64,000 nucleotides of DNA from Piezodorus guildinii (taxonomy: Eukaryota; Arthropoda; Insecta; Hemiptera; Pentatomidae): positions 80,672,169 to 80,736,168 of the forward strand of contig CM041292.1 of NCBI GenBank assembly GCA_023052935.1. Reading direction: 5' to 3'. Within the stretch, counting starts at the first letter, position 1, and each line of letters opens with the position of its first letter. This document shows, piece after piece, positions 1 through 64,000 of the stretch. The position numbers and the translations under genes are program-made. Under the pieces are notes generated by a model, which was given only the letters and a program-made list of their open reading frames with translations, made no database searches and was not told the origin of the DNA.

Positions 1-893
1 CATTGATAAATAACGGCTAAATATGTAAGTTAAGCGAATTCCATAAACAACCAAAGAAGAACGGTGCAAACAGATTTTTAAAGCAATTTTTGTGTTTTAG
101 AACACAATAATAGTAATAGAGATGTATAATATACCGTTAGATAGCTAAAGATTTTAGAAAAAATATTATCTAATACAAGCAATTGTAAAAGTTAAATGAG
201 AGTTATGAAAAGCCGATAAAACTAACTGATTGTTGTAAATAAAAATATAATAGACTAGCTGTTGCCCGCGTCAATTTCTGTTATTATGATATTGATTCAT
301 AAGTTTTTAAAATAATATATTTCAATTTATATTTATTTTATTTATTCGTAAATGATATTTTTAGTATTATCTTCTTGTTGCAGAAAAACATACTAATTTT
401 CTTCGCAACCCGATCTTGACAACGCGACATATAGTTGGCCGTGTGAAAAGCAGTCTTGGCGTAAATGTGTAATACGTGTTTAAATGTTTGACTCTGTGAT
501 CTACTAATTGTTACGGCGAAAGATAAATTAACTGTAAATTGAATTATTTAAAAATTAAAAGGTAAATAATTTGGAATCATTGGGATGCGAGGTTAATTTT
601 CCGCGTTGTTTCCACATTTTCCACTGATCCTTCGCTCCTGATAATCCTGAACATCGCAGGATGTTATATAGCCTATAACCTTCTTCGATAAATGGACTAT
701 CCTACAAAAAAACAATTTTTCAAATCGAATCAGTAGCTCCTGGGATTTAATAAACCACATTGTTCTTTTGAAATTTAATTCAATTAATTCGTTAGCAATT
801 TATTTTTATCTCTAAATGTATTTACAAAATCTTAAATTCATTTTGTCAATGGAGGTAAGTAAAAGCCGTGTGTTGAGCGCACCAGAATTTTCT
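1..893 (-). repeat. Rep-A copy 1, cut by a Helitron and by the window edge
   Basis: Minus-strand copy of the ~0.9-1.1 kb family whose 5' end reads CTGGTGCGGGCAACACACG (here decayed, near 870-890). It aligns along its length with copies at 13.3, 22.9, 43 and 48 kb. The window starts inside the copy. Homology stops at 254 and resumes at 746, because a Helitron occupies 255-745. No coding capacity is conserved between copies. Confidence 0.8.
255..745 (-). mobile_element. Internally deleted Helitron with helicase C-terminal remnant
   Basis: Both ends are fixed by the interrupted Rep-A copy. Read on the minus strand, the element begins TCCCAGGAGCTACTG at 745 and ends GGGCAACAGCTAG at 255. It has the 5'-TC and 3'-CTAG termini of Helitrons, sits between A and T, and has no target duplication. 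About 350-520 decodes on the minus strand as the end of a PIF1-type Helitron helicase: a motif V-like stretch (FAVTISRSQSQTFKHV), then after a frameshift a motif VI-like stretch (CFSHGQLYVALSRSG) and NTKNIIYE before a stop. An internal stop and the frameshift make it dead. Rep and most of the helicase are missing, so it is a non-autonomous deletion derivative. The 3' hairpin expected 5-10 nt before CTAG is weak here. Confidence 0.85.
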
Positions 894-1429
894 CTTTTAC
901 TATGAAGATTTTACACAATATCGCTCATCCTATGGCCTAAGTGATAAACATAAAAACTTCCTGTTTACATTACTTCTTCCAAGAGGGTATCCTTTTGTCG
1001 AGAGGATCGGAATCCATCAATCGGAAGCGGACAAAGAGGTAAAGGTAGTCCGTAACTAAGGTGAATCGTTAGTATTTCGCTTCAACCGAACACCCCAGAA
1101 TAGAGAATAGCCATTGAAGAAGGCCGGGAGAGAAGTGATGGATGGGCAGCGATAAGCATAATGGTGAAGAGACTGGCGGTGAGCACAGTTCAACACGTGG
1201 AGGGGCCAGCTCTTAAATAGTAATTGGCCTTCGATTTCCCTTGGTAGATTCTCTCGTGTATACGAGCGGATAAATTGAGAGCTGAAACATCCTGCCATCT
1301 GCAGTTCTTCGATGCTATAAATTAACTCTGTCTTTTTATAAAATATATTCTAATTTTGCATTAAACGTATTAGTCCATGGACTAGCAACGAAGGTTGCAA
1401 CTTATTTTACCAAATTTTTTAGTATGTTT
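894..1429. other. Unassigned stretch
   Basis: Somewhat richer in GC around 1000-1310 than its surroundings, with an 80-codon open frame on the minus strand (1056-1298). That frame shows no domain, no splice context and no partner elsewhere in the window, so I do not call a gene. Confidence 0.5.
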
Positions 1430-2668
1430 CAGGCAAGGTATCTATAATAGGCAAAAAATACGTCTGCCGATTTGAAACGTGTGGATTACAAAATGGAGGT
1501 CATGCAAAAAGAGAATATCACTCTTTTCTAACATAATTATGGTTACTATCATGAAAACGGCTCATCCTATAAAGATAATCGTTATAAAGTCAATAATCAA
1601 GTATTTAATAAGCTTTTATTTAGTTGGTAAAAGACATTTTTATGTCTAATATTCAACGGTATATAGGTATTTAAAAAAATTGCGAAAAACGAGATATCAC
1701 GCTTTTCTAACATAATTATTATCATTATAATTCTGACTCATTTAGCCACGATTTTCCTTTTGACTTCACATAATACTAGGTGATAATACAAATAAAACGA
1801 AGCCATTCTGCCACACAAAAGTGGGTGGGAAGTCGTGTTTTAAAATTGAATTTTTGGGAACAATTCTGACCCATGTAACTATTGCACTGACATGTCGGTG
1901 AGTATTAGACCTACGGGTTTCTATTAGTACTCAAATTAAAGCTAATTTTATGCCTATTAATATAATTTTATTACCATTATATTGTTAGGCCGTTTCCTTG
2001 ATATCAACGAAATTAATGTAAAAAAAAAAAAAGTTTCTCGGTTTCCGTTTTTTTGTAAGAACAATATCTCTATAGCTATTAATCATAAAGACGTGTTTCA
2101 CAACTCAAAATAAAGGTAATTTAATTTTCTATATTAATTGTTATTACAATTATCCTCATAGGATAAGCTGTTTACATTATAGTAGCCATAATAATGTTAA
2201 AAAGAGTGATATCGCGTTTTCTGCAATTTTTTTTTTTTTTTGTTTCTATATCGATGAATATTGAACATACAAATGTCTTTTACCACTCAAATGAAAGCTT
2301 ATTAAATACTTGATAATTTCCTTCATAACGATTACCCTCACAGGGTTAACCGTTCCCATGATAGTAACCATGATAATGCTAGAACAGAGTGATATCTCAA
2401 AAATATTTTTTGTTATATCTCTTTACCGATGAATATTAGACACATAAATGTCTTTTACCACTCAAATGAAAGCTTAATAAATATTTGATGATTTACTTTG
2501 TGACGATTACCCTCATAGGATGCGCCGTTTTCATGATAGTAAGCATGATTACGTTAGAAAAGAGTTATATATTTGATATTCCCTTTTTGAATGGCCGCCA
2601 TTTTGTAATCTACCCCTTCTGAGCTGGTCACGTCTATTTTTTACTTTACCATGATAGATGCTTTGCAG
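1430..2668. mobile_element. Fold-back element with inverted tandem subterminal repeats
   Basis: The ends are inverted copies. The left GGATTACAAAATGGAGGTC (from 1483) matches the reverse complement of the right end (about 2592-2613), where the same stretch reads GATTACAAAATGGCGGCC. Homology extends outward to about 1430 and 2668. Inside the right arm at least four direct units are marked by the anchor ATGAATATTAGAC...AATGTCTTTTACCACTC near 1893, 2082, 2253 and 2431, giving a ~171-189 bp period. The left arm carries inverted units (1513-1665 and a decayed one from 1690). This is the architecture of Foldback-type or long-TIR MITE elements. No transposase is seen. Confidence 0.75.
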
Positions 2669-3101
2669 ATAACATATTAAAAATTTGATAAAATGGTTTG
2701 CATTTTTCGTGCTGGTTCACGGATTATATTGTCTTCTAGGATTTAACAGAACAGAAAAATACTGTATATTTGTAGGCTCTATTTTGTTTAATGTAAATAA
2801 TGCAGTCAAGAAAAATACTGGTTAAAAAAAAAATAAACTGAAATACACAGATCTTGAATACGCTAAATGAAGATCTTTACATGGCTAATATTAGTATTTT
2901 ATTTAAACCCGCATGACAAACGAATGTTTAAAATGTGAGAGAAACTGTGGAACTGGAGAATCATGTGAGTTGTATGTGCAGCTAGCTATAGTGGCTCACA
3001 GGACCCAATACTAAACCCAAGACCTTCCCTGTCGTTATAATTATATCAAGAAAGAGATAGTTTGGGTGACAATAAAAAAAAGTGAAAAACAAATTAATAT
3101 A
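2669..3101. other. AT-rich unassigned DNA
   Basis: No open frame above background and no partner found in the window. Short poly(A) runs near 2826 and 3074. Confidence 0.5.
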
Positions 3102-3139
3102 CAACGTTTCGATCCACGCTGCGGGTTTTCATCAGGGCT
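3102..3139 (-). ncRNA. Hammerhead-like motif of a Penelope-type 3' end
   Basis: Read on the minus strand this is CCTGATGA, then a short imperfect helix around GCAGCGT, then ATCGAAACGTT. It contains the invariant hammerhead blocks CUGAUGA and GAAA in the right order, and GAAACGTT is the usual stem II/III border in Penelope-like terminal repeats. Stem II has decayed (AACCC opposite GGATC). No PLE coding sequence is attached. Cleavage activity is not claimed. Confidence 0.4.
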
Positions 3140-4600
3140 AAATCAAGATCCAGTGCTGGTGCTTGATAATAACAGAAAATGACATAAAGAAATACTTAAA
3201 AGTTTAATTCTTATGTAATATTATTTCCGGTCATTATCAAACACCAACCTTTTTTCTTTTTTCTTTTTTTTTTTTTTTTTTTACCGCCATACGAACTATC
3301 TCTTCCTTGCTATCCATTTCACGAACAACAATTGATTATTCAATGATACCAATTATATTTTTGTTGAAGATCACTGCTGGTGTCCTATTGGCAACATAAC
3401 AAAAAAACTCAAAATACTATAGAAAATAAATATCTTATACACGTACATAGGTTATGTAACTTTTATTAAAACAAAAAAAAGTCACTTATTACTACAATTG
3501 ACTATAATGTACTGTGAACAATCTCCAAAATCAAGGCTAAATCTTTAGTTATTCGGTAAAGTAGAGTGGATAAATTACAAACCGATCAGATCTTGATTAA
3601 CAAATTATTCTTAGACTAACAAACGGTAAATTTTGTAAAAATTATAAACTGACAATGCCAGAAATTTATATCTAAAATCTTTTAGGTGTAAAAAAAAAAC
3701 ACCAACAGATACACAAATTATCTAAAGCATTTAATTAAGGTTATACCCAGTCTCAATACATACAGCTATAAATATTAAAAACTCGTTGTTTTTTAAAAGG
3801 ATAATAAAATAAAATTAGTATAAAGTATATAATACTTATCTGATAAAGCTGGAGCTCCAATTAGCTCCAGAGAGTAAATGGGATGATGTGAAAAAAAAAA
3901 AAAATGTGACGAATTAGTGGAGACAGCTAATTAAAAATATAAAGCTCCTAGCGATTAATTCAGGCATATTTTTACCTCGTTTTCGAGAATGATGGTTAAC
4001 ATTATTTTAACTAGCTTGTTAAACTTATAAAATATTAAAAGTTGTAAACACGAAGATAAATTTTAAAGAACAATGAGGAATATTTTACCATGATAATTCA
4101 CTGTATTTCATAATTCCATTGAATTTTTGGAGATGAAGTAACTAATAAAATAAGACAATGACTGCTTATTAAATTTATAAACTAGCATCAGCAAGGACTC
4201 AATCCTTAAATGTGTGAGTTCATTGGGTCATATGGATAATGGAGTATACCAAATAGGGTCAATATTATAAGTTTAAACTAGAAAAAACCTCTAATTTACG
4301 TTTTGAATTCTGGGCCCATCTCATGAATGGAGTATAGCTTTACATGAATTGCAGTTTAATATCAACAGAGTAATCGTTTCCTTTTTATTTTTATGTGATA
4401 ATAAAATTAATTAATATTAACATTAAAGTTTTAGTTTCCAACTAACTTTTTCTAATGTTACTCATGCCCGCTTATTGCCAACATATCCAAAAATTATACT
4501 GCAGAAAAAAAAAAACATATATAGGACTTGTAGCATTATCGATTACTACTGTCTACGCTGAGGTATATAAAACCCGAAGTAATATAGGTGCATAGAGTAG

Positions 4601-4604
<4 letters not shown>
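3140..4604. other. AT-rich unassigned DNA
   Basis: Contains a poly(T) run near 3260-3282, a short inverted repeat around 3849-3868 (GGAGCTCCAATTAGCTCC) and an imperfect inverted pair GGTGCTTGATAAT / ATTATCAAACACC around 3159 and 3234. I see no gene. Confidence 0.5.

Positions 4605-4670
<66 letters not shown>
4605..4670. repeat. (AT)n microsatellite
   Basis: About 33 AT dinucleotides. Two apparent open frames across it (Ile/Tyr runs) are composition artefacts. Confidence 0.95.
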
Positions 4671-4678
<8 letters not shown>

Positions 4679-4734
4679 TCATATATAAATATATAAACAA
4701 CGTTTTTCTCGAGTTTAGGAGAATTGGTGACGAC

Positions 4735-4990
4735 CTTTTCAAATAATAAACCTTTGTAATCGACCAACAAAAAATAAATAAATAAATATAATTTAAAAAA
4801 AAAATGATCCCTCCTTAGAATTTGAGGGCTTGCTTCTCAAGATACGTAGGATCCGAATAACGAATAAAAGCAAACGCGTTTGCCCGCAGTCCACCGTACG
4901 CGGCTTTTCTTTGAAACTACAGCACCATTTTTTTTCTTAATTTGGTGCAATTTTAATAGTGCAATAAGCAAATATGTTGGCTTCAGAAAA
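4735..4990 (-). repeat. Rep-B fragment
   Basis: Shares with the 7.2 and 40.8 kb copies the string AATAATAAACCTTTGTAATCG, then a poly(A)-like spacer, 'TTTGAGGGCTTGC', a GATACG motif and the 'GTCCaCCGtaCGCGGC' block. Orientation is opposite to the 36-kb copy. Only the terminal ~250 bp remain. Confidence 0.65.
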
Positions 4991-5035
4991 GTATGTTAAT
5001 TCATAGCATCTCTAGACCTCAGCATCAAAAGTCGG

Positions 5036-5990
5036 GGTGGGTTGTACGGATCGGTGGTAGATTTAAGTGTTTTGGATGATGGGTTCATGTTATAAGTCAG
5101 TCTGGGATAAAATTAAATAGGTAAATAGGTTGTCGGGAATTGAAGAGGAAGACAGGATTGAAACTAGAGGATTAGGGTAGGAATGGAGTTTGTCATGAAA
5201 GGAGTGGTATCTAGATCGGGGTAAATCAGCAACAAACGGAATATTAAGGTCTTTGTGGATCAGTTTATTAGTTACAAAATAAGGAGCATTGTGGATTTTA
5301 CGAAGGATTTTGGATTGTAGGGATTGGATACGGGAAGAATTTGATGGTTGAGTAGAGCCCCGAAGCTCTACTCTGTAAGTCCATATAGGCCGTATGATAG
5401 TCATGTAGATGAGCTTTTTGTAGTTAAGTGGAAGATTAGAACGTTTTTCTAGTAAGTGTTGAAGTAGTCGAAAACATCGTGCAGTTTCTTGTCGTTTCAG
5501 TCTTGTATGAAGGTTCCAAGTAAGTCGTTTGTCAAGGTGTAGTCCTAGATATCGGATCTGTTCAACCGGAACAAGAGGAGTATTATTGACAGAGACAGTA
5601 GGGCAGGATGTCATTGGTTTACGACGAAGGGTAAAGGTAATGTGGTTGGATTTGTTGGCATTTATTTTAATTCTCCAGTTCTGACACTATACTTCAAGGT
5701 CTCTGATGTGGGATTGGAGAGTTTAAGAGGGCATAGTTGGATCAGTATTGACTGATAACACACATGTGTCATCAGCATAGGTAGAAAGGAAAGGGTTATG
5801 ATGGGATGGGATATCAGCTGTATAAACTGTGAAAAGGATACTGCCTTGAGGAACACCAGCAATCTGACTAAAATTGGATAAATAGGAATTATTATCATTT
5901 ACTTTGAAGGATCTGCCAGTGAGGTAGGACTGGATGATAAGGAAGTATGTAGGAGGGAGGAATTTGCGGAGATTTAAAGTAATCCCGGGT
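5036..5990 (-). mobile_element. Jockey-A LINE fragment: end of reverse transcriptase ORF
   Basis: Decayed Jockey-clade non-LTR retrotransposon ORF2, 3' part. On the minus strand the finger/palm strings AGVPQGSI and STYADDTCVL are readable near 5855 and 5770. YADD is the RT catalytic box; stop codons follow at about 5728 and 5686. From 5614 down a 174-codon stretch is open: PLVPVEQIRYLGLHLDKRL, then RLKRQETARCFRLLQ, LIYMTIIRPIWTY, and IQSLQSKILRKI. This is the characteristic C-terminal thumb/connection region of Jockey proteins. 5' truncated; no target duplication or poly(A) tail recognised. Family identity is secure, autonomy is not possible. Confidence 0.88.
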
Positions 5991-6304
5991 GCTAAATTTA
6001 AATTTAATAAAATTTTAAATAATTTAAAATTTAAGTAATTGGTTGGTTACATACAACGGCGCATCCACAATTTTTCGTAATATTTTCGATTAAAAAGACT
6101 GAATTATTTGGATGTTGGAGGTTTTGGCAGAACCCCATACCTCCTCTCGTATTTCCATAAGAGTTTGCACTTTGTAAATAGTAAAATTTTAGTGTTCAAG
6201 GATAATTTTGATATAGAACATAAATAAGTAAATATTATTATAAATACGAAATACTGATTTTTATTTATTTAAAAAAAATAAATAAATTTTAAAATAAAAC
6301 TCAC
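5991..6304. other. AT-rich DNA next to the ankyrin-like exon
   Basis: Would be downstream intron of the minus-strand exon at 6305-6441, starting with its GTGAGT donor at 6304-6299. No other signal. Confidence 0.4.
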
Positions 6305-6441
6305 TCTTCCAGTGGAGTCGGGAGCATTGAGTCCCGGTAGCCTGCCGGTCACTACCGCCCGCTGGAGGATGTCCTCTACCTCCTGATCTAGACCCCTGCT
6401 CGCCGCCCACACTAAGCTACCTTCGGCCAGCCTGCTGCAGC
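6305..6441 (-). CDS. Single coding exon of an ankyrin-repeat-like protein
   Basis: A sharp GC-rich island in AT-rich DNA. On the minus strand it follows a pyrimidine-rich acceptor (TTGTGTTTGTTTAG, ending 6442) and is followed by a strong donor GTGAGT (6304-6299). The exon is 137 nt: two bases of a split codon plus 45 codons. Only this frame is open; the other two hit TAG early. The peptide contains LVWAASRGLDQEVEDILQR and LNAPDSTGR, which fits the ankyrin consensus (AA..G....V..LL, then N..D..GR). It enters in phase 2 and leaves in phase 0. The flanking exons lie outside what I can recognise, so the gene is partial and unnamed. Alternative: acceptor 6 nt further in (CTGCAG|CAGG). Confidence 0.6.
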
Positions 6442-7189
6442 CTAAACAAACACAAATTATATTAAATTACTTATTTTAGAAGTAGTAACTTAAGTTAAAG
6501 TAAAATTCAATGGTGATTTTCAAAATAAGTACAAATAATGTTATGTAATATTAATTACATTTTCCTTATTCTCAAAACGTAGGATTGCAGCAAAAGAGCA
6601 TTCTGAAATCATAAGGTCTTTCATTGTGTAGTTGCCATTTTCTGTACTGAATTTAGCGTTAACATTGCAATTCTATTGTTTTTTTTTATATCAATCTTGC
6701 ATAGTTTTACATATACTATCATCCTGGATTTACCAACTAAAGAAAAATATATAAAAATGATTAGATGCCCTAATGATTAGGAACGTGATGTAGGTCCATG
6801 AGGCGATTACCACAAAGATTATTTCATGTCCCATTAGAATAAATAGGAGAAAAAGTTAATTTAGTCCAACACCATGGTCAGATTTTGTGAATTTTAAAGG
6901 AGCTTTATATTTGTTAATTAGACATTATTCTAAAGCAGGAGTTTTAAGATGGAAATTTATTCAATGGGAGAAAACTGCCTCTTAAAAATGTATGAGACAA
7001 ACTTGGAAGACTATTTTAAATAAGGCTGAACCCCGAACGGGCGGAAAAAGTTCTGATCGGGAGGCAACAACAGAGCACCACTTCTATTTGATAAATTTAA
7101 TTTCATAAAATTATTAACAAAAGGAAACTGCAAATAACATTTGCAGAGAAAGTACTAATCCTCTCTTATGTGTATGACGTAGAAATTAA
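6442..7189. other. Likely intronic AT-rich DNA
   Basis: Upstream of the minus-strand exon at 6305-6441. No open frame of note, and no second exon recognised. Confidence 0.4.
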
Positions 7190-7232
7190 TGATTGGTTTA
7201 TTATTTTCAATAGTAAACTTTTGTAATAGACC

Positions 7233-7299
<67 letters not shown>

Positions 7300-7840
7300 G
7301 CCCCCCATTAAATTAGAAGGCTTACGTTTCAAGATGCGTAAAACCCAAATAACGAATAAAAAAAATCTATTCATTCGGCATAAGCCGTCCGCGGCATTTC
7401 TCTGAAACTATTAGAACATTTTTTTTTTTTCGCCACAAAAATACTGGGGTATATAACGATGATCCTAACACCTAGACGTTGATATCAGTTGGCTATTTTT
7501 TAAAATGGCGGACGATTAAAAGTATTTTAATTTAATAACTTAGTTATTTTTAAAGATAGAGAAAAATTGTATGAGTGTTTTTAACCAAAGAACCGTGAAT
7601 AAATATAAAAAAGAGAAGAACTAAAAAAAAAAATTGAATTTTTATCCATGTATACAACCATTACTAAGTTGTTTTTGAAGATAGTGAAAAATATGTGTAG
7701 TTTTAGAATCAGTAAAGCGCGATAAAAAAAAAAAAAAATGTTGATCAGTATGTTCAAGTCACAAATTATGATAGATGTAATTCCACCGAAAATCGGGTAT
7801 TGTTGAATATAAAGAAAAATCAAATTAAGAGATGTGATTT
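7190..7840 (-). repeat. Rep-B copy
   Basis: Begins ATTATTTTCAATAGTAAAC...TTTGTAATAGACC, then a 64-nt poly(A) tract (7232-7295), then the shared blocks GGCTTACGTTTCAAGATGCG, CCGTCCGCGGCATTTCTCTGA, TAACACCTAGACGTTGATATCAG and GAATCAGTAAAGCGCGATAAA (7706-7728). Same blocks, opposite orientation, as the 36-kb copy. An 80-codon open frame inside (7581-7823) is a low-complexity by-product. Confidence 0.75.
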
Positions 7841-8929
7841 CCTGAAACTTTCAGAAAAATATAGAAGAAAGCTAAAATGATGATGGAGGTGAGAACAATT
7901 CATAATAAATTATTAAATAAAATAAAAAGTTAAGATCCGTAAAAACACACTAAAATGAAATAAAATTATGTTGGCATAATCTTCCAGTGCATGGGATTTA
8001 GAATTAGGGAATATATGAATGTGTAATTTAAGGTTTGTCCTAATTGCTGTATCATGAGCAGCTAACTAAGCACTTTTCTTCTCATATTTCATAGGAGTCG
8101 ATTTATAAATTATGGAACAAAAATGAGGTTTTAAAAATCGTCTTAAAACTTGTCAACGTAACCCGCAGAAAATCCTACAATAAAAAAATAGCGAAAACTA
8201 TAATTGAACAGCCTTATTAAACTCGGAAAAAGAGAATGTCTATTAAGTCTCTCAACGGATTTTCAAGCACTTATTTTGGCTCGCACTAAATGTCTTCTCG
8301 AAAACATTTATTCAGTTTCTAATTGGTAGAGCTAGAAGTAAAGCAAGTTCCAAGATGGAGCGAACACAACCAGCAATAGTAAAACCATTCGTTCAGTTAA
8401 TAAATAGTTGATAATGTCAACGGAAATAATCTTTCAACTTCTTTCTTGTCTAAGCATATACATGAAATACATGGCACAAACGAACAGCTTAAATGCTAGG
8501 ACTAATAGCGTACACGGACGATATTAGCAGCTAGACTAAGTAGCTGAAAGAGTTGCGTGTATAAGGGAAGCGAACACAGGGACTGGCTGTGGAGCAGCGA
8601 AGGAGGCAATATATCTGGGAGGGTCTACCGAGCGGGTGCAGATGTGCATGCACGCCACATAGTCCAGTCCCGATCATAATCAACTGGGTCACTATCAACA
8701 CCGGAAACTAAATATGCTAATTCGGATAATCTATGCAGCATCCACATTCCAATGTCTAAGAAGGGTAATAAGGGTGGGCATATTGCAAACAACCTTTGGT
8801 ATCGAAGGTAGTAAAGGGTTGGAATGATAATGGACTAAAACATAATAAATATAATAATAATAAGAAGAAAACAAAACAGTTTGTCATCAAAAATAATTTC
8901 GAGGCTATCTTCTTCTCAAACTATTCAGA
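7841..8929. other. Unassigned; small GC-richer patch
   Basis: 8560-8700 is less AT-rich than its surroundings but has no open frame with splice context. The rest is AT-rich. Confidence 0.45.
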
Positions 8930-9245
8930 GGATTATTAGAATAGAAGAGGAAGCAAGAATTGAAATTAGTGGGTTAGAGTGAGAGTGGAGTTTTGCCATG
9001 GATGGTCAAAAACATGGAGATTGTCATACCTGGATTGGGCCAACTTAGAAAACTATGGAACATTTAGTTCTTTGTGTATACGAAGTTTATTCATGACAAA
9101 ATAAGGAGCGTGGAGGATTTTACGTAGGATTTTGGATTGTAAGGATTGGATACAAGAAGATACCGATGGTTTTAGCTGATTCCAAATACTCAACTCCGTT
9201 AAGTCCAGATTTTCCTTATGATAGTTCTACACAACCTAGTAACTG
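8930..9245 (-). mobile_element. Jockey-A LINE fragment
   Basis: Nucleotide-level relative of 5150-5400: the strings GAGGAAG..A..ATTGAAA, ACAAAATAAGGAGC and GATTTTACG(T/A)AGGATTTTGGATTGTA recur. Encodes, with many stops, the region around 'QSLQSKIL' of the Jockey C-terminus. Short, 5' and 3' truncated. Confidence 0.75.
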
Positions 9246-9879
9246 ATGATACAAATTATTTTAAATAATTATTTTTTTAACGCATTTCAATAAACGTCAA
9301 AAGCATTTTTATAGTATATGTTTTTTATAGTATATAGTATATGTTCATTAACAGTTCAATTGTTAATGAAAATAACAGGTATCGAAAGAAACAAGGACTA
9401 AGCAATATATTCGGGGATATTATCAAATTTACAAATTATCATTAATAATAAATCAATAGGAAGAAGTAAATAAAACCGATAGGAATTTGAAAAAAATAAA
9501 TATTTGATTTGTGATTTGAAAAAATAAAATAAATAACTTTATAATTCAAAAAAATAATAAGAACAATATTTTAAAAATATTAACAAAATGTTGACACTTT
9601 TTTTCAATCTCCATGGACATACAAGAATGTATGAATATATTCAACCAACGTCAACTTAAATAAGATATCCTGTTATTCTCTGGATACTTTAGAGGAATAA
9701 ATTTTATGATGGGTAGGTAGCTACTAAAATGCACATGAGAGACAGGTTTAATTTCAATGTTGACGCTAGGGCTAATTTGCATATAGGGAACACATTAATT
9801 AAAACTGAACAGCTCATCATGAAGAAATGTAGTAAACTTATCACAATCGATTTATGAGTGTGCGTTGTGTGTGTATGTT
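9246..9879. other. AT-rich unassigned DNA
   Basis: Imperfect duplication TATAGTATATG near 9313-9342. No gene seen. Confidence 0.5.
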
Positions 9880-9883
9880 TCAT

Positions 9884-9914
<31 letters not shown>

Positions 9915-9921
9915 CATATAT
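9880..9921. repeat. Compound (CA)n(TA)n microsatellite
   Basis: (AC)n passes directly into (AT)n. Confidence 0.9.
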
Positions 9922-10126
9922 ACAAGAAATTAATTCATCGACCCTTTTATAATATAATTTTGTTTGAAATAATTCGGGTTTTAGGTCATTAAACTATCAC
10001 TCCTTCTTTATTTTCTTTATTTGGACGTTTCGATCCTCCGTCTATGTTTATACCTAGTGCCCTGTAGTTAGCCTGAGTGGTGTGCCGGTGCTCAATGAAA
10101 TTCTTGGTGTTGAAAAGGTTCCTATG

Positions 10127-10133
<7 letters not shown>

Positions 10134-10186
<53 letters not shown>
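10134..10186. repeat. (AT)n microsatellite
   Basis: About 26 AT units. The minus strand to its left (10075-10025) carries GGAGGATCGAAACGTCCAA, resembling other PLE-type GAAACGT ends here, but no coding support was found. Confidence 0.9.
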
Positions 10187-10189
<3 letters not shown>

Positions 10190-10576
10190 TATATTTCCTT
10201 GGTTTTCACCTTTTCCAAACCTTAGAAAAATATACATAAGTATCTTTGTGTGTTAAACTCGCCAGGTTTGGCATTGAAGACAGTTATGCTAGCCATAATG
10301 CTACAGGTGAGCACTTATTATAATGATTATTTTTTATGCTTTATTATAATTGTGATAACAATACTATTAAATTATTATTTGGATAGAAAAAAACAAAAAT
10401 ATTAATACAATTTTTTAGATATAAGCGGAATTAGGTGGTTATTTTTAATACATTTTAGACATATTAACATACTACATCGCAACGTTGCTACGCCTGAATT
10501 CGTAAATTTAAGATTACGTAGGAAAGTATTCTAAAAAGTTTGTTATAAAAGCTGTTGTGTAAACCAATTCGTAAGA

Positions 10577-10613
10577 CCTGAAGATGTACTTCGATGAATC
10601 GAAACGTTCTTAC
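10577..10613 (+). ncRNA. Hammerhead-like motif of a Penelope-type 3' end
   Basis: CCTGAAGATG, then ACTTCGATGAAT, then CGAAACGTT. Order and spacing match PLE terminal repeats: a degenerate CUGAUGA box, a short stem II, GAAAC. A flanking 82-codon open frame (10584-10832) has no PLE motif and is not called. Confidence 0.35.
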
Positions 10614-10879
10614 TGTAACAATAAAAACATTAGCTATTCTTCTACAATAGCGATCAAATTCTATTTTAAGTATGATTCACAACATTTCGCAGTAAATTTT
10701 CTAAATAAAAATTTCTCAACTTTTGGAATTTCAAGATTATTGAAGGTCTCACCTACTATTTCTCACAACGTTGCATCCCTGGAGGATCGAATACCTTTCT
10801 TTAAGGAATTAAAATCAAGATGCAAAAAATAAATAAACAGGACTAATAGTATCTAAAGGATAACTTTGTTTTGTTTTTT

Positions 10880-11545
10880 GAGAAACAATTCTTTATTGAG
10901 CAATATTACAATCTGTCCAATTCAGGACATTTTTAATAGTGATAACGTACAACATTCATACTACATACACACGATATATACAAAACAATAAATTTGTATA
11001 ATAATAATAATACAATATACATATATACAAAATAAAATCAATAAAAATATATACAAAAGTCACTCATACCTATATACAATTCACAAAAATACAGCACGTG
11101 AGTGGAGAATCTAGCCAATGCTAGAACTCCAATATACATGTTACAAGAGGTCACGAGGCCACTGCCGTTTCAACCTTGTAGGAGGATGGTAAGGATGTAT
11201 GGAGCTGGATAAGGATTAAGCTAGGGGATTAGGGTGATGGATAAGGTTCTGATGAAATTTAGAGAATTTTAATGGTATAAGGTCTAAAATAAATGGAATA
11301 TTTAGGTCGTGGTGTTAGGTATGGTTGGATACATAATAAAGGGCATTATCTATTGTTCGGAGGACTTTAGATTGGAAGGATTGAATGCGTTTGATGTTAG
11401 AAAATTTGGCTGTTCCCCACAGTTCAAGTCCGTAGGTCCAGATAGGTTTCAGTACTGTCTTGTATATTAACAGTTTGTTCTCGATAGATAGTTTTGAATT
11501 TCTGTTCAGTAGTCTGTATAATTGTCCATATCTTCTTTTCGTTTA
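10880..11545 (-). mobile_element. Jockey-B LINE fragment with 3' UTR
   Basis: Minus strand 11525-11300 reads, with one frameshift, as a canonical Jockey C-terminal region: LYRLLNRNSKLSIENKLL, KPIWTYGLELWGTAKF, RIQSFQSKVLRTIDNA. The 3' UTR runs to about 10880 and is matched in inverse orientation at 57100-57440, which defines the family end. No tail duplication recognised. Dead by stops and frameshift. Confidence 0.85.
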
Positions 11546-13015
11546 AGCCTAGTAAAGGATAACTTAGCCATAGAAAAAAAAAGATAAGACAACTTAAAAA
11601 TACTTATTTAGTCATGAATTGAAAAATAACACAAAAGTCACTATCATCTATATTTTTTTATATATTTTATATTTATATATTTTTTATCATCTATATCTTT
11701 TTATAGCATAATTGAAACTTTTAAAATAAGCTTAGCACTACCATTTTATATTAAGGAACGTAAAATGTCTAGCCCGAAAATAATTAGAGATGAAACTTAT
11801 CATCCACGTATATATTTTTTACATTACAAGGATGATTAATTATATATTTATAAAGAATCTTGAAATATATATTTTTTTCAAAAGGTGATACTGACCAAAA
11901 AAATCCATTTATCCACAAAGTGTAATGTAAAGATAATTATAATGTACATAATGAAAGAATGCCATAGCCATTGTAGTGAGTGTAACATATTGAAAAAGTT
12001 GGCATTATTCCACAGGGTTATTCTTCAAAGCATATGATTAATGGAAGTGCTAAGTTTAGAATCTCATGATAAATTTGAGCTCCACACATCCAAGTTTTAA
12101 AAACGCTTTGGGAGAATAAGTAACAAACACGACAATTCAAAATATCTTAATTGACTTCAATTAAAAAAGAAATTATAAAAAAATCAAATTTAAATAAACA
12201 ATAAAATAAAAAAAAGTCCTATTTCTACATTAATAATATTTAGTAACATTGAAATAAAGAAAATGACAGAACAACTAAGCACAAAACGCTACCCTCATAC
12301 TTCTGATTAGACATTTTGGCTCAAAAATTTTAATTTACTTATGTTTTATAAACATTACTCTATTTATGTTTTATTAAAGAATACGAAAGCATAAGTCATA
12401 TTCAGTAACAATCTACTAATATAAGGCCTTTTTCGACACTTTCCTACCTACTGTTACCGCCATAATCATTATAACTCCTTCCCAAAGGTTTAATATACGC
12501 TTCTGCTAATTTGCCCATTTTGTTTACCTCCAAACAAGGAGAGATAGTTGATTAGATATACAAATCAAATTTATTTTAGATGAAGTTATTTCAAAATCTA
12601 TCAGACAATTTGAATGAAGATGGTTATGTCGAGGATAGGCTAACGACGTGTTTACCAAGAAATTCATTTGTAATATAAAATATCATCTTCCTCTAGGGAT
12701 AATCATTATTTATATCATAACAGTTGATGTGTTCTTCAACTATCAAAGCATCATTGTTTATTCGCGATTGTTAAGATTTTTCCTTACAAGACTTATATTT
12801 ATGTTTTTCTTTATTCGTCTTATCTTTTTGCTTAAATTTTGTCATTGATTCTGTTGGTCCTTTAGGTGTGCATTTACAAATCTGTTTCTTTTTGTTTTTT
12901 TTGTGCTTGTATTTTGCTCTGGATTATAGACTATATTACATATTATAAGATATAACATAGAAATCTGTTGATAAAGAAAGTAATTGTATTGTAAATTTAT
13001 AATTTTTTAGGTCAA
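11546..13015. other. AT-rich unassigned DNA
   Basis: A 66-codon frame at 12648-12848 is Phe/Ile/Leu-rich low complexity and not called. Confidence 0.5.
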
Positions 13016-13135
13016 TATCATATGTCATCAAGATTGATAAGTACGCTGTGTATGAGAGCAACCCAATACAGTTGGGCAGCACGGTTTTTTTTTATTGTGA
13101 TTTTGATAAAATAAAGCATTTCTCTCTCCTTTTAT
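13016..13135 (+). mobile_element. LINE 3'-end fragment (Jockey-A)
   Basis: Matches 21550-21665, the 3' terminus of the Jockey-A copy split by the PLE: ATTGATAA.GTA.GCTGTGT, then TTGGGCAG.A, then AATAAAGCATTTC.CTCTC. It is a solo 3' UTR with AATAAA. Confidence 0.65.
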
Positions 13136-13307
13136 CCTGATACGAAAATATGAGTAAAATAAACGGAAAATAATTCATAAAAAATCTTAGCTTGGAGGAA
13201 TAGTATAGTGATCTAAAGATAAATCTATTCGTTTGTTAGATAAAGCTGTTTTTTACATTATTTATTATATTCAACAATCAATTGTATTGTTCAAAAAGAA
13301 AGGAAAA

Positions 13308-14440
13308 AAATCTGGTGCGGGCAACACACGACTTTTACTTACCTCCGTTTTTAAAATCGATTTTTAAGTACTTTCAAGTACAGTTAGAGATAAAAATAAG
13401 TGAAACCATTAAAGAATTAATTAACTTGAATTAATATAGAAACATGTGTTTTATTAAAAACTCTATTATATTATTATCTAAAATAATTAGTAAGTTTTAT
13501 CGGCTTTTTATTACTTTATCAATTTTACAAGCTTCTGTATAAGAAAATATATTTTCAAAAAATCTTTCTCTTTCTAGCGGTATATTATACGTCTATATTA
13601 CTGTTTATATGTTTAAAAACAAAATCGGGGCTCTCTGCTTCTTTGACAGGCCATCAGGTGGCAGCACGGTGAACATGAATTTCCCTTTTCGGGAACCCGA
13701 ATCAGTTAGTTGTATCGACATTTCATCACTTTCCATTACCTTTTACAATTCCGTGTATCAGATAATATTTTTTTATAAAATCTTTAGCTATCCAAATGAA
13801 TATTATACATCTATATTACTATTCTTGTGTTCAAAAACACAGAAAATGCATTAAAAAATATTTTTTCAGTTTTCTGATTTAACTGTTAATACAATTCGCC
13901 CAACATGCATATTAAGCTGTTATTTATAAATGGTAACAGGATAATATAGTTATTTTTATAGAATCTACAAAATCAAAGGTACTTTAGAGGAAGAAAATGT
14001 AAAATATTCGTATTTAAGCCCTGTCAAACTATTCCAATCAGAAAGAAAACCTACATTATATTAAAGCCCATTAAATTTTACATCCACATAGCGTTTTTAA
14101 TCAAAATCGTTAGAGCCGTTTTTGGGAAAATCATAAAAAAGGTGCAAAATGCATAGTATAAAGTGGCTGGTAAGCCGATTTTGATGAAAATGTTGATGTA
14201 ACATCTCGGGTATACAGATGTCTGAAATATGAAATTCAGACTTACCACACACACACAAACATACACACACACACACACACACACACGGATACGGACACGG
14301 ACACACAGACCTTTTTTCGGGACTTAGTTATTTGGACTCCGGAGACCCTAAAACGTGTATTTCCGTCGAAAACTGGAAGTCGAAAATTTTCTGAATCGCA
14401 ATACTTTCCCTAACTATATATTATGTTTATAGCTAAGTGA
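13308..14440 (+). repeat. Rep-A copy 2
   Basis: Near full-length: begins CTGGTGCGGGCAACACACG (13312), ends ATAGCTAAGTGAAAGTAA (14430-14448). A (CA)n microsatellite sits at 14245-14286, followed by the conserved block GACTCCGGAGACCCTAAAACG. The left-end TTTTACTTACCTC and right-end AAGTGAAAGTAA are roughly inverted, so short subterminal inverted repeats are possible. Confidence 0.85.
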
Positions 14441-14589
14441 AAGTAATAGAGTCCAGATAATCAATAAAATAATATATAGTACAAATGTAATATACAAAGT
14501 AGTATATATGAGCTCCTTTTCCACATGAAAAGTAACAGTCATGATAAAAGCTCTTTACTAAATGGCAAGTGAGAAAGAACGAACAAAAA

Positions 14590-15190
14590 ACAAAATATTA
14601 TGATAGATGTCAGAAGCATTTTAGCACCCATGGAAGCGAAGAAATTCAAAAGGAAAAGAAAACTTTGTTGATGAATGATGAAACTTGTGTGTTATTAGTC
14701 CATAATGATCCAAACGCTGCATCTTTTCATTCCTACATCACAGCCATCGAGGAATGGTGTCCAAACTGGAGGATTAAAAAAGCTCCTAAAAATCCCTCAA
14801 AATTACCTTTACCCTCCCTCGCAAACCGATGATCTTCTGTCCCACAGTATCCTTTAAGAACACCCACAACTGTAGGACAAATCCGATACCTAGGACTCCA
14901 TCTTGACAAACGTCTTACTTGGAATCCTCATACAAGACTTAAACGACAAGAAACTGCTCGTAGATACCGATTACTACAATACTTACTCGACAAACGTTCA
15001 AAACTTCCACTCCACTACATGAAGCTCATACATGTTACCATTATCAGGCCCATCTGGACATTTGGAATTGAGCTTTGAGGCTCTATTAAACCATCCAATT
15101 CTTCCCACATTCAATCCTCACAATCCAAAATCCTAAATTTTCTTTACTTCGTCACAAATAAAATCATTCATAACGAACATAATATTTTTT
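14590..15190 (+). mobile_element. Jockey-A LINE fragment, 5' portion of split copy
   Basis: Plus-strand decayed RT end: VHNDPNAASFHSY and EEWCPNWRIKKAP (matching CQNWRIKINA of the 5-kb copy), then RYLGLHLDKRLTWNPHT, KRQETARRYRLLQ, TIIRPIWTFGIEL, then a stop and QSSQSKIL. It breaks off at 15190, where the PLE block starts. The same protein continues at 21170 (TDLSLTGYTTFNSKL, corresponding to ADLPRSRYHSFHDKL of the 5-kb copy). Confidence 0.87.
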
Positions 15191-15274
15191 GGAACTTTTA
15201 AAAAAGCACATAATACCTTCCATTCATCATCTAAACCTTTTATTTCTTTAGTCCTTTAACATTTTTTTATTCAA

Positions 15275-15308
15275 GTCGACGTTTCGGGGTTGTTTCCCCA
15301 TTTTCAAG
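15275..15308 (-). ncRNA. PLE 3'-end stem with hammerhead-like border (left arm)
   Basis: Minus-strand mirror of 20998-21031: CTTGAAAAT, a perfect GGGG-AAACAA-CCCC hairpin, then GAAACGTCGAC. The CUGAUGA box is degenerate. Confidence 0.4.
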
Positions 15309-15635
15309 ACTGAAAACAATTTATACTTTTACTATTGAATAAAATCACATTATTTAAATATTTTTCCTTGAAAAATGAAGCTCAGCAATTTGTCATAATT
15401 ATTTTAAACTAACTATACTTTAATTACCTTATTCCTTGCTAGAACATTTTTCACATCTCATAGCCACTGCTACTTGTCTTGTATTGGCTCACTGTTTCCA
15501 TTATATTTCTATTTTAAACCTTTGTACCTTTTCAGTATTCCAGTGTAATCCTTGTGCTTATTTATTTATTTTTATTTTTACCTCTATTAATTATTTGTCC
15601 TAATTATGGTTATTGGGCTATTGTTTTATTTATTT

Positions 15636-16797
15636 TTAAAATTTTATCTTATTTATGATGTCTGTGTAATGTGTTCCTAAGTTTTTTGTATCTGTTTTAT
15701 AATTTATTGTCCTGCTATTATTTTTGGTTATGTGGATTGCTTCTAGTAGTTTTCTATTTCTATTATTTTGAGATGTGTCTAAAATTACTGCGTTTTCAAA
15801 GTTAAATTTGTGTTGTTTTATTATACTATGAGATGATAATGCTGTTACGTTTATGTTTTTTATATTTTTACAATTGGATATATGTTGGTTTATTCTTGTT
15901 TTTAATTTTTTAGATGTTTCTCCTATATATATGCTCTCACAATCTTTGCAGTCTATTTTGTATATTACATTTTGCTTATCCATTTTTTCTATTATGTCTT
16001 TCATTTTACTTAAATATTTTTCTAATTTGTTATTATTATATAGACCAAATGATATGTTTGGGTGATCATATTTTTTAAAAATACTTTTTATGGATTCTGT
16101 CAATTTAGGGATATATGTTAGTTTGTGGTATTTCTTGCTATTACTGTTGATATGCTGTTTATCGGTTTTTTCTTCTGACCTATCTATCATCTTATCATCT
16201 TTGAAAAATTGAGTTATAAATTTTTGTTTTGGTTTTTTTATTTTATTATTTAGATCTGTTTCTATGTTTTTACAATTTTCCTTTTGATTAGTAATTTTGT
16301 TATTATTTTTTGTTGTTGTTACTTCTTTTTTATAATTGTACCATAATTTATTAATAAGTATTTTTGGATAAAAGTTTTCTTTTAATATGTTATAAATTTC
16401 CAATTTTACATCTTTCATGAACTTTTCATCTGTAAGTTCTATTGCTCTATGTATATAATTTCTAGCTGTGTTTACTATTTGTGTTTTTGGGTGATTTGAA
16501 ATATAATTTAATATCCTATTGCTACTTGTCTCTTTTTTAGTCCATCTTGTACTGATTATATTGTTGTTTATTTGAATTTCTAAGTCAAGATATTTGATTT
16601 TATTGTTTATTGATTTTTCTATTGTAAATTGTATTTTTTTGTTGTAACTATTGAATATTTCTAAAATGTCTGTATATTGATTCTTATCTATTATTATAAT
16701 GAGGTCATCAATATATTTTTTTATTAATATTGGTTTAATTTTCAACTTTTCTATTTGTGTTGTTAATAGTTTATTTAAATATATCCCGCTAAGATTC
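15636..16797 (-). pseudogene. PLE polyprotein C-terminal half (RT palm end + GIY-YIG), left arm
   Basis: Minus-strand reading from the junction at ~16797 to the stop at 15636. It starts at VNLSGIYLNKLL, passes the RT catalytic box KYIDDLIIII (~16715), and continues through a Lys/Asn-rich linker. It ends in the Penelope GIY-YIG endonuclease domain: VIYKIDCKDCESIYIGETS with the CxxC insert, arginine in KTRINQH, and a downstream glutamate in LLEAIHI. The open frame really starts at 17138, but its first ~113 codons are antisense of the inverted N-terminal half and are not protein. The element would have reverse-transcribed its RNA at a nicked target; this half lacks fingers and the first palm boxes. 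Confidence 0.88.
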
Positions 16798-17890
16798 ACC
16801 GATAAAACCAATAAACCGGACATACCTAAAATAATAAGTAATAACATTAACAACAAAACGACATCACTTAATGCCAACAACATATTAAATGAATACCCAA
16901 TCATAAAAAATGACATATACAATAGGAACGAAGATGAAATGCTAAAAAAGTATAACAACTTATATAAGGTAAAAAATAGAGTTGAGAATAAAACAGAAAA
17001 AACAATACCTAATAATATAATTAACGTTTTATCATTAGGAGATAATTTTAGTTTTGACTTTAAAAATAAAGACAGAGATATAATTAAACTAATAATAGAC
17101 TTGGAAAACATATATGACAATATGCAAACTTCGGACAATCATAAAAATGCAACGAGGAACAAAATATGCACAATAATTAATAATTACATTTCTAATAACA
17201 AAAAACCAAATTCACCATTAAATATGCAAATTAATAAAGATTTGAAACAATTTAAACAATTTTTAAATACAAACAAAGATATCATAGTCATAAAATCCGA
17301 TAAAACTAAAAAACTTGCAATATTATATAAAAAAGAATACGAAGATAAAATGTCAGACCTACTAAATGAAAAAACCACATACAGAAAAATCAGAAATAAC
17401 CCAATAGCAGAGTTAACCGAAAAAATTAATACATTTGTTCAAAAAATACATAAATCTGGATATATAGATAAATTCACAAAAAATAAATTATTGGCTACAG
17501 ACAGTACAACACCACGCATACATGGACTTATAAAATTACATAAACAAAACAATAACTTAAGGCCAATAATCAATAACATAGACGGACCAAATGAAGCTTT
17601 ATCTAAATTTTTAAATCCTTCCCTTAATCAATTGAATAGAAATAATGAATATGACATAAAAAATGCAAGGGAGTTAAAAGAAATCCTCAAAAAAACAGAA
17701 TTAAAAGGGAAAAACTATGAAGTGATAAGTTTAGATGTAGTTTCACTCTTTACCAATATTCCCATTGAAGATTGTATCAAAATATTAGAAGATAATTGGG
17801 ATTCCATCAAAAACCATACACCAATAAAAGACAAAAAAATGTTCATTGAGGGAATAAATTTATGCACAAAATATAATTATTTCAAATATA
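16798..17890 (+). pseudogene. PLE polyprotein N-terminal half, left arm (inverted)
   Basis: Plus-strand part of a 405-codon frame (16699-17916), genuine from about 16800. It reads through VLSLGDNFSFDF, typical of Penelope N-terminal regions, then HGLIKLHKQNNNLRPIIN (fingers) and SLDVVSLFTNIPIED (RT box A, with the catalytic aspartate). It breaks at 17890 inside FKY, where it meets inverted C-half sequence; the last codons (YNCTIIY) are antisense. The N-terminus before FTDKTNK is absent in every copy. Confidence 0.87.
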
Positions 17891-19505
17891 AGTATAATTG
17901 TACCATAATTTATTAATAAGTATTTTTGGATAAAAGTTTTCTTTTAATATGTTATAAATTTCCAATTTTACATCTTTCATGAACTTTTCATCTGTAAGTT
18001 CTATTGCTCTATGTATATAATTTCTAGCTGTGTTTACTATTTGTGTTTTTGGGTGATTTGAAATATAATTTAATATCCTATTGCTACTTGTCTCTTTTTT
18101 AGTCCATCTTGTACTGATTATATTGTTGTTTATTTGAATTTCTAAGTCAAGATATTTGATTTTATTGTTTATTGATTTTTCTATTGCAAATTGTATTTTT
18201 TTGTTGTAACTATTGAATATTTCTAAAATGTCTGTATATTGATTCTTATCTATTATTATAATGAGGTCATCAATATATTTTTTTATTAATATTGGTTTAA
18301 TTTTCAACTTTTCTATTTGTGTTGTTAATAGTTTATTTAAATATATCCCGCTAAGATTCACCGATGAAACTCCCCCCATAGGTAATCCATTTAATTGTTT
18401 GTAATATTCATTTGTATATTTGAAATAATTATATTTTGTGCATAAATTTATTCCCTCAATGAACATTTTTTTGTCTTTTATTGGTGTATGGTTTTTGATG
18501 GAATCCCAATTATCTTCTAATATTTTGATACAATCTTCAATGGGAATATTGGTAAAGAGTGAAACTACATCTAAACTTATCACTTCATAGTTTTTTCCCT
18601 TTTAATTCTGTTTTTTTGAGGATTTCTTTTAACTCCCTTGCATTTTTTATGTCATATTCATTATTTCTATTCAATTGATTAAGGGAAGGATTTAAAAATT
18701 TAGATAAAGCTTCATTTGGTCCGTCTATGTTATTGATTATTGGCCTTAAGTTATTGTTTTGTTTATGTAATTTTATAAGTCCATGTATGCGTGGTGTTGT
18801 ACTGTCTGTAGCCAATAATTTATTTTTTGTGAATTTATCTATATATCCAGATTTATGTATTTTTTGAACAAATGTATTAATTTTTTCGGTTAACTCTGCT
18901 ATTGGGTTATTTCTGATTTTTCTGTATGTGGTTTTTTCATTTAGTAGGTCTGACATTTTATCTTCGTATTCTTTTTTATATAATATTGCAAGTTTTTTAG
19001 TTTTATCGGATTTTATGACTATGATATCTTTGTTTGTATTTAAAAATTGTTTAAATTGTTTCAAATCTTTATTAATTTGCATATTTAATGGTGAATTTGG
19101 TTTTTTGTTATTAGAAATGTAATTATTAATTATTGTGCATATTTTGTTCCTCGTTGCATTTTTATGATTGTCCGAAGTTTGCATATTGTCATATATGTTT
19201 TCCAAGTCTATTATTAGTTTAATTATATCTCAGTCTTTATTTTTAAAGTCAAAACTAAAATTATCTCCTAATGATAAAACGTTAATTATATTATTAGGTA
19301 TTGTTTTTTCTGTTTTATTCTCAACTCTATTTTTTACCTTATATAAGTTGTTATACTTTTTTAGCATTTCATCTTCGTTCCTATTGTATATGTCATTTTT
19401 TATGATTGGGTATTCATTTAATATGTCGTTGGCATTAAGTAATGTCGTTTTGTTGTTAATGTTATTACTTATTATTTTAGGTATGTCCGGTTTATTGGTT
19501 TTATC
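17891..19505 (-). pseudogene. PLE polyprotein, longest contiguous piece (right copy)
   Basis: Minus-strand, from 19505 down to 17891: N-terminal region, fingers, box A, and the only GLPMGG palm box in the window (18362-18388), on to KYIDDL and LWYNY. Two lesions break it. A TGA stop at ~19230 comes from AGA to TGA relative to the left arm. A one-base A insertion near 18590-18598 separates the 206- and 233-codon frames. The piece ends at 17891 without the GIY-YIG domain. It shows the native order of the RT boxes, against which the two chimeric halves can be read. Confidence 0.88.
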
Positions 19506-20670
19506 GGTGAATCTTAGCGGGATATATTTAAATAAACTATTAACAACACAAATAGAAAAGTTGAAAATTAAACCAATATTAATAAAAAAATATATTGATG
19601 ACCTCATTATAATAATAGATAAGAATCAATATACAGACATTTTAGAAATATTCAATAGTTACAACAAAAAAATACAATTTACAATAGAAAAATCAATAAA
19701 CAATAAAATCAAATATCTTGACTTAGAAATTCAAATAAACAACAATATAATCAGTACAAGATGGACTAAAAAAGAGACAAGTAGCAATAGGATATTAAAT
19801 TATATTTCAAATCACCCAAAAACACAAATAGTAAACACAGCTAGAAATTATATACATAGAGCAATAGAACTTACAGATGAAAAGTTCATGAAAGATGTAA
19901 AATTGGAAATTTATAACATATTAAAAGAAAACTTTTATCCAAAAATACTTATTAATAAATTATGGTACAATTATAAAAAAGAAGTAACAACAACAAAAAA
20001 TAATAACAAAATTACTAATCAAAAGGAAAATTGTAAAAACATAGAAACAGATCTAAATAATAAAATAAAAAAACCAAAACAAAAATTTATAACTCAATTT
20101 TTCAAAGATGATAAGATGATAGATAGGTCAGAAGAAAAAACCGATAAACAGCATATCAACAGTAATAGCAAGAAATACCACAAACTAACATATATCCCTA
20201 AATTGACAGAATCCATAAAAAGTATTTTTAAAAAATATGATCACCCAAACATATCATTTGGTCTATATAATAATAACAAATTAGAAAAATATTTAAGTAA
20301 AATGAAAGACATAATAGAAAAAATGGATAAGCAAAATGTAATATACAAAATAGACTGCAAAGATTGTGAGAGCATATATATAGGAGAAACATCTAAAAAA
20401 TTAAAAACAAGAATAAACCAACATATATCCAATTGTAAAAATATAAAAAACATAAACGTAACAGCATTATCATCTCATAGTATAATAAAACAACACAAAT
20501 TTAACTTTGAAAACGCAGTAATTTTAGACACATCTCAAAATAATAGAAATAGAAAACTACTAGAAGCAATCCACATAACCAAAAATAATAGCAGGACAAT
20601 AAATTATAAAACAGATACAAAAAACTTAGGAACACATTACACAGACATCATAAATAAGATAAAATTTTAA
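19506..20670 (+). pseudogene. PLE polyprotein C-terminal half, right arm
   Basis: Plus-strand mirror of 15636-16797: VNLSGIYL, KYIDDL, linker, GIY-YIG with YIGET and CKDC, stop at 20670. Its 500-codon frame also has an antisense N-terminus (19168-19505). It differs from the left arm at only a few residues, all seen in the antisense part (for example ISQSLF for ISLSLF). The domain content is RT fragment plus endonuclease, the signature of Penelope-like elements among insects. Confidence 0.88.
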
Positions 20671-20997
20671 AAATAAATAAAACAATAGCCCAATAACCAT
20701 AATTAGGACAAATAATTAATAGAGGTAAAAATAAAAATAAATAAATAAGCACAAGGATTACACTGGAATACTGAAAAGGTACAAAGGTTTAAAATAGAAA
20801 TATAATGGAAACAGTGAGCCAATACAAGACAAGTAGCAGTGGCTATGAGATGTGAAAAATGTTCTAGCAAGGAATAAGGTAATTAAAGTATAGTTAGTTT
20901 AAAATAATTATGACAAATTGCTGAGCTTCATTTTTCAAGGAAAAATATTTAAATAATGTGATTTTATTCAATAGTAAAAGTATAAATTGTTTTCAGT

Positions 20998-21031
20998 CTT
21001 GAAAATGGGGAAACAACCCCGAAACGTCGAC
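20998..21031 (+). ncRNA. PLE 3'-end stem with hammerhead-like border (right arm)
   Basis: CTTGAAAAT, then GGGGAAACAACCCC (perfect 4-bp helix), then GAAACGTCGAC, about 330 nt after the stop codon. PLE terminal repeats are known to carry hammerhead ribozymes. Here the stem II/GAAAC part is excellent but the CUGAUGA core is altered, so activity is doubtful. Confidence 0.4.
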
Positions 21032-21167
21032 TTGAATAAAAAAATGTTAAAGGACTAAAGAAATAAAAGGTTTAGATGATGAATGGAAGGTATTATGTGC
21101 TTTTTTAAAAGTTCCAATTAAGAAAACTTCCAAAAAAATTAAAAAAGAAAAGTAAATAATATTTTTT

Positions 21168-21675
21168 TTTTTTACAGACCTTTCTCTCACCGGATATACT
21201 ACTTTCAATTCCAAACTCCCAACCCACATAAACCCTCTTGTCCGCGGCCTATTAACCTTACATATTCCTGATAACCCTCTGAGACGATTGAGAAAAAATA
21301 TGGCTTCGGGATCTACTTGCTTAAATAAAAATTGAAGTTCTACCGCTAGTTAGTTTCTTCACCAGCCTTTTTACGTCATTTATTATAATTCAACACTTTT
21401 ACTACTTGTTGTATTTATGTTATATACCGTTGTAAAAAAAGGTCTAAATTTCAAATATAGTGGTAGAGGGAAATAAAATAAAATAATGTAAATAGCTAAA
21501 AGAGAAAAAAAATTGTAATAATTATAAATTTTTATTAGAATAGGAAAAAAAAATTGAAAATGTATGTGAAATATGTCCAAGGGATTGATAAAGTATGCTG
21601 TGTTATGTAAGAAACCCGATGTATTTGGGCAGGATTGCCAAATAAATAAAGCATTTCCCTCTCAATAAAATATTA
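21168..21675 (+). mobile_element. Jockey-A LINE fragment, 3' portion of split copy
   Basis: Continues the copy broken at 15190: TDLSLTGYTTFNSKLPTH, INPLVRGLL, LHIPDNPLRRLRKN, then a 3' UTR ending AATAAAGCATTTCCCTCTC near 21665. The same 3' end is present at 13016-13135. Together with 14590-15190 this gives a pre-insertion LINE fragment of about 1.1 kb. Confidence 0.85.
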
Positions 21676-21779
21676 AAAAACAAAACAATAGTCCTCGTTC
21701 CACAATGCAACCAAATGTTCGGTTATGAAAGGTGCAATCAAAGACCACCAAATCGCGTTTAAAGTTGTTAGGCTTAGAG

Positions 21780-22010
21780 AGTAACCAATTCATAAAAGGC
21801 TAATATGCACTGAACCCACGGATAGACCAAGAGGTAGTCCGAGTCGTATGTGGGAGGATCGTGTTAAAGCTGATCTCGGAGGCTTGAGCTTGAACTGTGG
21901 TCATTAGACGGACTAATGTAGACAAATATTGATGATAGCATCGAATCTTTGGGATAGGCTTAGCCTTAAAAAGCCTTAATTAAATGAGAACCAATTGTCA
22001 AGGAAAGGTG
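21780..22010 (+). mobile_element. Decayed RTE/CR1-type LINE C-terminus
   Basis: Reads GRPRGSPSRMW-like: DRPRGSPSRMWEDRVKADL, then GLSLN and later LWDRLS. The GRP-R-W-D-V--DL pattern is common at the end of RTE/CR1-type proteins. Short and stop-ridden. The clade is not certain. Confidence 0.45.
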
Positions 22011-22074
22011 TATCACAAAAAATAAATACTTATATATTTCTTACTAATATCAATACACAAAACTTAAATTATTT

Positions 22075-22236
22075 ATGATGAAATATTTCTCAAAATTCGG
22101 TATTTAAGTCCCGTCAGACTATCTTAATGAGAATTAAATCTATCTTATATAAAATAAAGAATTTAATTAAATAATGATATAACGAGTTTTAGCAGAACCT
22201 TTGGAGCCGTTTTTGAGAAGTTTGAGAGAGAATCGA
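22075..22236 (+). repeat. Rep-A fragment
   Basis: Aligns to the middle of Rep-A: GTATTTAAGTCCCGTCAGAC, TATAACGAGTTT, GGAGCCGTTTTTGAGAA. No ends. Confidence 0.7.
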
Positions 22237-22274
22237 TTATTTGAAAAAAAAAAAAAAAAGGAAACTAATAGTGT

Positions 22275-22420
22275 TTTTAGTTGACATTTGAAATCGTCTA
22301 ATTTTAATTAATTTCGCAGCGAAAAATTTTTAGGTTTCATGATTTTTTTACAAGTGATTCTTTATACTTTCCTAAATTTAAAAACGTGTATAAATCATTT
22401 TTATGACAGGTACTTATAGT
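22275..22420 (+). repeat. Rep-C copy
   Basis: Short dispersed repeat: TTTGAAATCGTCTAATTTTAATTAAT then TTTC(A)TGATTTTT and TCTTTATACTTTCC. Related stretches lie at 38845 and 61125, with inverse ends at 22745 and 45880. Confidence 0.55.
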
Positions 22421-22744
22421 TTTTCTAACAGATAATGATGTGCTAAACATTTTTACTCACACCACATGATCAAAATACAGAAGAAAATTGTTTTAAAATT
22501 CTCGAATATAATACAAAGAACGAGTCCTTAAGCGATGACTAAGCTATATTAGAAAAAAATATTAGAGGTGAGTCCGTTTTATAAACTTTAAACTCGCTAA
22601 AAGTCTTGACTTTTCCTAATTTCTGAGATTTTTGTATACCATTTTCTTCAATTTTTAGGTAAAGTGTTAGGAGAAAAAAAATTTAGAGCATTTCTTAATC
22701 ATAGTAATATTTATTATTTTGATTTAATATATGAAAAATTGAGT

Positions 22745-22870
22745 TAGGGCCAGACTTGTTTTCAGCCGCGAAGTCTTCAGACTTGAAATGGCTGCAAAAC
22801 TACAAGTATTAACTCGAAAAATGTTCAATCCACTGTTTTTAATTTGGAAAAGGATGGTGAACAACTGGTA
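22745..22870 (-). repeat. Rep-C end, inverted
   Basis: Shares TTAG..GCGAAG and GGCTGCAAAACTACAAGTATT with the 45.9-kb and (inverse) 61.2-kb copies. With 22275-22420 it forms a loose inverted pair ahead of a Rep-A copy. Confidence 0.45.
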
Positions 22871-23781
22871 AAAAATCTGGTGCGGGCAACACACGACTTT
22901 CACTTACCTCGATTTTTAAAATCAATGAAAGAATTTTCAAATACAGTTAGAGATAAAAATACGTGAAACTATTAAGGAATTAATCAAATTGAATTTCTAT
23001 AGAAACATGTGTTTCATTAAAAAATCTATTATATTATTATCTAAAATTATCAGTTAGTTTTATCTTCTTCTCATCACTCTCTATCAACTTCTAAAAGCTT
23101 GTGTATGAGATGATATTTTTTCTAAAATCTTTAGCTTTCCAACGGTATATCATACATGTATATTACTGCTCTTATGTTCAAAAACGAAAAATTGCATTAA
23201 AAAAGTATTTTTCTGTTTTCTCCTTTAGTTGGGTATCGAATTTATTCAATCTATATATTTACCTGTTTATCAGTGTTAACAAGATAATCTAGTTATTATT
23301 ATTGAATCTACAAAATTAAATGTACTTTAGGGAAAGAAAATTTAAAATATCAGCATTTAAGCCCTGTCAGACCATTTTTATCCAAATAAAACCTACATGA
23401 TATTAAAGCCCATTAAATTTTACATCGATATAGCGAGTTTAATCAAAATCGTCGGAACAGTTTTTGAGAAAATCGAAAAAAGGTGCAAAATGCATGGTAT
23501 GAAGTTCCTCTTCTGGTAAGCTCATTTTGATGAAAAAAGTGTTGTCACTTTTCGGGCTTATAGTTGTCTTAAATATGAAATTTCAGTTTCATACGACTTA
23601 CCGTTTCCGCCCGGGAGTTACCACACACACACACACACACACACACTCAGACCTTTTTGCGGGACTTGGTTATTTGGACTCAGGGGACCCTAAAACGTGT
23701 ATTTCCGTTGAAAACTGGAATTCGAAAATTTTCACGATCGCAATACTTCCCCTTACTATATATAGTAAGTGAAAGTAAAAT
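22871..23781 (+). repeat. Rep-A copy 3
   Basis: Starts CTGGTGCGGGCAACACACG at 22874 and ends ATATAGTAAGTGAAAGTAA. It contains (CA)n at 23622-23646 and the conserved GACTCAGGGGACCCTAAAACG. Four short open frames inside recur in other copies by homology, not selection. Confidence 0.88.
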
Positions 23782-24379
23782 CGGGAAAATAAAAAGTTTT
23801 AAAGACCATGGTATGGACCATTTCGAATTGATTGACCCATGAGTGTAAATAATAAATAATTCGAGACTAAATAAGTACTCAATGAAATAGGCACATTTTT
23901 TTGGCATGCATATGCACTAGTATTATCTCAGATGCGAAATAGTCAATAATGGAACTGTTTGTGTTAAATTATCATTATTGGAGTGTTGTTGATTGTTTTG
24001 ATTTTGTTAGATGATAGGGAACAGCAGATAGTCTATATACAAGGCAAGCAGAAATAGCATGTTTTGATGCAATTTTTATGTTTAAATGTTTACCTTAGTT
24101 CTTCTCTTCTGATATGTTTATCAGCCTACCGCAGGTCTGATATCCTTGAAAAGGCTACAGAACCGGCAGGTCAAACCATAATAAACATGTATAAATACAT
24201 CACATCGTGAATAAAAAAAAAAAAATAATAATAGGGATATTTGGACAGTGATATGTTTACTTTAATTTGATCTAATAAGTACCTATGTAATACTTAGTTT
24301 ATAAACTTTATTATTACATGATTTACAACAGCAAATAGTATTCTTCTTAATCAACATTGACTGATAAGGCTCTCATGAT

Positions 24380-24383
<4 letters not shown>
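23782..24383. other. Unassigned; poly(A) near 24212
   Basis: No gene. A stretch at 24125-24190 is slightly GC-richer without coding signal. Confidence 0.5.

Positions 24384-24474
<91 letters not shown>
24384..24474. repeat. 91-nt poly(T) tract
   Basis: Uninterrupted T run, the longest homopolymer in the window. Could be the poly(A) tail of a minus-strand retroinsertion, but nothing recognisable lies upstream of it on that strand. Confidence 0.95.
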
Positions 24475-24475
<1 letters not shown>

Positions 24476-24699
24476 TGATGGGCTTCAAATATACAAATAG
24501 CATTTGAAATCACGGATCGATGCTCTTTATCCTTATAATTTTCAAATATCCTAAATTTAAATTAACAAACTATGATGACAAATTGGATTTCGTTATTACT
24601 GTTGCTATTTAAAAATAAATTGTATATGAATTTTTAGTTTTTAATTGAATTAAATAATATACATTATTTACTTATGTACCTGTACAAACGTAACTATAA

Positions 24700-24975
24700 T
24701 GGGGTGAACTGTGGTGTAGTGGCCATATATGCCTAAGGCTTCGGTTCAAACCTGGCAGATGGCCCTAGGATGTTTCAAAGGGAGTAAACAATCCTTTGTT
24801 ATGCCGTCCTTCGGAGGGGATGTAAAATGGTATCCCGAGCCTGCGCGATGTCAGTTCTTTGTCAAAGATTCCTATGCCAATCAAACCTGGCTAGGAAAAA
24901 ATTAGGACTCCTACTGTCGCATCGACAATCAGCCGGAGTAGCATAAAAGAATTTGATGTTAAAGAAATAAACGAT
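24700..24975 (+). mobile_element. SINE-1 copy (tRNA-derived)
   Basis: Head with polymerase III-like boxes: box A region TGGTGTAGTGGCC, box B GGTTCAAACC (24752-24761). The body CCTATGCCAATCAAACCTGG and GTCGCATCGACAATCAGCCG is shared with copies at 32336 and 44750. It ends in AGCATAAAAGAAT. Confidence 0.8.
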
Positions 24976-26290
24976 AAACAAAACTGTATTATTCTGAAAC
25001 TATATCAATGTTTAAATTTCTCGGTGAGTTGAAATTCAACGTTGTTTGTATGCACAACACTTAGTTATACAGAAAACTAGTCTCAGAAAGTTTTGTTTAC
25101 TAATTTTTTTTAATTCGAAGCCCCTGGTGGTATGGGTTGAATTGCGATTTACTTATTTAAAACTCATCAAGTTTTTTAATCTTTCTAGGCAATCATATTA
25201 ATCTAGTTAGTAAATAAACAAAAGAAAACAATTGAAACACACAAGTGCTTTAACACATTTATGCACAACAATATTTTTAGTTAATTTAAAAAATAAATAA
25301 AATAGTTCAAATAAACAGTTTAATTATCATCAAAGGCAAAATAACTATATTTATGAAAAAAATAAGAAATGGTTAATTAAGAAAATCGAACCACCATTGA
25401 TAATTATAGAGGAATTTTCATCTTAAACACAGTACCCATTTATTATTTACGTTTTGATCGATCGCAAAGCTATCGAAATGTATACATATGTTTTGTAAAC
25501 ACTTGCTTATTTTTTTTATAAAGGTTACATTAATGTTTATCGGTGAGTAAACAATAAAGTTATTTAAAAAAAAAAAAAAATTATCGAAATAAGTAGTGCA
25601 AATCGTCATTGTTCAAGCACACGAAAATTTCAAATCTTCCAAACCCAAACCGGGTTCGCACCTACGAGTTGAAGAGACAACTAACAACGATTATTGAATT
25701 CTCGTCCGTATAGGCTGTACTGAAAGACGTGAAGACAAAAAGCATGTAGAATTTACTTTCCTTCAGTTTAATGAAATTATAAAAAGATAATTGTAGTAAT
25801 ATTTTCTATCAGTATAGCTAACATTTAGTAAGTTTAATGAACATTTGATTGTATAAATTAAGATTTCGAGTTAATTTTCTAAACAAAAATGTATTAAAAA
25901 CGTCTAATAGATTTCTGTAATGAAAAAAAAATACCAAAAAAGCATAAAGGAATTGTAATATATCTCTTCTTTCGTCACAACTAAGTTTTCTAAAAATTAA
26001 GCTTAACCTTTCTATAAATATAATTAGAGAAGGTTGTTAACCTGCAAGATAACCAGTCCTGTTTACTATAAATATGGTTAGGAAAAAGAGTTAAAAAATA
26101 TATATTTGAAATGTTTTCAAAAACAGGATTATTTCATTGTTTCATGTTTAACGTATATTTTACATTCATAATAGTATTTATTATTCTTATATTTAAATCT
26201 CTATACCCATTAAGCATTGGATTCCTTCACGCCAGCTATTTTAGTAACCTAATTGTCTGCGACATTACTTCACTTAACTGCAATTTTCGA
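24976..26290. other. AT-rich DNA 3' of the aminopeptidase gene
   Basis: Only short low-complexity frames. No repeat partner recognised in the window. Confidence 0.5.
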
Positions 26291-26311
26291 TTTTTTTTTT
26301 AGTTTTTTATT
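26291..26311 (-). terminator. AATAAA next to A-rich tract downstream of aminopeptidase
   Basis: On the minus strand AATAAA (26311-26306) is followed at once by AAACT and a 10-nt A run. Either a polyadenylation signal or the fossil poly(A) tail of a retrocopy. Further AATAAA motifs lie at 26404-26399 (overlapping the stop) and 26365-26360. Confidence 0.4.
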
Positions 26312-26403
26312 CTTAACAATATTAAAAATACAGAATTCATGTGACAATAATAGGAATCATTTATTTAGGTCACAAAAATGTTGAGTTGAATCCGACCATT
26401 TAT

Positions 26404-27924
26404 TTAGTTTTGCAGACTTAAATAATTTGCAGCGAGCCCGAGAAGAGGACAACCAGTCGCTTGATAGGGAAAATCACCGGCAGATGCAGCGATATCTAAG
26501 TGAGTGAAGGGAAGTTTGGTCTCTTGTGAGTCGAGGCCGTGCGCGTCGAGCCCTGAAGCCAAGACGAGGAAGGCTGCCGCCCCCTGGTGGCCCCGCGCCG
26601 ACGGTCCCACCTGAACAACATCTTCACCCAGCGTTCTACCCCTAAAATTATCATAATCCTCTTTCCTAATAGTACTAATTTCAAACATATCCCCTATCGT
26701 TTCTCCAGCTTTTTGCAACTGTTGGGAAAATGATTTCATCTTTGCTGGACCGTTATCCATTGCAATAGTATAACCTGATCCGACTGACTTGACGGCATGG
26801 CCAGTAAGCGTCGCAATGGTAAACAGATGTGGGTTGACAGAGGTTTTAGCCATGTCCTTCACATAACAAAGTATATCAGCCATTATCATTCTTCCCTCAG
26901 CATCTGTATTGACGACACGGACTCTTTTCCCAGCTCGTGAAGTGATGATTTCGTCAGCAACGTATGCGTTTTCACCACAACTGTTTCTGACTAAACCGAG
27001 AGCAGACACTACCTTCAAGTTGGCAGGCTCCAGGATACTGACCGCCTTTATAAAACCGGCAGCAGCGGCAGCACCGCACTTGTCCCGACACATACCGATC
27101 ATATAGCCTCCTGTCTTGATGTCTGCACCGCCGGTATCGTAGGTGACTCCCTTCCCGACAACTAGTACAGTGTCCTTTACAGAGGAGCCTTCATAAGTCA
27201 GGTAGATTATCCTCCCCTTATGTCTGTCGATCACTGAAGCTGCTCTGTTGACGGCGGAAAACAGTGGATATTCTGTTTTAAGAGTCTCTTCATCAGCGAT
27301 TACTTCAACATTCACATTTCCTGAAAACGCTCCTTTCACATATTCTTCGATTTTTTCTGGAGTCATTCTTTCAGGGTCCGGTCCACCGATGTCTCTTGCT
27401 ACAACTCTACCAGTTTCTAAAGCCGTAGCTACAGAAACGAATTTGGATAAATCTGTACTCGCTTGATTATAGACTCCAATCACACTGACTTTACGATATT
27501 TATTAGGACAATCCTCACGAAACTGAAGACATACATACAGCGCTTCCATAACTCCAAGCAGTGAAACGAGTTGAGACTGAGGGAAAGGAGGGTAGTTGCC
27601 GAGAACTACCAACGGAGCCTTGAGGCTAGCATTTAGAACTCTTATTATACCTTTTGCTCCGGTTCTACTGAAACATCTAACATCATGGTATTCTGGATTT
27701 ATTGTTCCCGTACAAGCATAAAAAAGATGCTGACCTGGAAGGTCGATTTTGTGAACACTGATGTCTTCCCTTTGCTCAACGGAAGTAGCATCATTTTGGA
27801 TAGCATCTTTGAGTTCCTGGGGAACGGCATCGTCTTGGACTGCATTATGAGAAATCAATAGTATACAATCGTAACCGCTAGCTTTTATGTCACTTGCAGC
27901 CTGCACTTTATATTCTAAGGACAT
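26404..27924 (-). CDS. M17-family aminopeptidase (leucyl aminopeptidase-like)
   Basis: 506 residues from the first ATG (27924); an in-frame GTG seven codons upstream gives a longer frame but is not a usual start. It has the family's two parts: a variable N-terminal domain (about 1-170) and the conserved catalytic domain. The di-metal and catalytic residues are all present: K and D in VGKGVTYDTGGADIK, K of the latter, D in MCRDKCGAAAAAG, and D, E and R in NTDAEGRMIMADIL. HLDIA and GCPLLGLAANYL close the fold. M17 enzymes cleave N-terminal residues from peptides in the cytosol as hexamers. The usual DMGGAA is DKCGAA here, as I recall for the metazoan W07G4.4-like subgroup (from memory, not checked). 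It is intronless in a genome with large introns, so a retrocopy is possible; the ORF has no lesion. Confidence 0.92.
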   Translation of the reverse strand: MSLEYKVQAASDIKASGYDCILLISHNAVQDDAVPQELKDAIQNDATSVEQREDISVHKIDLPGQHLFYACTGTINPEYHDVRCFSRTGAKGIIRVLNASLKAPLVVLGNYPPFPQSQLVSLLGVMEALYVCLQFREDCPNKYRKVSVIGVYNQASTDLSKFVSVATALETGRVVARDIGGPDPERMTPEKIEEYVKGAFSGNVNVEVIADEETLKTEYPLFSAVNRAASVIDRHKGRIIYLTYEGSSVKDTVLVVGKGVTYDTGGADIKTGGYMIGMCRDKCGAAAAAGFIKAVSILEPANLKVVSALGLVRNSCGENAYVADEIITSRAGKRVRVVNTDAEGRMIMADILCYVKDMAKTSVNPHLFTIATLTGHAVKSVGSGYTIAMDNGPAKMKSFSQQLQKAGETIGDMFEISTIRKEDYDNFRGRTLGEDVVQVGPSARGHQGAAAFLVLASGLDAHGLDSQETKLPFTHLDIAASAGDFPYQATGCPLLGLAANYLSLQN

Positions 27925-28929
27925 TATTAAGGATTTAGCTGCCACAACTACTAAAGGAAGTACTATTGATTTTACATTACGTCACAAACGATTCCCTTAT
28001 GTTATTTACACAACTTTATAACTATCAAATCAAATAAACAAATTTCAAAAAATACATATGTAGTTTTCATGGAGACCAAATCACTTTTAACTTAAAATTT
28101 CCCCCAAGTCAGTCGTAAAATGGGGCAAAAATTGTTGAAAGGAGTTTCGTACCTTTTAATTTAAAAACAGATCGTTACTAAAAAAATAACCAAAACCTGT
28201 TTTAAAGCAATAAGAGCATAATAATCTTAATTTAGAAAACATAGAACAGAGATCTACAAACATTTCTGGTTTCGGTGTGCAACACCACAATTTTATGTAC
28301 GACCATAAAATAGTAAGACCATGAATAATGAATTATAAAAAAAAATATTTTTAAAAACATCAATCTTGTTTATATTTCTTCAACAAGAAATTTAAACATT
28401 ACATGTGTGGTTTCCTATTAAAGAACACCTTAATTATAATATTATACAGAATTATCATAAGGTAGTGCCTTTATCGCGACGGAAAATTTTAATTAAGTTT
28501 CATTTTTAATAATAAATAACACATTATACATCAATCAATAGCTACTATGTTGATTCAATGGCCTACAAATTTACGTTGTAAATTTTAGAATGCGATAAAA
28601 ATTAAGTTTGGCGAGGAAGATAACGAGTTTACAAACTGAGTTAAAAAAAAAGAAATATCATCAATCAAATCGAAATTTGTTACATATACCGAATTTAAAA
28701 ACAGATGATCTTCGTAAATAAGGATCCAATACAGATATTTTTATATCTTTATTTACAACTCTTAAAGTACCCATTTAGTGTGATTTTTTTCATCTAATAA
28801 ATTTGGCCAAAATTAGGAAAAAGGGTATTTTGTGAGTTCGAAAATGTTCTTGACGAGTGTATAATTTTACATTTTAAAAAAGAAATAATTAAAGGCAGTC
28901 ATAATTTTTCAATCAAAATTAATTTTGTT
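27925..28929. other. 5' flank of the aminopeptidase gene
   Basis: AT-rich; no clear TATA or initiator can be singled out. A minus-strand TTTAG sits just upstream at ~27950 and might be a splice acceptor of a 5' UTR exon. Nothing else. Confidence 0.4.
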
Positions 28930-29500
28930 TTTATATCTGCCTTTGACCGAGTCTGGCACCCGAGATTGCCTTACAAGCTCCGCAAATTCCTTCCCTCTAC
29001 ATGCTTATGTACCCCCTTATTATCCAGTCCTTCCTCACTGGCAGATCCTTCAAAGTAAATCATAATAATTCCTATTCATCCATTTTTAGTCAGTTTGCTG
29101 GCTAAAAATAATACTCCTCTTATCCCGGTTGAATAGATCCGATATCTAGGACTGCACCTTGACAAACGCCTTACTTGGAACTCTCATACAAGACTGAAAA
29201 GACAAGAAACTGCTCGACGTTTTCGACTAATTCAACACTTACTAGACAAACGTTCTAATCATCCATTTAACTACAAAAGACTCATCTACAGGATTATCAT
29301 AAGGCCGATATGGACTTAATGAGTAGACCTTCGGGACTCTACTAACCATCGAACAACTAGTCCTTAATGAACTAAATGTTCCATTTGTTGCTGATATCAC
29401 TCCTTCCATAAAAAACCTCCTCTCCCAGTTTAACTCACAAGTTTCAATCCTTGCTTCCTCTTCCATTTCTGACGATCTCTAATGAGTCCGAAAATAAGAT
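28930..29500 (+). mobile_element. Jockey-A LINE fragment, internally deleted
   Basis: Begins SAFDRVWHPRLPYKLRKFL, the RT box A region of Jockey (catalytic D in AFDRVWH), then LAGRSFKVNHNNS and FSQFAG. At ~29104 it jumps to IRYLGLHLDKRLTWNSHT, so the palm with YADD is deleted (about 300 bp compared with 5.1-5.95 kb). It continues through RQETARRF and IIRPIWT to a degenerate end. Confidence 0.85.
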
Positions 29501-29643
29501 GGCCTCGAGACCTTCAGGTTTAGAATAGTAACAGGAGTGCTACCATTGGGTAGTTCTTCTTTAAGTCTGTTTCATGTCATTATTCTTTTAACATATTTAT
29601 TGTTGTATTATGAAGCACAGTTGTAAATTTCAATAAATAATGT

Positions 29644-29645
<2 letters not shown>

Positions 29646-29687
<42 letters not shown>
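29646..29687. repeat. (AT)n microsatellite
   Basis: About 20 units, following an AATAAA-bearing stretch at 29630 that may be the tail of the adjacent LINE. Confidence 0.9.
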
Positions 29688-29688
<1 letters not shown>

Positions 29689-29994
29689 ATAAATGATCTA
29701 CCACCATATTTGATATTTCAATATGCCAAAATATGATTTATTTCCTAAATAGTGATGACACTCATGGGTCAGATTCGGTCCGTGTACCTTAGTTTAAAGC
29801 TCAGATTTAGAATAAAATATAGGCCTCGGACGTAATAGAAGTAAATCAATACACTAGCTTAACGCAATATATGAAATATATTATGGTATGTTACTAAAGT
29901 TAATAAAGTTTTCCAAGAACAGCTCGTGCAGAGATCAATAAACAGAGATCAATATATCTTTTTAGGAATTTAAACAGCTTCCGTGAACCGTAGC
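29688..29994. other. AT-rich unassigned DNA
   Basis: Nothing recognised. GATCAATAAACAGAGATCAATA near 29934-29955 is a short direct repeat. Confidence 0.5.
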
Positions 29995-30196
29995 TCATGA
30001 TTTCCTTTCCCATACGAGGGGTGCTTCACTCTCATCTAAGACGAAGGAATCTACCACGTCCTGTAAGTTATGTAGATACAGTTATCATAAATATGTGATA
30101 AAAAAAATAAAATAAAAAAGAATGAAGCAATGTGGAAGATGGTGAAAGTTACTTTATGAAGCGGCGGTAGTGGGCAGGTGCAGGAGGCAACCAGTT
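29995..30196 (-). CDS. Candidate last two exons of an unidentified gene
   Basis: GC-richer patch with exon-like grammar. Exon A 30196-30153 (44 nt) follows CATCCGAG and ends at a GTAACT donor. The 92-nt intron (30152-30061) is pyrimidine-rich and ends CATAACTTACAG. Exon B starts at 30060. Two readings are open: exon A as NWLPPAPAHYRRFI, terminating three codons into exon B; or LVASCTCPLPPLHK continuing in phase as DVVDSFVLDESEAPLVWERK to a stop at 29995. No homologue recognised; the acceptor of exon A is poor. May be chance. Confidence 0.25.
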
Positions 30197-30206
30197 CTCG
30201 GATGAG

Positions 30207-30761
30207 AATAAAAAAATTATTTTTTGAAATTGCATTTGTAAATCAATGAGTGAAATTAGGCCATTTATATGAGAGAATGAATCCTTTTTCAATGAGCGTA
30301 CCCGTCCTACACATCTCACATTGAAAAAAGATAGAGATCAATAAACATAAAACTCGTCTTGCCACGCGGACAGCTCCACCATAAAAGCTTACGGTAGTGG
30401 TAAATAACCGAATACGAATTCAAGGACTGGAATTTAGAATATCTCACAAAACTGGATCCTGGGAGCAATAATGCTCCTTACGACCACTATTTTTTTCGTG
30501 TTGTTTTTAATGTAGTGCAATAATAGTTCGTCAGTATAATCTATTGTGCCTATTTAGTGCTCATAGTGTATTTCCGGCACATAAATTTGAAAGCTTTTCT
30601 ACTACAAGGATATCTTATATTTGGCTTCCTGAGGATAACTGTTTTTATGAAAATCCGAAATCGAAACTGATGTTAAAATCTAACCCAATTGAATAAAACA
30701 ACAGGTTTTGAAGAATAGCAAAAAAATTATTCATTTAGAAAATTATTATAAGTATTAAAAA
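30207..30761. other. Unassigned
   Basis: Includes a second occurrence of AGATCAATAAACA (30333) as at 29934. No gene. Confidence 0.45.
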
Positions 30762-31277
30762 AATCTGGTGCGCGCAACACACGACTTTTACTTACCTTCG
30801 TTGTTAAAATCAATTTAAGAATTTTCAAATACATTTTAAGATACAAATAAATGTTTAAACAGTTAAATTTAATTTCAATAAAAACACGTGTTTTATTAAA
30901 TAATCTATTATATTTTTATTTATAACAATCAGTTAGTTTTATCGGCTTTTTCATCACTCTCCATTAACCTTTAAAATTACGTTTCTTAGATGATATTTTT
31001 TCTAAACTTTTTAGCTATCCAACGGTATATTATACATCTATATTACTATTATTGTGCTCAAAAACACAAAAATTGCATAAAAAATATGTTTGCACTTTTC
31101 ACCTTAGTTGTTTATCAAATTCGCTCAATTTGCATATTTATCCGTTATTTTTCAATGCTATGATGATGTTCCAATTTTTAGTAAAATCTACTAAATGAAA
31201 GGTAGATTCGAAAATGTTCACGATAGCAATACATTCCCTTACTATGTATTTCATATATAGGTAAGGGAAAGTAAAAA
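30762..31277 (+). repeat. Rep-A copy 4, internally deleted
   Basis: Both ends present (CTGGTGCGCGCAACACACG; TAGGTAAGGGAAAGTAA) but homology jumps at ~31200 from the TAAAATCTAC region to the terminal GAAAATGTTCACGATAGC block. About 400 bp, including the (CA)n, are missing. Confidence 0.85.
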
Positions 31278-31624
31278 ATTACTATATTTTTTCAAAATTG
31301 GTTTTTATTATCAATTTATTGAAATATATAACGAATTAACTTACTAATCATTAGAGAATCTTCCTGATATAGATAGCCTATATTAACTAAATTTAATTTT
31401 CTTTTCTTTTTATTAAAAGTTAGTACAATTTATGTTATATTTAAATGATGTTGGTAAACTGAAATGAGAAAATTTATTTTAATTCAATTTTTATTTTGGA
31501 GATTTTAGATGTTATATATAATATGATGTTAGAAGTATATAATGTTTATTTTATTATTGCTTTACTATTTTATCAGGAAATTAAATCAATTATCAATAAT
31601 ATTATTGTTTAGAAATAATCCACA
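31278..31624. other. AT-rich unassigned DNA
   Basis: No feature seen. Confidence 0.5.
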
Positions 31625-31780
31625 ATTACTGGATGGCTCCCAAGCTCAACTCGGGTAGTTGCAAATAGGCCTTGTTAAAATCATGCAGATGAACTTATGG
31701 CGATTAATTAGAAGTGTATAGGGTTCGTCTAGGCAGGGCCGAAGAAGCCGAAATCGTTCAGCAGCAGTAGCATTAGTCGA
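31625..31780 (-). mobile_element. Jockey LINE remnant
   Basis: Minus strand reads ATAAERFRLLRPCLDEP, then HKFICMILTRPICNYP and a stop. This lines up with ETARCFRLLQHLLEK and KKLIYMTIIRPIWTY of the 5-kb copy. Highly diverged. Confidence 0.6.
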
Positions 31781-32335
31781 CTAAATCTATGTTCTAATCA
31801 AAGCCATTACTATAAGTGGCGGCTTAAACCCGATAGAGAGCCATTAACTTGAAGAGATAACGAAGGAGTCGAAATAAAGCACTAGGTGCAAATAAGAATA
31901 GGAACGTGTAATTATAAGATAAGATAGGAGCGGGAGATGAAAGCTGCCGGGGTTTGCAAGTGAAATGAGGCAAGATGGGTGAATGCGATGAGGAGAGCTG
32001 TAACAAATCACTCTCCGTCTTTTTATCTAGTCTTCGTTTTCATTTATTTCATCCCGTCGCCGATACAAGGCTCCCATCGCTATTTCTAAACAAGGCGAGG
32101 TTACGCTGGCTAAGGCTCCCTTTTCATTACTATCTGTTGGAATTTTAGATACAAGATTATTCGAACGGCAAGAGGACAATTGACAAGCTGCCGTTTTGGA
32201 ACACAAAACCAAAAGAGAATAATTTTGGATTCAAAGAGTTAATTATTATGTATATTTCCAAAAATATAAATTACTAAGTTTTTATAATTCTATATAATTT
32301 ATAGTTGACGAGAAACTTGGAGCAAGAAGGATAAC
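31781..32335. other. Unassigned, moderately GC-richer stretch
   Basis: Two ~60-codon minus-strand frames (31824-32006, 32027-32212) have no motif and no splice context. Not called. Confidence 0.4.
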
Positions 32336-32610
32336 ATCACTGTGGTGTTGTAGTGGTTAGTATTAACAGCCTTGTGTGCCCAAGATAGTAGGTTTCAAGC
32401 CACAGATTTCTTTAGCATTTATTATTGAAGTAAAAAGTCCTTAAATATGCCGCTTTTCAGGAGATAGTAAAATTGTGGTACCGACTCCATGCGATGACTT
32501 ATACTCGTAAAGATTCTATCCTAATCAAACCTGGTAAGAACATTTGGGTTCGCTGTAGCATCGTCCGATTAGCGTTGCAGCATAAAAAACCTGTACCTCT
32601 AAAACCATGA
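32336..32610 (+). mobile_element. SINE-1 copy (tRNA-derived)
   Basis: GTGGTGTTGTAGTGGTTAG (box A), AGGTTTCAAGCC (decayed box B), and the shared body TCCTAATCAAACCTGG and GTAGCATCGTCCGATTAGCG, ending GCAGCATAAAAAAC. Confidence 0.78.
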
Positions 32611-32926
32611 AGGGTCTTGCTCACATTTAGATAGATATACTATTCTAATTAATTAGCGAAATATTTTTTTTAAATACTTTGTCTTGTAAGACTTATTTTA
32701 ATAAAATAGTGCATTAAATTTATGAAAGGACGTGGCAACCTTTTCCTCATGACAGTTTGACTATTTAGAAACGAATTTTAAGATAAAAAATCTCCTTTAC
32801 ATTTTAAAAGTAAAAGTATAAACAACGTATACATTATTCCTCTTGCAGCTTACATTTTGTGTGTTAATTTATTTTTAGCAATATTATAGATTAATCAATA
32901 TTATAAGTATGTTAAACCTCCGATAG

Positions 32927-33300
32927 AAGATGACCGATGGCAGAAAATGTGGGACCATAGCCAGGTAAGCAAACTGAACCATATAAAACAAACAGTGAAA
33001 CCCTGGTCTACATCTAGCCGTAGCAGCCGGAGGGAGGAGGTCGCGTTGACCCGGCTAAGGATAGGACACTCGCGGCTGACGCACTCTTATCTTTTTGCTA
33101 GGCAGCCGGTGCCCCGATGCCAGCACTGTGATGGAACCCTTACCATTCGACATATTTTTCAAGAATGCCCTTATTATTCCTCACACCTGAATAAAATTGG
33201 ACTAAGCCCGAATATTTCAGCGGTGCTGGGTGAGAGAGAGAAAACCATTGAATTAGTTTTTGATTTTCTTAAGGAGCAGTCATTATTATCGAAATTATAA
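32927..33300 (+). pseudogene. LINE ORF2 C-terminus with CCHC-type zinc knuckle
   Basis: Open from the truncation point to the stop at 33300 (123 codons, no stop or frameshift). Order: WQKMWDHSQVSKLNHIK, SRREEVALTRLRIGHSRLTHSYL, then a zinc knuckle CQHCDGTLTIRHIFQEC (C-x2-C-x8-H-x4-C), and a short tail. This is the region after RNase H in I/R1/Loa-type LINEs. RT and endonuclease are missing. The clean frame suggests a recent insertion. Confidence 0.85.
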
Positions 33301-33548
33301 AGACCATTCATAGTCAGTTAGCATTGCTAGTATTAGATTTTTAAACTATTGTTTACATAAAAATATTTTTTCTTTCTTTATTTTTTTTTTATTTATTTAT
33401 TTTATTTTATTTTATTTTTATTTTTTTTCTTTCTTTCTCTCAATCACTCATTACCTAATAGTTCTTTCTTATAAAGGTTTAATATGCATATAGTGTCTAG
33501 GCGTTGATGACCTTAGGGTTTTACGCCTTAAAACCAAAACAAACAAAC
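32927..33548 (+). mobile_element. 5'-truncated LINE (I/R1-like) with perfect target duplication
   Basis: Bounded by AAACCTCCGATAG at 32914-32926 and 33549-33561, a perfect 13-bp duplication. It ends in an (AAAC)n tail after TTTTACGCCTTAAAACC. The coding part reaches 33300, followed by a T-rich 3' UTR. The same 3' UTR motif occurs inverted at 56730-56790. Truncation falls inside the ORF, so this is a typical dead-on-arrival target-primed insertion. Confidence 0.88.
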
Positions 33549-33561
33549 AAACCTCCGATAG

Positions 33562-34429
33562 GGACGTCCTTGTTCACACCTTAAGATGTTGATCCTTTGC
33601 TGTAGGATGTTAATGTCCATTGCATAAAAAACGGCAGTACTTCAATTACATAGAAAGTTTTATTGAATAATGTTTCTTCTGACATATGCGAGGGAGGGTT
33701 TAGAATCGCCATAAGAGGCTTAAATGCTAACAATAAAGGCAGTATTAACCTTTTGGGTTTAATGGAAATGTGGTCACCTCGGATCGGAATGTGGTCACGC
33801 CCCTGGCTTGGTTATTTACCCAGCGATTCATTGAGATTACTTTAAAAAGAACGAGGTAAGGTTTCAATTTCCATAAAGTAAATGAAAAGATATATAGAAA
33901 AATATAAAAGTCAATATAATAAGGAATTGCTGCTTAAGCCTTAAAAGGAATAGCCACAGCGCAGGAATACATCCAGGATGCTTGTTGTGTAATAGACTGC
34001 TCAAAAGATAAAAAGGTTTATGCGAAACCGAACCAAAGGTTTTATCTTGAATTTTTCACTGACTTACCAAGTAGCAATTCAGATAGAGCGAAGTAATGGC
34101 GCGTTGCATTTGCTATAACCTACATTTTTTTTTCTGAGCCCCGTGAGGTTTGGATTTGAAAATCGGAAAAAGAGGAAGGAAACCTATTTATTACATGCAT
34201 TTTAAGAGGGGACTGAGGCTACGAAAATTTTCTGTTATGGGAGCGAATGGGGGTCACATCTAGTGATGGGGGTCACTACATACCTACATAACATTAGTGA
34301 GCTATAAATATCCCGATAGATATTCTGTATGCAATGGGCATGACTCCTTGAAATGATAGATCTCAAACTTTTAAAAGTAAAATACTTAACGTTTAGCTCA
34401 TTTCTTCTTTAATTATATATGTATGTATG
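33562..34429. other. Unassigned
   Basis: A 60-codon frame (33663-33845) has no support. Slightly GC-richer around 33700-33840 and 34200-34260. Confidence 0.45.

Positions 34430-34494
<65 letters not shown>
34430..34494. repeat. (AT)n microsatellite
   Basis: About 32 units preceded by (GTAT)n at 34420-34432. Confidence 0.93.
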
Positions 34495-34500
<6 letters not shown>

Positions 34501-34599
34501 CCCTCCCTTTGGCTACTGGTATACCGTATACGGTAGTGTTTCTGGGGATCTTGAAGTAATAATAAAACGCCTAATTAATTGCTTTGTACGATTTATCTC

Positions 34600-34740
34600 C
34601 GGGTTCCAGGGTGCACCTCCGTATCCGAATGTTATAGCGAGTTGAGGTGGCTTTACCCTTCCAAACTTCACAAGTATTTTCTTGCATTCTTCTTTTATCA
34701 AGTTATCCAATCCCGCCGTCCATCATATCAAACTCCTTTT
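34600..34740 (-). repeat. Repeat shared with 63788-63915, with a conserved open frame
   Basis: Both copies read on the minus strand as LDNLxKE...KKIL...GRVKPxQxAIxxGYxGxP; this copy is DNLIKEECKKILVKFGRVK and continues open to 34513. Protein-level similarity between two diverged copies suggests descent from a coding sequence. The other copy has a stop after KE. I do not recognise the family. Confidence 0.55.
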
Positions 34741-35945
34741 AATCCACTGGACGGATTTTGATAAGGTTTTAACTATCATTTAGGACAGGAATTTTCTGAA
34801 GGTTTAAAAGTAAAATATATTGCAATTTAGCTTTAAACGAGAAAAACAAATTTTCTTCAGCTAAGTCATCTAAAAAATGATTCCTTAAATATGAGTAGGA
34901 ATACAGACGTATAATATACCGTTGGTGAACGCAAGATTTTAGATAAGTTAATATGTAATAAAAGAAATGGTACAAGTTCATATAAAGTTTTTGTAAGCCC
35001 ATAAACTTATGAACACATGTTATCGGTAAAGAGGAAGATTCAATGTTGCCACCGCCGTACAGTATAGTACAAGTTATATTCTTTCATTCTATAGACAAGA
35101 TTTTAGAAACAATGTTGAGTAACAAATTGTAACTAAGTTGTTAAAATAAATGGTAAATTTTTATCAATCTAACAAATAATAAAAACAAATTATTACTAAT
35201 TATTTAAACTTTTGAGCTATTTGATGAAAACAGATCTTTCACTGTAAAAATAGGATTTTCATTTTAAATTAAATTAAACCTTTACATGTATTTTAAGTAG
35301 TTTATTAGAAATATTTAATAGTTATTAACCTGAATGGAAAGGAAGGAAATTGTTTGAAGACATAAGGCAATCAAGTTTTCTTTATATGGAAATATTATTT
35401 TTTTCGTTTTATGTGTATTATACTTTAAAATAGTAAAAAAAAAAATAATGTAACGAAATTTTTTTTTTTTAATGTTTTTTATTTATGCTGATGATTACAT
35501 ATAATAATGAATAGGCGTTAAAAAAAGTACATTTTTTCTTGCTGATTGCATTTTCCGTCATGATAAACTAAAAATCCCACAGCGGTAAACTCTAAACCGA
35601 TCAGAAAGAGGTTTTAAAACAAATCACAGCTCATTCAAATTGCAAATCTGATAGCACTCATTTTACACATTTTTACGAAGTCTTTATGATAATACCTTTA
35701 ATGTTTTTCAGAAGCTGAAAATAAAAACAAAATCACAGGTTTTCGTCAAGTTATAATGCATTCGGATTAGAAATATTTCTACTCACAGCACGTCATTTTA
35801 GTGTCCTTTCTATGTTTATATTGGTGTGGATAGCCTGTGGGTATGACGTCAAATACTTATGGCACTCATGCTGTGCATATGAATGTTTAATAATTCATGT
35901 GAACAGAAATACCTCCCCTACTCATATTAAGATAATATAATACAC
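34741..35945. other. AT-rich unassigned DNA
   Basis: 34880-35000 has weak resemblance to the middle of Rep-A on the minus strand (ATAATATACCGTTGG, AAGATTTTAGA). Otherwise nothing. Confidence 0.45.
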
Positions 35946-37660
35946 AGTTATACATTGTGTGATTTAGAAAACGCTGCAAATTATTACACAACGGTTTATT
36001 ATTTCCAAATAGCAATATTGGGGTATTGTTGTTGTACGCTGTTGATAGGTAATTAATTAATATGAAAAGCAATAATTCAAAGCGTTATATCATAACACTA
36101 CCACTAATTTCAAAACGCAATATCTAAGCTAGTTGTAAACCAAATTCAATGATTATTTTTTCTTTTGGTTCAAATTTTTTTTGTAGAATAGTCCTGGAAT
36201 CTCCTGGAACCCAGATTTCCTATCTACTTGTAAATGGCAAAGTTTAGTTTGTCGTTAACGAGTGTATAACGTAAATCGTTAGTTCAAGATATTTGTTTTG
36301 ATTCTAATAAAGTTTCTATTAATTTTCATTGTATTATTGACATGTAATACTTTTTTTTGTTTTTGTTTTTTGTTTATCGCGCTTTACTGATTCTAAATCT
36401 CTATACACACTTTTTTCTATTTTCGAAAAAAATAACTGAGTTATAAGCGTATTTATCTGAAAAATATCAATTTATTTCTTTTCTTTTTTCTCTTTTATAT
36501 AATTATTAAAAAACAATAATGAACTTTTTTTCTATCTTCGAAAATAACGTAGTTACAAGCGTATTTATAAGCGAGATTTCAATTTTTTTTCTTTTCTTTT
36601 TTCTCTTTTATATAATTATTAAAAAAAATAATGAATTTTTTTTTTAATCTTCAAAAATTATGTAGTTACAAGCCTATATTTAAGCGAAATTTCAATTTTT
36701 TTTCTTTTCTTTTTTCTCTTTTATATAATTATTAAAAAACAATAATAAACTTTTTTTCTATCTTCGAAAATAACGTAGTTACAACCGTATTTATAAGCGA
36801 GATTTCAATTTTTTTCTTTTCTCTTTTATATAATTATTAAAAATAAATAATGAATTTTTTTTTAATCTTCAAAAATTACGTAGTTACAAGGCTATATTTC
36901 AGCGAAATATCAATTTTTTTCTTTTCTTTTTTATATAATCATTCGCGGGTTTTTGCTTAAAAAATGATAATGAATTTTTTTTTTCTATCTTCGAAAATAA
37001 CGTAGCTACAAGAGTATATATAAGCGAGATTTCAACTTTTTTTTCTTTTATATAATTATTCGCGGTTTTTTGGTTAAAAAACAATATTGAATTTTTTTTT
37101 ATCTTCGAAAATAACACAGTTACAAGCGTATATATAAGCGAGACTTCTTTATTTTTCATTTTTTCGTTGTTTTTTTTTTCTTTTGTTTATCGCGCTTTAC
37201 TGATTCTAAAACTCTATACACACTTTTCTCTATCTTCAAAAATAACATAGTTATAAGCGTATCTATGTCAAAAATTTCAATTTTTTTCTTTACCTTTTAC
37301 ACTTTTATATAATTATTCGCGTTTTGTTGGTTAAAAAACACTAATAAATATTGTTTTCTATCTTCAAAAATAACTGAGTTATTGAATAAAATCCTTTTAA
37401 TCGGCCGTCATTTTAAAACTAACCAGCTGATATCAATGTCTAGGTGTTAGGATCATCGTTGAACGGACTAATATTTTTGTGGCGAATTTCCAAAAAATTG
37501 TCCAGTAGTTTCGGAGGTATGCCGCGGACGGCGGACGGATTTTTTTTTTTCGTTATTCGGATTCTACGCATCTTTAAACGTAAACCCTCTAATTTTGAGC
37601 AGGGTTAATTTTTTTTTTTGTCTATTACAAAGGTTGATTATTGAAAATAATAAACCAAAA
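35946..37660 (+). repeat. Rep-B, longest copy, with internal tandem array
   Basis: Left end GCTGCAAATTATTACACAACGGTTTATTATTT; right end TGTCTATTACAAAGGTTGATTATTGAAAATAATAAACC. Both termini carry GGTTTATTATTT in opposite orientation, so it may be a non-autonomous TIR element. Blocks CAAAACGCAATAT, TTTATCGCGCTTTACTGATT (36375 and 37183), CAATGTCTAGGTGTTAGGATC, CCGCGGACGGCGGACGG and CGTAAACCCTCTAATTTTGA are shared with the other copies. No coding capacity. Confidence 0.75.
36400..37420 (+). repeat. Tandem array of ~105-130 bp units inside Rep-B
   Basis: Nine units anchored by 'ATCTTC(G/A)AAAATAAC' at about 36420, 36534, 36648, 36759, 36866, 36987, 37102, 37231 and 37360. Units alternate between two types in the middle: type 1 with TATCTTCGAAAATAACG, type 2 with AATCTTCAAAAATTA. 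Confidence 0.8.
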
Positions 37661-37719
37661 AAAACATAAAATAACTGAACATAAATGTTTAACCAAAAAG
37701 TTTTTTTTTACTAATTAAA

Positions 37720-38075
37720 AACTCTACAAATTATTACATAATGGTTTATTATTTACAAATAACTCTATTAGGGTATAACTGTTTATATAGCTGTTTATAG
37801 GCGATTTACTAATACGAAAAGAAATTAATAATTCAAAGAAAAATGTTATATCACTACTGCTAATTTCAAAACGCTATATATGTCTATGTTAGTTTTGAAC
37901 CAATTTCAATAATTATTTACTAGTATTTATTTATTAATGAATTAGGAAAAATATATTTTTTTTATTCGTCATGCCGGTTCCATGTATCTTGAAACGCAAG
38001 CCCTTAAATTCTGGAAGATAATTTTTTATTTATTTAATATTTGATCGATTACAAACGTTTAACAACCAAAAAATA
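37720..38075 (+). repeat. Rep-B, short direct copy
   Basis: Repeats the Rep-B left end (ACAAATTATTACATAATGG, TTTATTATTTACAAATAAC, TTTCAAAACGCTATATA) and the right end (GAAACGCAAGCCCTTAAATTC, TCGATTACAAACG), with the tandem array missing. It lies head-to-tail after the long copy. Confidence 0.7.
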
Positions 38076-38844
38076 AATAACATCAACGTGCTAATAAGCT
38101 TTGAAACCCATACCTGTAGCTCGTTTATTATCTTGTCATCAAACTAGATCTGAACAAATTGCTTCAAGGAGGCACGGAAATATGTCTTCCTCTTCTTACC
38201 GCTTAATCACACAACCTCCTTCAATTTGATAAAAATGATCGTACATGAACATTTCATATATGACGAACATTTAAAAAATGAATTATTAAAAATAAAAAAT
38301 TATGATTACATGAATAGAAATAAATAATTCTCAGATCAGCAGACCAATAAAATATAAATATAAATAAGAGTCAGCCACGTAATAGAGATTATTAAAAGAA
38401 AAAAAGAAAGAGGAATCTCTTTTAATGTATTCAAAAGCTAAAGGAAACAATATTCAAATTAATTAGTTATAAACTTTGAATTGATTCAGGATTTTTAACA
38501 AAGATACGTAAAGTAAACACTGAAGAATATGCATAGGATCATGTAAAATATAAGTAAATATTTATATTCGTGGTTATGATAATTTTGCTACTTGCTTGTC
38601 CAAAATTATGATTTAGTTGTATTTTGAGAATTGTTTTCTCCAATATCACCTTTTTTATATGAACTACACGCATATTTGTATTAATATATTAAATATAAAT
38701 TTATGCCAATTAGTTCAAAATACTTTATACAAACAAATGTGTGATTTATAATATTACTTTCACTTTTTTAATTTTATTTTCTATAGATATCTTTATAAAA
38801 TGATTGCCAGATTGATTGAAGGAGAATCCAAAATAGATAGGGGT
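38076..38844. other. AT-rich unassigned DNA
   Basis: No gene or repeat partner recognised. Confidence 0.5.
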
Positions 38845-39020
38845 CAATTCACTTGAAATCATCCAATTTTAATTAATATTTCTGCTCAACATTTCGTGAT
38901 TTTTGCCAGCTATTCTCTATATTACTAGAAATTCAGGAATTTTCGACAAAAGAAATTCTAGTTAATACTTTTAGTTCGGCAGTCATTTTATGTCAGTTTC
39001 GCGGCTTAAACATGTCTTGG
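38845..39020 (+). repeat. Rep-C copy
   Basis: GGTCAATTCACTTGAAATCATCC, AATTTTAATTAAT, GCTATTCTCTATATTA, ATACTTTTAGTTCGGCAGTC. Best matched by 61125-61300. Confidence 0.6.
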
Positions 39021-39119
39021 GGAAAACTCACGTAATTTAAAATTTGATAAACGGTTTGCTTCTGTCTTCTGTCTTCCGCAATTGTGTCTCTTCGGCTCAA
39101 AACTTCAATATACAAAACA

Positions 39120-39415
39120 ATACTACGTCCGTCACCGAAGTCAACAGCAAAACTTGTTCAGTCGTTACAAAATGGAGTACTAAGAAGAATTGATTGTAGC
39201 AGATTGTATTATTTCTAAATAAATAAATAAAAAAAAAAAAGAAGAATTGTTAAATGGACAACATTACAAAGAATAAAGTCATCTGTGATCCTCGACGAAT
39301 TGAAGATCCCTACAATCCATAACTTCATTGCAGAGAGAAATAGGATGTTTTTTGAGAAAGCAAAGCTTGTAACGAACCCCTTATTCTGCCAGGTTACACC
39401 TCCTGGAGTACCCCA
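39120..39415 (+). mobile_element. Jockey-type LINE C-terminal remnant, itself interrupted
   Basis: Once the 46-bp insertion at 39193-39238 is set aside, the plus frame reads VQSLQNGVLRRIVKWTT, then ILDELKIPTIHNFIAERN, MFFEKAKLVTNPLF, to a stop at 39415. It matches the QSLQSKILRKI, DLNIPF and NPL positions of Jockey proteins. Confidence 0.6.
39193..39238 (+). mobile_element. 46-bp ultra-truncated retroinsertion
   Basis: Flanked by a perfect 11-bp duplication AAGAAGAATTG (39182-39192, 39239-39249). The insert GCAGATTGTATTATTTCTAAATAA plus A tail is the extreme 3' end of an element whose tail also ends at 57842-57870. Its removal restores the Jockey reading frame across the site. Confidence 0.7.
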
Positions 39416-40829
39416 GTAAGGCCAAATCACACTAAATGGTGAGCCCCATCACCGGATCAATTACATACAAATGTAAATCTCAAAAATTAACATGCAGAGA
39501 GATAACTCTTTAAATTGCAAATATGAAGAAAAAGGAGAAAGCTCAAACTTAACTCAACTAAAGTGAGGTATTAGAAAGAAAATAAGGGGCTAGAAAAAAA
39601 AAAAAAAAAAAAAAAGAAATGAAGGTGTGTATTTTCGCTCTCTTAATATATTACATAATACATATATAGAGAAGACAGTGGTTTAATTTTTTTTCTAAAT
39701 TTAATAAAAATCGAAATGTTTAGCGCATACAAAATTCATAAATAAAAAGAAATTCAGCTTTCATTATTTTTCCAAATATAGCTTAGTCATTGCATATTTC
39801 CTGCAAATAATATAATTATGATAACTTGCTGGAAAACGTTTGATGTTCGGGCCATCTAATATAAGTATACAAAAATGAGAAAATCCAATTTTCGTGATAT
39901 TTAAAAGATATAATTCAAAAATAATTAAACTTCTGTATGATGAATACCGTAGGCAAATATTTAGTGTACTTTATATGTATGTATATACTTTTGTTTGGCT
40001 TCTAATCAGTTAATTAAAAGATAGAAGCACTTGCAAGGTAGACATTTTCAATTTAGTATAACTGATTCTCAGTCACTATATATTGCCTATCACAAATCAT
40101 TAATGTAGAGCGGCATCGCCTGGACGATTTCAAATTGATTTACACCTACTTCATTCCAGAGGACTTAATTTTCCTAGATAAAATTTTAGGACGAACAAAA
40201 AGATGAAATAAACAATAATCATTAAAAAAATGCCCTAATGGAAAGAAAGAATATTCTCAAAATAAAAAAGAAACAGCACAAGATAATGAAATAAAAATAA
40301 ACTTTATAACAATTGCAGTATTTATTCAATTCCCAGTCATCAGTTCTTTTTCTGATTGACTTTCATTGTTTCAGAATACACAATTACTTAAGGCAAACTT
40401 TGATGGAAGGCCTGATCGAGAATTCAATAAAGCCCAAAAGGGTATTATTAAAAACGATATTAAAACTGCCTTCGCCATCCTCTCCTTAGAGTTCCGTTTC
40501 CCAATTTGCTTCGCATTCCACATCAAAGCATCAACCGATGTAGATAGTATTTCTCTTGCCAATATGTTACGTAACAAATATTAATACACCTAGTGTTGAT
40601 TTCAAAATTTTAACAAAGATAGAAAATGGAAAAAGATATTCTCCTTCACTACTTTTCCTTTCTCTTATATCTTTCAGTGTAGAAGAAATTTTTTATAAAA
40701 ATCTATCAGTTGAAATATTCATGAGAAAATATAAACATTAAAATACGAAATTATTTTACGCTGTTGATGGAACCTAATCATTGTCTTGTAGTTGTATTTT
40801 GATGTGTTTCTTTTTCCTTTTGGTTTATT
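39416..40829. other. Unassigned, AT-rich
   Basis: Poly(A) at 39594-39615. A pair of overlapping ~70-codon frames at 40366-40584 shows no domain; the TTGTTTCAG at 40365-40373 resembles an acceptor but no donor or homology follows. Not called. Confidence 0.4.
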
Positions 40830-41550
40830 ATTTGAAATAATAAACCTTTGTAATCGACAAAAAAAAAAAAAAAAGATATATATATACCCCCTCAAAATTT
40901 GAGGGCTTACGTTTCAACATGCGTATAATACGAGTCCGTCGTCCGCGGCATTTCTCTGAAAGTACTGGACCAATTATTTTTAAATTCGCCACAAAAATGC
41001 TAGTCCATGCAACGACAATCCTAACACCTAGAAGTTAATATCAGCTGTTTAGTTTTGAAACGGCAGCCGGTTAAAAGTGATTTAATTCAATAAATCAGTT
41101 ATTTTTTATGATTGAGAAACAATTCATTATTGTTTTTTAACCAAAATACCGCGAATAATTATAAAAAATATAAATACGCTCATAACTCAGTTATTTTTGA
41201 AGATAGAGATAAGTATATATAGAGTATTAGAATAATTAAAGCCCGATAAACAAAAAAAAAATTTTTTTATATGTATATTCAAGTAACAAATTATAATATA
41301 AAATTATAAGTTATTATAGTGTCATTTGATAGAGAATTAAATTTTCTACAAAATGAAATAAGAATCATTGAAATTGGTTAAGAACTAGCAGAGATATAGC
41401 GTTTTGAAATCAGCAATAGTGATATGCCATTTTCCTTTGAATCATTGCTTTTCATATCATTTTATTACCTATTAACAGCTATATAAACAGTTATTGTTAT
41501 TTGCAAATAATAAACTATTGTGTAATAATTTGCAGCGTTCTTATATTTTT
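40830..41550 (-). repeat. Rep-B copy, inverted, single array unit
   Basis: Starts GGTTTATTATTTGAAATAATAAACC and ends ATAATAAACTATTGTGTAATAATTTGCAGCG. It has one array unit (TTATTTTTGAAGATAGAG near 41200) where the 36-kb copy has nine. Complete enough to show both ends of the family. Confidence 0.78.
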
Positions 41551-42366
41551 AATCAACAATAATATTGCTAGATTGTATTGGTTTCATCTTTATACGCTGA
41601 AACACTAAGCATTAATACCAAGAGGTATTAGTGAGAGTTGTTTTTTAAGAGTGAGTTGTTCACTCTTTTAAACTCACTCTTTTAAGAGTGAGTTGTTTAT
41701 GAAACTATTGGCTTATATTTACTTTAAATATCCTAAACCTTATGAGGACTCAAATGATCTAAAGGAGTATGTTTTATTTCATTATTAAACAGATTCTACA
41801 ATTTCAAAATAGGGATATTTAATTAATAATGAATTTATGATCTTGAAAATAATTTTATCTGAAGAGTAGTCCTTCATTTAAACTTCATTTTTTTTGTATT
41901 AAGTCTACATTTCGGAGCATTTAAAATTCATAATGTGTCTTATAAACCATTTGTATGATTTCGTAAATTTAAAACGAATTACTTTAGAATGGTGTAATGG
42001 AATCAATTGCACATTAAATGGCGCCTACAGTTTACTTTTATGCAATGGAATAATTTGTAAAATCAAGTAACTATTTTTATTGAATGAGATTGAGAAAATC
42101 ACACAAATGGAGTTATAGGACGAAGTATGAATATTAAATCTTATTTAAAAGTGGGTCATTAATTGATCTGTTAAAAAATTTATCTCTTAAAATAAAAAAT
42201 AAAAAAAATTAAATATATCACTAACAATATTTTTTGAACACAATGAACGACTAAAATAGACGATTGGTCTTTATGAATATGAAAAATGGAGCGGTTTTGT
42301 TGGCGGTCATAAAATGCTTTAAAATAGAAAAAAGTTATTTATGATATTTTTTAACCAAATTTTTGG
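41551..42366. other. AT-rich DNA with a short perfect palindrome
   Basis: 41671-41694 is AACTCACTCTT-TT-AAGAGTGAGTT, within 41650-41699 where GAGTGAGTTGTT recurs. No gene. Confidence 0.6.
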
Positions 42367-42398
42367 CTCCTCAACGCAATGTGGGTTGAAACGTTAGA
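42367..42398 (+). ncRNA. Hammerhead-like PLE-type 3' border
   Basis: CTCCTCAACGCAATGTGGGTTGAAACGTT: short AAC/GTT helix with the GCAATGTGG-type loop, then GAAACGTT. The first core box is lost. Related in layout to 3102-3139. Confidence 0.3.
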
Positions 42399-42671
42399 TA
42401 ATAAATAGGTTTTTTTACTATTTTCTATCCTTTGATGACAATCCCCCGAACCATCTCTTCCTTAATATTTTATTCACTGTTAATTATTTAATATTCAATC
42501 ATATCTTTATTATAGTATCATAATAATAATCTAAGTATGAAATTCCTCTATATTAAAAAAATAACTTGTAAACGAGCACTTTACTATTATGTTATAATAT
42601 GTTTTACTTATTTTATGTGATGCCTTAAAAAAAATAATAATAAAAAAAAATTAGAACATTTTCAGTAACCT

Positions 42672-43563
42672 TTTTACTTTCACTTACTATATATAGTAGC
42701 GGAAAGTATTGCGATCGTGAAAATTTTCGAATTCCAGTTTTCAACGGAAATACACATTTTAGGGTCCCTTGAGTCCAAATAACTAAGTCCCGCAAAAAAT
42801 TCTGTGTGTGTGTGTATGGTAACTCGGAGGCGGAAACGGTAAGGTAAGTCTTATGAAACTGAAATTTCATATTTAAGACAAATATACGCCCGAGACGTTA
42901 CGAAACCTTTTTCATCAAAATGTGCTTCCCAGAAGAGCCACTTTATACCATGCATTTTGCACCTTTTTCGATTTTCTCGAAAACGGTTCAGAAGATTTAG
43001 ATTAAACTCGCCATATCGATGTAAAATTTAATATGCTTTAATATCATGTAGGTTTTATTCGGATTAAAATGGTCTGACAGGGCTTAAATGCCGATATTTT
43101 AAATTTTCTTTCTCTAAAGTACCTTTAATTTTGTTGATTCTATAAAAATAACTATATTATCTTGTCACCGCTGATGAAAAACAGGTAAATATATAAATTG
43201 AATGAATAAAGGAGAAAACAGAAAAAATATTTTTTTAATGCAATTTTTTGTTTTTGAACATAAGAGCAGTAATATACATGTATGACATACCGGTAGAAAG
43301 CTAAAGATTTTAGAAAAAATATTATCTTATACTCAAGCATTTGAAAGTTATTAGAGAGTGATGAAAAGAAGATAAAATTAACTGATTATTTTAGCTAATA
43401 ATATAATAGATTTTTTAATAAAACACATGTTTGTATATAAATTCAATTTAAATAATTCTTTAATAGTTTCACGTATTTTTATCTCTAACTATATTTGAAA
43501 ATTCTATCATCGATTTTAAAAATGGAGGTAAGTGAAAGTCGTGTGTTACCCGCACCAGATTTT
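42672..43563 (-). repeat. Rep-A copy 5
   Basis: Near full-length, minus orientation, from CTGGTGCGGGTAACACACG (43559) to TTACTATATATAGTAAGTGAAAG (42675-42697). (GT)n at 42802-42815 is short. Close to the 22.9-kb copy. Confidence 0.88.
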
Positions 43564-44089
43564 TTTTTAAATACAAACACGTGGTAAGTTAATCACAACT
43601 TTGTTTAAAGAAGTTTTTGATTTATTTCCGTTACTTGATTCAAGGTAAGGATACCTATTTAAGTTAAAATTTGTATGGAGTAAGAACGCCAATTTTAGAG
43701 GTATGGTTGCTAATATAAGAGCTATATGTCAAAAAAGCCTAACATAATCAAAAATAAATAAAAATTGCTTTGATAAATTCGCTCAACAGAGTGGATAATA
43801 CACGGAGGAAAAAATAGCCTATGATCAATATTGCATGGTCCGTAATTAAATTCTAGAGGCTTTTTCCGATAAAGTTACAGTATATTATATTGCTTGTCAA
43901 ACCATCAATTCAATTCACACATCAATCCATCGGCCCTTCGGAAACCGTTGTAAAAAAACGGCTTTTGTCAAAGTAGTAATAAAGGAGTATGTCAGTTCTT
44001 ATTTGCCAATCACTCAGCTCCAATCAATCATTTTATTTTGTATGGTGTATTAATTGTGAAAGACTCTTATTATTGTTAATTGGCATTTC

Positions 44090-44125
<36 letters not shown>

Positions 44126-44749
44126 GTGAGATATTTTAAATTTATTTGTACATTATGATGAAAAATTTCAGTTCTGTTTTTTAAATGAAAATAAGCGTCT
44201 TCAGGGTTGGAATAACCAATTCTAGTAAAACGGTTGGTGTTTTTTAGCCCCACTACCTTTTTTCATGGTAGTCAGACATTCACTATTTATATTGTGTTCC
44301 TAGACATCTCGAAAGATTTTCCATCAAAAGTACAATCCTAAAGTTTCATTAAAAAAAAAAAAAATAGGCTAAAAGATGGAGAATTATTTAGGAAACTTAA
44401 TAGCAACACCTGTAGATCAGATCTAAAATTTAAATAACATAATCAATATGAGTAATAAAAATATTACCCTCCACAACTTTATAATAAACATAATACCTAA
44501 AGTAGAAAATAGCAATCATACTTTTTCCCTTATGAAATTCATTCCTTTGTTTCTAATATAGGATGGATATTGAAGATGCTTTTAATTTGTATAAGTATAA
44601 GTAGAGCAATACAAATTTGGACTTTCTAATTCTCTCTTAATGGGGCACCTAAAATTGAAGATAATATGAGAACGTGGGGTTATGAAAAGAAAAAAGAAAA
44701 ACAATGTTTCTTCCAATGAATCAATCAAGAAAAAAATTGTAAAACAAAG
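43564..44749. other. AT-rich unassigned DNA with poly(A)
   Basis: Poly(A) at 44093-44123 and 44349-44364. No coding signal. Confidence 0.5.
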
Positions 44750-45012
44750 GAAAAATGGGTGTAGTGGTTTGCACAACAGCCTTCTATACGCAAGGTCACG
44801 GGTTCAAACCCAGCAGATAGCCCTACGTTGTTTTTTTTTAAACTGAGTAAAATATCCTTGGTTATTTCGTCCTTGAAATGGTGGTTCCAACCCTGTACTA
44901 AGTCAGGTAGGTACTTGCAGTAGATCCCTATCGTAATTAAACCTCGAGACAGGCAAAATATGGAACTATTTAGTAGAATCAGCATTAAAGTGACATAAAA
45001 GGAATAAACAAA
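44750..45012 (+). mobile_element. SINE-1 copy (tRNA-derived)
   Basis: TGGGTGTAGTGGTTTGC (box A), ACGGGTTCAAACCCAG (intact box B, 44797-44812), then the shared body and AAAGTGACATAAAAGGAAT end. Best-preserved head of the three copies. Confidence 0.82.
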
Positions 45013-45529
45013 CAAATGAAGAATCTAAAATTAAAAGAGAAAGATTTATTTATACCATCAACAAATAGCAAAACAATAACCAGCATACGAATAATTTGAC
45101 GTTGATCAAGAAAAAATATATATTTAGAATTTCCGATTAGTATTGAAAAAGCATTGAAGTCAATAATTTGTCGAAAACACGAGATGACAAAATTGAATTT
45201 CTCAAAGTTTAAAGGAATAAAAAAATAATCCCCTTTTATGTAAATAATGTTCTAATTAAATTTATTTATCTTGTTTATAAAAAAAAGAAAACAAAAAAAA
45301 AATTAGGCTTTGAGATGGAGCTTGGAGACATTAAATACTGCCGTTAATACCCTGACAAGTGACCATTAGGCTAATAAAGCATTAATTCTGCAGAATTCAA
45401 ATTAATTGATTTTCTAAACGTGATCGTTAATTTTATTCCGGATTGAGAGGAACATCTGATGTTCTGATAATAAAATTAATATTTTCATCAAACATTTTTT
45501 ATTGAGTAATATTACAATTTATCCTAATT
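45013..45529. other. AT-rich unassigned DNA
   Basis: Poly(A)-like run at 45280-45301. Nothing else seen. Confidence 0.5.
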
Positions 45530-45740
45530 TGGAAATTCATAATAGGTTTCAGTACTGTCTAGTAAATTAGAAATTTGTTTTTAATATAAAGTGTAGATTT
45601 TCTGTTTAAAAGCCTGTATAATTGGCCACATCGTCGGTTAAGCTCTTGTCGTTTGTCTAGTATATGGGTTCCAAGTTAGTCTTTTTTCTAGAAGGAAGTC
45701 AAGATACCTGATTGTGTCTGAGAAAGGGAACGGAGTGGAA
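45530..45740 (-). mobile_element. Jockey-B LINE fragment
   Basis: Minus strand reads YLDFLLEKRLTWNPYTRQ (frame-broken) and the nucleotide string AATAGGTTTCAGTACTGTCT is shared with 11443-11460. Only ~200 bp. Confidence 0.65.
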
Positions 45741-45879
45741 TTAAAATAATAATATAATATACAAATAATAAAATGTAAGGACAACAGATATAAAGCATAT
45801 CTTTATCTTATTGTTTGTTTTTCTTTTAACTCGATATCTGAAAAATTATCAGAACTAGATGATTTTCCCAACACATGTT

Positions 45880-46055
45880 TTTAGTCGCGAAGCCGACTTA
45901 AAACGGATGCAACACTTAATGTATTTGCCAGAAAAACATTTTATCCACGGTTTATTATTCATGAAAAGGTAGAGAATAAGTGACAAAAAAATCATTAATA
46001 TAAAAAATATTGAGCGGTAAGGTCTGGACGATTTCGAATGGATTGATCCGTACAA
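45880..46055 (-). repeat. Rep-C copy
   Basis: Inverse of the 38.8/61.1-kb copies: AGTCGCGAAGCCGACTTAAAA, ATTTGCCAGAAAAACATTTT, GGACGATTTCGAATGGATTGA. Confidence 0.5.
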
Positions 46056-46154
46056 GGAATCACACCAGAAAGAAGTGCTGCAGGAAGGGTATCCTCTCCC
46101 CGTTATGCCTATCACGCCACAACACCAACCTTACCTCACATTCACTGATTGTCA

Positions 46155-46362
46155 ACAGCATGATAGGGTAGCTGAGTGGGTTAGCTCGTGTTGCTTTGAA
46201 CGCGAGTTGCCTAGCAACTATAGAGAAATTGACCAACTAGTTACGAGTTCGCGTTTCGTTGCTGGAGGGGTTTTATCTCAGCATTTATCCCCCGCCCTCA
46301 CCCTCTGGCCCGAGATACAGCCGTATAGCCTTAAAAGGCGAGGTAGGGGTGGGGAATAAAAG
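46155..46362 (+). mobile_element. SINE-2 copy (tRNA-derived)
   Basis: GGGTAGCTGAGTGGGTTAGC (box A), duplicated GTTGCTTTGAACGCGAGTTGCC segment, ACGAGTTCGCGTTTCG (box B-like), body CTCAGCATTTATCCCCCGCCCTC and AAAAGGCGAGGTAGGGGTG. The overlapping 94-codon frame (46075-46359) is only this SINE read through. Confidence 0.8.
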
Positions 46363-47615
46363 TGAATTGAAAAATATTAAGATAAAAAAAAAAAAAAAAC
46401 ATCGCTCACAATGAAAACACATTGTTCGCTACTATAACGCTACATTATACTAACCCAATCGGCAGTTGAATCGGGAAATAAAAACAAAACAAAAGGAGAA
46501 CGAACTGTGTTTTATATTTAATTTAAATCTTGCGTTAATTTCGGGACACCCTTTATAAACCAGTTGCTCGAGCTGCATGTTGCATAATTAATTAAAGATC
46601 ATAATCATGAATAAATAAATAATAAAATACTAAGCATGAAAAATGAAACAAGAGAATATGTGTGAATGATAATTAGGTGCTTCATGAAAAAAAAAAACAG
46701 ATTTAAAAGTCATATTAAAAGAGATATCACAAGATAAAAATAATAAAAAAAAGTCCGAGAACTTGAAAGCAATCATTAAGCGATTCAATAAAGCTAAATC
46801 ATACAAGAGCATTAGCATGCAATTTAGAAAGAATTTAACAGGGAGCGGATGGAGATTAATTTAACAGCTACACTTGCACATATATCATCAACGGATCTGG
46901 CAAATTGTGAGGAGACGTGGGATAGACAGAGATCTCTTTTAACTTTTCATGCAACACGCGAGCTTCGAACCCACACGCAAATAGTGTTATGATATAGTAG
47001 GCCGATCATTAGTAACACAAGATATAAACACCTATAATGTAAGGCTATATCTAATGCACCCCGACCAGGTGTGGGGGTGCAGATATCTGTCATCTCAAGG
47101 GGTCGTAAACAGTCCTTCTGATGGCGTGTCAATAAAATGGAAGACGTTAAATTTATATTATTTTAACTGCGGGGCCTCCGACATCTTAATAACTTAGCTT
47201 TATGCTAAATAAGCGTTCTTATTTTATGACAGGAAGAGTTGTTTAAGAGGAGGTTGGCTTCTCAATTATATGCAGATATGAAGGGTACAAGTGCTACTTC
47301 AACAGCTATAAACAACTGGATACAGGGTGCTACTGCACACTCCTACATTAATTTAGATATTAAATGTGCTAGTTGATTAGCAAAATGATTAAATTAATTT
47401 TTAAAGAAAGAAAAAATGTAATTATAACTGATCTATATGTTTATGCAAATGATTTATTCCAAGTTCTATTTGCGCCCAAAAAGGAAGCTATTCCAATATA
47501 ATTAATTTGCAAATAAGTGTATCATGTATTAACTTTTTGATTCAGAATTATAGATAACGTAATCCACTCAAATAAATCTACAATAACAAATTAAACAAAT
47601 ACCTTTCCTTAAAGT
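46363..47615. other. Unassigned
   Basis: 46945-47110 contains GTGGGTTCGAAGC on the minus strand, a possible box B, but no box A at the right distance. No gene called. Confidence 0.4.
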
Positions 47616-48391
47616 AGGTGAGTGTGTGTGTGGTAACTCCTGGGAGGAAACGAAAAGTCCTATGAAACTGAAATTTCATATTTAAGACAACTATACGCCC
47701 GAGATGTTACAAAAACTTTTTCATCAAATCGGCTAACCAGTAGAGCCACTTTATACTATGCATATTGCACATTTTTATGTTTTTATCAAAAACGATTCCG
47801 ACGATTTTGATTAAACTAGCTGTATCGATGTAAAATTTAATGGGCTTTAACATCATGTAGGTTTCATTCTGATTGAAATAGTTTGACAGGGCTTAAATGG
47901 CAATATTTCAAAACATCTTTTTCTAAAGTACCTTTACTTTTGTAGATATTAAAAAAATAACAATATAATCTTTTTACTACTGATGAAAAACAGGTTAATA
48001 TATAAGTTGAACGAATTCGATATCCAACTAAAGGAGAAAACTATAAAAATATTTTTTAATGCAATTTTTTGTTTTTACACAAAAGGATAGTAATATACAT
48101 GTATAATATACCGTTGGAAGGCTAATGATTTCAGAAAAAAATACTATCTTATACAAAAGCTTGTAAAAGTTAATGAACAGTGATGATAGCCGATAAGACG
48201 ATAAAACAAACTGATTATTTTATATAATAATATAATAGATTTTTTAATAAAACACATGTTTCTATAGAAATTCAATTTAATTAATTCTATAATGGTTTTA
48301 CACATTTTTATCTTTAACTGTACTTAAAAATTCTTTAATCGATTTTTAAAACGGAGGTAAGTGAAAGTCGTGTGTTGCCCGCACCAGATTT
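47616..48391 (-). repeat. Rep-A copy 6, stops at the microsatellite
   Basis: From CTGGTGCGGGCAACACACG (48387) down to (GT)n at 47621-47634. The final ~130 bp beyond the microsatellite are missing. Confidence 0.85.
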
Positions 48392-48639
48392 ATTTCTAAG
48401 TCCTCTAACCTTCTGTTAAAGTCTATAAAACTACCTGAGGTGGTTTTAAGATGAATAATCTAATTTTAGAGAAAATTTAGGTCAAGATCATTTCTTATCA
48501 AAACCCTAACATATCTTCATATAATCCTTCCATTGTACATAAAAAATAATGAAAGAATATGGGGCGCAGTACACAGCAGCATTAGTTTCAAATAAATTAA
48601 CCTTGAAGATAAATTTTAAGTAAACAAATCAAACAAAAT

Positions 48640-48966
48640 AATCATATTAAAGCCTATTTAATTTTACATCGATATAGCGAGTTTGATTAAAATCGATAGA
48701 GCCGATTTTGAGAAAATGGTTCGCTGATTTTGATGAAAAAGTTGCTTCAACATTTTGGGCGTATTGTTGTTTTAAATATGAAATTTCAGTTTCTTACAAC
48801 TTTTCGGTTTTGTGCTAGATTTACCCCACACAAACGTTTTCACGGAACGTGGTGATATGGACTCAGTGGACCCTAAAACACACATTTCCGTTGAACTAGA
48901 ATTTGAAAATTTTCCCAACCGCAATACTTTCCATCACTATATATGTGATTCATATATAGGTAAGTT
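48640..48966 (+). repeat. Rep-A copy 7, 3' part only
   Basis: Starts in the middle of the family (ATTAAAGCCTATTTAATTTTACATC) and runs to the end TATATATAGGTAAG. The (CA)n is reduced to CCCCACACAAAC. Confidence 0.82.
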
Positions 48967-49069
48967 GGGGCCCACATGTCAAGATGAAAAGACAGACTCT
49001 CAACCACCGACTGAAAATACTATACTCTCTTTTTTCAAAATCATCAAAATTAAACATTAGACAGAAACT

Positions 49070-49490
49070 GAATACATACACATACCTTCTTAAGCCAATA
49101 TGGACTTACGCTTCACAGATTTTTGGTTCAGCAAAAAAGACTCACGTACAAAAGCTGCAACCATTTCAATCCAAAATTTTAAGACTCATTACGACAGTTC
49201 CTTGGCACGTAAACAACAGAACCCTACATACGTACTTACAGCAACCAACAGTTGACCAACATATACGAACACTCTATTCTTATTTTCACATACTGACACG
49301 ACAATAGACTGATTAACGACATGTCAGTAGCTGAAATGCCGGTCAGAAGAAGGCTAAAACGAAGCTGGATGAAGGACCTCCTCAGCTAGATTAAAGCCTT
49401 GGAAGGGGTGCTGCTGGACTACTTTACCATGCCTATCATGTCTGATCTTACTTTTGTCCAACACATTTGCTGATTGTCAGGCATCTTCTG
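49070..49490 (+). mobile_element. Jockey-type LINE C-terminal fragment
   Basis: A 107-codon frame (48984-49307) whose part from ~49085 reads LLKPIWTYASQIFGSAKK, VQKLQPFQSKILRLIT, PWHVNNRTLHTYLQ. Downstream, frame-broken, lies RRLKRSWMKDLL (about 49350), the usual tail of these proteins. The first ~30 codons come from flanking DNA. Confidence 0.8.
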
Positions 49491-49528
49491 ACTGGTGTAA
49501 ATAAAGATATAAAGAGGAAAAAAAATAA

Positions 49529-49531
<3 letters not shown>

Positions 49532-49590
<59 letters not shown>

Positions 49591-49592
49591 TG
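49532..49592. repeat. (AT)n microsatellite
   Basis: Interrupted once by TG near 49571. Confidence 0.92.
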
Positions 49593-50070
49593 TAAGTAAA
49601 AGTAAACTAATAAAATCGGATTTATTTTTTTTTTATCGTAAACTGATTGAGTTGAAGAGCTAAAAATGTATCTGCATTATTTTTTTTTTACACCAAATCG
49701 ATCGCCCCAAATGCGAGTCAAAAAAAAGACTGATTTCCTATATTTAAATGGCTTCACACTTAATTGGAATGTGAATAATATTTTTTTTATTACCAAAACT
49801 GCTAGTTGATTTTGTTTTAATTGTATGTATTTTTAAATTATTCTATCTCTGTAAAAGGCTTAAGCTGCCAACTTGCAAGGCCATAAAACGACGATTATGT
49901 TCTACGGTGCGCCACTCGGGCGCCAACTATATAAAACGACACTCACACCAACAAATGTACAAGAAATGTTTTGATGGATTGAAGGTCTGTACCAACCGAA
50001 CGATATGACACCACTCCTCTTGCCTGGGTGGTGGCAACGCTCTTTTTGATGAGGTCAATCGCAGAGGGAA
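49593..50070. other. Unassigned, downstream of the mariner/SINE fusion
   Basis: Lies where the rest of the 50.3-kb mariner should be, but neither its catalytic domain nor a second TTGGGTTGTTTCAC end is present. Confidence 0.45.
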
Positions 50071-50099
50071 GTAGTTCTGACAGAGCCTGTCAGAACTAC
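50071..50099. repeat. Perfect 12-bp inverted repeat
   Basis: GTAGTTCTGACA-GAGCC-TGTCAGAACTAC, directly abutting the poly(A) end of SINE-2. Confidence 0.85.
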
Positions 50100-50100
50100 A

Positions 50101-50331
50101 GGTTTTTTTTTTTTTTTTTTTTTTTTGTTCACCCCTACCTCGCCTTTGGCGGCTATACGGGGATTTCTCGGACCAGGGAGTGAGGGCGGGGTATAAATGC
50201 CGAGATAAAAGTTCTCCCGGTATCGAGACTCGAACTCGTAATTTTATGGTTTCCAATTTTTGGTTCTCTCTGGTTGCTAGGCAACGCGCGTCAAAGCAAC
50301 GCGCGCTAACCCTCTCGGCTACCTCGCCCCC
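50101..50331 (-). mobile_element. SINE-2 copy inside mariner
   Basis: GGGGGCGAGGTAGCCGAGAGG head (box A), duplicated CGCGCGTTGC, box B-like ACGAGTTCGAGTCTCG, body ATCTCGGCATTTATACCCC, AAAGGCGAGGTAGGGGTG and a ~25-nt poly(A) tail (50102-50126). Read in frame with the mariner ORF it adds a spurious tail ending in poly-Lys. No target duplication seen. Confidence 0.87.
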
Positions 50332-50874
50332 ATCATGATATACCCATTTATCGAGCTTTTGTACTTTCCCAATACACTTTAAATGTCTGGAAACGGTAGA
50401 TGCACTTGCATTTAGTTTTGCTGAGAGTCCTTTAACTGTTTGGTAGGGGTTTCCTTCTACTGTATGTTTGAGGATATCGTTGTCTATTACGGACGGAGGT
50501 CTTCCTCGGGGCAAGTTTTCCAAGTCGGTATCCCCAGTTGAAAAATTAGCATACCGACGGCGAATGGTCCGTTCATTAACACTCCCTTTCCAAAACGCAT
50601 CGCAAACATTTCTAGCGGTCTCAGCTGCTGAATGGCCGAGTTCAAACTCGTACAAAAATATTACTCGAAAATCGTGTGTTTTCATGTTCATATTTGGTGG
50701 TATAATAAAAAGTGGGTAATTGATTGGGAAGCTAATGTTTATAATACAAAGGTAGAGGAATAGTAATTGTTAATTTAAATATGTAAACATTCGGAAGAAA
50801 ACAATAGAGACCTGCAAAATCCTTTATGTGTTTCAGAAACTATAAAAACGGACATTTCATGTGAAACAACCCAA
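50332..50874 (-). mobile_element. mariner 5' fragment: TIR and DNA-binding domain
   Basis: TIR TTGGGTTGTTTCACATGAAA starts at 50874 next to a TA. The ORF starts at ATG 50691 (or 50685): FRVIFLYEFELGHSAAETAR, first helix-turn-helix; NERTIRRRYANFSTGDTDLE; GRPPSV, the AT-hook-like linker; second helix-turn-helix ASTVSRHLKCIGK; then VQKLDKW, ending at 50334 at the SINE. The DDD catalytic domain and 3' TIR are gone. About 120 residues of the usual ~345 remain. The open frame (50691-49927) continues through the SINE by chance. Confidence 0.87.
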
Positions 50875-51619
50875 TATATTTATATAAATATGCGCCAAGA
50901 AGACTAATTGTATGTATGTAACCTTAGAATACTTTCGGGTAACAGAACGTCGTTATGCACGTACACATCTTTCTAATACTGTATGTATTGTTTAATATAA
51001 TAAATTAAAGGACGAGCAAACATGTGTGAATATTAATTTGTTTTTAAATATCAGATCTAAACACATATATCAAAATACCATCCATCTAATGAATTATTGC
51101 TCACCATAGATCTATGTACATGCTTAGTAATGTGTATGATTCATAACAATAATGAATCATATCTCACCTCCAATGGCTTCGAATCACGACGATGCAATAA
51201 GCCCTAAGGTAACCAAAGAGTAAGAGGTACCTTTCCTGCCTCGATTAATGGCACGCCTACAAATTTATTCAATGTAGTTTCTGCCGAGGGATCAGTGAAT
51301 TATAAACGTATTTATACCACTACCGATACTTCTGAAGCGAAATCCTAAGGTTTGGGTTTGATGCAATATGATGATTTAAAGCAACCCATCGCAACCAGCT
51401 CAGTGATTTTTCTTTAATCTGTTTAAACACGATAGTTTAATGTATTGAGGATACTGAGGGGAGTTCATTATTAAATAATTTTAATATCAAACAATTAAAG
51501 ATTAAGAAGCCTTTGTCGGCGAAAGTTCAAAAGGTGTTTACCACCTCCGGTTTCCCATCGGTCCCTAATACCGGGGACCCCTAGGAGTTTTCGTCAGTGG
51601 CAAGAATATTAAGGGTGGT
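50875..51619. other. Unassigned
   Basis: No repeat partner. Moderately GC-richer from 51200. Confidence 0.45.
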
Positions 51620-51669
51620 CAAAAGATAAGATCACAAAGGCTGTGCCGCCAACCGGGGCACTTCCCAGA

Positions 51670-51740
51670 TCAGCCTTGCCCGAGGTGACGAAGATGAGGA
51701 GAAGATTCGAAAAGGTCAGTCAATTCTATCCTCAAGATGA
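51670..51740 (+). CDS. Candidate internal exon, unidentified
   Basis: GC-rich island. TTCCCAG is a possible acceptor (ends ~51670) and GAG|GTGAGT a strong donor (51737-51745). The peptide between is ALPEVTKMRRRFEKVSQF then YPQDE. The frame stays open to 51858 (71 codons), so the exon could also be longer. No domain recognised. The acceptor has a poor pyrimidine tract. Confidence 0.28.
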
Positions 51741-51859
51741 GGTGAGTCATATTCCAGCAAGAGGGGAGTCGAGTTCCATCCTCAAGAAGAAGAGAGGGCC
51801 GTCTGGGGGTCAGAGAGGGCAGCTGGAGGATGAAGCAGAGAATGGGCGCCTAATATGAT

Positions 51860-52399
51860 TCCACTTTTGCCAGCCAACAAAGTGTTTCAAAGGTATTTGT
51901 GTTAATTGTAATATTGTATGGGAAGTGTAACTATAATGTCCCTCAGTATTCTCAGGCATAGTTTAATTATATTGTATATGTGTTAAGTTGTTTTAAATAA
52001 TAATGCCAGTTAGTAAAACATGTCTAATTTAATCTTACTCTGCCACCTATTGGATTAGTAAACACGATACCTTTGGAAAGGAAATTAAATGGTATCATTA
52101 AATATCGTTTATATATTGATTAGAGATATCAAGTAAGCTAGTTTTTGAAGGTACCGCTGCCTTAGCAAAGCAGCCGGTCAAAAACATAGCATTAGATAAT
52201 AAAAAAAAATTCAAATAAAATAAAATCCAAATCTATGGAACGGCCAACAAAACATCGTTGAGAATTTTGGATCCAGGTCATAGTTCTGCTATACGTTTTT
52301 AGAACCTCACCTATCGAAAGCATCAATGCAGAGTCTAGAGAACCACCCATGAATATTTATAACTTAAATATGCCTCCAAATAAAGGCTTATGGTTATCA
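51860..52399. other. Unassigned
   Basis: AT-rich, no coding signal. Could be UTR or intron if the exon candidate at 51.7 kb is real. Confidence 0.4.
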
Positions 52400-52403
52400 A
52401 CCC

Positions 52404-53075
52404 TTAGCGATTGTCCGAGCAGCTAATATCATATAATGCCATAATTAGAGACATAATAAATGAATGGAGGGGGACACAAATTATATCTAAAGTTGTAGTT
52501 TTGATATGGGTACCAGCCCACTGTGGAATCCCAGAGAACGAAAAAGCTGACCAAGCAGCCAAATCCGCCAGAATGGTAGAAGCAGTGGACGTTACAGAAA
52601 TAAAGGAAACCACAGTGGATGATTGGATACATCGCTCTAAAAAAATACTACTGAAAGAGTGCGTGGACAGTTGGAAAGAGAAAATATCCAAATTGTGCAC
52701 AATAAAATCCGACTGCCAGTAATGGAGAAATAGTTCCAGACCTTCAAGGAGAGAGGAAATTATTGTAGGCAGGCTAAGGATTGGGCACTGCCAGTTTACA
52801 AATGGCTAACGTTTGAAACGTTTGGAGGCGCCAATCTGCGAAAAATGCAACAATGCCCCTCTAACTGTGCAACACTTAATAATTGAGTGCCAGCTTTACG
52901 AAGAAAAAAGTGGACCTAAAGAGATCCAACATAGAAATACTTAAAGATGAGAGAACAAATATAACCACACTAATAGAATTCATAAAAACAACAGGATTCT
53001 ACCATCGAATATAATTTTTTCGATCACGCCAATGGCGCCTAAGGGTTTAGGCGGATAAGCAAATAAAAAGACCAA
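52404..53075 (+). mobile_element. LINE fragment: RNase H end and zinc knuckle
   Basis: The 103-codon frame (52411-52722) ends an RNase H domain: VLIWVPAHCGIPENEKADQA carries the late catalytic H and D. It then reads DDWIHRSKK and DSWKEKISKL. After a stop it continues as SSRPSRREEIIVGRLRIGH, and with another stop CEKCNNAPLTVQHLIIEC (C-x2-C-x8-H-x4-C). The 3' UTR has 'CGCCAATGGCGCCTAAGGG'. Same clade as 32927-33548 but diverged and dead; 5' truncated, no target duplication found. Confidence 0.85.
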
Positions 53076-54200
53076 AAAAACTTAAGCTCGTTCCTGATTT
53101 GATACTTTGTTTTTCTCATTTACCAAGTCAACGGTTCAAAAAATAAGTAGAAATGTAGGTGAATACAAGATGATATTTTGTGTCGGAATAAAAAAGCAGT
53201 CAATATAAAAAATTTAACTTTTTTTTCGTTATAAAATAAAATAAAACTATTTAAACATATTTTCGTTATAAAATAAAATAAAACTATTTAAACATCCATG
53301 TAGCTAATTTTTAAGAAACAAGCTACAACACTGTAAATCAATCCTCCTTTGCAATTATCACACACTTAATAATTATCCTCCTCAAGGCAGTTATAACTAC
53401 ATAATGAGGAGTATATAGAATCAAAATTCACTAAAAGACATGCCCAATTAAGGGATTCCTTAAATAAGGCTTTCTTATATGTTCTAGATGCGTTAGATAA
53501 AATAAAAACATCTTATGTTCACTTTTTCACAAGTGATTAAGAGCTTGTAGGTACTGAAGTATGTAACTGAAACACCAAACAATATAATACCATACGTTTC
53601 CATGCGTTAAATTAAGCCACTCTATCAAAATTAAAGTGAAAAAAAAAATCCAAGAAAATAAAGCACTGTATAGAAATTGTGCTTACCGAGCGGCCTTCGC
53701 ATTAAACCAGTCCAAGTTAAAACCATGAGGCGGAACAGCTCCTAACAGGAAACTGAATTAAAATACAGTAACAAAACCCACAGCATCTGAGAGATCTATG
53801 CTGTAGGCAATCTTTATCTCCCAAATTACACACTGTGAGTAATTCTGTGCATCATAAGGCTGACGCGCCTTGACGTAAGTGTTATACGGCTGGGTAAATA
53901 TGTTTGGAAATTGTTAACCACTTACAAAATTGGAACAAGCAAGTAAATCTATCATAAAAATATAAATATAAAGAATTCCACTCGTGATTAGTCATTAAAC
54001 TAAGAAATTAAAGAAGGCATATACCTCTCTTTAAAGTTTTTTCCCCTATGAATTCATTCTCTAGATTAACGCATTGATAGTAAACAATGAGGAATTTCCC
54101 GCGCTGCGCGATGACATTTATAGAGTATGGTCATCACTCCCTAGGCCTATTTTTGTGATTGACGGCCAGTTGGCTGGCGGGTTTCACATACCTGGGGGAG
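53076..54200. other. AT-rich DNA with a local duplication
   Basis: TTTTCGTTATAAAATAAAATAAAACTATTTAAACAT occurs twice in tandem (53224-53259, 53261-53296). A 65-codon frame at 54074-54271 is unsupported. Confidence 0.6.
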
Positions 54201-54310
54201 AGGCTGTGAGTGAATCTCTTTTAATTAAGTGCTTGAAAAAGTTCCTACAAGCCTGGGATTCGAACTCATAACCTTTGGAGTGGGAGACTAACGCATGACA
54301 AGCCCCTCAT
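54200..54310 (-). mobile_element. Possible tRNA-derived fragment
   Basis: Minus strand GGCTTGTCATGCGTTAGTCTCCC, then GTTATGAGTTCGAATCCCAGGC: a good B box (GTTCGAATCC) at the right distance from a weak A box. Cloverleaf arms do not pair, so a functional tRNA is unlikely. Confidence 0.4.
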
Positions 54311-55467
54311 GGCTTCCTTTTATTTTAATTATAAAAAAAGTATGATCCTTATGAATCGTTTGTTTGCAAATTTCAATTAATATTTGATCTAGAACCTTTT
54401 GATTAATTTAGGAAAACTGTAATCAAAACATAATAATTATAAAATTTAAGAAGTTTCAATCAATTTCACTTCTGTATCAGTTTGAGTATATTGACATTGA
54501 TTAATTAATTTATTTATTTTTCCTTGTTTAGTATGATATCAATGTAATATTAATAAAGGCTCCCAAACTTCTTACAACCATAAGTTGCATGATCAGGTAC
54601 AATCTGGATGGAACTCACAAACTGGATGAATGCATCGCGTTAATTTTATATGCGTATATATATTACTGGCTCTGGTTGTAGGATTGGCTTTATTGAAAAT
54701 CTAAATTATTTATATTCATGAATATTTTACATCTTAGAATGCAATTTAATCAATTAGCTATAACAAGTAATCAAGCGCCCAACATTGCAATTAATTAATT
54801 ACTTTTATCTGGACTTAACCTTATTTATAACCATTGCTACTTGTTCTGAAAACCACTCACATTCTGGGACACCTCAACAACACCTTGCTTTCCCTTACAG
54901 ACTAGTTTTTTTTTATTCAGTTTTTTTCTATCTCTACACCTTCCTTATTCGATAGCCTCGGTGTAGCTAGGAATTTACAGCTTATGAGCAACTGCTGGAT
55001 TCACACGGTCAAAAGGGTTTCCCCGAATAAGGAAAAATTATATCGCTAAACAATATATAATAAAACCCATCGATTCATTATGTTCGACCCCAAACACGGT
55101 TTACATTGTAGTAGACAGTATACCATATTAATGAAAAATTGGGGAAAATAAAGCATTTGACATTGAAAGACACCAGCGTTGGAGATTCAAGGAACTTGAA
55201 AGCAAAAAAACAATAGGAACATTGTTAAATCGTTCAAAAATTATTATTACATATCAAGCGTTTTTTTTTTATTAATTTGTCATGTTTCTCATTTGTTTAA
55301 ATAATTTAATATGTAATAATTTGTTTTTAGTAAGGTCCCAAAATTTAAGATGAGTACTTTACAAATGAACTTGATGTTTTCTCTGTCAACACATAATATA
55401 CTTTCTTCCATCTTATGTTGACTTTTAGTGATAATTTTTCTATCGTTACAACATATTTATAAAACGT
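54311..55467. other. AT-rich unassigned DNA
   Basis: No gene or partner recognised. Confidence 0.5.
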
Positions 55468-56438
55468 CTGGTGAGCATAACACAAGTATTTCACTCACCT
55501 CTATTATTAAAATCTATTAAAGAATTTCCAAATATTGTAGGACTTCAAAAAAAGTTTAAGAATTTAATTGGGTTTCGATGAAAACATGTGTTTCAGATAA
55601 AATTATCTAACAATAGAAATTACTATTAATAATAATCAATACACGTAATCATGTCCTTTTGTCTTAATGCATTACTTTTTTACAGCTTGGTATATAATAA
55701 CACACCTTTTCTGTAGCTTATCAACTAATATCAGTATTACTATTGTTCATTCTGAAACAGATTGTAATAATTCTCAATAAATAAATATATCAACTAATAG
55801 TAGTGTACTATAGTAGTATAGTGTAGTAGTATAGTATTATAATATTGGTATATTACTATCTTATGTTCGGAAAAAAGATATAACTGAAACAATATTACGC
55901 AGCTTTATCTTTCAGTTGGATATCAAATGGATTCACATCGTGTATTTATCCGTTTTTATCAATGCTAATAAGAGGATATGTGCATTTTTTTTTCAAAACT
56001 GAAAAAATCAAAGTTAATTTAGTAGAAGAAAATTTATAATATCGTCATTTAAGCCCTGTCAGACTATTTTAATCAGAATTAAACCAAACACAAAGCTACA
56101 TGAATAAAGCCCGTTAAATTTTACTTCGACTTGCCTATTTTTATCAAAACAGTTAAAGCCGTTTTTGAGAAAATCCTGAAAAGATGAAAAATTAATAGTA
56201 TAAAGTGTCCGATTTTGATCTACTGCTAGTCAATTAGTAGTTGTAACATCTCAGGCGAATAGTTATCTCAAATATAAAATTTTATTTTCGTACGACTTAT
56301 CGTTTTCGTTTACTTAATACACACACACAGACATTTCCACGCGACTTGGTTATTGGGACTCAGGGGACGCTGAAACGTGTATTTCCAGTTAAAACTAGAA
56401 TTCTAAAACTTTCACGATTGCTATACCCCCCTTACTAT

Positions 56439-56518
<80 letters not shown>

Positions 56519-56520
56519 TG
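55468..56520 (+). repeat. Rep-A copy 8, diverged
   Basis: Starts CTGGTGAGCATAACACAAG and reaches CCCTTACTATATATTTCATAT, where the terminal ATAT has expanded into (AT)n (56447-56516) before GAGTGAAAATAA. It contains the GACTCAGGGGACGC block. Most diverged long copy, with a duplicated AGTAGTATAGT stretch at 55800-55850. Confidence 0.8.
56447..56516. repeat. (AT)n microsatellite grown from the Rep-A terminus
   Basis: About 35 units at the position where other Rep-A copies have TATATATAG. Confidence 0.93.
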
Positions 56521-56689
56521 AAAATAAAAATAGATGATTAATATATAGTTATTAATGTTTTTTTAATAATCTAACACACTAATATAATATACCTCTGGTC
56601 AATAGAATTAATAAAACAGTAATATAATCGAAACCTTTGCTAAAATAACAAAGTGAGGTTACAGGTACCATTTATTTTTGGATTTTCTT

Positions 56690-56830
56690 ATTTAGAAATT
56701 GCAATCCAAACATACCAACTAAACCATGTTTGTTTGTTTGGATATTAAGGTGTAAAACCCATAAGATAATCAACGCTTGGATATAACATATATATTCAAC
56801 TAATACAAAGGAAATCTCTAAAGTAACATA
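56690..56830 (-). mobile_element. LINE 3' UTR fragment (same family as 32.9 kb)
   Basis: Minus strand GTTGATTATCTTATGGGTTTTACACCTTAATATCC followed by (AAAC)n-like CAAACAAACAAAC, matching GTTGATGACCTTAGGGTTTTACGCCTTAAAACC at 33504-33536. Confidence 0.7.
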
Positions 56831-57099
56831 CCATGGAATAACTGAGGAAAAAATGACCAAGAATTTATAAATGCATGTTAAAAATTTTAATAAAAACAAA
56901 TATTTTATGAGAAAATAAAATAATTTAATTGAGTTCTATTAAACAATACTGTTGATGTATTTGGGTTCAATCCTATTTTATTCAGGTACAACGAACAAAA
57001 TGGACAATCGTTAAAAAAAATATGCCAAAATATGTAAATAAACGTTACAAGTATTCATTGCTTTAAATGTTTTAAAAAAAAAAATCAGTTATTTAACTA

Positions 57100-57440
57100 A
57101 TCCTCTAGCTCAATCCCAATCCAGCTCCACACACCATTACTATCACCCTATACTAGAAGGTTGAAATAGCAGTGGCCCCGAAACCTCTTGTAAACATTTA
57201 TACTCGTATTGGAGTTCTAGCATTGGCTAGATTCGCCACTCACGTGCTGTATGCTTGAGGAGTATAGATAGGTATGAGTGACTTTTGTACATATTCTTAT
57301 TGATTTTTTTATTGTATATACGTACGAGTATATTGTATAATTATTGTTTTGTATAAATTGTGTGAATGTAATATGAATGCTGTTCTTGATCACTATTATT
57401 AATGTCCTAATTAGGAAAGATTGTTATATTACTGAATAAA
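57100..57440 (+). mobile_element. Jockey-B LINE 3' UTR fragment
   Basis: Inverse match to 10890-11230: CAGTGGCCCCGAAACCTCTTGTA, GAGTTCTAGCATTGGCTAGATTC, CACTCACGTGCTGT, ending ATATTACTGAATAAA. Confidence 0.8.
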
Positions 57441-58763
57441 AAAATTTTTTTTTGAAAAAAAAATTATTTTAAGTGCTATTATTCAAGTTATGATGTTGTT
57501 CATTGATATAACCTATTATATTTTATATCACTCACTTAAAGTTAAATTGTAATTTTAATGCTATATAATAAAAAAAAAAAAGTGATTATTCTTTATTTAA
57601 TTTATATCATTATTTATTTATTTCAATTATTATTTATTTATTTTATAATATTATTTATTTTTTGTATTTTATTTCTTCTCTTTATTCAGTTTTATTTATT
57701 CTTCTTTGTAATTTTTTTATTTTTGTTTCTCTTTATTTAGGTTTATTTATTCTTCATTGTAATTTATTTATTTTTTTTTTTTTGCTGTACATATGGAATG
57801 TATGACTTTTTTTAGCACTATTACTCATTGCCGAAATTGAGGCAGATTGTATTATTTCTAAATAAAACAATTTAAATTGAAAAAAATATATATAATACAT
57901 ACATCATAGTAATTATAGAAAAAACGTAAGATCATTTCCTTGCACAGAACGAAATTCGCAGTACGATAATAGGAGAACGAAAGTGCGGTTGGATTGACAT
58001 GTGGTATTTTCGTTCGGAGGATTTGGACAAGGCCCAACCAGTTGTACGACAGCCTTGCATCTATTGGACAAACATGTTGTGAGATTTTAGTGTTATGAAA
58101 CTATCTGCGATGTGTGAAGTATTCTTGTAATTATTTTAATATTACTTTTAAATTAAAAAATGTTGCAATGATTATTTTGTAAACTATTATTAGAAATTTA
58201 ACATAATCTTAAAAAAGCAAAACTAAAGAAGAAAACTAGGAATAAATACAGAATAGGAATAAGAAAAAAGGAATTTAAAAACCCAGATGTTCAGAATTTG
58301 GATGGATGCCAAATTTAAATGCCCAGGTAAGACAAAAAATAGTAAATGTAAAAATATAACTCTTAAATCTGAATGTCTGACCTTTAGCAAATTAGCTCTG
58401 CTAAATTTTAGCATGATGTTCCTTCCAAAGGCTATTTGGCCTAATAGCGCCATTTGCTAAGTTTAGATTCAAGATTAATCATCGTAAAGTAAAATATAGT
58501 ATGTTATAAAGGCTTGATTATAAATTGTTATAGAATACTGTTGTACTTTAAATAATTTGGAAGCCATGCAGAATTTATTAAAGATAATTATAACAAAACG
58601 GTATAAAACAGGAGTAAACGCTGAACATGGACGGAATTAACCATTATTGGTTCATAAACACAACTAATAAATATTAAAAGAATTTTTTCATTTTATCTAT
58701 TAATCGTACCAAATTAATTAAGTTGTAAATACTCAGTAAAATTTTTGTTTTGTTTTACAGCTA
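57441..58763. other. AT-rich; T-rich low complexity and a LINE tail
   Basis: 57590-57785 is T/A-rich low complexity whose 60-codon frame is not coding. 57820-57885 ends in GAGGCAGATTGTATTATTTCTAAATAA, the tail also seen at 39199. 57940-58080 is GC-richer but unassigned. Confidence 0.5.
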
Positions 58764-59662
58764 TTGGGTTGATGCAAAATTAATGCAGGTTTTTAGTAGG
58801 TATTGTAAATACGCCATATCTTTACTTTAACCATATATATTTAATCAAAATAATTTCCATCTGAATCAATGCACTTTTGCCAACGTTCAACAAGCTTTCT
58901 TATTCCACCAGAAAAAAAATCCGAATCCCTGGAGTCAATGAAATCACGAAAAGAATTTTCAATGTCGTCCTGGTTTTGAAAATTTTTCTCCCTCAAAAAG
59001 TTGTCCAGATGCCTGAAAAAGTGGAAGTCTGTAGGAGAGAGGTCAGGTGAATAAGGCGGATGTTGGAGAACTTCGTAGCCCAACTCGTGCAGTCGTCGAA
59101 GCGTTGGTTGTGCAACGTGTGGTCTGGCGTTATCGTGGAGCAGGATCGGCCCCTTCCGATTCATCAATGCTGGGCAAAGACGTTGCAATTTTTGAGTTCC
59201 GAGTTCCGCCGCTATTTCTCGTGTGGTTTTGGTTGGGTCTTCTTCCACTTTTGACCTCAGCTGGTCGTTGTCCAGAGCAAGATGACGGCCCCGACCTTCC
59301 TTGTCTTCGAGGTCGAAATCTCCTCTGCGAAACTTCTGGAACCAACGCTGCACCGTGCACTCATTAATAGCCGCCTGACCCCACACTTCATTAATATTAC
59401 GAGCCGTTTGCGCAGGCCTGCGCCCTAATTTAAATTCGTAAAAATAAATTTGACGAAAATCGCACTTTGACATTTTCGATTCAAGACCTTTGAACACACT
59501 GAACAAAACGATTTTACTAAACAAATTCATGGTGAAAGAGAGGGTATTAGATAAGGTTTGTTTTGGTATAATAATGATCAATGTTAGGATTAGCTTTGTT
59601 TACACAATTGGAATTAAGATATTGCAATAGAGGAAATCTGCATTAATTTTGCATCAACCCAA
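58764..59662 (-). mobile_element. Internally deleted Hsmar1/cecropia-like mariner
   Basis: 899 bp bounded by TA on both sides. Perfect inverted termini: TTGGGTTGATGCAAAATTAA from 58764, extending at least 25 bp, and its reverse complement ending 59662. This closely resembles the Hsmar1/cecropia-type end. A complete mariner is about 1.3 kb. With identical ends it could in principle be mobilised by a matching transposase elsewhere. Confidence 0.92.
58841..59473 (-). pseudogene. mariner transposase with central deletion
   Basis: Starts at ATG 59473 (MSKCDFRQIYFYEFKLGR); the open frame extends upstream to 59581 but that part is TIR/UTR. Present: first helix-turn-helix, NECTVQRWFQKFRRGD, linker, DNDQLRSKVEEDP, TREIAAELG. 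It then jumps to TQKLQRLCPALMNRKGP. The second and third catalytic residues remain: HDNARPH and SPDLSPTD, with 34 residues between the aspartates (D34D, mariner). It ends WQKCIDSDGNYFD. About 210 residues against ~345; the missing ~135 include the second HTH end, WVPHEL and the first catalytic D. The deletion keeps the frame. Inactive. Confidence 0.92.
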
Positions 59663-60560
59663 TATTTTATTATTTTACTGACAGTTTGGAAATTTTGTTA
59701 TTTGTTAAAATTTAAATCCGTTATTTTATTCGCTTAATACTAATCTAAGCTTGAGTCTGAAATAGTAATGAACGCAAACAATAAATTTTTTAGGGTTTTA
59801 CTTTTTTAGAATCACATAGCAGTATAAGATAAATAATTTTTCGGTCTTTTGATAAAAATCGTAAAAAAAAATAATTAAAAATAAATTGCCGTGTAAGTTA
59901 AGTTTTTTTATGACTTTTACGTTGAGTCCTTAAAGTGACAGTAACATCCAAGTTCAGAGAGTCGTTTGCTGCGCTCAAGAGATTTTTAATATTATATATC
60001 ATATGTTACTTATCAGAGAAATATATATCTAGAGTAAGGGTGATAATTAGGCGTGAGGAAACAATGAACTGTATGGAGCAATCGACTAAAGCATGTCCTA
60101 ATGAAATATCTACTGTTTTCCTATAAGGAAAAAATCTAAAGGTGTCCCCATTATTAGGAAGAATGATCGGCCAGGAAGAAAACACGGAGAAAAAAACAAT
60201 GATTTGTTGTTTCTTTTAGATTGATAAGGAAAAATAAAAACGCATGTAAGAACAAAAACGAGGCTTACCTTAGAATTAGAGATTTTTAAAAATAATAAAT
60301 ATGAATATCTTTATGTCTTATTCTTTCAAGACAAGTTTGATCTATGAGTAAATACCATCATAGAATAAATGTGTCTTAAATTCAGACAAAAAGTGGTTTA
60401 TTGCAATTTGAGTTGATCCCCTGAAGTTATGAACTATAAAAAAAGATTAAAAAAGATAAGGTTACTTTTTGAGAACTCGTAGGCTGTCAAAACGCTAGTC
60501 AAGAGAAATGTTGAGTAATGTGTGTGTTGTAATATATCTATTTTTAAATTTCCTTGTTTA
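59663..60560. other. AT-rich unassigned DNA
   Basis: A 63-codon frame at 59935-60126 has no motif. Possible intron upstream of the exon candidate at 60562. Confidence 0.45.
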
Positions 60561-60561
60561 G

Positions 60562-60690
60562 CTGTGCGTTCGTATCTAAACAGTGTGAGGTCATCTGGGA
60601 TCAACGCCGGTCTCCTCCTGACACCTCGCTACAAACACCTATGTTGATTTTGTTTCAATACAACAAAATAAATAAGATTTACGAGCTAAG
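60562..60690 (+). CDS. Candidate 3' terminal exon, unidentified
   Basis: A convincing acceptor (TTTTTAAATTTCCTTGTTTAG, 60541-60561) leads into a GC-richer island. Two frames are open: CAFVSKQCEVIWDQRRSPP onward to a stop near 60693, and VRSYLNSVRSSGINAGLLL to a stop at ~60644. No homologue recognised. Two competing frames weaken the call. Confidence 0.27.
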
Positions 60691-60693
60691 CTG

Positions 60694-61124
60694 AAAAAAA
60701 ATTGTTTTTTTCAATCCAATGTTTATGCGTTATAGGCTTTATGTGCAATTTAATGCAGTTTATCACAAAAAAATACTAATCGTAAAATTATTGTAATATA
60801 TAATTATCAAGAAAAAAAGTAATATAAAGAAAAACTGAACAGAACATAATTTTTTTAAATTAAATTACAAATGGAAAAAACCCTAAATCGGTTCTTGAAA
60901 CGTTGGTGATTACACAGTTTTTTCTCTATTTGCTAATCCTTTATATTTATTACACAGTCAACCATTAATTCTTTAATATGATAAAATATAAATAAAGAAA
61001 CATTAAATTAAACCCATAACAAAACATAACAACAAACTAGGAAAACAAGTTTTAATTTAACTATGACCAAAGATATTAAGCCCAAATATAGCCTAATCTA
61101 GTTGATTTTCTCTAAATACATAAG
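60694..61124. other. AT-rich unassigned DNA
   Basis: No signal seen. Confidence 0.5.
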
Positions 61125-61300
61125 GGTCAATACATTTGAAATCTTCCAATTTCCATTAATTTTGCCGTTTAAAGTTTTTGATTTTAATGTTTTTTTCTTC
61201 TATTATTCTCTATCCTTTCGTGAATAAAGAAAAACCATGGATATTTTTTTTTCTGGCAAATACTTTTAGTGTTACAGCCGTTTTAAGCCAGCAATTTTTC
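61125..61300 (+). repeat. Rep-C copy
   Basis: GGTCAATACATTTGAAATCTTCC, TCCATTAATTTTGC, TATTATTCTCTATCC, CAAATACTTTTAGTGTTACAGC; collinear with 38845-39020. Confidence 0.6.
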
Positions 61301-61320
61301 TTTAGTTCTTTTCCTCTTAG

Positions 61321-61521
61321 ATGAATGCCCCTTTTTATGTATCTAATGAGACACTAAATAATAACCTTAACATTACGTTGGTCATTACAACTGCCACTGA
61401 GCGTTACATTAATTTTCACGACAGACTGGTGGTGAATTTAAACCCACTGACTCAAAACCTATCTACTGCCACCAACTCTTATGTGAAGACAATGGAGGCA
61501 CTGGACAAGAGACTTACCTAA
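61321..61521 (+). mobile_element. Jockey-type LINE remnant
   Basis: MNAPFYVSNETLNNNLNIT corresponds to HNAPYFVTNKLIHKDLNI of the 5-kb copy, and ERYINFHDRLVVNLNPLTQ to SRYHSFHDKLHSYPNPLVS. Diverged but open for 66 codons. Confidence 0.7.
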
Positions 61522-62205
61522 CTGATAACCATTTGTTTTATGATCTAGTTAATCCCCATGTTCTTAGTCTTTGTATTTGTATACAGTTGTATTTGATTTT
61601 TTTAATTATATTTTTTTGATTTTTTACAACTGTTTATACAATATATACAAGTAAAAGGGCTGAAATTACAAATATAGCCATGAAATAGTCTTGTGAAGAG
61701 GCTACCTAGAGATAGCACCTAAAAAAAAAATAAATAAATAAAAAAAAGTTAAATTAATAATTTATTCCGGGACTTACACATGAAAGTAAATTATTTGGTG
61801 CCATAGAATAATAATAACAAAAAAATAAATACACTGATGAAGAAAAAATAAATAAAAAGGCATAGATAACATGTGATAAATATAATAAATCAACTTATCC
61901 TGCTAACGATTGAGAAAAAAATATATAATTTCCCATCTGTTCCTGTACATAGCTTTGAAAAAAAAAATGTGAAGTATTTCTAATTAGAAAAAGTAACTTC
62001 AATGTTAGCACTTCTATGATTTTTTCCATTTAAACGTTTTTATTTAAAATTGGATTTTTTCAAGATTGTTAGAAAATCAAATTTATAAGAAGTAATTAAA
62101 TTTACGGTTTAAAGGTTGGACAGGTATTAAGAGTATATTCATTTCTTAGCATATTTGCTTTTTGCATAAGCAGATGGTAAATTCCATTATTGTCAAAATT
62201 CATAT
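61522..62205. other. AT-rich unassigned DNA
   Basis: 61560-61700 is probably the 3' UTR of the preceding LINE remnant. The rest is unassigned. Confidence 0.4.
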
Positions 62206-62207
62206 AT

Positions 62208-62294
<87 letters not shown>
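62206..62294. repeat. (AT)n microsatellite
   Basis: About 44 units, the longest dinucleotide tract in the window. Confidence 0.95.
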
Positions 62295-62296
<2 letters not shown>

Positions 62297-63787
62297 GTAG
62301 GAGGTTAGGAAAAAGGAACATTTTAAAACTACTTGTAAGATGTCTAAGAGTAATATGACTCTTAACTCCATACATAGCATAGTAGGATAAGAAAATTGCA
62401 AACGAAAAAAAAGTGGCTAATGTAAAAAGAGAGTAAGGCTAAAGCAAAGCTGGAATTAATTCGATCTAATACAAAATGGTCCAAATAATGACAAAGAGAA
62501 AATTGAAGAGGGATAAAGATCTTAAAGGAGGGTTAGGATAAAGGAAGAAGGTAGCTGAGTGGCCATCTATTAGCCTCCTATTACTTCTCTCCCAGTTTTC
62601 TTTACCTTGTTACAGCGATTTAATGAAGCAATACAAAACCTCGGTTAGATCTTAGGGGGGAAAAATTACCTTTTCCTCAGAGAACTTTTATATTAGTCCT
62701 TATAATCGTCCTGTCGTAAAGCGAAATAACAGATTGCGGGAATATTGTGACATCTTTTAAGTATCAAAGGATACATTTAAGAAGCGGCTACTTGAAGAAA
62801 TTAAAACTACTTCTTTCCCATTTTTCTTGTTACAGCGTTGATTTGGAAAAATCTGTGCCTCTAAATCGAGCCATGTGAGCTATGGAAAAGTACATTTCCA
62901 GCAGTGAAATTCGACAAAAAAGCAGTACCTTCAAAAACTTATATACGATATCTCGCCTAATCACCAAATTGCAGGCTGTACTGAGCCTGTGACCCATCCT
63001 GGGTTGTAAAGGTACAGGTTCTAGTTAAAGCCGGATCAATATGGAAAATCTGCCTCCTTGGCATTTTTGACTCGCTATTCGATTTGATGTCTCGAATAAA
63101 AGCAATGCAGCTAAATGTTTAGCTCTTTAACTCAAACGGTATGCGAGCTTTTAAAAAATCTACACATTTCTCAATAACAAAAAAAAAAATTATAAGTTTA
63201 CTTAGACGCAAGTTCATAATACATTTTATATTTTTTATGTAGATCTATGAGGTGTTAATTTAAATGTATTTAAAAAAAGTGTTGTTGTAAATGTATTTAG
63301 CGCTAATAACCAAAGAGTAGAACACCTATTCAAATCGGAACGGAAAGAGCAAAGCAATTTATTATAGATATAAGAAAGGGGTGGGCAAACATCACCATTG
63401 TTGTGGATTGCCTGTCTCAATAAAATAAATAAGTATTAATTGTTTTTATAGGGTCGTAACACCATAGTCTAATCTAAACAGTAAATTCTTCCAATAAAAC
63501 AAATATAACACATTTCATACATCAACACATAACCACACAAATCAACTCACTTCTTTACTTTAATCCTCCTTGTAACCAGGCCAATCTAAAAAAGAAAATA
63601 TGAATTTTTTCTGAAATTTTTTTATTTATTGATATTTATTACAAATTGTTTCATAATGAACAGTAGTAATAGTGATGTGATACACATTCATACAATATAT
63701 ACAGAAAATAATGGTAAAGTCAAATTACATAAAATCGGAAATGAATAAAATAATAATAAATTAAAAAGTATTAAATAACTTCAATAC
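62295..63787. other. Unassigned
   Basis: 62520-63120 is less AT-rich but shows no open frame with splice context. A 61-codon minus frame at 63235-63420 is unsupported. Confidence 0.45.
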
Positions 63788-63915
63788 ACTAGGTATACCT
63801 CTGTATCCCAATTTTATGGCGATTTGAAGTGGCTTTACCCTTCCAATCGTCGCAAGTATTTCCTTGCGTCATTCTTTTACCAAGTTATCCAATCCCGCCG
63901 CCCATCATACATTTT
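63788..63915 (-). repeat. Second copy of the 34.6-kb repeat
   Basis: Minus strand reads LDNLVKE, stop, RKEILATIGRVKPLQIAIKL then GYRGIP. The stop shows that it is not an active exon. Confidence 0.55.
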
Positions 63916-64000
63916 TGACCTTCTACAATTGAGGCGTTGATTTCCAAAAGGTACTATATCCATTCTAGGAAATTTTACAGGAGACGCGAATATCACTAAT

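Follow-up and report, generated by a model that had tools for sequence, protein, structure and literature searches.

A palindromic Penelope-like element insertion in Piezodorus guildinii with one chimeric junction carried by both arms

The 64,000-nucleotide stretch of Piezodorus guildinii DNA analysed here (the window) contains a LINE interrupted by a block of Penelope-like element (PLE) sequence whose two halves mirror one another, which raises the question of how both halves came to carry the same chimeric junction. The original prediction of a giant near-perfect palindrome, with arms of about 2.70 kb and a 524-bp spacer, is borne out by alignment of the arms (15189-17890 against 18415-21117; 2703 aligned columns with 3 mismatches and 1 gap, 99.85% identity) around a spacer at 17891-18414. 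The longest exact inverted match within the palindrome is 1676 nt, compared with 22 nt or less across 30 shuffles of two-base blocks. The spacer has homology of its own to the arms, as had also been predicted, over 478 nt (17893-18370, matching 16331-16808 directly and 19498-19975 in inverted orientation). The structure is real and unusual, and is a variant of known PLE anatomy. Searches covered a single assembly of 1.2 Gb in 434 contigs, within which the window occupies G000:C1:80672169-80736168.

Placement on a coordinate reference, the tandem PLE unit G000:C7:83899230-83902530 (3301 bp, hereafter ref), resolves the block into four segments of one PLE family, in the order ref 3301 down to 1680 (minus), 548 up to 1635 (plus), 2158 down to 548 (minus), and 1680 up to 3301 followed by ref 1-38 (plus), as detailed in Table 1. 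The proposed Penelope-like identity is supported by RVT_1, identified with Pfam in the window frame 17882-18601 on the minus strand (E 4.8e-7) and in the reference copy (E 2.3e-11), and by GIY-YIG in the reference copy (E 1.4e-6). Among the five window frames searched with Pfam, RVT_1 was found in this one and no domain in the other four; GIY-YIG, seen in the reference copy, was not found by Pfam in the chimeric frames of the window. At least 85 related proteins, from 7994 candidates, include insect relatives of the PLE protein, for example one of Onthophagus taurus (54% identity across 85% of the query). The family also has pLTRs, as tandem or partial tandem units, for example at C7:83897529, C7:2033000, C6:45504000 and C5:5419500. 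A scan of window positions 14500-22000 gave no match to the hammerhead ribozyme at E <= 5, a search that a degenerate motif could escape, and the same ribozyme/RNA scan returned three weak matches (SAM-II twice, IS009) far under gathering scores; a hammerhead ribozyme is not known to be universal in the pLTRs of PLEs.

Table 1. Coordinates of the PLE segments, junctions and flanking LINE sequence in the window
Feature	Positions	Strand	Remarks
Upstream half of interrupted Jockey-like LINE reading	14770-15186	+	
Left copy of target-site duplication, ATAATATTTTTT	15179-15190		last two T also match the PLE end
Left C segment	15189-16808	-	ref 3301 down to 1680; tail-less end adjoins left flank; no private change
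Left arm junction 1680/548	16804-16808		5-nt overlap AAAAC; found only in the two arms
Left N segment	16804-17890	+	ref 548 up to 1635; no private change
2-nt filler at palindrome turning point	17891-17892		
Spacer (loop)	17893-18414	-	uninterrupted PLE, ref 2158 to about 1637; part of RT domain
Whole minus piece	17893-19502	-	ref 2158 to 548; five private substitutions and one inserted A
Right arm junction	19498-19502		mirror image of left arm junction
Right C segment	19498-21117	+	ref 1680 up to 3301; includes GIY-YIG coding part
PLE tail	21118-21155	+	ref 1-38; present at right end only
Right copy of target-site duplication, ATAATATTTTTT	21156-21167		
Downstream half of LINE reading, to its stop	21169-21335	+	

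The block is one PLE insertion into an older copy of a LINE, since the LINE reading resumes 3' of the insert, the joined flanks match other LINE copies, and ATAATATTTTTT is present on both sides as a 12-bp duplication. The LINE presumably belongs to the Jockey clade, a name that the original prediction also gave it. A 200-base query made of the joined flanks matched at 84-86% identity, over full or near-full length, at 40 of 40 scored places from 3518 candidates, and the empty site is intact in all 40 of these LINE copies; Pfam found nothing in 80 residues of the LINE flank. Continuation of the interrupted LINE protein on either side, the flanking ATAATATTTTTT and a single insertion event had all been anticipated, and each is confirmed by these observations. 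The block had also been described as two Penelope-like elements nested in a LINE, which is not supported, the block being four segments of one family: two nested PLE insertions are rejected because a single flank duplication encloses the block and its ends are of the family type. A different dispersed repeat family, of about 77-88% identity, stands on both sides of the palindrome (13304-14421, 22870-23780, 30755-31157, 42672-43570 and 47618-48399).

An ordinary head-to-head insertion has one inner junction. The unusual feature of the window locus is a chimeric junction, of ref 1680 with ref 548, that is carried by both arms. A 32-base pattern with up to 2 mismatches detected it twice in mirror image (one forward and one reverse match; control 0) and, assembly-wide, did not find it outside the two arms; a 140-base junction query was likewise matched over full or near-full length by the two arms only, among the best 40 of 110 candidates. 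The search of the assembly for this chimeric junction, which the original prediction had called for, thus returned nothing but the two arms of the window. Microhomology had been predicted at the junction, and an overlap does exist, consisting of the 5 nt AAAAC and not of TCACCGAT(A/G)AAAC; the latter is ordinary C-side sequence, which runs uninterrupted through the spacer as well, with one private base change. It is strongly suggested that the window junction formed once. For the window taken alone, the two arms could have acquired the same junction independently, but the filler shared by the arms of a second locus speaks against this; two independent joins are less firmly excluded in the window than at that locus, because the window junction has a 5-nt overlap and no filler.

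The four-part topology of the window recurs at the second locus, L075 (C7:3443000-3452999), with other breakpoints (ref 3 descending to 1935, 398 ascending to 2039, 1395 descending to 398, and 1935 ascending to 42, in this order), and the flanks of L075 have a 13-nt string in common. A 5-nt filler, TGGAT, is present at the junction in both arms; the L075 junction was therefore made once, and an inverted copy of it followed. Outside its two arms this junction was not found in the assembly (35-base pattern, up to 3 mismatches; control 0). The loop measures 644 nt in L075 versus 524 nt in the window, and the turning point has a 2-nt overlap in L075 and a 2-nt filler in the window. The right C arm of L075 is scrambled in a patch at about 7440-7532 (about ref 2308-2458), where substitutions and small deletions are numerous, and the left arm is normal across the same ref region; the patch is possibly a switch point or a site of error-prone repair, or unrelated. 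A copied junction is not required for other palindromes of the family, such as those at C7:2033000, whose arms are about 5 kb long, and at C5:106571800 (about 280 nt).

Private changes bear on the direction of copying. In the window, the minus piece (17893-19502) carries five private substitutions relative to the other copies, along with an A inserted after ref 1454 that is present in one other copy, and the other three segments carry no private change except that at ref 39, at the flank boundary. The clustering is modest (the chance of all five substitutions falling in the minus piece is 0.0014, and in any one of the four segments 0.005), and it is suggestive of the minus piece being the copy, if the changes arose during copying. 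Private changes are present in both halves of L075, with no contrast like that of the window, and thus the direction of copying is not visible there.

A survey of the family covered 39 assembled stretches taken from the best-scoring matches, not at random, of which 12 are head-to-head insertions read at both ends and 8 are plain insertions; the arrangement "head-to-head, 3' ends outward" was a criterion of selection, not an outcome. Outside the counts are a complex locus represented by two stretches with an unread gap between them (C4:119045945 and 119054887; one tailed and one tail-less end, flank duplication not seen), C2:100978180 (which lacks a tail and has a repeated flank), and 16 stretches that are fragmented, are unread at one end, or carry the different 3' end that marks an older subfamily; the sample leaves out eight listed 3' ends. 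Exactly one end is tailed in all 12 head-to-head insertions (tail of 34-44 nt, as set by the BLAST edge), and in every one the tail-less end lies at ref 3278-3301 or 3 nt beyond the unit boundary. If the two ends picked start sites independently, one of each kind would be expected in at most half of the insertions, and the chance of 12 of 12 would be at most 0.00024. The flanks of all 12 have a common string of 12-16 nt, a match reached by 0 to 0.044 of 500 random draws, where each piece compared took in 22 nt of flanking sequence plus 8 nt of the element and the common string may include a few element bases. Plain insertions have a tail in 6 of 8 cases and none in 2 of 8; their flanks have 12 nt in common in 2 of 8 and 4-7 nt in 6 of 8. 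Two-ended priming is therefore not the sole route of the family, plain insertions being mostly (6 of 8) without a target duplication.

Sixteen inner joins were read, 6 with an overlap of 1-5 nt, 1 blunt, and 9 with a filler of 1-20 nt (BLAST edges), and they look like the end joining of two cDNA ends. Private variants are common to both arms at five of eight loci (C6:45504000, C2:150407957, C4:119045945, C3:56795500 and L075, where they are explained in part by mirror copying itself), and are not common to the arms in the window or at C7:2033000; C5:5419500, with a second arm of 77 nt, was not judged.

The family displays several other structural features. The upstream pLTR pieces (296 nt) of L071 and L072 (C6:45504000 and C5:5419500) both begin at exactly ref 3006, and the ends of several palindromes made of pLTR alone fall at ref 3018-3061; these starts and ends may indicate where the PLE RNA has its 5' end. 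L078 and L079 (C5:106571800 and C5:126812200), L077 and L080 are pLTR-only palindromes of ~0.5 kb with one tail and shared flanks, and two small palindromes among L077-L080 end one arm at the identical base, ref 3024. A large head-to-head PLE complex, partly read, extends over C4:119045945-119057963 (L022, L054, L061, L062 and L021), its arms having similar yet different internal deletions (2448/1815 and 1559/2764). L035, L038, L060 and others belong to an older PLE subfamily, of about 95-96% identity, that matches ref only to 3216 and terminates in a different sequence, AAGATGGAATAAAAAA.

The palindrome probably, though far from certainly, arose from a single PLE insertion in two steps, namely two-ended priming head to head and then an inverted mirror copy. 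The first step is supported by its fit to the one-tail pattern of the family: the PLE enzyme would cut both strands of an AT-rich site, and each 3' end would serve as primer for reverse transcription beginning close to the 3' end of the PLE RNA, one start leaving the tail and the other lying about 38 nt further in. The two cDNAs would then be joined head to head by end joining, giving the 1680/548 junction and leaving the 12-bp target duplication. During the second step, synthesis would switch strands, guided by the inverted repeats within the insert itself, and would run back through the single junction to give the mirror copy, with the 524-nt loop at the turn; this may have happened during completion of the insert, or later in replication or repair. 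The junction would have been made once and copied once. Within the single assembly covered, a precursor allele did not appear. We infer, then, priming on both target strands, end joining, and a subsequent switch guided by inverted repeats. As a more general and still tentative proposition, held at somewhat less than even likelihood, complete PLE insertions could come from a paired enzyme that primes both target strands on RNA of one source with differing start sites, and the resulting one-tail inverted repeats could guide the formation of kilobase mirror palindromes.

Template switching or twin priming had been suggested as the origin of the block. A twin-priming-like origin of the head-to-head copies in general is supported (12 of 12), although it is not of the L1 type, and a copying step is needed in addition because twin priming alone does not yield the same junction in both arms. 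L1 twin priming involves both target strands priming on the element RNA within one target duplication, with the second priming internal. The window insert likewise has a target-site duplication (12 nt) around the whole of it, but both outer ends begin at the 3' end of the element, with no internal second priming of the L1 type, and poly(A) is absent.

The favoured reading is that an ordinary head-to-head insertion underwent a template switch, by fold-back or through inverted repeats; an assembly error or a chimeric donor RNA is less probable than mirror copying. If a head-to-head PLE elsewhere had been transcribed through its junction, ordinary two-ended priming on that RNA would let both arms inherit junction and filler with no special copying step; this would account for the identical junctions and for the shared filler of L075, and the private variants shared by the arms of other loci point to RNA of one source. 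Such a donor is nevertheless unlikely, given that none with the junction is present in the assembly, where only the two arms match for the window and L075 alike, that two separate missing donors would be required, and that the RNA would have to be read from the antisense side. Gene conversion can act between long inverted repeats, and arms that are 99.85% alike might once have had different junctions, made alike later by conversion from arm to arm; however, the differences of the minus piece have still not been evened out and the junction would have to be overwritten at two loci, which makes conversion highly improbable.

Long inverted repeats are also hard to assemble, and the mirror-copy reading is drawn from assembled sequence. 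A fold-back chimera in the library, or a mis-joined repeat, is even so the least probable of the explanations weighed: fold-back would mirror the flank, but the insert actually lies between the two halves of a single LINE and is bounded by a 12-bp duplication; the limits of the block coincide with PLE ends, private changes distinguish its segments, and a second locus (L075) has the same form. Self-priming of cDNA or antisense RNA, as put forward for bdelloid Penelope in the portion of PMC3846280 considered here, would produce the head-to-head form and the palindrome without second-strand priming, and fold-back is a component of the favoured second step as well; it is quite improbable as the origin of both, for a strand copying itself should reach the tail, whereas in 12 of 12 insertions the second end lies at ref 3278-3301 or 3 nt further on, and the inner joins (6 overlap, 1 blunt, 9 filler) resemble end joining.

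The two-step insertion favoured here can be compared with systems already described. EN+ Penelope elements (Adineta vaga Pen2a and others), as presented in that portion of PMC3846280, have inverted pLTRs, one of which may carry the tail; for inverted copies the authors propose self-priming on an antisense template, without settling the matter. Within the same portion, these elements resemble the present family in their GIY-YIG and RT domains, direct pLTRs plus an inverted copy, short target duplication, mostly head-to-head inversions with palindromes at the inverted junctions, and permuted inverted halves (two Pen3 copies). Against that part of the account, the present case differs in a chimeric junction mirrored between two kilobase arms on either side of a loop, in a one-tail pattern that has been counted (12 of 12), and in inner joins that resemble end joining.

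In vitro, both strands of an AT-rich target are cut and extended by a purified Anolis PLE (PAc, Poseidon of Anolis carolinensis), which starts at two neighbouring internal RNA sites, one at either limit of the tail, with a start site no different between strands; steps after first-strand synthesis are not yet validated (PMC11167929). Priming on both strands and two adjacent start sites fit the pairing of one tailed with one tail-less end seen here. Unlike the PAc products, each head-to-head insertion here has one end of each kind, and palindromes are not reported in the main text of that study. One start site per strand, with priming on both target strands, fits the genomic pattern better than self-priming does, and goes beyond the in vitro result for PAc.

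The copying step has a counterpart in DUP-TRP/INV-DUP rearrangements, in which, according to the part of PMC4352052 considered, inverted repeats guide one switch and a second switch, with 1-4 bp of microhomology, accompanies an inverted copy. The logic is the same at larger scale: low-copy repeats on a genomic scale are involved in that part of the account, versus the arms of one retrotransposon insertion here. A turning-point junction of this type is found at both loci and is non-recurrent (2-nt filler in the window, 2-nt overlap in L075). The part of PMC10766183 considered gives a related fork-switching model from yeast. Among the open-licence PMC papers covered, none dealt in its title or abstract opening with twin priming of PLEs or with copied junctions in PLE palindromes.

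As to how PLEs complete their insertion, the occurrence of one tail and a shared flank in 12 of 12 head-to-head insertions favours priming on both strands followed by end joining; the one-tail pattern can be checked in any genome with young PLEs. Kilobase palindromes are tied to instability and to possible hairpin RNA, and the original prediction had named hairpin RNA and small RNAs as possible products of the present structure. The two palindromes with a copied junction point to a route from a retrotransposon insertion to a kilobase palindrome, and the family pattern, together with the second example at L075, bears on the mode of PLE integration.
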